Below, one piece after another: positions 1 through 50,904 of a DNA stretch of 50,904 nt. Both the position numbers and the translations under genes were made by a program. The stretch covers positions 1 to 50,904 of the forward strand of contig JAQIBG010000329.1 of NCBI GenBank assembly GCA_027859175.1. The letters are read 5' to 3'. The DNA is from Planctomycetota bacterium (lineage in GTDB: Bacteria; Planctomycetota; UBA11346). The first letter of the stretch is position 1. The number at the start of each line of letters is the position of its first letter. The notes beneath the pieces are model-generated. The model saw only the letters and a list, made by a program, of their open reading frames with translations. It did not search any database and had not been told where the DNA came from.

Positions 1-36
1 AAAAGTCCGTTGCTCTACCAACTGAGCTACAAGCGC
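1..36 (-). tRNA. tRNA-Lys (UUU anticodon), 5' half only, cut by the window edge
   Basis: Read on the minus strand from position 36, the sequence folds as the first half of a tRNA: a 7-nt acceptor strand (GCGCTTG), TA at positions 8-9, a D arm with GCTC paired to GAGC around an AGTTGGTA loop, and an anticodon 5' strand ACGGA followed by loop bases C-T-T-T-T. Standard numbering makes the anticodon TTT, which is lysine. The window ends exactly at the third anticodon base, so the 3' half lies outside. The identity would fail only if the unseen half did not pair. Confidence 0.9.
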
Positions 37-511
37 GGGGGGAAGCTACGGAGCATCCCGCCTGGTGCAAGTCGTTGCATGATTTGGGTCTGTGTAGGTG
101 TTGGTAGTTGGGTGGGTCCTGGGTGCGGTGCTGCGCGCCTGTGGGTCCTGGGTCGTGGGGGCAGCCGGTTATCGGAGTCACGGCTGGCACGGATAGCGCA
201 GGCGTGGCTCCCAGTGCCGGCATGGAGGTCGTGCTATCGGTGGGTGGTCCTGTTCGTCAGGGATTTTGGTTTGCGGGGCCTTTTTCGCGGGCTGAAGCCC
301 ACGCCACGGAGCCAGCCCAGCGCAGCGCCGGCGCCCTCCGCTAACGGTTCTCTTCAGCGAGCTCAGCGAGCGCCGGGCGCTCGAGGACCGGTGCGCGGCG
401 ACAATGGCGCGTAGCGCCGCCGCGCAGGCCAGCTTGCTGGCCAGGTCCGACCAAGCCCGCGAGCCCAGCGCAGCGCCGGCGACTTGGGGATCCTAAGGGG
501 CGCGAAGCCCC
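37..511. other. Intergenic region, no supported gene
   Basis: About 475 bases lie between the tRNA start and the end of the napDAB operon. Open frames here have arginine- and proline-rich or otherwise unprotein-like composition, no ribosome binding site and no recognisable domain, so I call none. The region holds a 20-bp direct repeat (314-333 and 462-481), a 16-base palindrome at 427-442 (GGCCAGC, TT, GCTGGCC) and a hairpin at 493-515. The promoter of the leftward tRNA should lie just right of position 36. Confidence 0.6.
314..481. repeat. 20-bp direct repeat, two copies
   Basis: AGCCCAGCGCAGCGCCGGCG occurs at 314-333 and again, identical, at 462-481. The copies are 148 bases apart in otherwise non-coding sequence and flank the palindrome at 427-442. 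They could be remnants of an intergenic repeat family or chance in GC-rich DNA. Confidence 0.5.
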
Positions 512-515
512 TTAG
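493..515 (-). terminator. Possible hairpin terminator of the nap operon
   Basis: CTAAGGGG (493-500) and CCCCTTAG (508-515) form a perfect 8-bp stem with a 7-base loop. It covers the stop codon (514-512) of the last gene of the leftward nap operon. No T-run follows on the minus strand, so it is not a classic intrinsic terminator. It may stabilise the 3' end or assist another termination mode. Confidence 0.35.
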
Positions 516-823
516 ATGCAAACGCGCACGAGGCGGGTGATCTCACCCTGAGCAATCAGCGTATCCCACCACTGCTCCCCCTGGTACACGTAGCGAATCT
601 GCATCCCGCGAATCTTACGGCTCGCAAGCAACGTGCGCGCAGTCTCCAGCGGATGCTGCTGCTCGGGCGCATAGCCGTCGGGCGCGCCTTTGATCAAACA
701 GCCGATGACGCGGCAGTGAGTGCTGATATCAGCGAACAGCTGCTCAAGCGTGGCCGGATCCAAATCGGCCTGCTGCAGGGCGGCAGGTTCGAAGGCAGGC
801 TCTGTGTCGCCGAGCTGGTCCAT
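512..823 (-). CDS. Small protein of unknown function at the end of the nap operon
   Basis: A 103-residue soluble protein that I do not recognise. It starts at the ATG at 823-821, one base after the napB stop codon (827-825), and is probably translationally coupled to napB. There is no signal peptide or membrane segment. The N-terminal 25 residues are acidic. A central part (HCRVIGCLIKG) has two cysteines and a histidine, and the C-terminal half is basic and aromatic, with a YVYQGEQWWDTLI segment that looks like a conserved core. Its place after napB suggests an accessory role in nitrate reductase maturation or control, but that is inference from position only. A longer open frame continues upstream in the same phase but runs antisense-like through napB and has no credible start. 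Confidence 0.7.
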   Translation of the reverse strand: MDQLGDTEPAFEPAALQQADLDPATLEQLFADISTHCRVIGCLIKGAPDGYAPEQQHPLETARTLLASRKIRGMQIRYVYQGEQWWDTLIAQGEITRLVRVCI

Positions 824-824
824 G

Positions 825-1583
825 CTACTGTCCGAGCGTAGCCGGAGGCATGCTGGTGCGCTGTTCGCTGTTGGCAGCGGCGGTGTGGCACTGTTGGCAA
901 TTGAGACGCTCCGGATGCGAGGTCTGCAGGCCGGGGCGTCCGGCCGGGCCGTGGCAGCTGCGGCAGTCTTGCCGCATCCAGGCTGGATGCGGCATCTGCG
1001 GCGGTGCGCCCAGGTTGGCGCGTGGGCCGCCACTGGGTTCGGGTTTGGTGACGGCGATTGAGGGCGGTGCCTCGCGCGTGCCGACAACGGCGCTGGGTGC
1101 AGCGGCAACGTGGCATTGCGTGCAATTATGGTAGGCCGGGTGGCTGATCCGCGACGCGCGACGCTCGCCAACAATGAGACCCTCGCCGTGACAGGCGAGG
1201 CAACTGGCTGCGCTGACTTGATCAATGCTGTGCGGGATGGTGGGCGGCGCGCCGGCAAAGGCGCGATTGCTGGCCCGGTCAGCGAGGGCGGCGTCGGTTT
1301 CGGCTTGGCTGGCCGGCTCCTTGCGCGTGTCGGCGCCAGGCCGCAGAGCCGCGAGGTCGCCACTGTTCCAGTTGGCATTGCGGCTCATGTCGACGTTGGT
1401 CATCTGCGTATAGGGAACCGCCTGCGGCACTGCCGACGGCGCCGACTTGGCCAAGTCAGCCCCGCCGCCATGCGAGACCACCGGTACGCTACCGCCGGTG
1501 CCGGCCAAATAGCCGATCAGGGCGATGCCGGCGATCGCCGCCAGGGCCACGTGCAGCGGCTTGCTGTCGGCGAGGGGGCTCAC
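825..1583 (-). CDS. napB: Periplasmic nitrate reductase cytochrome c subunit NapB, extended tetrahaem form
   Basis: Electron-transfer subunit that passes electrons to NapA in the periplasm. It has 252 residues, against about 150 in classical di-haem NapB. An uncleaved-looking N-terminal hydrophobic segment (about 11-29) suggests a membrane anchor. The family core lies at 111-158, with GAPPTIPHSID before the CLACH (128-132) and CTQCH (154-158) haem sites. A second, shorter copy of the same pattern follows at 192-233: GAPPQMPH, then CRSCH (207-211) and CQQCH (229-233). The protein therefore carries four haem c sites, apparently by internal duplication. The start overlaps the end of napA by 4 bp (ATGA), and a small unknown gene follows after one base. 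The napB identity is firm. Which of the four haems contacts NapA is unknown. Confidence 0.9.
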   Translation of the reverse strand: MSPLADSKPLHVALAAIAGIALIGYLAGTGGSVPVVSHGGGADLAKSAPSAVPQAVPYTQMTNVDMSRNANWNSGDLAALRPGADTRKEPASQAETDAALADRASNRAFAGAPPTIPHSIDQVSAASCLACHGEGLIVGERRASRISHPAYHNCTQCHVAAAPSAVVGTREAPPSIAVTKPEPSGGPRANLGAPPQMPHPAWMRQDCRSCHGPAGRPGLQTSHPERLNCQQCHTAAANSEQRTSMPPATLGQ

Positions 1584-3991
1584 GTGCGGGCTCCGGCGCG
1601 GCGTACGAAGCGAAGCTTAGCGGCACACTTCTTATAGTCGGGCTGTTTCGAGATCGGGCAGTACGCGTCGAGGGTGCACTTGTTGATCAGCAGCCGTTCG
1701 TCGAAGAAGGGCACAAAGATGCGTCCGGGAGGTGGCGCGCCACGGCCCTTGATCCAGGCCGGTAGTTCAATGCTGCCGCGCCGCGTATCGATGGCTACGA
1801 TGTCACCATTGCCGATGCCAAGTGACTTGGCGTCTTGCGGATTGACTTCCACGTAAGACGAGGGCATGGCGCGGCGCAGTTGTGGCACGCGCATGGTCAT
1901 TGAGCCGGTGTGCCAGTGTTCCAGCACGCGACCGGTGCACAGCCATAGCGGGTACGCGGCGTCGGGCTTCTCCGGCGGATCCTCATAGGGGTGGAACCAC
2001 ACCTGCGCCTTGCCGTCGCCGGTGGTGGAATGGTAAAATTCAATGCCAGCACCTTTGGTGACAAAGGGGTCATCAAATTCGGAGAAGCGGAACCTCGTTT
2101 CGCGCCAGGTGCCGTCGGCCTGCTCAAGCACCGGCCAGCGCAGGCCATGTGATTTGACGTACTCGTCGTAGGGCGCGAGGTTTTTGTGCTTCAAGGTGGT
2201 GAAGAGTCGGTACTCCTCGAACAGCTGCTTGTCGACGTTGACGTCGTAGTAGTGGTCCCAATCCCAGGCTGGCACTTCTTGGCCCTGTTCATTGTGGATC
2301 TCGAACAAGAATTTGCCGTCCTTGTCTTTCATCAGGCCGCGCTGGTACAGTTTGCGGGCCACAGCCAGCACCTGCCACACGTCGTCGCGCGCTTGACCCG
2401 GGGGGTCCACCATCTTGAACCACTGCTGGGTGCGGCGTTCGCTGTTGCCGAACATGCCGTTCTTCTCAACCCACATCGCTGAAGGCAGGATCAGATCGGC
2501 CAGCTTGGTGGTGGCGGTTGGGTACACGTCAGACACGATCAAGAATTTATCTTCCAGGCCTTCTTTGCGCTCAAACAGCTTAGGCAAATTGGGCAAGGTT
2601 TGGCCCGGGTTGGTGACTTGCACCCAGATCGTGCTAATATCGCCACCTTCGGCGGTGGGCGTGCAGAAGTGGTCCCACATCGCGATCGTATGGTAGCCAG
2701 GCTTGGGGCTGATGGTGCCGTGGGGCAGGTTCCAAATATCCTCGGATTGCTGACGATGCGGCTCTTTGGCCACTATGCGGCCGCCGGGCAAGGCGTGCGC
2801 CAGGGTGCCCACTTCGCGTGCGGTGCCGCAGGCCGAGGGCTGGCCGGTGAGGCTGGTGGGGGCGTCGCCGGGCTTGCCAAAGTGGCCGGAGAGGAGGTGC
2901 ACGCCGTGTACCAGGCAGTTGATCGCGGTGCCGCGTGTATGCTGGTTCATGCCCATGCACCACAGGCTGGTGATGCGCTTGTTGGGGTCAGCAAACAGCT
3001 TGGCGAGCATGCGGATGTTGTCGGCTGAGACGCCGGAAATTTCTTCAACCCGTTCGGGGGTGTATTCTTCGAGGTAGGTCTCGTATTCAGCAAAGGTGCA
3101 CGGGATGCCCTTGAGCGACTTCTTCTCGTGCTGCTCGCCCTCGTTGCGGCGGAAGTTGCAGTGCTTTTCAACGAAGGCCTTGTCGTAGCTGCCGCTCTTG
3201 ATCAGCAGGTGGCAGATGCCGTTGGCAATCGCCATGTCACTCTGCGGTTCGAACTCGAGGTAGTGATCGGCATGCTCGGTAGTGCGGGTCCGGCGGGTGC
3301 CGATGTCGATGATGGTGATTTTCTCGCCGCGGCTGCGGCGGTCGATCACGCGTGAGAACAGCACTGGGTGCATTTCGGCCGGGTTGTTACCCCAGGTGAT
3401 CAGCACGTCGCAGGCATCGAGGTCGTCATAGCAGCCGGCGGGCTCGTCAACGCCGTAGGTGCCGATGAAGCCGGTGACCGCTGAGGCCATGCACAGGCGC
3501 GCATTAGGGTCGATGTGGTTGTTGCTGAGGCCGCCTTTCATCAGTTTCTGGCAGATGTAGCCCTCGGGGATGGTCCACTGGCCGGAGCCGTAGATCGCGA
3601 AGGTCTTGGGCTGCGTTTGGATCTTGTCAGCAACAATGGTCAGCGCCTCGTCCCAGCTGATCGGCACATGCTTGCCGTCTTTTTTCAGCAGCGGGGTGGT
3701 GAGCCGGTCTGCGCCGTACAGCGCGAGGCCAACGTGGTAGCCCTTCACGCACAGCAGGCCCTTGTTGACCTCAGCCTCCACGGCGCCGGCAATGGCTTGC
3801 ACCTTGCCGTCTTTAACGCCCACCTTGACGTGACAGCCAGTGCCGCAGAAGCGACACGGGGCCTTATCCCAGGTTAGGCCGTCATCGGCGAGCCCGGCGG
3901 GCTGCGGATCGGCGGCTTGGGCGCGGTCGATGGTGAGCGCGGAGGCGGCCATCGCCATGGCACTGGTCTTGAGGAAATCGCGTCGACGCAT
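1580..3991 (-). CDS. napA: Periplasmic nitrate reductase catalytic subunit NapA
   Basis: Reduces nitrate to nitrite in the periplasm using a molybdenum bis-MGD cofactor and one [4Fe-4S] cluster. It has 803 residues, close to the family norm of about 830. A Tat signal (RRRDFLKTS) occupies the first 26 residues, cleaved after AQA. The cluster ligands are C46, C49, C53 and C81 (CRFCGTGC and later LLCVKGYH). The molybdenum ligand is C167 in RLCMASA. The C-terminal molydopterin dinucleotide binding part includes the GRVLEHWHTGSMTMR motif typical of Nap. An AGGAG ribosome site precedes the ATG. napD lies 51 bases upstream and napB overlaps the end by 4 bp, giving napD-napA-napB. The conserved HTGSMT motif and Tat signal favour Nap over assimilatory Nas. 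Confidence 0.97.
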   Translation of the reverse strand: MRRRDFLKTSAMAMAASALTIDRAQAADPQPAGLADDGLTWDKAPCRFCGTGCHVKVGVKDGKVQAIAGAVEAEVNKGLLCVKGYHVGLALYGADRLTTPLLKKDGKHVPISWDEALTIVADKIQTQPKTFAIYGSGQWTIPEGYICQKLMKGGLSNNHIDPNARLCMASAVTGFIGTYGVDEPAGCYDDLDACDVLITWGNNPAEMHPVLFSRVIDRRSRGEKITIIDIGTRRTRTTEHADHYLEFEPQSDMAIANGICHLLIKSGSYDKAFVEKHCNFRRNEGEQHEKKSLKGIPCTFAEYETYLEEYTPERVEEISGVSADNIRMLAKLFADPNKRITSLWCMGMNQHTRGTAINCLVHGVHLLSGHFGKPGDAPTSLTGQPSACGTAREVGTLAHALPGGRIVAKEPHRQQSEDIWNLPHGTISPKPGYHTIAMWDHFCTPTAEGGDISTIWVQVTNPGQTLPNLPKLFERKEGLEDKFLIVSDVYPTATTKLADLILPSAMWVEKNGMFGNSERRTQQWFKMVDPPGQARDDVWQVLAVARKLYQRGLMKDKDGKFLFEIHNEQGQEVPAWDWDHYYDVNVDKQLFEEYRLFTTLKHKNLAPYDEYVKSHGLRWPVLEQADGTWRETRFRFSEFDDPFVTKGAGIEFYHSTTGDGKAQVWFHPYEDPPEKPDAAYPLWLCTGRVLEHWHTGSMTMRVPQLRRAMPSSYVEVNPQDAKSLGIGNGDIVAIDTRRGSIELPAWIKGRGAPPPGRIFVPFFDERLLINKCTLDAYCPISKQPDYKKCAAKLRFVRRAGART

Positions 3992-4042
3992 CGGGGGCCA
4001 CTCCTGGGGCCGAGCGGGAGCGCTCGGCGTGCGGAGTTGACC

Positions 4043-4309
4043 CTAGCGACCCTCGCAGGGGTCTCCTTGATCTGGGTCAAGGTAGACCGCGACCAGGTCG
4101 ACATAGTCGATCATGCGATGGGACTGGAGTTCCCTGAAGGTGGCCTCGGCCGCTTCCTGGTCCAGGTCCTCGCTTACCACCGCTACCCGTGCGCCATCGG
4201 TCTCCCCGACGGTCAAGCGCGGGTCGGCCGACAGGAGGGCGCATAGCGCCGCGGGATCATGCCCTTGAGTCACTGTGACCACCAAGCTGCTGATGACCGT
4301 GTCATTCAT
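4043..4309 (-). CDS. napD: NapD, Tat-signal chaperone for NapA
   Basis: Small cytoplasmic chaperone (88 residues) that binds the NapA twin-arginine signal during cofactor insertion. The opening VISSLVVTV and the ferredoxin-like alternation of strands and helices match NapD. Residues LTVGETDGARVAVVSEDLDQ correspond to the family's middle hairpin, and the tail ends acidic. I chose the ATG at 4309 because the conserved family start lies directly after it; a GTG at 4318 would add three residues. It is the first gene of the leftward nap operon. Its 5' end overlaps, or sits within 20 bases of, the start of the divergent cytochrome gene, so the promoters must lie partly inside coding sequence. Confidence 0.85.
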   Translation of the reverse strand: MNDTVISSLVVTVTQGHDPAALCALLSADPRLTVGETDGARVAVVSEDLDQEAAEATFRELQSHRMIDYVDLVAVYLDPDQGDPCEGR

Positions 4310-4921
4310 GGGCGCCACCGTGCGTCTGTGTTCGGCCTCGTCAACGCGGTCTTGTGTGCTGCCTTGTTATCGCTCGCCGGCTGTAATGGGACCGGCCCGG
4401 CCCCGGTGCCCGGCCCCAACCCAGACGCGGCCGAGTATTCGGTGACAATCCAGGCCCCGCCGCCGGCTGCCGGCATTGCGACCGGTCTGCAAGATCACAG
4501 CGGGCAGGCGGTAACGGCCGCGTGCGCCAGTTGCCACAGCACCAAGCTGCCCGACACCAGCACCCGTCGGGGTGAAGATCTCGACCAGTTCCATCATGGT
4601 CTGCAAATGGCGCATGGTGATCGCAGCTGTCTGAGCTGTCATAACGCCGACGACTACAACAGCCTGCGCCTGGCCGACGGCACCTCGGTGGCCTTTGCCG
4701 AGAGCATGCAGCTGTGTGCGCAGTGCCACGGCCCGCAATTTCGTGACTACAAGCACGGCTCGCACGGCGGCATGACCGGCTACTGGGATCTGACCCGCGG
4801 TGCTCGCACCAGGAATCACTGTATGAGCTGTCACGACCCGCACGCGCCGGCCTTTCCAACTTTACGTCCCTTGCCCCCGCCGCCTGACGCGGTGCGCCAC
4901 GAGGAGAACTCCCATGAGTGA
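4259..4921 (+). CDS. Tetrahaem c-type cytochrome lipoprotein (NrfB-like electron carrier)
   Basis: Periplasmic, lipid-anchored multihaem cytochrome, 220 residues from the first ATG. The signal peptide ends in a lipobox (LLSLAGC, C42). Four haem sites follow: CASCH (89-93), CLSCH (124-128), CAQCH (153-157) and CMSCH (188-192), with several spare histidines as axial ligands. The tail is proline-rich. It leads the set cytochrome / four-cluster Fe-S protein / NrfD, the layout of NrfBCD-type quinol dehydrogenase modules, and probably passes electrons to NapB or NapA next door. The start is uncertain. The ATG at 4259 lies inside divergent napD; an in-frame GTG at 4328 would give a tidier lipoprotein signal without the overlap. 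Neither has a clear ribosome site. Confidence 0.85.
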   Translation: MPLSHCDHQAADDRVIHGRHRASVFGLVNAVLCAALLSLAGCNGTGPAPVPGPNPDAAEYSVTIQAPPPAAGIATGLQDHSGQAVTAACASCHSTKLPDTSTRRGEDLDQFHHGLQMAHGDRSCLSCHNADDYNSLRLADGTSVAFAESMQLCAQCHGPQFRDYKHGSHGGMTGYWDLTRGARTRNHCMSCHDPHAPAFPTLRPLPPPPDAVRHEENSHE

Positions 4922-5873
4922 GCAGGGATCCTGCGGATCTGGCTGCGGTTGCAGCGGCGATGGTGGTGGCGGCGGAGGCTTGAGCCGCCGCACGGTGCTC
5001 AAAGCCGCCGGCGCTACCTTAGGTGCAGCCGCCTTCGCCCACGCCGTGGCGCCGCTCACCGAATGGGCCGCCGACTTGTCGATGGATGAGTTCTTGCAGA
5101 AGCATTATCGGGAATTGACCCCCGATCAGCTCACGCAGGTGTTGGAGCGCATCGAAAACGACACCCGCGAACAGTATGGCCGCGAGGTCAACGTACGCGC
5201 GCTGCCGCCGCAGGAGGGGGTCAGCTTCGGTTATGCCCTCAATCTGTCGATCTGCGTGGGGTGCCGGCGCTGCGCCGAGGCCTGTCACGAAGAAAACAAC
5301 CACGACCGCGATAGCCACCAGAGCTATATCCGCGTGTTCGAGTTGTCGAAGGGATCGATCGACTTCGCCAAGGGTGATCCGAGTTACGACCACCCGGTGC
5401 CGCAAGACGATAAATATTACATGCCGGTGCAGTGCCAGCAGTGCGACAACCCGCCCTGCGTGTCGGTATGCCCGGTGGAAGCCACCTGGAAAGAGCCCGA
5501 CGGCATCGTGGTGGTAGACTACAACTGGTGCATCGGCTGCCGGTATTGCGAAGCCGCCTGCCCCTATCATGCGCGGCGCTTCAACTGGAAGGCGCCGGAG
5601 ATTCCGGCCGAAGACATCAACCCCGATCAGGGCTACCTGTCTAACCGCGTCCGCCAGGCCGGTGTGATGGAGAAGTGTACCTTCTGCCTGCACCGCACCC
5701 GCGATGGCCGTATGCCGGCCTGTCTTGAGGCGTGCCCAACCGGCGCCCGGGTATTCGGCAACATGCTCGATCCCGATTCCGAAATCCGCTGGGTCTTGGC
5801 CAACAAGCGGGTGTTTGTGCTCAAAGAAGAGCTCGGCACCCGGCCCCGGTTCTTCTACTTCTTCGACGAGTGA
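4914..5873 (+). CDS. Four-cluster [4Fe-4S] ferredoxin subunit with Tat signal (NrfC/HybA-like)
   Basis: Periplasmic Fe-S electron-transfer subunit of a membrane quinol oxidoreductase, 319 residues. The Tat motif SRRTVLKAAG (24-33) is preceded by an unusual cysteine/glycine leader (C7, C11, C13, then a run of six glycines). Four cluster-binding cysteine groups follow: CVGCRRCAEAC, CQQCDNPPCVSVC, CIGCRYCEAAC, and CTFCLHRT paired with ACLEAC, the standard pattern of NrfC, HybA, PsrB and DmsB. It overlaps the cytochrome gene by 8 bp, and GAGGAG at 4901-4906 supports the start. The NrfD gene starts 6 bases after the stop. With the neighbours it should form a quinol-to-cytochrome module. The direction of flow is inferred from the adjacent nap operon. 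Confidence 0.9.
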   Translation: MSEQGSCGSGCGCSGDGGGGGGLSRRTVLKAAGATLGAAAFAHAVAPLTEWAADLSMDEFLQKHYRELTPDQLTQVLERIENDTREQYGREVNVRALPPQEGVSFGYALNLSICVGCRRCAEACHEENNHDRDSHQSYIRVFELSKGSIDFAKGDPSYDHPVPQDDKYYMPVQCQQCDNPPCVSVCPVEATWKEPDGIVVVDYNWCIGCRYCEAACPYHARRFNWKAPEIPAEDINPDQGYLSNRVRQAGVMEKCTFCLHRTRDGRMPACLEACPTGARVFGNMLDPDSEIRWVLANKRVFVLKEELGTRPRFFYFFDE

Positions 5874-5879
5874 CCCACG

Positions 5880-7529
5880 ATGCCTGACGCTCCCGCTCCA
5901 GCTCCCGCACCGTCTGTGGCCCCAAGCGCCTTGCGCTTCCGGCCGCTGGGTTTACTGCGACAGATTGTGTCGTGGGCAACCGATGGTGGTCCTCTGTTCT
6001 ACGTGTGGATGACCGTGCTCACCTGCATCGCTCTGGTGGGCGTGCACGCCTGGACCAATCAGGTGGTGCAGGGCATGGCCGTCACCGGTATGAGTGACCA
6101 CGTGTCGTGGGGCTTATACATCTCCCACTTCACCTTCTTCGTCGGCGTTGCCGCGGCGGCAGTGATGATGGTGATTCCGGCCTATCTGTACAAAGACCAC
6201 GAAATGCACGACGCGGTTATTGTCGGAGAAATGCTGGCGATTGCGGCGATCTCGGTGTGTCTGTTGTCGGTCATGGTTGACATTGGTCGGCCCGACCGCT
6301 TCTGGCACATGATCCCTGGCTTGGGTAAATTCAACTGGCCGATTTCGATGCTCACCTGGGACGTGATCGTGCTCAACGGTTACCTGGTGATCAACGTGTT
6401 CATCGTTGGCTACCTGTTGTGGTGCCGGTGGTCGGGGCGCGAGCCGGTCAAAAAGCTCTATCTGCCCTTCGTGTTCCTGTCGATCATCTGGGCTGTGTCG
6501 ATTCACACCGTCACCGCGTTCTTGTACAGCGGTCTGGGTGGGCGTCCGTTCTGGAATACCGCGCTATTAGCGCCGCGCTTCTTGGCCTCGGCCTTTGTGG
6601 CGGGTCCGGCATTTATTATTTGCGCCTTGATGGTGCTGCAACGTCTCGGGTCCTACCCCTTCGGTGACAAGCCGATCTCGTTCTTGGTTGGCTTGATTCG
6701 CGTTACTGCGCTGATCAACCTGTTCATGCTCGGCGCCGAATGCTTTACCGTGCTCTATACGGGTTCGTCGCACGCTGCGAGCTTACGCTACATGATGTTT
6801 GGGCTGCACGGTGCTCACGGCTTGGTGCCGTGGTTCTGGAGCGCGGTGGTGATGAACGTGGTGGCGGCAGGGCTGTTCTTATGGCCGGGTCTGCTGCGGC
6901 ACCGGCGGCTGTTGGTAACCGCCTGCGTGATGACCTTCATCGGTATCTGGATCGAGAAGGGCATGGGCTTGATCGTGCCGGGCTTCATTCCGTCGACGCT
7001 GCATGAGGTGGTGGAGTACGTGCCGAGCCTCAACGAATGGAAGCTCACCGCCGGCATCACCGCTGTTGGACTAATCATCTACACTTTGCTGCTCAAGATT
7101 GCCTTGCCGATTCTCTCAGGCTGGACCCCCGGCATGGCGGTGGGTATCGCCAGCGTGGATGACCAACACCGCGAACTCTTCGTGCGTCTTAACGAATTGG
7201 TGTCAGCCCTGCGCCACGGCACCGGCGGCGCCGAACTCGACACGGTGATCGGCTTCCTTGATGATTACGTACGCCTGCACTTCACTGAAGAAGAGGCTCT
7301 GATGGCCGATGCCGGCTATCCGGCCTGCGAGGCCCACAAGAAGCTCCACGCCGGTTTCGTAGACGAACTGGGCGTGGTCAAGCAGCGTCTGTCCGATCCG
7401 GGCTGTGATCGCGAAGCGCTCAGCGCCGAGCTACACCTGCACTTGCGCGACTGGCTGGTGCGCCACATCATCAAGGCTGACCGGGCCTTTGGCACATTTG
7501 CTGCCAGCAAGGGCCTGACCGTTCATTGA
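5880..7529 (+). CDS. NrfD/PsrC-type quinol-binding membrane subunit fused to a C-terminal bacteriohemerythrin domain
   Basis: Integral membrane subunit that would exchange electrons between the quinone pool and the Fe-S partner; 549 residues. Residues about 35-410 are a multi-helix NrfD/HybB-type domain, with the conserved EKGMGLIVPGFIPSTLHE stretch near its end. After a last helix the protein continues into a four-helix hemerythrin domain (about 413-549) opening with GWTPG. All seven di-iron ligands expected from the family are present: H430, H467, E471, H486, H490, H529 and D534. There is no stop or start between the two parts, and the base composition does not change at the joint. The hemerythrin may bind O2 or NO near the quinol site, as sensor or scavenger; this is inference. 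The gene follows the Fe-S gene by 6 bp. Confidence 0.92.
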   Translation: MPDAPAPAPAPSVAPSALRFRPLGLLRQIVSWATDGGPLFYVWMTVLTCIALVGVHAWTNQVVQGMAVTGMSDHVSWGLYISHFTFFVGVAAAAVMMVIPAYLYKDHEMHDAVIVGEMLAIAAISVCLLSVMVDIGRPDRFWHMIPGLGKFNWPISMLTWDVIVLNGYLVINVFIVGYLLWCRWSGREPVKKLYLPFVFLSIIWAVSIHTVTAFLYSGLGGRPFWNTALLAPRFLASAFVAGPAFIICALMVLQRLGSYPFGDKPISFLVGLIRVTALINLFMLGAECFTVLYTGSSHAASLRYMMFGLHGAHGLVPWFWSAVVMNVVAAGLFLWPGLLRHRRLLVTACVMTFIGIWIEKGMGLIVPGFIPSTLHEVVEYVPSLNEWKLTAGITAVGLIIYTLLLKIALPILSGWTPGMAVGIASVDDQHRELFVRLNELVSALRHGTGGAELDTVIGFLDDYVRLHFTEEEALMADAGYPACEAHKKLHAGFVDELGVVKQRLSDPGCDREALSAELHLHLRDWLVRHIIKADRAFGTFAASKGLTVH

Positions 7530-7653
7530 CCATCACAACCGTCCGATCCCCATGGCCTACGGTCTCACGACTAGGGTGATGGGGACGGGGTATAGCGGGA
7601 AACGGCTATGCCTCCCATGACGTCTCTATGGAGACCGAGGAAAGGACCACGCC
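7530..7653 (+). promoter_or_regulatory. Structured leader of moaA
   Basis: The 124 bases before moaA contain nested inverted repeats: TCCCCAT (7547-7553) with ATGGGGA (7579-7585), GGTCTC (7561-7566) with GAGACC (7631-7636), and a competing local hairpin GTCTC-TATG-GAGAC (7622-7635). GAGGAAAGG at 7637-7645 is the ribosome site, directly after the second stem. Alternative pairing next to the ribosome site is the layout of a translational switch. In other bacteria moaA leaders can carry a molybdenum-cofactor riboswitch, but I cannot match that consensus here. Confidence 0.35.
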
Positions 7654-8574
7654 ATGTACCTGCGTGTCTCGCTGTTGGAGGCCTGCAATTTGCGCTGCCG
7701 GTATTGTTTACCGGCTGATGCTAAATTCAGCCCACCAGCCACAACTCCTGACGAACTGCTGCGCCTGACTCGGCTCGTGACCGAAGCCGCCGGCGTTCAT
7801 AAAATCCGCATTACCGGTGGCGAGCCAACGCTGTGCCCTGAGTTGCTTGAGCACGTTTCGCAGGCCGCCGCCTTGGCGCCTATCGTGGGTATGACCTCCA
7901 ACGGCATCCGACTCGCGCCCTTGATCGAGCCGCTGCAGCGCGCCGGCCTTAACCGTCTCAACATCAGTCTCGACGCCCCCGATGAAGCTGGCTTCGAACA
8001 GGTGACCCGGCGCACCGGGCATAGCAAAGTGCTCACGGCCATCCGCGCTGCCATGGCGGCCGGTTTTGATCCGATCAAGCTCAACTGCGTGGCGACCGCA
8101 GATACCCGCTGTGCTGCGATGCTCGATTTGGCCCGACGCGAGGGGGTGCACCTGCGCTTCATCGAACTGATGGCGATTGGTGTCTCGCGCGAGGTCCACG
8201 CCAAGCGCTTCCTGAGCTCTGAGCAAATTCGCGCGCGTCTGTTTTTGGCCGGTGAACAGTTGGCGGTGGCCGCCGATCGCGATGAGCCCACCTCGCGCGT
8301 GTGGACCGTGCACGGCACCGACCCCAGTGACACCACCCTCGGCTTTATCACCACGGTCAGCAATCCCTTCTGCGGCACCTGCGATCGCATCCGCCTGACC
8401 AGCGCCGGGCGCTTGCATACCTGTCTGTTCGATCAAGCCGGTACCGACCTCCTCTCACCCCTGCGCCTAGCCGGTGACGAAGCCGTGCGCGAAGCCGTGC
8501 GCCACGCAGTAGCCGGAAAGGCCCCGCCGGTCGAATTCGTGCGCAGCGCCGCCATGGCCGCGATCGGAGGCTGA
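7654..8574 (+). CDS. moaA: GTP 3',8-cyclase MoaA (molybdenum cofactor synthesis)
   Basis: Radical SAM enzyme that, with MoaC, turns GTP into cyclic pyranopterin monophosphate, the first step of molybdenum cofactor synthesis; cytoplasmic, 306 residues. The N-terminal radical SAM cluster is CNLRCRYC (C11, C15, C18), followed by the ITGGEPTL glycine motif. The second, substrate-binding cluster is CGTCDRIRLT plus a downstream HTC. The protein ends in GG, as MoaA does for activity. It is somewhat shorter than the usual 325-340 residues, with no obvious missing motif. A strong GAGGAAAGG site precedes the ATG. moaD follows after two bases. The location beside napA, a molybdoenzyme, fits a local cofactor supply. 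Confidence 0.95.
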   Translation: MYLRVSLLEACNLRCRYCLPADAKFSPPATTPDELLRLTRLVTEAAGVHKIRITGGEPTLCPELLEHVSQAAALAPIVGMTSNGIRLAPLIEPLQRAGLNRLNISLDAPDEAGFEQVTRRTGHSKVLTAIRAAMAAGFDPIKLNCVATADTRCAAMLDLARREGVHLRFIELMAIGVSREVHAKRFLSSEQIRARLFLAGEQLAVAADRDEPTSRVWTVHGTDPSDTTLGFITTVSNPFCGTCDRIRLTSAGRLHTCLFDQAGTDLLSPLRLAGDEAVREAVRHAVAGKAPPVEFVRSAAMAAIGG

Positions 8575-8576
8575 GC

Positions 8577-8828
8577 ATGGCCCAGGTTCAGGTCCGTTTC
8601 TTCGCCGTCGCCCGCGACCGCCTCAACGGCATCGATAACGACAGCTTCACCTTGCCCGATGCCAGCAGCGAAACCGCGATCAAAATCGCCATCGCCGAAC
8701 GCTACCCCGCCATCGAGCAACTGCTTAAATTCAGCCGCCTCGCCCACAACCACGCCTTCATCCGCGGCGCGGTGGAACTCAGCGACGGCGACGAATTGGC
8801 TGTGATCCCACCAGTCTCCGGCGGCTAG
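8577..8828 (+). CDS. moaD: Molybdopterin synthase small subunit MoaD
   Basis: Ubiquitin-like sulfur carrier, 83 residues. Its C-terminal glycine is thiocarboxylated and donates sulfur to the pterin in the MoaD-MoaE synthase. The beta-grasp pattern is visible (VQVRFFAVARDRL at the start, DELAVIPPVSGG at the end), and it ends in the required GG. It starts two bases after moaA. moaE and moaC are not in the window, so they must lie elsewhere. Confidence 0.92.
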   Translation: MAQVQVRFFAVARDRLNGIDNDSFTLPDASSETAIKIAIAERYPAIEQLLKFSRLAHNHAFIRGAVELSDGDELAVIPPVSGG

Positions 8829-9463
8829 GCTTCGCCAGCTTCGCCGGTGCGCGCATCTGCCACCACACGAGGCCATGCTGTACGGCGTGCTCGCCACGCG
8901 GAGCTATCCCTGCTCGCTCCCAAGCCTCCCAAGCGACGGAGCCGCGCCTGGGAGTGTCGCTGCCCCCGGCGACACAGGTGCGATGCAGAGACAATCGTCA
9001 TCAGTGTGATGCCAAAACGCGGAACCATTCTCGACCTCAAGCCGCCGGAGAGGTCAGAACGCGCCGAGGTTTTAGTTTCCACCCCAGCAGGGCCAGGTGC
9101 AAAGCACCGAGGTGGATCGATTGCTGGAATTATCTCCCGGCGGCGGGTGATCGACCCATGGCTGTTGGAATTGGGGTTCAATCGGGTAGCGTTGTGGGTG
9201 TGAAAAGTGTGCGTCCTATGCCGTTTCTGTTTCCCGGCGCAGTAGCCGACGGGATGCGAGGTCATTTGGGGGAGCCAGCCCTGTTCATGTGCTGTGACCC
9301 CGTGTGATGAGCGGGATGATGAATGGGTGGTGAGCACCATTCTGAGGAAGATGGATAATCCGTCTGTGGCTTGTTGGTAATCAGTGGAGCGATGGGTTGA
9401 GATAGATAGCTTTGTGGGCATGATTCGTGTGGCCCAAGGTTTGTCACCGTCACAGTCGCGCTG
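8829..9463. other. Intergenic region, no supported gene
   Basis: About 635 bases after moaD with no convincing frame. The longest, on the minus strand over 8825-9421, is rich in serine, arginine and threonine, shows no domain, and its end overlaps moaD. Composition becomes less GC-rich to the right (from about 9180) than in the flanking respiratory genes. The stretch may be a decayed or acquired segment together with the next 1.2 kb. Confidence 0.5.
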
Positions 9464-9685
9464 GTGAGCGCTCAGTTATTGGCGACCTGGATTCTCTGGA
9501 GAACATGGTTCTTCACCGCGTCGCCGAAAGAATACTTGGCTGTGCTGAAGGCTCATCCGTTTGCAGAGGGCGCGTGGATAGCGTGGATCATGGTGGCTTA
9601 TGCTCTGCTGGGCACTGCCTCAATAATCATGTGTATGCTGGTTGCTTGGAGGTCGTTGCCCTTCAGTGAGAAGGCGAGGCCGTGA
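9464..9685 (+). CDS. Small predicted membrane protein, unknown
   Basis: A 73-residue product from a GTG start with no good ribosome site. One clear hydrophobic segment (about 38-62, WIAWIMVAYALLGTASIIMC) follows a tryptophan-rich, partly hydrophobic first third; the tail is basic. I do not recognise a family. The main support is that the stop overlaps the start of the next small gene by 4 bp (GTGA), as in coupled genes. It may be a remnant rather than a working gene. Confidence 0.4.
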   Translation: MSAQLLATWILWRTWFFTASPKEYLAVLKAHPFAEGAWIAWIMVAYALLGTASIIMCMLVAWRSLPFSEKARP

Positions 9686-9954
9686 AGCGAAACATCATCT
9701 TTGCTGCTGCGCTTGTCGCTATTTTGGCGACCGCCATTTCGCTGGGCGTGCTCACGCTGCCATTGGCGGAAAGGGTAGAGTATGTCGACCTGGGTGCCGG
9801 GGCGTCTGTGGAGCAGTGGGAGTGTATGGACCTGATCTATCGTCAAGACTTTGGCCAAGATGATCAACTCGCGTGGGTGGTCGAGGATGGGCTGGTTGTC
9901 AGCCCGTTCTCGCTCTATCCGGTTTGCGTGCAAACGCAGAACCTGTTGGATTGA
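9682..9954 (+). CDS. Small secreted or membrane-anchored protein, possibly a truncated ectodomain protein
   Basis: A 90-residue product with a good N-terminal signal or anchor: MKRN followed by a hydrophobic stretch to about residue 28. The rest is an acidic extracytoplasmic segment (ECMDLIYRQDFGQDDQLAWVVED...). The GTG start overlaps the previous stop by 4 bp. The phrase DFGQDDQLAWVVEDG resembles the opening strand of secreted jelly-roll domains, and reading on in another phase after about 9920 gives more strand-like sequence (GLNFWRGADVVVS) before a stop. A frameshifted, decayed longer gene is therefore possible. No family is recognised. Confidence 0.45.
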   Translation: MKRNIIFAAALVAILATAISLGVLTLPLAERVEYVDLGAGASVEQWECMDLIYRQDFGQDDQLAWVVEDGLVVSPFSLYPVCVQTQNLLD

Positions 9955-10474
9955 ACTTTTGGCGAGGAGCGGACGTTGTCGTTTCCTGTTATGGCTTCGT
10001 GTAGGTCGCGGAACATGTATCGATCTCCGGCCCCCCAGCGGTCGGTCGAATGGCAGCCGGCAGGGTGTGTGGGAATGGTTGATCCCCTGGTTTCATCAGT
10101 CGCCACAAGAAGGTCTCGCAAGCGGGCGGCTGCCGCGAGCCTGGATATGGTTGAGGCTGGCGGGTTGACGAATTTATACAGTAAACCGTGCATCACGGGG
10201 AGTGGCGCTGCAGCTGGATGTAGTGGCGCGGGTGCCTGGTTGTTGCTGTCTGGTCCGGTAGGGCCGTCGCTGACAGCTTGGCAGCGTGCGGGTGCGCCGG
10301 TCGACGCAGCGTGCGCGATGACGTTCAGTCGGTGATTGCCCAGGACGGGACCCAGGGTGGTTGTTTTTTTGGGGCATGGCAAACTGTTAGGTTTCACCGC
10401 GGCAAGGAGCGTTCCTTTGCCTCTCCAAACAACTCAGCGAGGGGTGTTGCTTCGGTAAGGGCTATTGGAATACA
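9955..10474. other. Intergenic region, no supported gene
   Basis: About 520 bases between the small gene and the MITE-like element. Frames are broken by stops in all phases or are of low-complexity, unprotein-like composition, and there is no ribosome site. It may hold the decayed remainder of the gene at 9682. A G/T-rich run lies around 10355-10377. I see no RNA gene. Confidence 0.5.
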
Positions 10475-10634
10475 CTAGCAGGCTGTTGAAATACGGCCTG
10501 CGGGGGGTTGAAAGGGGGGTCGCAGGCCCTCCTGGGTAAAGAGCCGCCTCACGAAAACCTTGGAAGATGACGACTGCAGGTCGCCCAAGGTTTTCTTGAG
10601 GCTAGCAGGCTGCTGACTTTCAGCAGCCTGCTAG
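10475..10634. mobile_element. 160-bp palindromic MITE-like element
   Basis: The ends are 17-bp terminal inverted repeats with one mismatch: CTAGCAGGCTGTTGAAA at 10475-10491, and the reverse complement of CTAGCAGGCTGCTGAAA at 10618-10634. The CTAG at each tip could be a target duplication. Inside are three hairpins: 10495-10502 with 10521-10528 (8 bp), 10547-10563 with 10585-10601 (17 positions, two mismatched), and 10602-10616 with 10620-10634 (15 bp, perfect). No gene fits inside, so it would be mobilised by a transposase elsewhere. The right end overlaps the last codon of the xylosidase gene and supplies its TAG stop. Confidence 0.65.
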
Positions 10635-12169
10635 GTGGCTTCGTGCGGGGTATATTCACACCAGGCAAAACGGGCCTGGTTGCTGCTCGTGGCGCCATTG
10701 GCGCTGGCGTAGAGTCCGAAGTACACGCCGGTGAAACCGCCGGCCAGTTCGGTGGCGTGGTGGCTTGTCTCGGCCACGCCGAGTTCGTGCATAGCGCTGG
10801 TGGTGGTGTCGCCGTAGCTGAATCGGTACAGGTGCTTGTCGGCATCGATGCGTAGGCGAATCGGCCCCTCGGGCAAGCGCTCGCGGGCTGTTTCGGTGAC
10901 CAAAGAGCCGACGTGGCGTCGCAGAATCAGGTCGCGGCCGGTGGTGCTACGAACAATCACCATCACGGTGTGATAATTTTCATTCATCAGCACGCTGAGG
11001 CCGGCTTGCTCGTCTTCCTCAGGATCAAAGTTGATTTCGGTTTCGATGATGCATGCGAAGTGCTGCTGGCGTCGACCGACCCAGGCGACTTGGTCGATGC
11101 TGGCCAATGTTGCCGGGAGACAGCGTAGGCTGAGGGCGCCAGAGGGAGTCGACAAAGACCAGCTGTGCGCGGCTGGATTGCGGCGGAAATTCCAGTCCAG
11201 GCCCAGGCTTGGTTGCGCGAAGTCGTCATGCTGTTTGCGGTCGGCGGCGACTGTGCGGTGGCGTGGCCCTGCACGTTCGACCTGCATGCTGGTGGTGATG
11301 ACCTGGCCCTGGTTGACGACCGGCCAGTCGTCGACCCATTCAACCGGCGCAATAAAGGTTTCACGGCCGAGATGGTGCATGAACGGATACTGGCTGGGCC
11401 GAACGCCCAGGAACACAATCCACCATTGTCCGTGGGCATCTTCAATGAGATCGCCGTGCCCAGTGGACTGAATGTCCGGCGAGCCTTTGGCGGCATGGGT
11501 CAGGATGGGGTTGTGCGGACACGATTCAAACGGCCCGTAGGGGCTGCGGCTACGGCCAATGGTGATCATGTGGGTGTATTCGGTGCCGCCCTCTGCGGCT
11601 ATGATGTAGTACCAGTCGCCGATGTGGTAGAGGTGGGGCGCTTCCAGTGCGCAGCCACCTGTGCCGGTCCAGATGCGACGGGCCGTGGGGTGGGTGAGCG
11701 TGCCGGTGGCGATGTCGATTTCGTTTTGAAACAGGCCGCTACCGGTGTGGCCTTCGCAGGCGTTTGACGTGAAATACACCGTGCCGTCGTCATCAAATAG
11801 CAGCGACGGGTCGATTCCGGCTTGGTCAACAAGGATGGGGTCAGACCACGGGCCGGCTGGGTTGTCGGCGTGAACGAAGAAATTTTTGATACCCGAGGTG
11901 TCGGTCGTCACCATGTAGAACCGGCCTTGGTGGTGGCGAATGGTGGGCGCGTAGATGCCCTTCGAGCTCGGCGCGCCGATCAGGTTGAGCTGTTCGGGCC
12001 GCGTCAGGCAGTGACCGATCAGGTGCCACTGGATCAGGTCGGTGCTGTGGAAGACTGGGACACCAGGGAAGAACTCGAAGCTGCTGGTGACGAGGTAGTA
12101 GTCGTCGCCGACACGGCACATGCTGGGGTCGGGGTGGAAGCCGGGAATGATCGGATTGGGGTAGTGCAT
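10631..12169 (-). CDS. Glycoside hydrolase family 43, beta-xylosidase-type
   Basis: Probably removes xylose (or arabinose) from the non-reducing end of xylo-oligosaccharides. It has 512 residues and no signal peptide, so it is cytoplasmic. The N-terminal five-bladed propeller starts NPIIPGFHPDPS with the catalytic base D14; D120 (GIDPSLL) is the pKa-tuning acid and E176 (ALEAPHLY) the proton donor. The C-terminal third (about 320-512) is the beta-sandwich seen in XynB-like enzymes, and the overall length fits that subgroup. The stop codon TAG lies in the terminal repeat of the element at 10475-10634, so the last few residues may have been changed by its insertion. The LacI-type regulator and large hydrolase nearby suggest a sugar-use locus. 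Confidence 0.88.
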   Translation of the reverse strand: MHYPNPIIPGFHPDPSMCRVGDDYYLVTSSFEFFPGVPVFHSTDLIQWHLIGHCLTRPEQLNLIGAPSSKGIYAPTIRHHQGRFYMVTTDTSGIKNFFVHADNPAGPWSDPILVDQAGIDPSLLFDDDGTVYFTSNACEGHTGSGLFQNEIDIATGTLTHPTARRIWTGTGGCALEAPHLYHIGDWYYIIAAEGGTEYTHMITIGRSRSPYGPFESCPHNPILTHAAKGSPDIQSTGHGDLIEDAHGQWWIVFLGVRPSQYPFMHHLGRETFIAPVEWVDDWPVVNQGQVITTSMQVERAGPRHRTVAADRKQHDDFAQPSLGLDWNFRRNPAAHSWSLSTPSGALSLRCLPATLASIDQVAWVGRRQQHFACIIETEINFDPEEDEQAGLSVLMNENYHTVMVIVRSTTGRDLILRRHVGSLVTETARERLPEGPIRLRIDADKHLYRFSYGDTTTSAMHELGVAETSHHATELAGGFTGVYFGLYASANGATSSNQARFAWCEYTPHEAT

Positions 12170-12282
12170 GGTTTCCCTGTCTGACCCCTTCGGGGGAGAC
12201 GTCTTCGGCGCGTGCGTGGTCGATGTGCTTGATGAATCGACGACGGTACCCGGGGCAGTGCGTTTTGCGCTTTGGCGCCGTG

Positions 12283-12564
12283 TTAGTCGGTTTCGGGGGC
12301 GCGCGGGAAGATCTTGCCCAGGCCGGTGGCGATGACGTTTACCGCCAGCACTGTCAGTATAACGACAAGGATGAAGTAGAGCGCGTAGGGCGGGTATGAC
12401 GGCGCTTCGCTATCGGTGAGGCGGGCCTGGAATGCCTCGTAGGACAAGCCGCGCAGTTGGGCGTGTTCAGTGAAGCGCCAATTCCAGAACAGGTACGACA
12501 TGGGGAGCGCCACCACCAGGGCGGCGAGCGCCCACCGGGTCAGAGTCTGGATCAGGTTCTTCAT
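12283..12564 (-). CDS. Small two-helix membrane protein, unknown
   Basis: A 93-residue protein starting MKNLIQTLTRW, with two hydrophobic segments (about 10-28 and 60-82) and a short polar loop between them (FTEHAQLRGLSYEAFQARL). The C-terminus is short and acidic. I do not recognise the family. It lies between the xylosidase gene (113 bases downstream) and the divergent LacI-type regulator, so it may share an operon with the xylosidase. The start is the first ATG; no strong ribosome site is visible. Confidence 0.65.
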   Translation of the reverse strand: MKNLIQTLTRWALAALVVALPMSYLFWNWRFTEHAQLRGLSYEAFQARLTDSEAPSYPPYALYFILVVILTVLAVNVIATGLGKIFPRAPETD

Positions 12565-12693
12565 GTGGGGTCTCCGCGGGCGGAGTGTCCGTGGCTACCG
12601 GGGCAACGCAAGTTGTGGAACGGTGGGCTAGGTACCCGGTCTGGTGGGCGTAATCGTGGGCTGCGGTCAACGCCTGGGGCTTGGTGCCGTATC

Positions 12694-12713
12694 TTGTCAT
12701 AGCGCTATGACAA
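12694..12713 (+). promoter_or_regulatory. Perfect 20-bp operator palindrome over the lacI-type start codon
   Basis: TTGTCATAGCGCTATGACAA is an exact inverted repeat. Its centre is GCGC, and the central CpG fits LacI-family operators. The ATG of the regulator gene (12707) lies inside the right arm, so the bound protein would block its own transcription or initiation. Autorepression is inference from position. I saw no second copy in front of the xylosidase gene. Confidence 0.7.
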
Positions 12714-13762
12714 AATCTCGAACAGCAACCCAATCGCAGCCTGAAGCAGGCTCCAAGGCATCGGCCCGCGCAGTGGCCGAACACACCGGCCTGAGTCTGC
12801 CCACCGTGTGGCAGATTCTCTCTGGCCGCGATGCGCGCTACGCCGAGGCCACCAAGCAGCGCGTTCTGGCGGCGGCGGCGGAACTTGGTTTCCGGCCCAA
12901 TCAGGCGGCCAAGTCACTGAGTGAAGGCCGCTTCGGTGCCGTGGCGCTGCTCATGGGCACCCTCGGCTATCGCAGTGAAGTGCCGGCTGGCATGCTGGGG
13001 GGGATTCAAGACGCGCTCGATAAGGATGATCGTCATTTGGTGTTCTCGCGCATTGATGATGAGCGGATTCGGGCCGGTACGCGCTTGCCGAAGATCCTGC
13101 GCCAGCAGCTCTGCGATGGCATTTTGGTCAACTTTACCATGCACGTTCCTGGCGGTCTTGAGCCCTTGCTCAAGCGCCTCGGCATCCCGGCCGTGTGGCT
13201 CAACTGCAAGCGCGCGCGCAATGCGGTGCATCCCGATGACTACGCTGCTGGTGCCAGTGCTGCCGACGCGCTGCTGGCCCAGGGGCATCGCCATGTGGTG
13301 GTGGCAACGAGTCATGAAACGCCGCACTATAGTTGGCATGATCGTCGTGACGGGGCCTGCGAAGCGCTGCGTGCTGGTTCGGCTCGGGTTACGGTCATTG
13401 ACCATCAAGACGGGCATCGTGCCTGGTGTGCGCGCCTGCATGAATTGCTGCGTTCGGACCAACGGCCGACCGCAATTATCGGCTACCGCCCGATTGCCGT
13501 TCTGCCGGCGCTATCGCTTGCAGCAGAATTGGGCTTATCGGTGCCAGACGATCTCAGTCTGGTCACCTTTGATGACCAAGCGCCGACCGGCTATGACCGG
13601 CTCATCAGCTGCCTGCCGATCCCGGCTGCCGCCGAAGGGCGTGCTGCTGTTGCTATGCTTGATCGTTGTATTGCCACGCCAGGACATCGTTGCGCGCGCG
13701 TGGCGGTGCCCTTCGGACCCATAGTTGGCGACACCATCGCCCCGCCAAGGAGTCAGTCATGA
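12707..13762 (+). CDS. LacI-family transcriptional regulator
   Basis: Sugar-responsive DNA-binding protein of 351 residues. After an 18-residue polar leader comes the LacI helix-turn-helix (ARAVAEHTGLSLPTVWQIL) and hinge helix (FRPNQAAKSLSEG), then a periplasmic-binding-protein-like effector domain to the end. I chose the ATG at 12707 because the residues upstream of it in frame are unrelated to the family and the operator palindrome covers this ATG. The stop overlaps the start of the next gene by 4 bp (ATGA), so the regulator and the large hydrolase are translationally coupled. It probably controls that hydrolase and itself. Control of the divergent small membrane protein and xylosidase is plausible. 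Confidence 0.92.
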   Translation: MTKSRTATQSQPEAGSKASARAVAEHTGLSLPTVWQILSGRDARYAEATKQRVLAAAAELGFRPNQAAKSLSEGRFGAVALLMGTLGYRSEVPAGMLGGIQDALDKDDRHLVFSRIDDERIRAGTRLPKILRQQLCDGILVNFTMHVPGGLEPLLKRLGIPAVWLNCKRARNAVHPDDYAAGASAADALLAQGHRHVVVATSHETPHYSWHDRRDGACEALRAGSARVTVIDHQDGHRAWCARLHELLRSDQRPTAIIGYRPIAVLPALSLAAELGLSVPDDLSLVTFDDQAPTGYDRLISCLPIPAAAEGRAAVAMLDRCIATPGHRCARVAVPFGPIVGDTIAPPRSQS

Positions 13763-16302
13763 TTCGCTACCTTCTGTTGACCTACTTGCTCGCCGGCCTT
13801 GGCGCTGCGGAGACCATCTACAGCTCTGATTTCGAGAGGGATGCTGCTGACCAAGCTCCACTGGAAGTTCGTGATGAGAGCGGCTGGGCTGGCGGCAAGG
13901 CCACCCTTATCGTGCGTGACAGTGGAGACCCGGAACGCGGCAAGGTGCTGGAGGCGCAGGTTGAGGCCTTCGCGCAAATCTGCTGGCCGCTCAAGGATCT
14001 GGATCCGACTAAGACCTATCGCGTGTCGGCGCTGATAACCGCACGCGGTATCCAGAAAATAAAACTTGGCCTGCGTCAGGGTCCGCCGCCCTATCACATG
14101 ACCGGCGCCAAGTCGGCCCAGGTTTTCGAGTCGCCGCGGCGTATCAGTTTTGTGGTCCGAAACCCCAAACCTCACAAATCAGTGCGGGCGCAAATTACTA
14201 TGGACGGGCACACCACCTTGACCATTGACGACGTTCTGATTGAACGGCTCGACGAGAACGAGGCGGCCGAAGAATATGGCGCCGAAATGCTGCCTGACCC
14301 GGTGTGGCCACGGGGCAACCAGCTCGCCAATAGCAGTTTTGAAGCGGGGACCGATGGTTGGCATCGGCGCGGGCAGCATGAGGTGGTGCGAGTTGACGAT
14401 GCGCCGCATGGTCGGCACGTGTTGCGGATTGAAAAGAGCCTGATCTCGAGCCCCTGGATCGATTTGCCGCTGCGTTCACAAACGCTACTGCGGGTGCGTG
14501 CGCGCGCCGTGACCGGCACCGCGAAGCTGACCTTTGGCTTTGGCGATTACGTTAACTTCCGCGGCGGCACCGACGGCAAGCGCACCACTATGCATCTCAA
14601 GGCCGAAGATGGTTGGACCACCGGCACTCTGTTGTGGACGCCCAAAACGCCTGATGAACAAGTAGCCCCGACCAAGCCATTTATCGCTGAGCTCAACGCC
14701 GGAGGCGGCGTGGTAGAGGTAGACGCGGTTGAGGTGCGCTTCCTTGCTGCCGAAGGCGAGCCGGAAGAGCAAGGCTATGCGCCGCGCAGTGCACACGAAT
14801 TCGCCGTGCACACGGATGCGCCCTTTGGGGTTGCGCGTGTTGACGATCAGATCACGGCACGTGTGCTCAGCGCCTCGCCCGAAGACAGCGGAACGCTTTA
14901 CGTTCTCGATGAAACGGGTGCGATTCACGCAGCCCATCCCTTCACCGCAAGTAATGGTGAGGCCAGCATTGATCTCGGCGCACTTCCGCTTGGTGCGTGG
15001 CGACTGACCACCGCGGAGCATGGTGATGCCGCTCACGCTGGCATTGATGTGCCGGCGGTGATTCACGGTGAGACCTTCTGCTCGGTGGTGCCAACGATGC
15101 CAGAGGTGCCCTTGGAGCGCTGGCCCTTTGGTTCGCATATTCGCCCCGTGCCTGAATTGATCGAGGCCTGCTGGCGCCTGGGCTGGCGTTGGAATCGGCT
15201 TCATGACACCTGGCCGCTGGCCAAGTGGGCTGTGGTCGAACGCGACGGTCGCGAAAGCTGGAACTTCGATCCTAAATTATTCGAGCGTCAGCGCGCAAGT
15301 GGTCATGCCTTGATGGCCAACATAGATGGCATCCCGGCCTGGGCGCCGCGCAGTGGTGGCACTGGCCCTGAGCGCAGTGGCAAGGCTACCCACGGTCTCG
15401 CGGATATGGATGACGACACTGCGCGTGAGCTGCAACGCTACTGTGAGCGCCTCGTGCGCACGGGCGGCGACTTGTTTGATGAGTATGAAATTACCAATGA
15501 ACCCAACCTGTCAGGCATGAAGCCTGAGCATTATAATAAGATCCTGGCGGCAGCAGCTGCCGGCCTGCGCGCAGCCGATCCCAAGGTCAAGATCGTTGGC
15601 TTGGGTGGTGTGGTGGCGCAGGACAGTAGCTGGTTCTACGAGTGCATCCGCCTCGGAGCGGGTGCGCATTGCGATGCGGTCAGCTTTCACGGTTACGGCT
15701 TCACGCCCAACGGTCAGCAGAACGGACCCGAGCCGATGATTCGTATTGTGGCCAAGGCGCGTGAGGCCCTCGCTGCTAGCGGTTACCCCAATCATCGCGT
15801 CTACGATACCGAATCGGGGTTCATCGTCCGCAGCGCGCACACCAAGCACAATGCTCCGCTCGGCCGTGCCGATAGTGCGCATGTTGCTGCAACGCTCCCG
15901 AAGGCGGTGGCCGGCGTGATCGCTGGTGGCCTCGACCGCTGGTATTATTACGCCGCCTTCCTGCAGCGGCATGCCGGCGAGGGCGCAGCCTATGCCGTCT
16001 GCGAGCCCGATGATGTAATCAAGCCGGCCCATCAGCCGATGGCCGTTGCGATCGCGCAATTGGTTGGCCGCACCTATCTCGGGCGCGTGACGCGCGAAGA
16101 CGAGGTGGTGCACCTGCGCTTCAGCGGCGACGGTGCCGACGAAGTTCACATGCTGTGGCACAATGCCGGCGAACGTGCCATCCCTATGCCTGCCGGCACC
16201 ACCAGCGTCACCGCCTATCACGGTCGCCCGCTGCCCGTCGGCGACACGCTCACACTCGCCAAGGAGCCGGTGTATCTGCGCGTTGCCATCGAGAACGACT
16301 GA
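13759..16302 (+). CDS. Secreted multidomain glycoside hydrolase, clan-A-like (GH39/GH5-type barrel)
   Basis: A large exported carbohydrate-active enzyme, 847 residues. The signal peptide is MIRYLLLTYLLAGLGAA. Two beta-sandwich, carbohydrate-binding-like modules follow (about 20-170 and 190-360), then a linker domain, and a TIM barrel from about 460 to 790. The barrel has the two glutamates of retaining clan-A enzymes: E581 in EITNEPN as acid/base and E685 in YDTESGF as nucleophile. A small beta domain closes the protein. The exact GH family and substrate cannot be fixed by eye; GH39 or a relative is my best guess. AAGGAG at 13747-13752 supports the start, which overlaps the LacI-type gene by 4 bp. 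Confidence 0.8.
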   Translation: MIRYLLLTYLLAGLGAAETIYSSDFERDAADQAPLEVRDESGWAGGKATLIVRDSGDPERGKVLEAQVEAFAQICWPLKDLDPTKTYRVSALITARGIQKIKLGLRQGPPPYHMTGAKSAQVFESPRRISFVVRNPKPHKSVRAQITMDGHTTLTIDDVLIERLDENEAAEEYGAEMLPDPVWPRGNQLANSSFEAGTDGWHRRGQHEVVRVDDAPHGRHVLRIEKSLISSPWIDLPLRSQTLLRVRARAVTGTAKLTFGFGDYVNFRGGTDGKRTTMHLKAEDGWTTGTLLWTPKTPDEQVAPTKPFIAELNAGGGVVEVDAVEVRFLAAEGEPEEQGYAPRSAHEFAVHTDAPFGVARVDDQITARVLSASPEDSGTLYVLDETGAIHAAHPFTASNGEASIDLGALPLGAWRLTTAEHGDAAHAGIDVPAVIHGETFCSVVPTMPEVPLERWPFGSHIRPVPELIEACWRLGWRWNRLHDTWPLAKWAVVERDGRESWNFDPKLFERQRASGHALMANIDGIPAWAPRSGGTGPERSGKATHGLADMDDDTARELQRYCERLVRTGGDLFDEYEITNEPNLSGMKPEHYNKILAAAAAGLRAADPKVKIVGLGGVVAQDSSWFYECIRLGAGAHCDAVSFHGYGFTPNGQQNGPEPMIRIVAKAREALAASGYPNHRVYDTESGFIVRSAHTKHNAPLGRADSAHVAATLPKAVAGVIAGGLDRWYYYAAFLQRHAGEGAAYAVCEPDDVIKPAHQPMAVAIAQLVGRTYLGRVTREDEVVHLRFSGDGADEVHMLWHNAGERAIPMPAGTTSVTAYHGRPLPVGDTLTLAKEPVYLRVAIEND

Positions 16303-16355
16303 GATCGGATGGCCGCAGCGTGCTGGTAATCAGTCGCCTACGGCCATCGCCGATC
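16303..16355. terminator. Inverted repeat between convergent genes, possible bidirectional terminator
   Basis: GATCGG-ATGGCCG (16303-16315) pairs with CGGCCAT-CG-CCGATC (16341-16355), with a two-base bulge and a 25-base loop. It begins directly after the hydrolase stop and its right arm lies in the last codons of the convergent flavoprotein gene. No T-runs are present, so termination is only suggested. Confidence 0.3.
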
Positions 16356-17526
16356 CGGCCAAGTAGCCGCTGGTCCAGGCGTTTTGAAAATTGAAGCCGC
16401 CGGTGATGCCGTCGATGTCGAGGGCTTCGCCGACCACGTAGAAGCCGGGCACCAGTTTGCTGGCCATGCGCTTGGTGTCGATCTCGCTGAGGTCAACGCC
16501 GCCGCAGGTGACGAACTCGTCTTTGAACTGGCCTTTGCCGGTGACGCGCAGCGGGCAGGCGGTGAGCTCGCTGACTAAGCGGCGCCGGGCGGCTTTGCCG
16601 AGCGTGGCCCAGGTGGTGGTGTCGGGTAGCTCGGCGGCGCGCACTAGGGCCTGCCACAGACGTTTCGGCATGCCGAACTGAGCCCGGGTGGCGATGCCCT
16701 GTTTGGGGTGGCTGGAGGCGAGTTGGTGCAAAGTCTCGCTTGCTTGGGCCTCGCTGCAGCCAATCCAATTCAGGCTCAGGCTGGCGCGGTAGTCCGTGGC
16801 TTGCAGCTCGCGCGCGGCCCAGGCCGAGAGCCGTAGAATCGCTGGGCCGCTCAGGCCCCAGTGGGTTATCAAGACCGGGCCGCTTTGCTCGAAGCGAGCG
16901 CCATCACAGTTCAGGTGGACCTGGGCGTGAGGCATCGACAGGCCGGCGAGATCGCGCAGGCGGGGGTCGCGCGCTACGAAGGTAAACAGCGACGGTGCGA
17001 GCGGTGTGATGTGGTGCCCCAACTCTTGTGCTAAGGCATGCCCGGGGCGTGAGCCGCCGGTGGCGAGGCATACGCAGTCGTAGCTGTGGTCATCAACAAC
17101 GAGGCCGGTGTCGCTGCGGGCGATGTGGCGCACCGGGCTGCGCAGCTCTAGGGTTACCCCGGCTTGCTGGGCGGCGCTGCGTAGGCAGTCGACAATGGTG
17201 GCCGAATCATCGCTGATCGGAAACATGCGGCCATCGGCCTCGGTTTTAAGCTCCACACCGCGTTCGGCGAACCAGGCGATGGTGTCGCCCGGTTGAAAGC
17301 GACTGAAGGGGCCGCGGAGCTCGCGCTCGCCGCGCGGGTAAAAGCGCACCAATTCGCGCGGGTCGAAGCAGGCATGGGTGACATTGCAGCGGCCGCCGCC
17401 GGAAATGCGCACTTTGGCCAAAACCTGACCGGTGCTTTCACGAATGCTGACCCTTGCGCCGGCCTCGGCTGCCGTGATGGCGGCAAAAAAGCCCGCCGCG
17501 CCGCCACCGATGACCAGAACCTGCAT
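16330..17526 (-). CDS. HI0933/YhiN-family FAD-dependent oxidoreductase
   Basis: Flavoprotein of 398 residues. The N-terminal Rossmann motif is VIGGGAAGFFAAI, followed by the family's ISGGGRCNVTHA signature. The C-terminal GGVDLSEIDTKRM and GEALDIDGITGGFNFQNAW close the FAD site as in HI0933-like proteins (BaiN, YhiN). The reaction of most members is unknown; some act on bile-acid-type substrates. I start at the ATG at 17526 because the Rossmann strand begins there; the longer frame upstream adds 78 residues that do not belong to the family. It is divergent from the coiled-coil membrane gene and convergent with the hydrolase, so it is probably its own unit. Confidence 0.92.
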   Translation of the reverse strand: MQVLVIGGGAAGFFAAITAAEAGARVSIRESTGQVLAKVRISGGGRCNVTHACFDPRELVRFYPRGERELRGPFSRFQPGDTIAWFAERGVELKTEADGRMFPISDDSATIVDCLRSAAQQAGVTLELRSPVRHIARSDTGLVVDDHSYDCVCLATGGSRPGHALAQELGHHITPLAPSLFTFVARDPRLRDLAGLSMPHAQVHLNCDGARFEQSGPVLITHWGLSGPAILRLSAWAARELQATDYRASLSLNWIGCSEAQASETLHQLASSHPKQGIATRAQFGMPKRLWQALVRAAELPDTTTWATLGKAARRRLVSELTACPLRVTGKGQFKDEFVTCGGVDLSEIDTKRMASKLVPGFYVVGEALDIDGITGGFNFQNAWTSGYLAGSAMAVGD

Positions 17527-17713
17527 CGCTGCAGGGTCTGGCCTGAGCGCCCTGGGGCAAGGTCTCATGAACCGGTCGTGGGCTAGCTCGTTCACCCTCC
17601 GTGCATCAGTTGCATCATTGCGTTCATTGGCTGCACTTTTCGCGCAATTTTGCACCATGGGCCTCGCAGGAAGGGCTTGTATCGCGCATGTGTGCGGTGG
17701 ACACTCAGCAACG

Positions 17714-19372
17714 ATGACACAAACCCTCACTGCCCTGTTGACGCGTGTTGCGGCACGCATCGCCCTTGGCCGGGTGCTGCGGCGCGGGGCGCAGGTGTTT
17801 GTGGTGGTGGGGGCCGTGGCTTTGCTGGCCGTGCTGGCAACCCGTTTGTTGGCACTGATGCCGCCCTGGGCGGCGCCGTGGCAGCTGGCCTTGTGGCCCT
17901 TGTTGGCGGTGCTGGGTGGCTTGCTGGCCTATCGCCGGGTGGAGCGCAAGGAGGCCGCGCGCGCGGTAGACGCCCACTGCGATGGCAAAGATCTGTTTCT
18001 GACCGCCGTGAGCGCTGAGCGTGCGGTGGGGGCCTATGCCGCGGTGGCGCTCGACCAAGCCACCCAGCGCGCTGCAGCCGTGCGCGCTGCGGCGGTGGTG
18101 CCGCTGCGCCCGCGGCGCGTGCTGTGGTGGCACGCAGGCCTAGCGCTTGCGCTGTGTTCGGCGGTGTTGTGGCTGCCGCGCTTTGACCCCTTTGGACGCG
18201 ATGTTGAACGCGTGGCCGAACAGCAGCAGGCGCGACGTTTGGCTGAGACCGTGGCCGCCGCTGAGGCGCGTGAGGCAGTGATGGATCGCGAACAGCTGCA
18301 GGCCGAGCTATCGGAGGAGGTCGATGATCTCAGCACCGAACTGCAGCGCATGTTGCAGCAGGCCAAGCCGAATGAGCAGAAGCGTAATCAAGAGCAGTTG
18401 ACCGCTTTTACCAATGCAATGAATGATCTGTACCGCAACAAGGCGCTTGAGCGTTTGCAGGATGAGGCCGAACAACAGGAACAGGCCCTCGGTGGCGATC
18501 GGCGGGCGCTTGCCCGGGCTGCCGATGCGCTTCGCAAGGGCGACGCCGAACCGATGAAGAAGCTGTTGAATCAACTGCAGGAAGAAGCCAAAGCCTTGGC
18601 CGAGGAAACCGATCCGCTCAAGCGCGAGCAGCGCGAGGAGGCCTTGAAGCAGAAGCTTCAGCAAATGGAGCAGATGGCACAAAAGATGGGCGATCCGGGG
18701 ATGCAGGGCGACATGGCCCGTGCGCTTGAACAATTGGCTCTGGCCAAGGTGCCGGGCATGCAGGGCGATGCGGCCGAGGCGCTGCAGAAGTCACTAGAGC
18801 TTGGCCAGCTGGACGCCGAGCGCTTGGCGCAGATGGCGCGTGAGCTCAAGGAGTTGGAAGATGGCCTGCGTGCGGCACAGTTGGCCAAAGCCCTCAATGG
18901 CCAAGGCAAGCTTGATGGCGACGGCACCGAGGGCGCGAATGGCTTGGCTGATTACGCCAAAATGTACCGTGACATGTTGGCCAAGGGGCAGGGTCAAGGC
19001 CAGGGCCAAGGCCAAGGCCAGGGCCAAGGACAAGGACAAGGTGGCATGGGTGGCCAGGGTCAAGGCAAGGGCGGTGTGGCGCCCGAAGACGATTCCGTCC
19101 AGACCGATTATCGCAGCGAGCAGGCCAAGTCGGCGATGCTGGCCGGCCGCATCTTGATGTCGTGGGACAGCAAGGGTGAGGGCGAGACCGGCGAGGCGAG
19201 CACTGAATACCGCCGGCAGGTGGCGGCGGTGCAGCAAGACCTCAGCGAAGCGATTACCCGCGAGCAAGTGCCGGCCGGCTATCACGACGGCATAAAAAAC
19301 TATTTTGATACCCTGGCGCCAGCACCGGCGCCGCAGTCTCCAGTGGGAGCGCCGCTGCCTGATGTCCCCTAG
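17714..19372 (+). CDS. Membrane protein with long coiled coil and Gly-Gln repeat (DUF4175-like layout)
   Basis: A 552-residue protein. Two hydrophobic helices lie at about 27-49 and 53-72 and a third at 136-155, followed by a long charged coiled-coil region (about 160-420, rich in Glu, Gln, Lys and Ala, with many Met). A nine-fold Gly-Gln run comes next, then a polar tail ending in a proline-rich segment. The layout (three N-terminal helices, then coiled coil) is that of DUF4175-like proteins found near MoxR/VWA genes, but I cannot confirm the family. It is the first gene of the 22.6-kb rightward run and its end overlaps the binding-protein gene by 11 bp. The ATG at 17714 is chosen because upstream codons are antisense to the flavoprotein gene. 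Confidence 0.75.
   Translation: MTQTLTALLTRVAARIALGRVLRRGAQVFVVVGAVALLAVLATRLLALMPPWAAPWQLALWPLLAVLGGLLAYRRVERKEAARAVDAHCDGKDLFLTAVSAERAVGAYAAVALDQATQRAAAVRAAAVVPLRPRRVLWWHAGLALALCSAVLWLPRFDPFGRDVERVAEQQQARRLAETVAAAEAREAVMDREQLQAELSEEVDDLSTELQRMLQQAKPNEQKRNQEQLTAFTNAMNDLYRNKALERLQDEAEQQEQALGGDRRALARAADALRKGDAEPMKKLLNQLQEEAKALAEETDPLKREQREEALKQKLQQMEQMAQKMGDPGMQGDMARALEQLALAKVPGMQGDAAEALQKSLELGQLDAERLAQMARELKELEDGLRAAQLAKALNGQGKLDGDGTEGANGLADYAKMYRDMLAKGQGQGQGQGQGQGQGQGQGGMGGQGQGKGGVAPEDDSVQTDYRSEQAKSAMLAGRILMSWDSKGEGETGEASTEYRRQVAAVQQDLSEAITREQVPAGYHDGIKNYFDTLAPAPAPQSPVGAPLPDVP
18986..19042 (+). repeat. In-frame (Gly-Gln)n hexanucleotide repeat
   Basis: Nineteen codons of alternating Gly and Gln (GGN CAR units) inside the coiled-coil membrane protein gene, followed by a second short GQ stretch. 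Codons vary between units (GGC/GGA/GGT, CAA/CAG), so the protein pattern looks kept while the DNA repeat has drifted. It could change length by slippage in steps of two residues. Confidence 0.85.
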
Positions 19373-20390
19373 CAAAGTTATTGTTCTGTTGGCGATCCCT
19401 GTGGTGATCATTGCAATTGTGCTTATTGCCGGCTGGCGGTCGGCCGCCGATGGTGGGCAGCGCGTGGTGCTGTATTGCGCCCACGACGCAGTGTATGCCG
19501 AAGATATCATCGCGCGCTTCGAGAAGGCCACGGGCATCGATGTGGCGGTGCGTTTTGATAGCGAAGCAACCAAGTCGCTCGGCCTGATTCGTCGCCTTGA
19601 GCAAGAAGCCGCTGCGCCGGCCTGCGATGTATTCTGGAACAATGAACTGCTTGGCACCCAAGACTTGGCCCGCCAAGGCCTGCTGGCACCCTATCAGGGC
19701 AGTGGCTGGCAGCGCATGAGCGATGCCTTCAAGGAGCCAACTGGCTTGTGGACCGGGTTCGGTGCTCGCATGCGCGTGTTCATCGTCAATACCGAGGCCG
19801 TGCCGGCCGATGCCGACGTGGCGGCCTTGTTCGCGCAGCAGCCACAGCGCAGCGCCATCGCCAAGCCGCTCTACGGGACTACGCTGACGCACTTCACCTT
19901 GCTGTGGCGCGACCGCGGCCCGGCTGGCGTGCAGGCATGGTACCGTGATCTGCTCGATCGTGGTTTGCGCGTGGTGGACGGTAACGGCCGCAGCAAGCAG
20001 TTGGTGGCTGATGGCGCGCTCGATCTGGGCTGGACCGATACCGATGACGCTTTCCTGGCCTTAGACGCCAAGGCGCCGGTGCGGATGGAGCCAGTCCGTC
20101 TGGACGATGGCGCCACCATCGCCATCCCCAATACCGTGGCGATCATCACGGGGGCGCCGCATCGCGCGGCGGCTGAGCAGTTGGTCGACTTTCTCCTGTC
20201 GCAACAGGTGGAAGTGGCCCTGGCCAATGGGCCGTCACGACAGGTACCGCTGGGGCCGGTGGATCCGTCTGAGTTGCCCGAAGAGCTTCGCCCCTTGCAG
20301 GCTTGGGCCGCCGAGGGCACGCCTTTGGATGGCTTGATCGATCACCGGGCCGCCTGCATCGAGTGGCTGCAGAGCGAGTACCTCGACTGA
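19362..20390 (+). CDS. ABC transporter substrate-binding protein, iron(III)-type (FbpA/FutA-like)
   Basis: Extracytoplasmic solute receptor of 342 residues with an N-terminal hydrophobic signal-anchor (VIVLLAIPVVIIAIVLIAGW). The mature start VVLYCAHDAVYAEDIIARFEKATGI is the classic opening of the class that binds ferric iron, also used by some thiamine and phosphonate binders. DVFWNNE and GWTDTDDAFLAL fit the two-lobe fold. No lipobox is seen, so it may stay membrane-anchored. The ATG at 19362 lies inside the end of the previous gene (11-bp overlap), and a permease gene follows after 7 bases. Iron as substrate is inferred from family resemblance only. Confidence 0.82.
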   Translation: MSPSKVIVLLAIPVVIIAIVLIAGWRSAADGGQRVVLYCAHDAVYAEDIIARFEKATGIDVAVRFDSEATKSLGLIRRLEQEAAAPACDVFWNNELLGTQDLARQGLLAPYQGSGWQRMSDAFKEPTGLWTGFGARMRVFIVNTEAVPADADVAALFAQQPQRSAIAKPLYGTTLTHFTLLWRDRGPAGVQAWYRDLLDRGLRVVDGNGRSKQLVADGALDLGWTDTDDAFLALDAKAPVRMEPVRLDDGATIAIPNTVAIITGAPHRAAAEQLVDFLLSQQVEVALANGPSRQVPLGPVDPSELPEELRPLQAWAAEGTPLDGLIDHRAACIEWLQSEYLD

Positions 20391-20397
20391 ACCCTTG

Positions 20398-21744
20398 ATG
20401 AGCGCTCTCTCCGTTACCCTGCAATCAGGCGCGCGCGCGGTCGCGATCGTAGCCATGGTGTTGCCTTTGGCCGCGGCGGCCGCAGTGCTGGTGCGTGAAC
20501 GGCGCTCGCTGTGGTGGCCTCTGGTGTTGGCGGTGGTCTTTGTCATGCCGAGCTTGGTGGTGGCCTATAGTTGGGGTACGGTGTCGTGGTCGCCGGTGCA
20601 TAGCCCGTTGGGGCGTGAAATTCTTTATCTCATTTTGCGTGTGGCGCAGTTGTTGCCGGTTGCCGTGGTGGGTTTGTTGTTGGTGCCCGTTACGGCGGCT
20701 GATCGCCAGGCGTGGTTTCAATTGCGGCGCCTCGCGCCTCACGCCGGGCTGCGCTTGCAGCTGCGGTGTTGGTGGGCGGCCTATGCGCGGTCTGGCATGG
20801 TGGCGGCTGGCTTGGTGTTCATGCTGGCCTTTGCTGAGTTTGAGATTGCATCTCTATTTGTGATCGATGCCTGGGCGGTGTGGTGTTTTGACGCGCTGGC
20901 CACCGGGGTGCCGGTTGGATCGGTGTTGGCCTCGGCGTGGCCGGGGATGGCACTGCAGTTGCTCGTGGTGATTGCCGTGGTGGTGGCGCTGCGGCGGCCG
21001 CGAGGGGGTGAACTAGGGTACGTATCATCGGCGGCCTGGCTGCACTGGTGTGGTCGGCTTGCCATTACCGTGGCAGCGCTGGCTGTGGTGGTGGTGCCAG
21101 CCTGGGTGGTGCTACAAGGTGCGTTCGGCAGCTGGCAGGTGCAGGCGGTGGGGTCGGAAATTATGACCAGCATGCTGCTCGCGGCGGGGGTCAGTGCCTG
21201 CGTGGTACCGGTGGTGGCGGTGGTGATGCATTTGCCATCCCGGTGGCGACGCAGCGTGACGCTGGCGATGCTGATTCCGGGGCTGCTTGGCTCGCTTGGC
21301 ATTGGCGTGTTGGTGCTGCAGGGCACGCAGTGGCCCTTGCTGCGCCCCTTCGCGAGTGGCTATGCGCCGGTGTTGATCGCCTTGTGCTTGGTGGTGGCGC
21401 CCTTGGCCGCAGTGGCTGCGCTCGGTTTGTTGCGTATGGATGCGGTGGCGCTGTTTCAGCACCAGCGTCAAGCTTGGGGGCAATGGCAGCGTGGGCTGCG
21501 ACTATTTGCGCCGGCTTACGCCGCGGTGGCGGCAGTGGTTTTTGTCATCGCGTATCTCGACCTGCCGAGCGCAGCGCTGCTGGCGCCGCTCGATCAACCG
21601 CCGGTAACGGCGCGGCTATATAATTTGATGCACTATGGCCGTACCGCGGCCCTGTCGTCGATGGTGGCCTTCGCTTTGCTGCCGCCGCTTGCCTGTGGTC
21701 TGCTTGGTGCCGGCGTGTGGGCCGCGTGGTGGAGGCGCGCATGA
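20398..21744 (+). CDS. ABC transporter permease, fused-type (FbpB-like)
   Basis: A very hydrophobic 448-residue protein with about 11-12 predicted membrane helices in two similar halves, as in iron(III) permeases where two copies of the binding-protein-dependent domain are fused. The usual length is about 500, so the halves are compact and the EAA loops are hard to see. A TTG immediately before the ATG is a possible alternative start. It sits between the binding protein and the ATPase, and its stop overlaps the ATPase start by 4 bp (ATGA). Substrate follows from the binding protein and is not proven. Confidence 0.85.
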   Translation: MSALSVTLQSGARAVAIVAMVLPLAAAAAVLVRERRSLWWPLVLAVVFVMPSLVVAYSWGTVSWSPVHSPLGREILYLILRVAQLLPVAVVGLLLVPVTAADRQAWFQLRRLAPHAGLRLQLRCWWAAYARSGMVAAGLVFMLAFAEFEIASLFVIDAWAVWCFDALATGVPVGSVLASAWPGMALQLLVVIAVVVALRRPRGGELGYVSSAAWLHWCGRLAITVAALAVVVVPAWVVLQGAFGSWQVQAVGSEIMTSMLLAAGVSACVVPVVAVVMHLPSRWRRSVTLAMLIPGLLGSLGIGVLVLQGTQWPLLRPFASGYAPVLIALCLVVAPLAAVAALGLLRMDAVALFQHQRQAWGQWQRGLRLFAPAYAAVAAVVFVIAYLDLPSAALLAPLDQPPVTARLYNLMHYGRTAALSSMVAFALLPPLACGLLGAGVWAAWWRRA

Positions 21745-23516
21745 GCGTGCTGTGGCAGTGTCAGGCGATGCTTGTTCCTGGTCGTGGTGGTCCGCGGTTG
21801 CGTATCGAGCAGTTGGCCGTGAATGCCGGAGTTACCGCAATCGTTGGCCCGTCGGGGGCTGGCAAGTCGTCTTTGGTTCAACTCTTGGTTGGCTACCTGC
21901 CGGCTACTTGGCAGCAGCAGCCGGCCCGCAGTGCCTGGGCGGCTGGTGGGCATGGCTTGTGGGATCAACTGAGCGTGCGTGAGCATTGTAGTTTGGTTGG
22001 TAGTGACGCCGACCTAGTGGAACGTGCCCTCGAAATGACCGAACTGCGCTCGCTGGCGCAGGCGCGTCCGCCGTCTTTGTCGGCCGGCGAGCGGTCGCGA
22101 CTCGATTGCGCGCGGGCGCTGGCCAGTGGCGCTGAGGTGGTGGTGCTGGACGAGGCGATGGCGCACCTCGATGGCGGGCGGGCTGAACGGGTGTGGGCCG
22201 CTGTGCACGCCGAATTGCTCAGTACCGGCCGTTCTCTAGTCTACACCACCCACCGTCCTGAAGAGGTGCTCGGCTGGGCCGATCATCTGCTGTGCCTTGA
22301 GCACGGTGAAATCTTGTTCGCCGGCGCGCTGGAAGATGGCTATCGACACCCGCCTTCGGAGGCGGTGGCGCGGTGCCTGGGGCCGGTTGACTGGCTCGAT
22401 GCCGAGGCCTTGCAGTGGTATCAGATTCACGACGAGCGCCCCTGTTTGCGGCCCGATGACCTGCACCTCGCGGTGGCAGCCGACGGCCCCTTGGCAGTGG
22501 TCACGAGTCGCTTCCATGGCAGCCATACTGCCACCGAGTTGCAAGGAGAGGGCCAGGCTGTGCGCCGCGTCTTGCATCGCGGCGCGGCGCTGGTGGCGGG
22601 GCAGCGGGTGCACCTGCATGTCTTGGCGATGCTGCTGCTGCTGGTGGCTGGTTGTGGTGGCAACGATCCCGCGTCATCAAGCCCGTTGCAGGCGAGTCGC
22701 TCGTGGCAACTGAGTGCCCAGGGCGCGCAGTTGCCGGCGCCACGTGCAGTGGCGGCATTGGCGGCGGGTGGCTACGTTGTGCTCGATACCGTCGGCCGGC
22801 TGGTGGTGTTTGACCAGGCAGGCGTTGAGCGCGCGGCGTGGTCGATGCCGGAAACCGAAGTTGGCCGGCCAGAAGGCTTGGTCGAATTGGCCGATGGGCG
22901 TTTGGCGGTGGCCGATACGCATTATCACCGCGTGGTGATCTTCGCCAAGGACGGCAGCAGTTGGGATAGCTTTGGCAGCAAGGGGCACGGCCCGGGACAG
23001 TTCATCTATCCGGTCGGCGTGGCGGTCGACGATGCGGGTCTGCTGTATGTGTCTGAGTATGGCGGCAACGATAGAATTCAGGTGTTCACCAGTGACGGCG
23101 AGTTGGTGCGCAGCTTTGGCACCTTTGGCGACGGCCCGGGTGCCTTTCAGCGCCCGGCGGGTGTTGCTTGGTATCAGGGTTTGGTCTACGTGGCCGACGC
23201 GCACAATAATCGGGTGCAAGTGTTCAGCGACCAAGGCGTGTTGCAGGAGCAGCTTCAGCAGGCCTTTGGTCCCGACTTGGGTCTCCACTTTCCTTATGAT
23301 GTCTGTGTTGATGCGGATGGCCGCGTGTACGTCGTCGAGTATGGCGGCAATCGTGTTACCGTGACCGATTCCACCGGAGCCGTGCTAGCGCGTTTGGGCT
23401 CAGGTGGGCGCGGTCGTGATCAGATCGTGACGCCTTGGGGTATGACGGTGGCCGCTGACGGTGAAGTACTCGTGGCCGACACGGGAAACCGGCGGATGGT
23501 GGCGTGGCGATGGTGA
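21741..23516 (+). CDS. ABC transporter ATPase reading in frame into an NHL beta-propeller lipoprotein
   Basis: An open frame of 591 residues without a stop. Residues 1 to about 290 are an ABC ATPase: Walker A GPSGAGKSS, signature LSAGERSRLDCARAL, Walker B VVVLDEAMAHLD, switch histidine in YTTHRPEE, and a TOBE-like end (LAVVTSRFHGSHTATELQGEG). It then runs into a hydrophobic LAMLLLLVAGC lipobox and a propeller with at least five NHL-type blades (PEGLVELADGRLAVADTHYHR, YPVGVAVDDAGLLYVSEYGG and others). Either the product is a true fusion or the lipoprotein is translated separately from an internal start (see 22608). An ATPase belongs in the cytoplasm and a lipoprotein outside, so two products seem more likely. 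The ATG overlaps the permease stop by 4 bp. Confidence 0.8.
   Translation: MSVLWQCQAMLVPGRGGPRLRIEQLAVNAGVTAIVGPSGAGKSSLVQLLVGYLPATWQQQPARSAWAAGGHGLWDQLSVREHCSLVGSDADLVERALEMTELRSLAQARPPSLSAGERSRLDCARALASGAEVVVLDEAMAHLDGGRAERVWAAVHAELLSTGRSLVYTTHRPEEVLGWADHLLCLEHGEILFAGALEDGYRHPPSEAVARCLGPVDWLDAEALQWYQIHDERPCLRPDDLHLAVAADGPLAVVTSRFHGSHTATELQGEGQAVRRVLHRGAALVAGQRVHLHVLAMLLLLVAGCGGNDPASSSPLQASRSWQLSAQGAQLPAPRAVAALAAGGYVVLDTVGRLVVFDQAGVERAAWSMPETEVGRPEGLVELADGRLAVADTHYHRVVIFAKDGSSWDSFGSKGHGPGQFIYPVGVAVDDAGLLYVSEYGGNDRIQVFTSDGELVRSFGTFGDGPGAFQRPAGVAWYQGLVYVADAHNNRVQVFSDQGVLQEQLQQAFGPDLGLHFPYDVCVDADGRVYVVEYGGNRVTVTDSTGAVLARLGSGGRGRDQIVTPWGMTVAADGEVLVADTGNRRMVAWRW
22608..23516 (+). other. Internal NHL-repeat lipoprotein reading frame, possible separate gene
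   Basis: From an in-frame GTG at 22608 the frame gives MHLHVLAMLLLLVAGC, a short lipoprotein signal, then a 280-residue NHL beta-propeller; an ATG at 22629 is an alternative but leaves too short a signal. The GGCGGGG upstream is a weak ribosome site. The signal lacks the usual lysine or arginine. NHL propellers outside the cell usually bind proteins or ligands. Its stop overlaps the next gene by 7 bp. Confidence 0.5.
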
Positions 23517-26511
23517 CGTTCAGCACCCTTCGACGCCAGCTGTGGCCTGCGGCCCGGCATCCACTGCGGTTCGGCCAATGCGTGGTGCCCGCGGCGTTTG
23601 CGCTGGTTTATACCGCCGTGTGCGTGGGCTTGGAGTGGGGCGGCGTAGTGCTGTATACCCGCCCGGCCGCCTTTGCGCTCATGCTCAGCGGCCTGTGGCT
23701 GTGGCAGCTCGACCGCGCCGGCATGCACAGCCTGGGACGGGCGCGTGGGGTGATCGCCTTGCTGATGCGCCTGACGGTGTTGGGTGTGTTGGCGATGATC
23801 TTGGCTGAACCGCGGGCCTTGCGTCAGGGCGAGGGCCTGGGCGTGATCTACGTGCTCGACCGCTCGGATAGTATCGCCGACCCTGCGCGCGAAAGCGCCT
23901 TGGAGTGGATGATCACTACCGCCGGCGCGCGCGCCGAAGGTGACCGGGCCGGCCTAGTGGTGTTCGCGCGCGATGCGGCGGTCGAATTGCCACCGCGCAC
24001 CAGTTTCCCCTTCGAGGCCGTCAACTCGCGGCTCGAGGGCGACGGCACCGACTTGGCCACGGCGCTGAGTCTTGCTGGCGCCATGCTCGATGACGACGCG
24101 CAGGGTCGTATCGTATTGGTGTCAGACGGCACCGCGACCGCTGGTGCGGTTGACCCGATACTCGATGATCTGCGCCAACGCGAGATTCCGGTCGACGTGT
24201 TGCCGATTGACTACCGGCTCAAGCGCGAGGTGTGGCTTGATGGCATTGAATTGCCGCGCCAGGTCCTCGCTGGTGAAACCTACGAAGCGTCAGTGGTGTT
24301 GAGCGCCTTGAGTGCAGGCAGTGGCACCTTGATCCTGCGTGAGAACGGCACGGTGATTGCCGAGCAAGAGGTCGACTACACGGCAGGAAAAAATCGTTAC
24401 CGCCTGCCCTTGTATCTCCGCCAGGCGGGGTACTACGAGTACGTGGCCAGCATTGCCACCGCGCCCGAAGATGATTTCTGGCGCGCCAACAACACCGCGA
24501 TCGGTCACATCCATCTGCGCGGCGAAGGCCAAGTTTTATTGGTGGTGGATCCTAACGGTGAGGCCAGCGATCACGAGCATTTGGCCCGAGCTTTGCGCGA
24601 GGCCGGTCGTGTAGTGGACGTGAAGCCTGGTTATGAACTGCCGCGCAACCCGATGGCTTTGGTGCCCTATGACGCCGTGGTCGTGGTTGGCTGCCCGGCC
24701 GACGCGATCGACTTGCCGCAGCAGCGTGCGCTGCGCGACGCGGTCTATCATTTGGGCATTGGCCTGGTGATGGTAGGTGGCCCCGGCAGCTTTGGACCGG
24801 GTGGTTACCACCGTACGCCGGTTGAAGAAGCGCTGCCGGTGTCGATGGACATCACCAATAAGAAGGTTCTGCCCAAGGGAGCCTTGGCGATCATTCTGCA
24901 CACCTGTGAGTTCCCGCAGGGCAATACCTGGGCCAAGCGGATAACTCGCCAGGCGATCAAGGTGCTCGGCGCCGAAGACGAAGTTGGCGTACTGATCTAT
25001 GATTGGGACAAGGGTGGCGATAGCTGGCTGTTTGAACTCACGCCGGCTGCTGAATATGCCAAGCTCTCGCAAGTGCTTGAGGGTGCGCAGATCGGTGACA
25101 TGCCCTCGTTCCAAAGCAGCATGCAACTTGGCCTGGCTGGGCTCAAAAACTCCGATGCCGCCGCCAAGCACATGATTATCATCTCTGATGGCGACGCGTC
25201 GCCGCCTACGCCGGCGGTGTTGAATGACTTTGTTGCGGAACAGATTTCGATCAGCACCGTCACGGTGTTTCCGCACGGCAATCAGCCGACGCAGGTGATG
25301 CCGGCCATCGCGCGCGCCACCGGGGGTCGGCATTATTATCCCAACGACCCGCAGCAGTTGCCGGCCATCTTCATCAAAGAAGCCAAGACCCTCAAGCGCA
25401 GCATGATCCAGAATGTGGACTTCGTGCCCGACCTGGGCCAACCCTCATCGGTGATGCGCGGCATTGATAGTATGCCGCCCCTGGCCGGCTACGTGATCGC
25501 CACGCTCAAGCCGCGCGCCCGGCAGATTCTGCTGCGGGCCACTGAGGATGATGATCCCGATCCGGTGTTGGCGGTGTGGAAGCACGGGCTCGGAACCAGC
25601 GCCGCGTTTACCAGCGATCTTGGTGGGCGCTGGGCTAAGGCCTGGCTCGATTGGGACCGCTACCGCGCCTTCTGCGATCAGTTGGTGGCGGCGGTGTCAC
25701 GCGCTAGTGACGCGAGTCAGCTGTCGATGCGGGTTGAAAATCATGGCAGTACCGCAGCGGTGGTGGTGGAAGACCACGCCAACAGCGGCGACCTGCTCGA
25801 CTTCGCAGCCCAGGTATTGCTCCCAGACGGCGAAACGGCGCCGCTGAGCTTGCAGCAAGTGGGCCCCGGCCGCTATGCCGCAGAATTCCCGATTGCTGGT
25901 CGTGGTCATTATCAGGTGCTGGCAACCGGATTGGGCGCTGATCGCAGCGAACGCGCGGCGGCCAGTTTGGTGGTGCCGTATGCGCGTGAATACCTGCGCT
26001 TCCGCGCTGACCCGATGGCCCTGCAGCATATCGCCAAGCGTACCGGCGGCCGTGAGCTCAGCCCAGACGCGGCGCCCGAGACCTTGTGGCAGGTAGACCG
26101 CATTGGCCGCCGCCACTCGTCGCCGATCATTGACCTTTTGCTGGTAGCGCTGGCCTGTCTGATTCCGCTCGATGTGGCTCTGCGCCGGATCCAGATTGAT
26201 TGGGCCGCACTGTTTGAGCGTCTGCGGCGCCGCGAGCGTCAGGAGAGCACCGCCACCATGGGGGCACTGTTGGCGCGCAAACAGCAGGTGGGCACTCCGC
26301 GTGGTGACAGCCCAGCCCAGGCCCGTGCTTCGCAGCCGCGCTCAGCACCTGCCGCGCGGTCGACTGCCAAGCCGGCGGCGCCGAAACCAGTCAGTGATAA
26401 GCCAGCCGGCAAGAAATCTGCCGCACCGCCTGCGGCGGATGATGGATCAACGATGTCGCGCCTATTGGCGCGCAAACGCCAGCTCCGTGAGGAGCAGGAC
26501 GGAGACGAGCG

Positions 26512-26515
<4 letters not shown>
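23510..26515 (+). CDS. Large membrane protein with two VWA domains and a glutamine-amidotransferase-like domain
   Basis: A 1001-residue membrane protein. Three N-terminal hydrophobic segments (within about 25-105) are followed by VWA 1 with an intact metal site (DRSDS, then GDGTDL and VSDGTAT), a beta domain, and a Rossmann-like segment of the glutamine-amidotransferase fold (DAVVVVGCPADAIDLP, MVGGPGSFGPGGY). VWA 2 follows, in which DxSxS is replaced by HTCEFPQGN and the metal threonine is missing, though ISDGDAS remains. Another beta domain, one C-terminal helix (PIIDLLLVALACLIPLDVAL) and a lysine/alanine/proline-rich cytoplasmic tail with two LLARK motifs close the protein. It would sit in the membrane with its domains outside. 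The ATG at 23510 (or GTG at 23504) overlaps the previous stop. Confidence 0.85.
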
Positions 26516-27513
<998 letters not shown>

Positions 27514-27514
27514 G

Positions 27515-28411
27515 ATGGCCGATACGGCGCAACTATCGAGCGTGCTCGGTAACGAGGTGATCGCGCGCATCGAGCGCTTGCGCTTGGCGGGGTCGAATCG
27601 TTTCACCGACCGCACGCGTGGTGATCGCATCACCGGGCGTGGCGGCAGCAGCATCGAGTTTGCCGACTATCGCGATTACCAACACGGCGACGACATCCGT
27701 GGCGTCGACTGGAACATCTTTGCACGCCTGGGTAAGCCCTATCTCAAGCTGTACCGTCAGGAGCAAGAGCGCCACGTTACGATTCTGATCGACACCAGCG
27801 CGTCGATGGGCTTTGGCACCAAGCTGCACCGGGCTCGGCAATTTGCCGCTGCGTGCGCAATCATGGGCTTGATTGGTGGTGAGCGCGTCAGCATCTACCT
27901 GGCCGGGCACGAGCCGCGCCAGGTACAACGGCTTGGGCCGGTGCGTGGGCGACCTTCGCTGCGGCGCGTCTTGGCCTTCCTTGAAGACGTCTCCAGTGGC
28001 GGCGCGGTGGCGATCGATCAGGCGGTAGACGCGATGTTGGCGCGGCATCACGGCCGCGGCTTGTGCGTCGTCTTGTCTGACTTTCTGACCGAGCATGACC
28101 CGAAACGACTCAGCGGCGCCTTATTCGCTGCGGGCCTGGAAACCTGGGCGGTGCAAATTCTTGATCCGATCGAATTGGATCCGTCGATTGAGGGCGACCA
28201 GCGCTTGGTTGACAGTGAAACCGGTGCGCATCTGGATGTCAGCGGCGCCGGCGGCTTGTTGGGGTTGTACCAAGAGCATCTCGCGTCGATCAGCGACGAA
28301 CTCGCTACCGCCTGCAAAGGGCGTGGCGGGCGCGCGATGCAGTTGAGCGCGGGTGAAGACTTCACCACTCAGTTGTTTGACCGGTGGCGGCGCGCGGGGT
28401 GGGTGCGATGA
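27515..28411 (+). CDS. DUF58 domain protein with VWA-like fold
   Basis: A 298-residue soluble protein. It carries the DUF58 signature GSSIEFADYRDYQHGDDIRGVDWN at about 38-61 (a region of paired aspartates and a tryptophan) and a VWA-type metal site DTSASM with a later LSDFLTEHDP. Partners of this type are delivered to or controlled by MoxR ATPases; the precise role is unknown. The ATG lies one base after the moxR stop. The end, DRWRRAGWVR, is short and basic. No signal peptide or helix is present, so unlike the neighbouring VWA proteins it stays in the cytoplasm. Confidence 0.93.
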   Translation: MADTAQLSSVLGNEVIARIERLRLAGSNRFTDRTRGDRITGRGGSSIEFADYRDYQHGDDIRGVDWNIFARLGKPYLKLYRQEQERHVTILIDTSASMGFGTKLHRARQFAAACAIMGLIGGERVSIYLAGHEPRQVQRLGPVRGRPSLRRVLAFLEDVSSGGAVAIDQAVDAMLARHHGRGLCVVLSDFLTEHDPKRLSGALFAAGLETWAVQILDPIELDPSIEGDQRLVDSETGAHLDVSGAGGLLGLYQEHLASISDELATACKGRGGRAMQLSAGEDFTTQLFDRWRRAGWVR

Positions 28412-28448
28412 GCGCGCGGAGTGCTGGTGATCTGTGCGGGGTGGTGTG

Positions 28449-30284
28449 ATGGAATTCCTGACGCCATCTCATGCCTGGTGGGCGGCCTTGGCGGTGCCGG
28501 TCATCGTGGTCTATTTTCTCAAACTGAAACGGCCGCGTTTGACCGTGCCGAGCTTGGTGCTGTGGGCGCGCGTGATGCAAGACCAGCGGGTCAACAGCCC
28601 GTTCCAGCGTTTCCGGCGTCATTTACTGCTGTTGCTGCAGCTCTTGCTGCTGTTGGCTTTGGTGTTGGCAGCCACCCAGCCGGTGTCGCGCGGTGACGTG
28701 GCGGGCAGTGGTCATCTGCCGGTGCTGATCGATGTGTCGGCGAGCATGGCCGCAAGCGATAGCACCGGTCGCTCGCGGCTCGATGAAGCCAAGGAGCAGG
28801 TCGCGGCTTTGATTGACGGCCTGGCCGGCGACCGCCAGATTGCCTTGGTGGCGGTGGGCGCGCGCGCACGGCGCCTGACCGGCTTTACCGACAACGCGCG
28901 CGTGCTGCATGCCGCGTTGGATGCGTTGGCGGTGGATGAAACCGGCGCCGATCTTGGCGCGGCCCTGCGTCTGGCCCAGGCAATGGCACGCAGCGCTGCG
29001 GTCAGCGATGTGATCTTATACAGCGATGGCAATGTCAGTTTGGATAGGGCGCTTGAGCTACCGTTCTCGGTCGACTACCGCTTGGTGGGGCCAGCTGCGG
29101 CCAATATCGGCATCACCGCGGTTCGCGCGCGGCGCGCGCTTGATGGCGATTGGGAGGTGTTAGTGGTGGTGCGGGCGGTGGGTGCAGTTGGCAGCGGAAC
29201 CGTGCGTGTTGTGCAGCACGGCCGCGCGCTGGGCTCGCAGAATCTGACTCTCGATAATGGTGACAACCGGCGCTTGTTATTCCGACTGCCAGCGGCGGCC
29301 TTGGGGATGGTGAGCATTGAGTTGCGCAGTGACGGCATTGACAGCCTCGCCAGCGACAACCTGGCTTACCTGACTTTACCGAAGGCCCGCGCGTTGCGTG
29401 TGCAGTTGGGTGAATCGATGGAGGCTTGGCGTCGCGCGCTGCAGGCCCACCAGGAACTCGACTTGGTGCGGGCCGATGTGGCCGCCGATCTGGCCATTGT
29501 GCACAGCGCTGACGTGACCCCGGCGCCGGTAACGGTGAGCGTGGGCTCGATTCCGAAGGCGGTTGCCGATATGCTAGACCGGCGCGATGCCGGCACCGGC
29601 GTGGTTGATTGGAATCATGCCAGCCCTTTGTTGCGCCATGCTGGCCTTGGTGAGGTGTTGTTTGCACGCAGTGTGTTGTTTGCCCCAGGAATGGATGAAG
29701 CGAGCCTGGAGGGGCGCGGGTGGCGGATTGCGGTGCATGGTGAAAACGGGCCGCTGGCCTTGGAGCAGCGCCGCGGCGAAACCGTGCACTATGCATGGCT
29801 GATCGATCTCGACTTCAGCACGCTGCCGTATCGGGTGGCGTTTCCGGTGATGGTGGCCAATGCGGTGCAGGAGGCCCGTACGCGTGCGGGCCTCGGTGAG
29901 GTGGCGGCGGTGCGCACTGGCGTAGTGACTGCCGGTGATTTGCCGGCCGGCAGCAGCGTGGCGGTGCGTGGGCCAGGTGTGGAATTGGACGCCCTGCCGG
30001 TGGACGCTGAAGGGCGTCTCGGCGGCATTGCGGCTTCACGCGTTGGTCTGTATCAATTGAGCGGCGACGGTTTTGAGCGCGAACTCGGCGTGGCCTTGCT
30101 TGACGAATTCGAAACCAGTTTGCTGCGCAATGAAGAGCTTCAGTTGGGCACCACCGCGGCTACGGCCTCGGGCGACGATAATCCTGGTGACTGGCCCTGG
30201 TGGCGACCCTTAGCTGCGCTTGCCCTGGGGCTGCTGTTGGTGGAGTGGTGGTGGTATCAGCGACCGGCTGGAGGATGGCGATGA
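28449..30284 (+). CDS. BatA-type membrane protein with VWA domain
   Basis: A 611-residue membrane protein. The N-terminus is the BatA/aerotolerance module: EFLTPSHAWW, a helix, KLKRPRLTVPSLVLW, then a second leucine-only helix (LLLLLQLLLLLALVLAA). A VWA domain follows with an intact DVSASM metal site and YSDGN, then beta-rich extracytoplasmic domains, and a C-terminal helix (PLAALALGLLLVEWWWY). It starts 37 bases after DUF58, the largest gap in this run. I chose the ATG at 28449 because MEFL is the family start. The stop overlaps the next start by 4 bp. It is a likely MoxR client. Confidence 0.9.
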   Translation: MEFLTPSHAWWAALAVPVIVVYFLKLKRPRLTVPSLVLWARVMQDQRVNSPFQRFRRHLLLLLQLLLLLALVLAATQPVSRGDVAGSGHLPVLIDVSASMAASDSTGRSRLDEAKEQVAALIDGLAGDRQIALVAVGARARRLTGFTDNARVLHAALDALAVDETGADLGAALRLAQAMARSAAVSDVILYSDGNVSLDRALELPFSVDYRLVGPAAANIGITAVRARRALDGDWEVLVVVRAVGAVGSGTVRVVQHGRALGSQNLTLDNGDNRRLLFRLPAAALGMVSIELRSDGIDSLASDNLAYLTLPKARALRVQLGESMEAWRRALQAHQELDLVRADVAADLAIVHSADVTPAPVTVSVGSIPKAVADMLDRRDAGTGVVDWNHASPLLRHAGLGEVLFARSVLFAPGMDEASLEGRGWRIAVHGENGPLALEQRRGETVHYAWLIDLDFSTLPYRVAFPVMVANAVQEARTRAGLGEVAAVRTGVVTAGDLPAGSSVAVRGPGVELDALPVDAEGRLGGIAASRVGLYQLSGDGFERELGVALLDEFETSLLRNEELQLGTTAATASGDDNPGDWPWWRPLAALALGLLLVEWWWYQRPAGGWR

Positions 30285-32020
30285 AATTTATCTTTGCGGT
30301 GGCGCTGGCCGTTTTAGTGCAGATCAGTTGTGCCGGTGCGGCCAAGTTGACGGCCGAGGTTGAGTCTTTGGCGCAAGGTCTGCGCGACCAGGCGCCACTC
30401 CCAGTTGAGATCAGCTTGACCTGGACCGGCACCGAGGTGGTGACCGGACAGATGATCGCGCTGATTCATGAGCAGCAGCGTAACCGTCGCCGCGTGGTGT
30501 TAGACGATGTGGTGGTGCAGCCGGGGACGCGTCGATTCAGTCTGCTGTTGCCGCCGGTGCAACTCGACGAGGTGATGACCCAGCTCGAGCTGGACTTGAC
30601 TTTAGAGCTGCCCGATGGCCGCCGCGAGCTCGGATCATGGGTAGTGGGCACCAAGTTGGGTAAGTTGATGCAGTTGAGTGTTGCCGAACTGAGTGCCGGT
30701 TTTGGGGCTGGCGATACGCGACTCGCGGCCGGCGCCAATCCGCTCGTGGTGTTTGCTGATGCCTTGCCGCTTGAGGCGGAGGATCAGCTCAGTATGCGGA
30801 TTACGGCACTCGCCAATACGCGCGCGCCCCGCCAAGCCTTGGCTTGGCTGGCCTGGGATATGGTGGTGGTGCGCGCTGGTGCTGACCAAGGATTGGATAA
30901 AGCCCAGCTCAAGGCCTTATTAGCGTGGACCGGCGCCGGTGGCCTTCTGTTGGTGGAGGATCTCGCGCGCAGTGGCCCAGCGTTGCAGGCGGCGACCAAA
31001 GAGGCCGACGCGCTCGGAGACGGTTGCTTCATCTACGGCCGAGGCCGAATTGCCCAATGCCAAGTGGGCGGCGCTGATATGGGCCCCAGTGCGCGCTTTC
31101 TTTGGGGTGACGACATGGTTGGTGCCGTGTCTGCGACCATGATGGGGCGCGATTATTATGAGTACGGCGATAACGGAGACGCCCAGCAGCTGACCGATGC
31201 CCTGATGCCCGATACCATTCGTTTGGTCCCGATCTGGGCCCTGGTGCTCACGCTCGTGGTGTTTGTGATTGCGATTGGCCCACTCGAATGGCTGGTGCTG
31301 GGCGCGATTGGCAAGCGGGTGCTGACATGGGTCACCTTTCCGCTCACCGCCTTGGTATGCACGGGTTTCACCTTGGCTCTGTCGCAGCATTACTTGGGCA
31401 ATGATGATCATCGCGCTGCCGTGACGGTGGTGGATATCGGCCTCAATGGTCGCGTGGTGCGGCAAGAGCGGATTGAACTCCAGTTTGCCGCCCACAACAC
31501 CGAAGTAGAGGTGTCGATGGCTGGGGCACTGGTTGGCTTGGTGGATGCCGACCGCAATCCGATTGATTCTGGGGTCTGGTATGGGCAACCGGGTCAGACT
31601 GGTCAGTACCGCTTTACCTTGCCCAAGTGGACGCCGCGTTTGGTGCGCAGCCTGCGGTTCGATGATCGCGACCTGGAAGGCCTCGATCTGGACTGGAGTG
31701 CGGTATTGGCTGAACCACGGCACAATATGCGCGCTGCACTGCAGCAGCGCTACGGTTCTGAGGCCGCAGTGTTTCATGCTAGTGCTGGCAACGAGCGTCA
31801 TGGCGGGAATGCCGCGGCGATCCCCGAGTGGCTGCGAACCAGCTTGAGCATGGGTAGCCACGATAGGGGGCGGGCCATTGGCCGCGCACCGCGTGCGGGC
31901 AACTCTTTGCTTGATGTGTTCCCGACGGTGGCGCCGGGTGACGATCGACTGGTGGTGATGCTGCCGGGAGACGACGGTGAGTTATTGGTTCTGCGACGAG
32001 ATTTCAGGAGACAGCCATGA
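30281..32020 (+). CDS. Exported membrane protein, first of two related ectodomain proteins (module A)
   Basis: A 579-residue protein with a signal peptide (MKFIFAVALAVLVQISCAGAA). An extracytoplasmic beta domain is followed by an alpha/beta domain with DKAQLKALLAWTGAGGLLLVEDL, like the DNA-free Rossmann part of GldG/amidotransferase-like proteins. A helix pair (about 335-355 and 365-385: VPIWALVLTLVVFVIAIGPLEWL) comes next, and then a second beta-rich half. The protein at 36298 has the same layout and matching phrases, including an IGP motif in the helix pair, so the two are probably paralogues. It is followed directly by an ABC-2 ATPase and two permeases with 4-, 1- and 4-bp overlaps. I do not know its function. 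Confidence 0.75.
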   Translation: MKFIFAVALAVLVQISCAGAAKLTAEVESLAQGLRDQAPLPVEISLTWTGTEVVTGQMIALIHEQQRNRRRVVLDDVVVQPGTRRFSLLLPPVQLDEVMTQLELDLTLELPDGRRELGSWVVGTKLGKLMQLSVAELSAGFGAGDTRLAAGANPLVVFADALPLEAEDQLSMRITALANTRAPRQALAWLAWDMVVVRAGADQGLDKAQLKALLAWTGAGGLLLVEDLARSGPALQAATKEADALGDGCFIYGRGRIAQCQVGGADMGPSARFLWGDDMVGAVSATMMGRDYYEYGDNGDAQQLTDALMPDTIRLVPIWALVLTLVVFVIAIGPLEWLVLGAIGKRVLTWVTFPLTALVCTGFTLALSQHYLGNDDHRAAVTVVDIGLNGRVVRQERIELQFAAHNTEVEVSMAGALVGLVDADRNPIDSGVWYGQPGQTGQYRFTLPKWTPRLVRSLRFDDRDLEGLDLDWSAVLAEPRHNMRAALQQRYGSEAAVFHASAGNERHGGNAAAIPEWLRTSLSMGSHDRGRAIGRAPRAGNSLLDVFPTVAPGDDRLVVMLPGDDGELLVLRRDFRRQP

Positions 32021-32964
32021 GTGACGTGAGTGACGACTTCGTTGAGGTCGACCGTTTGACCGTTCGCTATGGACGTCTGACCGCTGTGAACGATATCAGC
32101 TTTGGCATCGGTCGCGGTGCGGTGTTCGGTTTTATCGGCCCAAACGGAGCCGGCAAAAGTTCCACCATTAAGGTTATGGCCACCTTGTTGCGGCCGAGCA
32201 CCGGGCGGGTGCGCATTGGCGGCATCGATGTGCGGCGCGATCCTGATGCGATTCGTCGTATGATCGGCTACGTGCCAGATGCCTTTGGCGTGTACGAAGA
32301 TCTCAATGTCGAAGAATACCTGCACTTCTTTGCCGCGGCCTACCGCATTCCGCGAGCAGATCGCAAGCGGATCATTGGCGACTCATTGGAGTTGACTGAT
32401 CTCACCCAGAAAACACGTTCGCCGGTTGACGGTCTGAGCCGCGGCATGAAGCAACGCTTGTCGATCGCACGCGTGCTGCTGCACGACCCCAAGCTCCTGC
32501 TGCTCGATGAACCGGCCTCGGGTCTTGATCCGCGGGCGCGCATCGAAATGCGCGAACTGCTCAAAGAGCTGCAGCGCATGGGGAAAACCATCCTGGTTTC
32601 GAGTCATATCCTGTCGGAGTTGGCGCAGCTGTGTTCTCAGATCGGCATTATCGAAGCCGGGCAGATGGTGGCGCACGGACCAATGGAGACCCTGTTCGCG
32701 CAGGTTGATCTCAAGCGCGTGGTGCATGTGCAATTTGCTCGCGATGAAGAAGGGGTGGTTGAGAAGGTGATGGCGATGACCGGCGTGGCCGACGTGCAGC
32801 GCCAGGTCGATCGCTATGCGGTGCAGATTCACGAGGGCGCGGTGGCGATTGAGCAGCTCCACGGCGAACTGCATGAACTCGGGCTTGGCATTCGCATGTT
32901 CCAGCCCGAGGCGCTGGATATGGAAACCGCGTTCATGAAACTCACCGAAGGCAAAACGGCGTGA
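32017..32964 (+). CDS. ABC-2-type transporter ATPase (module A)
   Basis: ATP-binding subunit of 315 residues, of the type that drives export or membrane-remodelling (Gld/Nos/Yhi-like). Walker A GPNGAGKSS, signature LSRGMKQRLSIAR, Walker B LLLLDEPASGLDP, D-loop and switch SSHIL are all present; the signature has SRGM where SGGQ is common, as usual in this group. A C-terminal regulatory domain of about 90 residues follows. An AGGAGA ribosome site precedes the ATG, which overlaps the previous stop by 4 bp. The next two genes encode its probable membrane partners. Confidence 0.95.
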   Translation: MSDVSDDFVEVDRLTVRYGRLTAVNDISFGIGRGAVFGFIGPNGAGKSSTIKVMATLLRPSTGRVRIGGIDVRRDPDAIRRMIGYVPDAFGVYEDLNVEEYLHFFAAAYRIPRADRKRIIGDSLELTDLTQKTRSPVDGLSRGMKQRLSIARVLLHDPKLLLLDEPASGLDPRARIEMRELLKELQRMGKTILVSSHILSELAQLCSQIGIIEAGQMVAHGPMETLFAQVDLKRVVHVQFARDEEGVVEKVMAMTGVADVQRQVDRYAVQIHEGAVAIEQLHGELHELGLGIRMFQPEALDMETAFMKLTEGKTA

Positions 32965-34604
32965 TGCCTGATCTGGCGCTGCCTTTGCTAGCCAAAGATC
33001 TGCGCGAACGCAGCGCACGGTTTCGCACCTTTAGCCTGCGGGCGCTGGCGGCGATTCTGTTGTATGCGGGCTTTTTGCTCTTGTTTGGTGACCGGCTCAA
33101 CAGCACCGAGTTTGCTGATCAGGGCGGCGGTGCCAAGCTGCTCGATTTTGTAATGAACAGCCTGTTTGTGGCGGTGTACCTGTTTATTCCGGCCGGTTTG
33201 GTCGGCGGCATTTCGCGTGATCGCAGTACCGGCAACTTGCCCTTGATGTTGCTCACCGGTTTAGGCGGTCGTCGTTTGGTGATTGAGAAGATTTTGTCGG
33301 GTTTGGTGCCGATTGGAACCTGGCTGTTGCTAACCTTGCCCCTGTTGGCGGTGGCCACCAGTATGGGTGGCGTTGAGACTTGGCAGTTGGTGTATGGCAT
33401 TGCCTGCGTGGCAGTGGCCGGCGTGATGGTGTCGGCCTTTGTGGTGCGCGAGGCCTTGTTGAGTCCAGACCCTGATCGGGCCTTGTTGCGGGTGTACGTG
33501 CGTATGGCGGTGATCCTGGTTGGTTTGTTTTCCTTGTTTTCAATCGGCTTGGCCTTTGCCGGTGCGATTCTGGGCAGCGCCCTCGGTGGCGACACTGCGA
33601 TGCTGCTGCCGGCTGGTCTGTTTCCGTATATCGTGTTTCAACTATCGGATCAGGCTAACGTCTTAGGCCTGATGCTTGGTCTGCTGCCGAGCGCGATTGC
33701 CGCGGGTTTGTTTACGCTGATGGCTGCGCCGGCGCTGGAAACTGCGGTCCGCAAGCCGCCCAAGCGCAGTGAAGATCAACATCTGGCGAGCATCATGCGT
33801 GGCCCGCGGTGGCAGGTGCCGCGCATGGGCAATCGCCCGATAGCGTGGCTCGAACGCGCTCGTTTGATCAGCGCTATCGGCCTGCGTAATGCAAGCATGG
33901 CCCTGGCGATGATTGTGATCTTGCTGCTGATTGCACTGACGGCCGGTGACGTTCGCCGTGGCGAAAGTATGGCGGTGAGTGTGGCGGTGTTTGGGGTTTA
34001 CATTGCCTTGGCCTTGGGATCGGTGGTCACTACTACCAGCGCCTTGGCCTCAGAACGCAATTCGGGCGTACTTGATGTATTGCTGACCACGCCGCTGGCG
34101 GGCCAGGAAGTGGTCAGCGATAAACTGACGGCGGCGCGCAAGCTCAATCGCTTGGCCGTGGCGCCCTTGAGTCTGTTGTGGTTGGTGGCCTTGGTGCGCG
34201 AGTGGAACGGTGGCGCGAGCGTTGTGTACATGCTGGCCTCGCTGGCGGCCGTGACGGTTTACCCGGCGTGTCTGGCTTGGTTGACGGCCTTGTTGTCGTT
34301 GCGCTTGCGGCATCGTTCGCGGGCGATGATCGTGTGTTTGGTGGCGGTGGTGGTGTGGTGTGTGGTGCCGGCTTGGCTGAGTTCGGTGGTGGGGGTTCTT
34401 GGTTTGGGTGATGCCAGTTTCCTGTCTGTTGCCAGCCCGGCTATGGGTTTGGCGATGATTGAATACCCACGTGAGTTTGCCTGGCATGGATCTGCTGTGG
34501 GGTCTCTTGTGACGATCAATTTATTTCTGCATGCAGCGCTCTGGGCTGGCTTGCGATTTTACGTTTTACGCAATGCAGACCGTCTCTTGGGGCGCAGCGC
34601 ATGA
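32964..34604 (+). CDS. ABC-2-type permease, first of a pair (module A)
   Basis: A 546-residue integral membrane protein with about 12 predicted helices in two halves. Each half has a soluble stretch that opens with LLAKDLRERSAR-type sequence or contains SERNSGVLDVLLTTPLAGQEVVSDKL, the elbow motif of ABC-2 permeases. The start is the ATG at 32964 (a GTG at 32961 is possible); stop and start of the neighbouring genes share TGATG. The next gene shares the DLRERAARKR start and the CLDVLLTTPLSAQQIVRDK motif, so the two permeases are related and may form a heterodimer. Confidence 0.88.
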   Translation: MPDLALPLLAKDLRERSARFRTFSLRALAAILLYAGFLLLFGDRLNSTEFADQGGGAKLLDFVMNSLFVAVYLFIPAGLVGGISRDRSTGNLPLMLLTGLGGRRLVIEKILSGLVPIGTWLLLTLPLLAVATSMGGVETWQLVYGIACVAVAGVMVSAFVVREALLSPDPDRALLRVYVRMAVILVGLFSLFSIGLAFAGAILGSALGGDTAMLLPAGLFPYIVFQLSDQANVLGLMLGLLPSAIAAGLFTLMAAPALETAVRKPPKRSEDQHLASIMRGPRWQVPRMGNRPIAWLERARLISAIGLRNASMALAMIVILLLIALTAGDVRRGESMAVSVAVFGVYIALALGSVVTTTSALASERNSGVLDVLLTTPLAGQEVVSDKLTAARKLNRLAVAPLSLLWLVALVREWNGGASVVYMLASLAAVTVYPACLAWLTALLSLRLRHRSRAMIVCLVAVVVWCVVPAWLSSVVGVLGLGDASFLSVASPAMGLAMIEYPREFAWHGSAVGSLVTINLFLHAALWAGLRFYVLRNADRLLGRSA

Positions 34605-36301
34605 TCGCTGGTCTGTTGCCCTTGCTCGATCGTGACCTGCGTGAGCGCGCAGCGCGCAAGCGCACCGTGGTGATCCGGGTGTTGGCGGCGATTGGCCTGT
34701 ATGGCATACTGATTGTTTGGCTATTAGAGCAGGAATCGCGCTACGGCATGTCGAGCAAGTTTGGAGGTACCGAGTACCTGCGAATTTTAGGCAGCGGCGG
34801 ACGGCTTTTTGAGGGCATGGCTGTGGCCTGCCTCCTAGCCGTCATGATACTCATGCCAGCGCTCCTTGCTGGTGCGTTCACGCGTGAGAAGGAGAGCGGC
34901 AATCTTCAGCTCTTGATCATCACCGGCATCAAGCCGTGGAGCTTGGTGTTTGGCAAGTTTGCGGGCGCGCTGGTAGGCGTGCTGTCCTTGTTAGCCCTGT
35001 TGTTGCCGGCGATGGGCGTGGCGTATTCTCTGGGCGGGCTCCAACTCGAAGCCATCGCTGTGGCCGCGTGGGCGATTTTCCTGGGGACGGCTTTAACCGG
35101 TTCGGTGACGCTGGCGTGTTCGGCACGCTGTCATAGCACCGTGGGGTCCTTCATTGCGAGCTATATCGTGTTGCTCGTGATCATTTTTACCCCGCCTTTT
35201 CTCGATGAGTTCCGGGTTCTGGATTTGAACACCGCTCAGCAGTTCATTTTCTTCCCGGTGTATGAGTTGAATAAGCTTGATGACAATCTTGCGCGCGCGA
35301 TTTGGTATGGGATCCCAGAGTTGCTGGTGGCTGGGATCGCTTTGGTGTTTGCGCGGGTGTCGCTGGCGAGCGCGCTTACGCGAACGCCGCAGCATTACTG
35401 GCGCCGCCTGTTTGTCGTCCTCGATGCGTTTTTTGACCGGCTCAATACACTTGTTGGCAATATCCGCTTCGGGCGCAGTGATGGCGAGGATCTGCCGACC
35501 TGGCATCCGGTGCGGTGGCGCGAGCGGCATCGCCAGTTGGCTGGCAAATGGCGCTCGGTGGTGCGGATCCAGTTGCTGCTCGGCGTGATCTCGGCGGTCG
35601 TGGTGTTTAGCGCCAGTGAAAGCGATCGCGAGGACGCGGTCCTGGTTTTGAGCCTGATCTTGTGGGGGCTAATGGCGTTGTGGGCGATCAGCCGTGGGGC
35701 CTTGGCGATAGGCGCTGAGCGCAGCCGTGATTGTCTGGACGTATTGCTGACCACGCCCCTATCGGCGCAGCAGATCGTGCGCGACAAGGTGTCTGCGGTG
35801 TTGCGCAGTACCTGGCTGTTTCTGGTGCCGATCGCAGTGCTGATGACGATTCCCTTGGCCAGCCTCGGTATCGAACGCACGGGCTGGGAGCGCCGCGGTT
35901 ACGACCCTGTAGCGCAGGTGCTGGTCATCGCGCTCATTGTGATCGTGTTCCCACGCCTGTTTGTGTGGCTTGGCATGTTCTGTGGTCTGATGATTCGCTC
36001 CGGGATTCGCGCTGTGATCACTGGGATCGTAGTGATGACGGCTTGGGTCTTGCTGCCAGTGCTGGTAATTATTGTGGTTCAAGAATTGGGCATCGGTGGT
36101 TGGCGCTATCGCAATATGGAATGGTTGCTGCATGGCTCGCCGATCGTGCCTTTGGTGATTGGGCCCAGTGGACGCTGGCCGCACGGCATGTCTGGGATGG
36201 GTGCCGTGATGATTCAAGGCCTGGTGTTTGGCGGCGCTTGGTTGGCGTTGCGAACCTGGTGCATGGCTGGAGCCGAACGTCTCTTAGGGAGGGGTCGATG
36301 A
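34601..36301 (+). CDS. ABC-2-type permease, second of a pair (module A)
   Basis: A 566-residue membrane protein of the same design as the gene before it: LDRDLRERAARKRTVVIRVL at the start, about 12 helices, and ERSRDCLDVLLTTPLSAQQIVRDK in the second half. It overlaps the previous gene by 4 bp (ATGA) and the next by 4 bp. The first half has an extra GAFTREKESGNLQLLIITG motif typical of ABC-2 exporters (the FTREKE phrase marks the coupling helix). The two permeases probably pair around the ATPase at 32017. The substrate is unknown. Confidence 0.88.
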   Translation: MIAGLLPLLDRDLRERAARKRTVVIRVLAAIGLYGILIVWLLEQESRYGMSSKFGGTEYLRILGSGGRLFEGMAVACLLAVMILMPALLAGAFTREKESGNLQLLIITGIKPWSLVFGKFAGALVGVLSLLALLLPAMGVAYSLGGLQLEAIAVAAWAIFLGTALTGSVTLACSARCHSTVGSFIASYIVLLVIIFTPPFLDEFRVLDLNTAQQFIFFPVYELNKLDDNLARAIWYGIPELLVAGIALVFARVSLASALTRTPQHYWRRLFVVLDAFFDRLNTLVGNIRFGRSDGEDLPTWHPVRWRERHRQLAGKWRSVVRIQLLLGVISAVVVFSASESDREDAVLVLSLILWGLMALWAISRGALAIGAERSRDCLDVLLTTPLSAQQIVRDKVSAVLRSTWLFLVPIAVLMTIPLASLGIERTGWERRGYDPVAQVLVIALIVIVFPRLFVWLGMFCGLMIRSGIRAVITGIVVMTAWVLLPVLVIIVVQELGIGGWRYRNMEWLLHGSPIVPLVIGPSGRWPHGMSGMGAVMIQGLVFGGAWLALRTWCMAGAERLLGRGR

Positions 36302-37932
36302 AGATTCTGTTGTTGCTGTGCTGCGTGGCGCTGTGTCCGGCGCTGGAGGTGATCGAGGTCCGCTGGGGCTTTGGCGCTGGCCCGGTGCCGGATCGCTTCA
36401 ACCCGGTGTCGGTGCTGGTTGGCAATTCCAGCACCGAGGTGTTTGAGGGCGAGTTGGTATTGCGGCGTGACCAATTGGTTGGCGGTGAGAGCTTGGTGCG
36501 GCGCTGCTATCTTGCGCCAAGCACTCAGCGTTGGGTGCCGTTTCCGGTCTACTTTGGCGCCGACCAACACGACTGGCGTCTCGCTTGGCGCAGTGCACGC
36601 GAGTCTGACGCTGTCGAACTGCATGCCCCCAATTTTGTGGCGCCGAGTATTGCGCTCATCGACGACGGGCGTTTGAGTGTGAGCGGTCTGCCGCGTTATC
36701 CGAGCGCTCTGTTCCCGCTTGATGCAGCGTGGTGCGATGGTCTCGCCGTGGCCTGTCTTGATGCTGTGCCGCGCTTCGACGCGCCGCAGCGCGCGGCATT
36801 TATCGATTGGATCGCCGGCGGCGGCGTGGTGGTGCTGCTTCAGGGCGACGATCAGGCTTGGCCGCGGTTCCCGGCTGCGTGGGGTCCGCTGGCAGCCGAG
36901 GACGGTGTGTATGGAGCTGGACGAATCGTGCGCCTTGCCGGCACGGCTCGCGAGGTGGATCTTGACGCACTTGTGGCCAGGGCCGAGCTAGAATCGTTGA
37001 AGCTGGGTGACGGTTCGGGGCATCTCGATGCCGATTGGTTTTTCCAGATGCTGCGGGAACAGTCTAAGCCCGACCATAACTGGGCCATCATTGGTCTCTT
37101 GCTGGTGGTGTATATACTTTTGATTGGCCCGGTAGCGTGGGCATTAGGGCGGCGCCGTGATTATCGCTTAGTCAATGGCTTGGTGCTGGGGAGCATTGTG
37201 GTTTTTAGTCTTGCGGTTGGCTACATGGGGCGACGCGGCTATGGCGAGGCGAGTGCGCACCACGCTGTGACGGTCGCTCGGATGGTGGCTCCAGGACGCT
37301 ATCTCGTTCAGCAGTGGGGTGATCAGTTTGCGACCATCGGTGGCGTGCAGGCGCTGCGCTTCGAGCAACCAGCGGCATTCTCCTCGGGTGAGAGCTATGG
37401 CGAGAGTGGTGGCCGGGTTGATCTCGACGCGGGCGCCTTTGTCGTCGACATTCCCGTGTTCTCGAATCGATGCTTTGTTGCTGCCGGAACTTTTCGCGGT
37501 CCAGATATCGTGGCGCAGGTTCTTGATCCAGGTGTCCAAGCTGCTGGATCGCACGTAAAAATATCAGGCATTGGCCGCATCCAGGGGGGCTGGATGGTGC
37601 GCGATGGGGTGATTTCCACGGTGCTCGTAACTGATGGCAATGAACTTTGGGCGAAAAGCCAAACGATGTCGTTTGAGAGTTTTGAAGTCGAACACTGGTC
37701 TCGCGGCGATTTGCTGCGTGAGGATATTGCAAGGGCGGCAGTGGCGGCAGGAAGCGGCGTAAACGAAGCGCTGGCTCGTCCATGGAAACGGGCTTCGGCT
37801 GGGCGGAGCGACCCAGATATGCTGTGGGTATGGACGCGTGATGAGTCCTTTGTGTTGAACGAGGCCGATGCTGGTAAGCAGATGGTGGTCTATCAGATTC
37901 CCCTTGAGAGCGAGGAAGCGAACGATGAGTGA
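36298..37932 (+). CDS. Exported membrane protein, second of two related ectodomain proteins (module B)
   Basis: A 544-residue protein with a signal peptide (MKILLLLCCVALCPALE). The order of parts follows the protein at 30281: beta domain, alpha/beta domain (FDAPQRAAFIDWIAGGGVVVLLQGDD), helix pair (about 266-288 and 300-320, with LLIGPVAWALG), then a beta-rich half beginning HHAVTVARMV. The shared IGP phrase and shared order indicate paralogy with strong divergence. A GGGAGGGG ribosome site lies just before the ATG. It opens the second ATPase/permease module. The stop overlaps the next gene by 8 bp. Function unknown. Confidence 0.75.
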   Translation: MKILLLLCCVALCPALEVIEVRWGFGAGPVPDRFNPVSVLVGNSSTEVFEGELVLRRDQLVGGESLVRRCYLAPSTQRWVPFPVYFGADQHDWRLAWRSARESDAVELHAPNFVAPSIALIDDGRLSVSGLPRYPSALFPLDAAWCDGLAVACLDAVPRFDAPQRAAFIDWIAGGGVVVLLQGDDQAWPRFPAAWGPLAAEDGVYGAGRIVRLAGTAREVDLDALVARAELESLKLGDGSGHLDADWFFQMLREQSKPDHNWAIIGLLLVVYILLIGPVAWALGRRRDYRLVNGLVLGSIVVFSLAVGYMGRRGYGEASAHHAVTVARMVAPGRYLVQQWGDQFATIGGVQALRFEQPAAFSSGESYGESGGRVDLDAGAFVVDIPVFSNRCFVAAGTFRGPDIVAQVLDPGVQAAGSHVKISGIGRIQGGWMVRDGVISTVLVTDGNELWAKSQTMSFESFEVEHWSRGDLLREDIARAAVAAGSGVNEALARPWKRASAGRSDPDMLWVWTRDESFVLNEADAGKQMVVYQIPLESEEANDE

Positions 37933-38872
37933 TTACGCGATCGAAGTGGCGGGCTTGCGCCATGCCTTCAAGGGGCATAAGGCACTGCAGGGCACCAGCT
38001 TCTCAGTGGCCAAGCAATCGATCCACGGCTTCGTGGGCCCAAACGGTGCCGGTAAAACCACCAGCTTGAAAGTATTGGCAACCCTGCTGGTGCCCGATGC
38101 CGGTACGGTTCGTGTGTTTGGACACGATGTGGTGCGCGAGCCAGATCGAGTGCGGCAGCGTATCGGCTTCATGCCCGATCATCTCGGTATGTATCGGCAG
38201 ATGACCGTTGGTGAGTATCTCGACTTCTTTGCGGCGGCCTATGGCCTGCCGGTGCGCGAACGCCGCCGCGTGGTGGGCGATGTGCTGGCGCTGACCGATA
38301 TGAGCAAGCGGGCTGACGACCTGATCAAGGGCTTGTCAAAAGGCATGCTGCAGCGGGTCAGCCTAGCGCGAACCTTGGTGCATGACCCCGATCTCTTGCT
38401 GCTGGACGAACCGGCTGCCGGTTTGGACCCCCGCGCGCGCATCGAATTGATGGAGATCCTGCGTGAGCTGTGTTCCTTGGGTAAGACCGTGTTCATCTCG
38501 AGTCATATTTTGGCCGAACTGGCCGAGGTGTGCGATGCTGTGACCTTGATGGACGTCGGCAAAACTAAGTTCAGTGGTCCCTTGGAAGATCTTCTCAAGC
38601 ACGATGGTGAGGATGCGGCCTGTATCTTGCGCTTGCATGAAGCAGCGCCGCCCTTGACCGCGCTCTTGACCGAGTTGGCGGGCGTTTCCACCGTTGCGGA
38701 ACACGATGACGGCAAGCGCCTCGTGATCAGGTATCAGCGTGAGGAATGTAGCCCCAACCAGATCCTTGGCGCCACCATCGAGGCTGGCGTTCAGATCCAT
38801 GAGTTCCACGAGCAGCGTCGGCATCTCAATGAGGCCTTCATGAGCCTCACCACAGCGGGAGTTCGCTCGTGA
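37925..38872 (+). CDS. ABC-2-type transporter ATPase (module B)
   Basis: A 315-residue ATPase. Walker A is GPNGAGKTT, signature LSKGMLQRVSLAR, Walker B LLLLDEPAAGLDP, and the switch SSHIL. The whole chain is similar in length and layout to the ATPase at 32017, including the roughly 90-residue C-terminal domain, and the two are clear paralogues. The ATG at 37925 lies inside the end of the previous gene (8-bp overlap, ATGAGTGA). Its partner is the permease that follows. Confidence 0.95.
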   Translation: MSDYAIEVAGLRHAFKGHKALQGTSFSVAKQSIHGFVGPNGAGKTTSLKVLATLLVPDAGTVRVFGHDVVREPDRVRQRIGFMPDHLGMYRQMTVGEYLDFFAAAYGLPVRERRRVVGDVLALTDMSKRADDLIKGLSKGMLQRVSLARTLVHDPDLLLLDEPAAGLDPRARIELMEILRELCSLGKTVFISSHILAELAEVCDAVTLMDVGKTKFSGPLEDLLKHDGEDAACILRLHEAAPPLTALLTELAGVSTVAEHDDGKRLVIRYQREECSPNQILGATIEAGVQIHEFHEQRRHLNEAFMSLTTAGVRS

Positions 38873-40353
38873 GGCCGCCGCCTAGTTTGCAGCTGTTCAC
38901 GCGTTCACTGCGCGAGGACGTGCGCGGGTTTCAAAGCCATGCCACGCGCCTGTTGTTGGCGGTGGTGCTCGGGGTGGGGCTTCTGTCTTTCGTGGATATG
39001 CTCGGCCGCAGTAGTGCGCCTGGCCGCTATTACTTCAACATGATCGTCCACACCAACTGGATCGCGCTGGCTTTGTTGGGGGTGAGCATTTTCAGTGCGG
39101 CGATCAGCGAGGAGAAGGAAGAGCGCAGCATCGGCTTGCTGCGCATGACGGGCATGACGCCGTTGGCGATCTTGATTGGCAAGGGCCTGTCACGGGTGTG
39201 GTTGGGCTTGGTGTTGATCGCCTTGCAATTGCCGTTTGTGGTGTTGGCGGTGACCATGGGCGGGGTCAGTACGTCTCAGGTGCTCGCGGCCTTTGTGGCT
39301 TTGATGGTGTTTATGCTCACGGTGGCATCGATTGCGATTTTGGCGTCGGTGGTGCGGGCGTCGCACCGTGGCGCGAGTGGCACTACGCTTCTGATATTGG
39401 TGGCATTGATGCTCGGACCCTGGTTGGTGCAGGGCATAGGACATTGGGCCCGACTTGATCCAGTTATTGAATTGGGGCAAGCCGCGGCGTCGCTTTCGAT
39501 CGTAAATCGTTTGAATGAGATAGGCACCAGCGGCTTTACCGGTGCGGTGCTTTGGAACCGGCACACGCTTGGCGGCCTAGTGCTCTCGGTGGTTTGTTTG
39601 CTGATTGCTTGGCGATTGTTCGACCGCTACGCGGTCGATACAGAGAATGGTGGGGAGATTAAGGTGTGGCGCGCCGGTCGGGTTAGCCGGGTGGTGTGGG
39701 GTGACGGACTGCTGTGGAAAGACTACCTGTATTGTCTTGGCGGGCGGCTTGGTTTGGGGATCCGGGTCGCGCTTATGTTCGTGCTCGTCATGTTGTTTGT
39801 GATGGCCAGTATCGCTAGCCGCAGTGGTCCCGATCTGTCAGACATCGGCGATGTGCTGTTTGGAATTGCGATGGTCCTGGTGCCGATTGATATCGGATTT
39901 TGCTTGAGCCGGTCGTTTGGATTTGAACGAGTTAATGAAACCTGGTCGGGCTTGGTGTTGACCGGAGTATCGATTCAGCGACAGATGTTTGCCAAGGTGC
40001 GGGCAACGCTGCTGGCGGTGGCGCCAGGCATTGGGCTTGGCCTCATTGGTTTGGTGTTGGGTGACAACGTGAAGAACTTGTTCGATATGCAATTCTCGGC
40101 GTGGGCTTTCTTGGGTGGCATGCTGGTTTTTTTCTGGTCTTTATGTGTGTTGTACGCTGTTGTGGTTCGGCGTGGAGGGCTCGCACTCGCTTTTGTTACG
40201 ATGATTCTCAGTTGGTTCGTGTTTGGGTTTATGGGAGCTGTGAGTCGCGGCGCCGAGGGCATAGCGGTGCTCTTTGGATTCCTGTACCTTGGGGCGAGCG
40301 TTGGCGCTTTAGTGCTGGCAGGAAATAAAATTCGGACCCTGGCCGCGAATTAA
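38869..40353 (+). CDS. ABC-2-type permease (module B)
   Basis: A 494-residue membrane protein with about 12 helices, starting from a GTG that overlaps the ATPase stop by 4 bp. The first half contains AAISEEKEERSIGLLRMTGMTPLAILIGKGLSR, the coupling elbow of ABC-2 permeases. Unlike module A, module B has only one permease, so it probably works as a homodimer. It is the last gene of the rightward run; the convergent AraC gene ends 9 bases away, with no visible terminator between them. Confidence 0.88.
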   Translation: MRPPPSLQLFTRSLREDVRGFQSHATRLLLAVVLGVGLLSFVDMLGRSSAPGRYYFNMIVHTNWIALALLGVSIFSAAISEEKEERSIGLLRMTGMTPLAILIGKGLSRVWLGLVLIALQLPFVVLAVTMGGVSTSQVLAAFVALMVFMLTVASIAILASVVRASHRGASGTTLLILVALMLGPWLVQGIGHWARLDPVIELGQAAASLSIVNRLNEIGTSGFTGAVLWNRHTLGGLVLSVVCLLIAWRLFDRYAVDTENGGEIKVWRAGRVSRVVWGDGLLWKDYLYCLGGRLGLGIRVALMFVLVMLFVMASIASRSGPDLSDIGDVLFGIAMVLVPIDIGFCLSRSFGFERVNETWSGLVLTGVSIQRQMFAKVRATLLAVAPGIGLGLIGLVLGDNVKNLFDMQFSAWAFLGGMLVFFWSLCVLYAVVVRRGGLALAFVTMILSWFVFGFMGAVSRGAEGIAVLFGFLYLGASVGALVLAGNKIRTLAAN

Positions 40354-40362
40354 GCGCGTGCC

Positions 40363-41214
40363 CTATTGCGTGGAGCGCCACGCACTGGGCGTCATGCCGG
40401 TTTCGGTGCTGAACTGGCGGGTGAAGGCTGCCGTGGACGGATAGCCGAGTTCGGTAGCGATCGCGGCGATGCTGTGGCTGCCGCTGAGCAATTCTTGGGC
40501 GCGGCGTAGGCGCTGGCGAATACGCCAACGAACCGGTGACAGGCCGGTGGCTGCCTTGAACCGTTCGCGCAGGCTGCTGACACCGAGGCCACATTCGGTG
40601 GCAATGGCCGGCAGGGCCAGGGCGTCATCGGCGAGTAGGGCACAGGCGCGGTTGAGCCAGGGCGCGGCGGCGTGGGCTTGGCGTTTGCGGTGGCGGTCGT
40701 GCAGGGCACAGGTCAAGGCAAAGGCCTCGGCCAAGCTTGGTGCGAGTTCGTCGTCGCGGGCTTCGCGGAGGGTGCGGTGGTAGGCCAGGGCCCGGCGCAG
40801 GAGGCGCACGTCGATGCCAGCTGAGAACACGGCTTGGTCTTCGCGGCCGAGCCCCGCTAGGCGCATCGGTTGGTAAAAATCAGGCGGTAAGGCGAGAAAC
40901 CAATAGGCAGCCGCGTCTGGATTGTCGAACAGCAGGGCGTGATGGCGGTCGGGAAAGCGCTGGAAGCAGTCGCCCGGGCCGAAGCGGAAGCTGTGGCCGC
41001 GATGGTCGACAAAGCTGCCGTGGCCGCGGAGGACCCAGCCCAACACGTAGCGTGGGACGGTGCAGTGGCGCATGTAGCACAGGGGGCTGTTGGCGTAGAA
41101 GCCCGAGCGCAGGCTGCCATCGTAGCTGGCGCCGCCGGGCAGGCGCCACGCGCGGTCGTTGGTGGGGGTGCCGGGGGGGCAGATCGTGTCGACAAGCTTA
41201 TCCCACGCCGTCAT
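40363..41214 (-). CDS. AraC-family transcriptional regulator
   Basis: A 283-residue regulator. The N-terminal half is a cupin-like sensing domain (GHGSFVDHRGHSFRFGPGDCFQRFPDRHHALL), and the C-terminal 100 residues carry the two AraC helix-turn-helix motifs (LPAIATECGLGVSSLRERF and IAAIATELGYPSTAAFTRQF) ending TGMTPSAWR. It is divergent from the sulfatase gene with 89 bases between the starts, so it probably controls that gene in response to a sugar or sulfated ligand. That link is from position. It is convergent with the end of the large operon. Confidence 0.92.
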   Translation of the reverse strand: MTAWDKLVDTICPPGTPTNDRAWRLPGGASYDGSLRSGFYANSPLCYMRHCTVPRYVLGWVLRGHGSFVDHRGHSFRFGPGDCFQRFPDRHHALLFDNPDAAAYWFLALPPDFYQPMRLAGLGREDQAVFSAGIDVRLLRRALAYHRTLREARDDELAPSLAEAFALTCALHDRHRKRQAHAAAPWLNRACALLADDALALPAIATECGLGVSSLRERFKAATGLSPVRWRIRQRLRRAQELLSGSHSIAAIATELGYPSTAAFTRQFSTETGMTPSAWRSTQ

Positions 41215-41303
41215 GGCGAAAATGGTAACAGGGGCTGGGCCGCTCGCTACTTGGGTTCCTGCGTGACCAGTGCTAGTCTGTAGTGATCACCCCTGGAGCG
41301 AGC
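41215..41303. promoter_or_regulatory. Divergent promoter region between the AraC gene and the sulfatase gene
   Basis: The 89 bases between the two start codons must hold both promoters and any AraC sites. The sulfatase ribosome site is the GGAG at 41295-41298. I could not find a convincing direct repeat that would mark the AraC operator. Confidence 0.4.
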
Positions 41304-42668
41304 ATGGCGCGGCAACCGAATATCATCCTCATCAACTGCGACGACCTCGGATTTGGTGACCTCGGTTGCTATGGCTCTGAGGTCAACGACACCCCGCATT
41401 TGGATCGTTTGGCTGCTGAGGGGACACGCTTCACCGAGTTCTACATGGCCTCGCCGGTATGCTCGCCGTCGCGCGGGGCGATGATGTGTGGCTGCTATCC
41501 GCCTCGGATTGGTTTCGACAAATTCACGAAGGGGTGGGTGTTGTTCCCGGGTAGCCCGGAAGGTCTGTCGACGCAGGAGACCACCTTTGCGCGCAGCCTG
41601 AAGGATGCCGGTTATGCCACCCAGATCGTTGGCAAATGGCACTGCGGCGACCAAAAGGAATTTCTGCCGACGCGACATGGCTTCGACCATTATTATGGCT
41701 TGCCCTATTCCAACGACATGGGCCGGCAAAAGGATCGCTGCATATGGCCGCCCCTGCCTCTGATGCGCGACGAAGAGGTGATTGAGGCCCAGCCCGACAT
41801 GGCCTCGTTGACGCAGCGCTATGTGGAAGAGTCGTTACGCTTCATGCGCGACAACAAAGACGGCCCCTTTTTGCTCTACTTCGCGCATATGTACGTGCAT
41901 CTGCCCTTGATTGTGCCCGAGCACTTGGCGGTGCGTTCGCGCAATGGCCGCTATGGCGCCGCGGTGATGGCGATCGACTGGGCTACCGGGATGTTGATGG
42001 CCGAACTCGATCGCCTCGGAATTGCCGACGATACCCTGATTCTGTTTACCTCGGATAATGGTTCCAAAGCTGGTGAGTGGGGTGGTTCCAACGGCGAGCT
42101 CCGTGGCACCAAGGGTACCACCTTCGAGGGTGGACAGCGTTTGCCTCTGATCGCACGTTGGCCAGGCAAGGTGCCAGCCGGGCGCGTCTGCGAGGAGCTC
42201 TGCGCCTCACTCGATCTGTTGCCGACCTTTGCCACCTTGGCTGGGTCGAGCCTCGGTGATAAGCAGATCGATGGTCTCGATGTCAGTGAGTTGCTGCTGG
42301 GGGGTGACACCAGTCCGCGCGAGTATTTTGCCTACTTCTTCCAGAGCGATCTCGACGCGATTCGCGACCAGCGCTTCAAGTTGCACATCGGCCGTGCCAA
42401 CCGCGATGTGAAGCCCTGGGGCCGTGAGGCGATCTGCGAATTATATGACCTCAAGGCCGATCCCGGCGAGACCAGCAACGTGGCGGCCGAGCATCCTGAG
42501 GTGGTGGCGCGCCTCCAGGCGGCGGCAGCAGAGCTCAATGCTAAGCTCGGTCCGGACGGTTCTGAGCGGCGTCCGGTTGGGATGGCGTCTCAGCCCTGCC
42601 CCTTGACCGAGTACGACGAAAAGCATCCGTATTTCGCGGCTGAGTACGATCTGAGCGAGGCCGGCTAA
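41304..42668 (+). CDS. Sulfatase (type I, formylglycine-dependent)
   Basis: Hydrolyses sulfate esters, most likely from sulfated polysaccharides or glycans; 454 residues. The active-site motif is CSPSRGAMMCG with C53 to be turned into formylglycine; the usual threonine of the motif is replaced by C62. Metal ligands D13 and D14 (NCDDLGFGD) and the later TSDNGSKAGEWGG are present, as is KWHCGDQ. There is no signal peptide, so it is cytoplasmic or exported unconventionally, which is unusual for this enzyme type. Members similar in layout act on N-acetylglucosamine- or galactose-sulfates, but I cannot assign the substrate. The divergent AraC gene is its likely regulator. Confidence 0.92.
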   Translation: MARQPNIILINCDDLGFGDLGCYGSEVNDTPHLDRLAAEGTRFTEFYMASPVCSPSRGAMMCGCYPPRIGFDKFTKGWVLFPGSPEGLSTQETTFARSLKDAGYATQIVGKWHCGDQKEFLPTRHGFDHYYGLPYSNDMGRQKDRCIWPPLPLMRDEEVIEAQPDMASLTQRYVEESLRFMRDNKDGPFLLYFAHMYVHLPLIVPEHLAVRSRNGRYGAAVMAIDWATGMLMAELDRLGIADDTLILFTSDNGSKAGEWGGSNGELRGTKGTTFEGGQRLPLIARWPGKVPAGRVCEELCASLDLLPTFATLAGSSLGDKQIDGLDVSELLLGGDTSPREYFAYFFQSDLDAIRDQRFKLHIGRANRDVKPWGREAICELYDLKADPGETSNVAAEHPEVVARLQAAAAELNAKLGPDGSERRPVGMASQPCPLTEYDEKHPYFAAEYDLSEAG

Positions 42669-42758
42669 ACCTACGATGGCCTGAGCCGGCCTGTCGGCGC
42701 GGCCCGGTAGGGCACAGGTAGCAGCTGCATCTGGGCCGAGCTTTGCTAGGCTCGGTGC

Positions 42759-43919
42759 GTGAAGAGCTTCGCCTCCGTGATGCTGTGGGTGCTGATGGGA
42801 TCGTGCTGGGGCGTTGAGGCCTTGCCGGCAGCAGCGGATGTACCCGATCCCTTCGGTCTTGGCCCACGCTTGGCCTTGATCGACTATATGCGCGAGCAGC
42901 TCCAGCTTGAGCCGGCCGGTAAGACCTACGAAGCCTTGCTTGCCGAGTACGAGGCGGTGCGCGCCAAGCGCAGTCCGGCGACGGTGGAGCAGACCGAGGC
43001 CTTGGCCGAATTGGCGCGGCGTCTGTGGGTAGACCACGGCGCGGCAGCGCCCGATGGCGCCACCATGACCGACCTGCAAGCCTTGCTCGCTGAAGCCGAG
43101 GGTCGGGTCAAAACCGAGTTGGCGCGTCAGCGCGCCGATGCCGAAGCACCGGCCTCTGAGCTCGATGCGCCGGATGCCGTTCCTGGTGGTGGCAGCTTGG
43201 TGCCGGGCGAACGCGAATGGCAGGCTGCCGGTGCTGGCGAGGGCGCGGCAGGGTTTGAGCTGGTGGCGCAAGGCGGCGTGGCACGGCGCAGCTTGGCCGC
43301 GCTCGATGCCCGCCCTGGTGCACGTCAGCTCGAGCCGCATCAGGTGGCCGAACGTTATGCCCCGGCCGTTACCATGGTGATGACCGAAGAGGGTTTCGGA
43401 ACCGGCTTCTTTATCAACGAGCGCGGTCTCATGCTCACTTGCGCCCATGTGCTGCCGGCGCGTGGCGGTAAGCTGGGCATCAAGCACACCAGCGTGGTAG
43501 AAGGCCAGCGCCGCGAATTGGTCTCGCATGCCGCTTTGGTGGCGATCGACAGCAACGCCGACCTCGCATTGATTCAGGTCCACACCGGCGCTGTGACCAC
43601 GCCGGTGGTGCTGTCGTCACGCCGTGCTATCGAAATGGGGCAGGCCTTGTCGATCATTGGCAACCCTGGCCTCGGTGACGCGGTGTTGGAGCGCACCATG
43701 ACCCAGGGCATTGTCTCTAGCCCGAGTCGCGAGATCCGCGGTGTTGAGCACATCCAAACCAACGCTGCGGTAAACCCAGGCAACAGCGGCGGCCCCATGT
43801 TCGACGCCTACGGCGACGTGTGCGGCCTGGTAGTCGGCAAAGGCCGCGAGGTAGAAGGCGTCGGCTTCGCGGTCACCCGCGCCGAACTCGTAGCCTTCCT
43901 CCAGCGCGCTGTGCGTTGA
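42759..43919 (+). CDS. Secreted trypsin-like serine protease (DegP-type fold without PDZ domain)
   Basis: A 386-residue exported protease from a GTG start. The signal peptide is MKSFASVMLWVLMGSCWGVEA. The next 180 residues are helical and charged, with an alanine/glutamate-rich linker, and unlike any protease domain I know. The C-terminal 180 residues are a trypsin-like fold with the catalytic triad H230 (LTCAHV), D268 (NADLALI) and S343 (NPGNSGGP). No PDZ domain follows, so it is not a full HtrA. A 6-bp inverted repeat at 42736-42755 lies just upstream. Its substrate is unknown. It is convergent with argC, with the 38-bp inverted repeat between them. Confidence 0.88.
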   Translation: MKSFASVMLWVLMGSCWGVEALPAAADVPDPFGLGPRLALIDYMREQLQLEPAGKTYEALLAEYEAVRAKRSPATVEQTEALAELARRLWVDHGAAAPDGATMTDLQALLAEAEGRVKTELARQRADAEAPASELDAPDAVPGGGSLVPGEREWQAAGAGEGAAGFELVAQGGVARRSLAALDARPGARQLEPHQVAERYAPAVTMVMTEEGFGTGFFINERGLMLTCAHVLPARGGKLGIKHTSVVEGQRRELVSHAALVAIDSNADLALIQVHTGAVTTPVVLSSRRAIEMGQALSIIGNPGLGDAVLERTMTQGIVSSPSREIRGVEHIQTNAAVNPGNSGGPMFDAYGDVCGLVVGKGREVEGVGFAVTRAELVAFLQRAVR

Positions 43920-43929
43920 TTTTTTTGAG

Positions 43930-44109
43930 TAGCAGGAGGGAGTTGAGGGAGTTGAGGTCCGAGTGAGGGTGACAGGATTTGGCGTCTCCCTTGGGCGAGG
44001 ATCGGTTCGAGCGCGCCAGGCCACCCTTCCACAGATCAACCCTGAGTGGCGCATTCGCCACCCCTTCATCACTCACTCGGACCTCAACTCCCTCAACTCC
44101 CTCCTGCTA
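43930..44109. repeat. 180-bp element with 38-bp perfect inverted repeats
   Basis: Positions 43930-43967 and 44072-44109 are exact reverse complements. Each arm has an internal 9-base direct repeat (GGGAGTTGA twice). Between the arms are about 104 bases with one inner hairpin, GTGGCG-CATT-CGCCAC (44046-44061). The element sits exactly between two convergent genes (protease and argC). No T-run follows the stem on either strand, so I favour a non-autonomous mobile element or intergenic repeat over a plain terminator, though it could do both. Confidence 0.75.
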
Positions 44110-44118
44110 ATCCCCCCT

Positions 44119-45168
44119 TCAAATACCGCGGTTGCGCAGGCCCAGGGCTTCGTCGTAGCCGTACATCAGGTTGAGGTTTTGGATTGCTTGGCCGGCGGCG
44201 CCTTTAACCAGGTTGTCGATGGCGCTGCAGATCACGAGGCAGTCGCCGTCGTTGACGCAGCCGATATCGCAATAATTGGTGCCGGCCACGTTGGCCACTT
44301 CCACTGATTTGGGATCGGCGTGGATGCGAACAAAGGGGCGGCCTTGGTAGGCAGCGCGCCAGGCGGCGGTTGCAGCTGCTGCGTCGGCGCCGGGCTTGAG
44401 GGTGCACGAGATGGTGCTGTGGATCCCGCGGGTTAACGGGGCTAGATGCGGCACGAATTGGACGTGGACGGGCTTCCCGGCTATCGTGCTGAGTTCTTGG
44501 TCGACCTCGGCCTGATGCTGATGGCCAAGCGCCTTGTAGCTATGGATGTTGCCATCCATGGCGTAGTACAGGTTGTTGTTGCCTTCGATGAAACGCTTGC
44601 CGGCGCCAGATACGCCAGAGTAGCCAACCACCACCATGGCCCTGCTGGTGTCGATCAGGTCGGCCTTCAGCAGTGGGATCAGCGGCAACAGCATGCTGGT
44701 GGCGTAGCAACCCGGGTTGCCGACCACGCGCGCAGCGGCGATGGCATCGGCGGCAACTTCGCTCAGGCCGTACACGGCCTCGGCGAGGAGTTCGGGGCAG
44801 TCGTGCTCGGCCTTGTACCAAGTGGCATAGGCGGCGGGGTCTTTGAGCCGAAACTCAGCGCCGATGTCAACCAAGCGCAAGCCGGCCTCAAGCAGAGCCG
44901 GGACCACCTTGGTGACCTCGGGGCTCTTCTTGCACAGCACGACGGCCTGAGCCTCGGAGGCGCGGATCGCCTCGGGGGTGTCGGGCGCGAGTATCAGATC
45001 GGTTTCACCGGCGAAGGCGGGCACCGCTTCGGCCAGCGCGGTGCCGGCGAGGCGGTCGCTACCGGCATGCACGATGCGGAAGCCGGGGTGGCCCAGTAGG
45101 ATACGGATGCTGTGTTCGCCGGCGTAGCCGGTGGCGCCGAGGACGGCAACGGGGATGGCAGTGCTCAT
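44119..45168 (-). CDS. argC: N-acetyl-gamma-glutamyl-phosphate reductase ArgC
   Basis: Third step of arginine synthesis: NADPH-dependent reduction of N-acetyl-glutamyl phosphate; cytoplasmic, 349 residues, normal for the family. The NADP site is VLGATGYAGE at the N-terminus, and the catalytic cysteine lies in VVGNPGCYAT. HLAPLTRGIHSTI near the middle of the second half and the GAAGQAIQNLNLM end are typical. It is alone in its orientation here; other arg genes are not in the window. It is divergent from the dehydrogenase gene. Confidence 0.97.
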   Translation of the reverse strand: MSTAIPVAVLGATGYAGEHSIRILLGHPGFRIVHAGSDRLAGTALAEAVPAFAGETDLILAPDTPEAIRASEAQAVVLCKKSPEVTKVVPALLEAGLRLVDIGAEFRLKDPAAYATWYKAEHDCPELLAEAVYGLSEVAADAIAAARVVGNPGCYATSMLLPLIPLLKADLIDTSRAMVVVGYSGVSGAGKRFIEGNNNLYYAMDGNIHSYKALGHQHQAEVDQELSTIAGKPVHVQFVPHLAPLTRGIHSTISCTLKPGADAAAATAAWRAAYQGRPFVRIHADPKSVEVANVAGTNYCDIGCVNDGDCLVICSAIDNLVKGAAGQAIQNLNLMYGYDEALGLRNRGI

Positions 45169-45269
45169 GGTGGTGGCAGCGTAGCCTTGGCCCCGGGGGT
45201 GCTAGCTTCAGTTCGCTGCGGGTGGCCGGTCGCAACTGGCGTAGGCGTGCCAGCGGTCATGCTACGGCT

Positions 45270-45974
45270 ATGCGTAATCGAGTGGTACTGATCACAGGGG
45301 CTTCATCGGGGATCGGCGCGGCCTGCGCCCGGGCTTTGGCCGAGTCGAGTAGACTGGCTTTGGTTGCGCGGCGCAAAGACCGGCTCGATGAAGTGGTGTC
45401 GGCGATAACAGACCTGGGCGGTGACGCCCTGGCGATTGATGCCGACTTGACCGCGCCTGGGGCCTGTGAGTCGGTGGTGGCACGGTGTCAGGAGGAGTTC
45501 GGCGGTCTGGACGCTTTGGTCAATAACGCCGGTGTGTTTAAAACCGCGAGTACGGCGTCTTTGACCCGTGACCACGTTCGCAGCCAGGTGCTGCTCAATC
45601 TGGAAGTGCCGATCATGCTGACCCATGCCGCGCTTCCCTTGCTGTGCAAGAATGGCGGCGGCAGCATTGTGAATGTGTCGAGTATCGCCGCGGTGAGCGC
45701 CTTTGCTGGCTGCGGGGTCTACGCTGCCACCAAGGCCGGCTTAGACGCCTGGTCGGCAAGCCTGCGCGAAGAACTGCGCGCGGATCATGTGCGCGTCAGC
45801 GTGGTGGTGCCAGGGGCAACCGATACCGAGGTGTGGGGCGAGGATTGCCCCTTCGACCGCAGTGGGATGGCGCGGGCTGAAGATGTGGCACGGTGCGTGC
45901 GCTTTGTTCTCGACGCACCAGCAAGTGCCGCGATTGACCGCATGGTGGTGATGCCGCCGGGTGGCGCACTGTAG
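45270..45974 (+). CDS. Short-chain dehydrogenase/reductase (SDR)
   Basis: NAD(P)-dependent oxidoreductase of 234 residues. The cofactor loop is TGASSGIG, with NNAG at the fourth strand and a catalytic YAATK (YxxxK) with the preceding serine (NVSSIAAVSA). The basic residues after strand 2 (RRKDRL) suggest NADP. The end is short, VVMPPGGAL. The substrate cannot be inferred. I start at the ATG at 45270 because the upstream in-frame residues (arginine-rich) are not part of the fold. Confidence 0.93.
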   Translation: MRNRVVLITGASSGIGAACARALAESSRLALVARRKDRLDEVVSAITDLGGDALAIDADLTAPGACESVVARCQEEFGGLDALVNNAGVFKTASTASLTRDHVRSQVLLNLEVPIMLTHAALPLLCKNGGGSIVNVSSIAAVSAFAGCGVYAATKAGLDAWSASLREELRADHVRVSVVVPGATDTEVWGEDCPFDRSGMARAEDVARCVRFVLDAPASAAIDRMVVMPPGGAL

Positions 45975-46051
45975 GGCTGTCAAGGTCAAGGCGGGCTTGC
46001 TGTCTTTACGGTTATAGCTATAGTCACTGGTCCAATTGTGACTCCCGGGCC

Positions 46052-48123
<2,072 letters not shown>

Positions 48124-48197
48124 TCAGAAATTAGTTCCATGGTCTGCGTCTCCCGCGGCATTTCTTTCGCTGCTGGTGCTGCGTTTGGCGACGCTGC

Positions 48198-48656
48198 TTA
48201 GGTTTCCAAACTGAGGGCAAGCAGCGCTCCGCCCTCATCAGCACAGAAGCCGCGTGTGTTCGCGTTGCTGGCTAGGTGTTCCCATTCTGCTTCGCTGAGA
48301 CTGGCGCCGTTTGGAGGCGAGAATTCACATACGCCGTGGCAGTCGGTGCGGCGGCCAACCAGCACCCCGGCAGCAATATTGGTGAGTTCGCCCAGTGCGG
48401 CCGCAGCGGTGGTGTGGTCAATCTCGGCTGGGTCCATCGCGAGCATGTCGCTGGCGATCGTGCAGCATAGTTCGAGGCTGGCGGCGATGGTGATGGTGCC
48501 GTTCATGGCGCCGCTGATGGCGACGGTGGCGGCAAGGGCAGGGCTGTCAGGTGGCGGCGTTGGGCCACAGCTGGGGTCAAGAAGGAGGAAGGCGGTTTCC
48601 TCGCACAGCGCACAAAATGCTTCGTCGATTTCTTCGGCTGCTAGGCGGTGATTCAT
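48198..48656 (-). CDS. CheX/CheC-type CheY phosphatase
   Basis: A 152-residue protein of the CheC/CheX/FliY phosphatase family, which dephosphorylates CheY-P. The single helix motif ELTNIAAGVLVG matches the E-x2-N catalytic signature. With one copy it is CheX-like rather than the double-copy CheC. The start is the ATG at 48656, in the cheY stop (4-bp overlap, ATGA); an ATG at 48665 would add three residues. It lies directly after cheY, fitting its job. No membrane part or other domain is present. Confidence 0.82.
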   Translation of the reverse strand: MNHRLAAEEIDEAFCALCEETAFLLLDPSCGPTPPPDSPALAATVAISGAMNGTITIAASLELCCTIASDMLAMDPAEIDHTTAAAALGELTNIAAGVLVGRRTDCHGVCEFSPPNGASLSEAEWEHLASNANTRGFCADEGGALLALSLET

Positions 48657-49036
48657 GGTGAACACTCCAAGTGCGCGGCGATGGCATCGCCCACCGATTC
48701 GGGCGTGAACGGTTTGCTCAGGAATTGGCGCACCCCGAGTTGCTTCAGTTCGGCCCGCCGTTCTTCGCTCCGGTCGCTGGAAATAACCACCACCGGCAGC
48801 GTGGCCAAGCGTTTGTCTGCGGCCAGTTGATGCAGCAGCGATATACCATCAAGTTCAGGCATGTGGAGGTCGCACAGCATCAAGTCAACCTGGTGCTCGG
48901 CCAGTTGGTCCAGTGCTTCGTTGCCGTTGCCGGCTTCAAGGATGGTTTCCACCGCCACGTGGGACAGCTCAAGACAACGAATGACAACGCGCCGGATGAT
49001 GTCGGAGTCGTCGACGACAAGAACAGTACGGCTCAT
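48653..49036 (-). CDS. Chemotaxis response regulator CheY-type
   Basis: Single-domain receiver of 127 residues: VVDDSDIIRRVV acidic pair, phospho-acceptor in LMLCDLHMPELDG, threonine/serine in VVISSD and lysine in LSKPFTPE. It is stand-alone, as in CheY, and would bind the flagellar switch or act as a phosphate sink. The gene overlaps the phosphatase gene by 4 bp and follows cheD by 21 bases. Confidence 0.93.
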   Translation of the reverse strand: MSRTVLVVDDSDIIRRVVIRCLELSHVAVETILEAGNGNEALDQLAEHQVDLMLCDLHMPELDGISLLHQLAADKRLATLPVVVISSDRSEERRAELKQLGVRQFLSKPFTPESVGDAIAAHLECSP

Positions 49037-49057
49037 GGGGTCTCCAGGTATCGCCTG

Positions 49058-49564
49058 TTAGAGTTCGGCGGTGGTGCCGTGGGAGCGGATGTCGAGGCGG
49101 CCGTCTCGAACGTGGAAATACATGGTACGGGGGTGACTGCCGCCCAGGTCGCTGGCGCTCAGGGCAATGGCGTTGCGCCACAGCACCTTGCGCAGTACTG
49201 CAATGTTGCGTTCGCCGATGCGGAAGCGGCCTTCTTCATCGAGGAGGCTGGACCCGCCGGCGGCTTTGACGACGAGTCGGTCGGCCTTGGCGCCGCGCGC
49301 GTAGAGGCCGTCTAGCAGGGCCAGCATGCCAGTGTCGGTAAACCGCGCTGGCCAGCTGGCGGCTTGTTTGGGATCTTGACGAGACAGGGGAATCTGCGCG
49401 TGCAGGAGGCCGGCCACGGCGGCTACCGGGTCAAAGGCGGCAACGCCAACGCAGGAGCCCAAGGAGTAGGTAGCGAGCACCTCAAATGGGTCGTCGCTGA
49501 TTGCCAATTCGCCAACGCCAACCGGGCGCAAGTAACGACCATCAGTGGCAAGCTGCGACTCCAT
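49058..49564 (-). CDS. cheD: Chemoreceptor glutamine deamidase CheD
   Basis: Deamidates receptor glutamines and modulates CheC/CheX activity; 168 residues. The catalytic cysteine is in TYSLGSCVGV, followed by the histidine in LLHAQIPLS and the VKAAGGSSL and RIGERNIAVLRK motifs. I use the ATG at 49564, which shares its A with the cheR stop (TGATG). A longer frame upstream would overlap cheR. It is in the normal order cheR-cheD-cheY. The end, DIRSHGTTAEL, is short. Confidence 0.94.
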   Translation of the reverse strand: MESQLATDGRYLRPVGVGELAISDDPFEVLATYSLGSCVGVAAFDPVAAVAGLLHAQIPLSRQDPKQAASWPARFTDTGMLALLDGLYARGAKADRLVVKAAGGSSLLDEEGRFRIGERNIAVLRKVLWRNAIALSASDLGGSHPRTMYFHVRDGRLDIRSHGTTAEL

Positions 49565-50385
49565 CAGTGTGGCGCCTTGCGATACACGGTGGGGCGCACG
49601 CATTGAAGGCCCGATAATTGCCCGGCTAGGCTTTCGGCGTGTCCAACAAACAGGTAGCCGCCGGGTCTGAGGAGGCGCGTTATCTCGGCGAGGAGCGCGC
49701 TACGCACGGTGTTGTCAAAATAAATCATCACGTTGCGGCAGAACACCACGTCGAGCGGACCGGTCATGGGGAATGGTGGCGACGACAGGTCGAGGCGGCG
49801 TGGCACCACCATGCGCTTGAGTTCATCGCGGACCTGAAACTCGGTCTTGTTGGCGATGAAGTAGCGTTGGCGCAAGGCTGGCGGTACGGCGGCGACACGT
49901 TCGGCTGTGTAGCTGCCGGCGCGGCACGCTGCGAGGGCCCGGGTTGAAATATCGGTGGCGAGGATCTTGCAGTCGCTGGCTGGCAGGCCGAGGGTTTCGC
50001 ATACGGTCATGGCGATGGTGTAGGGTTCTTCGCCGGTGCTTGAGGCGGCAGACCACAGACGGAAGCGTTGCTGCCCCGCTTGGTGCAGGCCCTGGAGGTA
50101 ATCGGCGAGAATGCCGAAGTGAATGGCTTCACGGAAAAATGAGGTGACGTTGGTGCTGACCGCGTCGAGAAGTTGAATCACCTCGTCGCTGTCTTCGCGC
50201 AGCAGGGCGAGATAGGCGCGGTGGTCGCTCAGGCCCAAGGTGCGGAGCCGCTTGCTCAGGCGGGCCCGCACCATGGTGAGTTTATGTGGCCCTAAGTTGA
50301 TGCCGCTGGCCTGGTAGACCAGGGCGCGAATGGCGTCGAAGGTCTCCTGGTCGAGGTCAGTTTCAGTAGGCATCGGGGCTGGCAT
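49564..50385 (-). CDS. cheR: Chemoreceptor methyltransferase CheR
   Basis: Transfers methyl groups from SAM to receptor glutamates; 273 residues. The N-terminal helical domain (ASGINLGPHKLTMVRARLSKRLR, STNVTSFFRE) is followed by the SAM domain with WSAASSTGEEPYTIAM, ILATDIS, and DVVFCRNVMIYFD. The start can be the ATG at 50385 or 50373. It follows the receptor gene by 3 bases and overlaps cheD by one. Confidence 0.96.
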   Translation of the reverse strand: MPAPMPTETDLDQETFDAIRALVYQASGINLGPHKLTMVRARLSKRLRTLGLSDHRAYLALLREDSDEVIQLLDAVSTNVTSFFREAIHFGILADYLQGLHQAGQQRFRLWSAASSTGEEPYTIAMTVCETLGLPASDCKILATDISTRALAACRAGSYTAERVAAVPPALRQRYFIANKTEFQVRDELKRMVVPRRLDLSSPPFPMTGPLDVVFCRNVMIYFDNTVRSALLAEITRLLRPGGYLFVGHAESLAGQLSGLQCVRPTVYRKAPH

Positions 50386-50388
50386 CGG

Positions 50389-50904
50389 TCAGAAGTCCGC
50401 GAAATCTTCGTCTGACAGCGGAATCGCCGCGTTCGGTTTGGCCGCTTGATTGGCGGCGGCATCCGGCTTGCGCGCTGGTGCCCGGGCTTGAGCAGGGCGT
50501 GAGAGGTGTGGTGCCATGGGATGGCTTGGCTTCCTGCTGCCGGCATTGCTGTTCGCATTACCGCCAACAATGCCGACCAAGTCGGCCACCATCTCGCCGA
50601 GTTCGCGCGATTGAGCCGCCAGTTCTTCGCTGGCCGAGGCCGATTCTTCGGCGTTGGCAGCGTTGGATTGGGTGACCTGATCCATCTGGGTGACCGCGGT
50701 GGTGACCTGGTCGATGCCCTGGGCTTGTTCGCGGCTGGCGGCGCTGACCTCGCTGATCAGTTGTGATACCTTGTTGACGGTGGTGACGATGGAGTCGAGC
50801 AGGGTGCTGACTTCTTCGGTGACTTTGACGCCATTGGTGGCCCGCGTTTGCGATTCTTCAATCAGGGCCGAGGTGTCTTTGGCGGCTTCGGCGCTGCGTT
50901 GCGC
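50389..50904 (-). CDS. Methyl-accepting chemotaxis protein, C-terminal part (cut by window edge)
   Basis: The last 171 residues of a chemoreceptor; the 5' part with sensor and transmembrane segments lies outside. The cytoplasmic coiled-coil end is recognisable: AQRSAEAAKDTSALIEES, then REQAQGIDQVTTAVTQMD and QSNAANAEESASASEEL. After the signalling coil comes a long alanine/proline/lysine-rich tail that ends SDEDFADF, with no NWETF-type CheR tether. It is the first visible gene of the leftward chemotaxis operon, 3 bases before cheR. cheA and cheW must lie further right or elsewhere. Confidence 0.92.
   Translation of the reverse strand, partial: AQRSAEAAKDTSALIEESQTRATNGVKVTEEVSTLLDSIVTTVNKVSQLISEVSAASREQAQGIDQVTTAVTQMDQVTQSNAANAEESASASEELAAQSRELGEMVADLVGIVGGNANSNAGSRKPSHPMAPHLSRPAQARAPARKPDAAANQAAKPNAAIPLSDEDFADF

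Follow-up and report, generated by a model that had tools for sequence, protein, structure and literature searches.

The window, by which we mean the whole stretch of 50,904 nucleotides analyzed here, encodes a protein in which a quinol subunit of the NrfD/DsrP type continues without interruption into a bacteriohemerythrin domain with all seven di-iron ligands. Both domains are of known kinds, but we found no prior description of an NrfD-hemerythrin fusion in the open-licence literature searched, to which the full list of 56 architectures of a 2016 hemerythrin survey (PMC4919030) does not belong. Within that literature, this agrees with the first-pass annotation, which did not know the fusion as a described family. 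We favor the reading, with a probability of roughly 0.4, that the hemerythrin is a cytoplasmic sensor of O2 or redox state modulating the quinol subunit of a NapA system.

One frame, two domains

The fusion gene is open on the plus strand from an ATG at position 5880 to a stop codon at 7527-7529, and its parts are as follows:

5880..7529, plus strand: NrfD (DsrP-type)-bacteriohemerythrin fusion protein, 549 aa (single frame, profile matches, AlphaFold2, Foldseek)
5880..7115, plus strand: NrfD/DsrP-type quinol subunit, residues 1-412 (DsrP profile, hydropathy, ActC-like model)
7116..7526, plus strand: bacteriohemerythrin domain, residues 413-549, with ligands H430, H467, E471, H486, H490, H529, and D534 (profile, ligands, Foldseek)
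7116..7160, plus strand: junction, at which the hemerythrin N-terminal loop (413-427) is fused straight to the last helix (384-412) (AlphaFold2)

Pfam profiles matched NrfD at residues 68-359 (127 bits; cut-off, 25.8) and Hemerythrin at residues 422-534 (50 bits; cut-off, 25.3), and NCBIfam models matched the DsrP equivalog at 31-412 (409 bits; cut-off, 350) and bacteriohemerythrin at 415-540 (101 bits; cut-off, 84). The E-values of the domain matches were about 1e-122 and 1e-29. An NrfD domain followed by hemerythrin in one unbroken frame, as proposed earlier, is thus confirmed at 5880-7529 with both profiles above their cut-offs. The membrane domain had also been called NrfD/PsrC-type; its role as a quinol subunit stands, but it is of the 10-helix DsrP type instead of the 8-helix NrfD/PsrC type. 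Ten transmembrane helices were predicted from hydropathy, and this prediction, the AlphaFold2 model (a monomer; mean pLDDT, 84.5), and a Foldseek match of the membrane part to ActC (TM-score of 0.74 by target length) agree with the DsrP/NrfD-like layout, in which a further two helices accompany two four-helix bundles.

Of the 92 positions conserved among unfused relatives, 90 are retained in the membrane part. Six residues published as quinone-site and ion-path residues of Desulfovibrio vulgaris DsrP1 (Tyr52, Asp106, Ser124, Asp129, Glu254, and Lys329) are conserved as Y80, D134, S156, D161, E287, and K360, respectively, when matched by near-constant numbering offsets.

The fused hemerythrin carries the H-HxxxE-HxxxH-HxxxxD ligand set, and its pocket contains L526 and I530, which are aligned with L114 of McHr and I119 of DcrH; inspection of the sequences by eye showed that both equivalents are also kept in the sister-genus copies described below. 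On its sequence, we place the domain, with its canonical ligands, among the bacteriohemerythrins that bind O2 and not with the RIC type, and its binding of O2 is a well-supported prediction. The nearest solved relatives are DcrH-Hr (Foldseek score of 0.79 for the C-terminal part) and the bacteriohemerythrin entry 4xpx, which we take to be the Methylococcus protein.

The D. vulgaris chemoreceptor DcrH shares the seven ligands, the pocket isoleucine, and the cytoplasmic C-terminal placement in a membrane protein (PMC9388753). However, DcrH and other bacteriohemerythrin sensors have a signaling output domain where the present protein has a respiratory quinol subunit. In the P1B-5-ATPase, too, a membrane transport protein bears a di-iron four-helix domain at its cytoplasmic face, but the ligand set of that domain is noncanonical and the membrane part is unrelated (PMC9388753). 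As a separate observation, a further genome of the same family as that of the window (G001) encodes a chemotaxis receptor that ends in a bacteriohemerythrin domain, the common sensor architecture (L118 1640-3811, minus strand).

Distribution, origin, and conservation of the fusion

Scanning the genome contigs left 80 loci, 3 of which encode the fusion and 77 an unfused NrfD. Whole-genome searches added a fourth sister locus, giving three loci in genome G018 and one in G021, two genomes from a different genus of the same family as the window's genome (G000). The proteins of these four loci are 68 to 73% identical to the window fusion, have the same junction, and are always encoded in the same operon. 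Of 1,263 genomes searched in four phyla, 182 have close NrfD relatives (73, 17, 86, and 6 by phylum, at E-value limits of 1e-70, 1e-90, 1e-60, and 1e-60), and the fusion was found only in G000, G018, and G021, a small group within the Planctomycetota. The count proposed earlier thus came to three genomes, five loci, and one operon type in a survey of close NrfD relatives; the genomes searched are a sample, and further carriers are possible.

The genome assembly is fragmented (495 contigs), and a sequencing or assembly error might have joined two genes. This is refuted by the homologues, in which the identical junction recurs at four loci of two genomes besides that of the window, and we regard such an artifact as extremely improbable. 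In particular, the hidden stop near 7110-7130 that would have argued against a working fusion is absent, the junction being open in the window and at the four separately assembled loci.

The five fused proteins group together as a single clade in the NrfD tree (support, 100/99), and the unfused protein of G004, a genome of the same family, is sister to that clade (100/98). A second tree, built from 31 hemerythrin domains, likewise has the fused hemerythrins in one clade (98/98). Because both parts are monophyletic, a single origin is the simplest reading of the trees, and multiple independent fusions were rejected. A split-gene ancestor was sought as well, but a hemerythrin gene beside an unfused nrfD was present in the fetched flanks of none of the 77 loci. 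G018 carries the whole nap/nrfD-hemerythrin operon three times (L113, L114, and L115), with substantial synonymous divergence; the copies may be true paralogues or the product of a mixed bin.

All seven ligands, numbered correctly in the first-pass annotation, are identical in the five independent copies, and 53 of the 126 hemerythrin columns are invariant; the chance of seven invariant ligands out of seven is about 0.002 if the kinship of the copies is ignored. Loss of a ligand in close homologues, which would also have argued against a working fusion, was therefore not seen in any of the five. The dN/dS ratio was 0.03 to 0.36 for the hemerythrin part and 0.02 to 0.16 for the NrfD part, the between-genera ratios being rough since dS is near or above 1, and these values indicate purifying selection on the hemerythrin part. 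Between genera, the hemerythrin diverges faster (49 to 56% identity) than the NrfD part (78 to 81%).

These data bear on whether the fusion matters at all, since a hemerythrin gene joined to nrfD could have become a near-neutral passenger or an independent, membrane-anchored hemerythrin. The single origin, the restriction to one family, and the faster divergence of the hemerythrin would fit such a fusion. However, it has been retained in two genera and in three operon copies of one genome with all ligands complete and dN/dS far below 1, which makes neutrality very unlikely.

The nap operon and its accompanying genes

The neighbors of the fusion gene in the window are as follows:

825..1583, minus strand: multiheme c-type cytochrome with 4 CxxCH, downstream of napA (cytB)
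1580..3991, minus strand: catalytic subunit of a NapA-type periplasmic nitrate reductase, divergent (NapA models, Tat signal)
4259..4921, plus strand: multiheme c-type cytochrome with 4 CxxCH and a lipoprotein-like N terminus (cytA)
4914..5873, plus strand: DsrO-like Fe-S electron-transfer subunit with a Tat-type signal
7654..8574, plus strand: MoaA-like molybdenum cofactor biosynthesis protein, downstream of the fusion gene

The nitrate reductase reported earlier beside the fusion gene was recovered as a NapA-type gene scoring slightly below the cut-offs of two NapA models (894 bits against 904 and 859 bits against 931); its product has a Tat signal and the Fe4S4 and Mo-binding domains. The gene order cytB-napA/cytA-dsrO-nrfD is found with small variations, and without hemerythrin, in annotated unfused loci of Planctomycetota, Verrucomicrobiota, and others. 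Given this common order, we take the host system to be a NapA module of wide occurrence whose quinol dehydrogenase is of the DsrO/DsrP type.

The fusion protein resembles the 10-helix DsrP of DsrMKJOP in scoring above the DsrP equivalog cut-off and in having a DsrO-like partner. In contrast to DsrP, which is partnered by DsrMK, it has a C-terminal hemerythrin and is encoded with NapA and two multiheme cytochromes, dsrMK and dsrJ not being in the operon. As judged from its gene content, the system works like DsrOP yet is no Dsr complex. On the other side of the fusion gene, a GH43 glycosidase (10631-12169, minus strand) and a LacI-type regulator (12644-13762, plus strand) form a locus for carbohydrate use next to the nap operon. 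The window contains no tRNA.

The sister-genus operons and some related loci hold the following additional genes:

L113 6027-6446, L114 8762-9181, L115 9468-9887, and L116 6193-6612, minus strand: 137-aa HHE-domain protein, weakly RIC/YtfE-like
L171 2799-3635, L172 2409-3326, and L173 2093-3004, plus strand: HHE-bacteriohemerythrin two-domain protein
L003 9581-9982 (plus strand), L011 9265-9681, and L013 9320-9730: Rrf2-family regulator directly after nrfD in part of the nap operons, both fused and unfused

The separate HHE gene lies between dsrO and the fusion gene at all four sister-genus loci and is absent from this position in the window operon. The two-domain gene, whose second domain has canonical ligands, lies beyond the position of a NapGH-like gene at three of the four sister loci, the fourth contig ending earlier; the window contig starts just past cytB, so that the corresponding position falls outside it. 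A derivation of the fused hemerythrin from these nearby two-domain proteins is unsupported, as they branch elsewhere in the hemerythrin tree, whose deep forks are weak. The HHE-rich cluster of G018 also contains a COX1-superfamily protein (L174 9776-12040, minus strand), possibly a quinol NO reductase, for which the curated models matched no named family.

The partner enzyme being a nitrate reductase, the di-iron site might bind or sense NO derived from the nitrite made by NapA and act in nitrosative stress. The weakly RIC/YtfE-like and the two-domain proteins of the sister-genus loci, the Rrf2-family regulator, and the presence of NrfA in the genomes would all be in line with this. However, the fused domain is a bacteriohemerythrin with canonical ligands rather than of the RIC type, and the window operon has neither the HHE gene between dsrO and nrfD nor the Rrf2 regulator. 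We therefore consider a function in NO binding or sensing distinctly unlikely.

Membrane topology and a possible sensor role

The quinone site of NrfD-like structures is on the periplasmic side, and both termini of ActC are on the N-side, ten helices being likewise predicted for DsrP (PMC8076601). In the fusion protein, the charge bias around the helices was 13 positive on the presumed cytoplasmic side versus 7 on the opposite one. Because of the ten helices and this positive-inside bias, the C-terminal hemerythrin is most likely in the cytoplasm, on the opposite membrane face from the quinol site and NapA, and the structure prediction proposed earlier for locating the iron site, read together with the hydropathy, favors the same side. 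A periplasmic hemerythrin facing the quinol site was rejected on this topology, including the published structures (PMC8076601).

The first-pass annotation had suggested that the di-iron site senses or scavenges O2 or NO where electrons enter. Sensing or binding is still probable, but the proposed place of action does not fit a periplasmic quinone site and a cytoplasmic hemerythrin. Indeed, direct scavenging at the electron-entry point is unlikely because the hemerythrin is predicted to be separated by the membrane from both NapA and the quinol site. To our knowledge, NrfD-like subunits have no redox cofactor bridging the membrane, and quinol is therefore also unlikely to reduce the di-iron site directly. 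Electrons would pass from quinol through the NrfD/DsrP subunit to the DsrO-like Fe-S protein, the multiheme cytochromes, and NapA, all on the periplasmic side.

A hemerythrin tethered at the inner membrane face could simply bind O2 there and shield O2-labile enzymes, exerting no control over NrfD. In Campylobacter jejuni, HerA and HerB guard Fe-S enzymes against O2 damage (PMC4257069). Hemerythrin/HHE matches numbered 32 in G018, 17 in G021, and 5 in G000, compared to 0 in the unfused close relative G004, and all fusion genomes have heme-copper oxidase-type genes, so that exposure to O2 is probable. However, one di-iron site per respiratory complex offers a small capacity, a soluble protein would suffice, and the Fe-S and Mo centers of the complex itself are across the membrane from the hemerythrin. 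Buffering of O2 thus seems fairly unlikely.

The cytoplasmic sensor that we favor would work through the junction. In the AlphaFold2 model, the last membrane helix (384-412) leads through a low-confidence loop (pLDDT below 50 at 416-426) into a four-helix bundle that spans residues 428-543. The N-terminal loop of DcrH is ordered in the met form and disordered in the deoxy form and has been proposed to relay the signal (PMC9388753). Similarly, binding of O2 or oxidation of the di-iron site would order the loop of the fused hemerythrin, and because this loop continues straight from the last transmembrane helix, the ordering could reach the cytoplasmic face of NrfD. An altered face would in turn change quinol turnover or coupled ion movement and make nitrate respiration responsive to O2. 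We infer both this allosteric coupling and the direction of its effect.

Several observations support the sensor reading: the ligands and pocket residues are kept, the domain is under purifying selection, and one fusion has been retained in two genera. In addition, the closest solved hemerythrin belongs to the sensor DcrH, signaling proteins are the most frequent of the described hemerythrin fusions (PMC4919030), and the modeled low-confidence loop sits between the last helix and the bundle. On the other hand, about 180 genomes have close NrfD relatives without a hemerythrin domain, the faster divergence of the hemerythrin means that no tight co-evolved interface is apparent, and the loop, disordered in the model, may be a mere flexible tether. 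A stronger form of the sensor reading, in which O2 directly gates the quinol:nitrate complex through its built-in cytoplasmic di-iron site, is somewhat unlikely.

Switching between O2 and nitrate respiration in bacteria is best known at the level of transcription. A di-iron O2 sensor inside the quinol subunit would represent a direct switch at the protein level. If direct gating were true, an NrfD-like energy-transducing complex would possess an intrinsic O2 switch, by which anaerobic respiration could be shut down or tuned on the protein itself. The hemerythrin domain is small, separable, and visible by spectroscopy. A sensor in the quinol subunit would also make it possible to test how the cytoplasmic face is coupled to quinol turnover in NrfD-like proteins.
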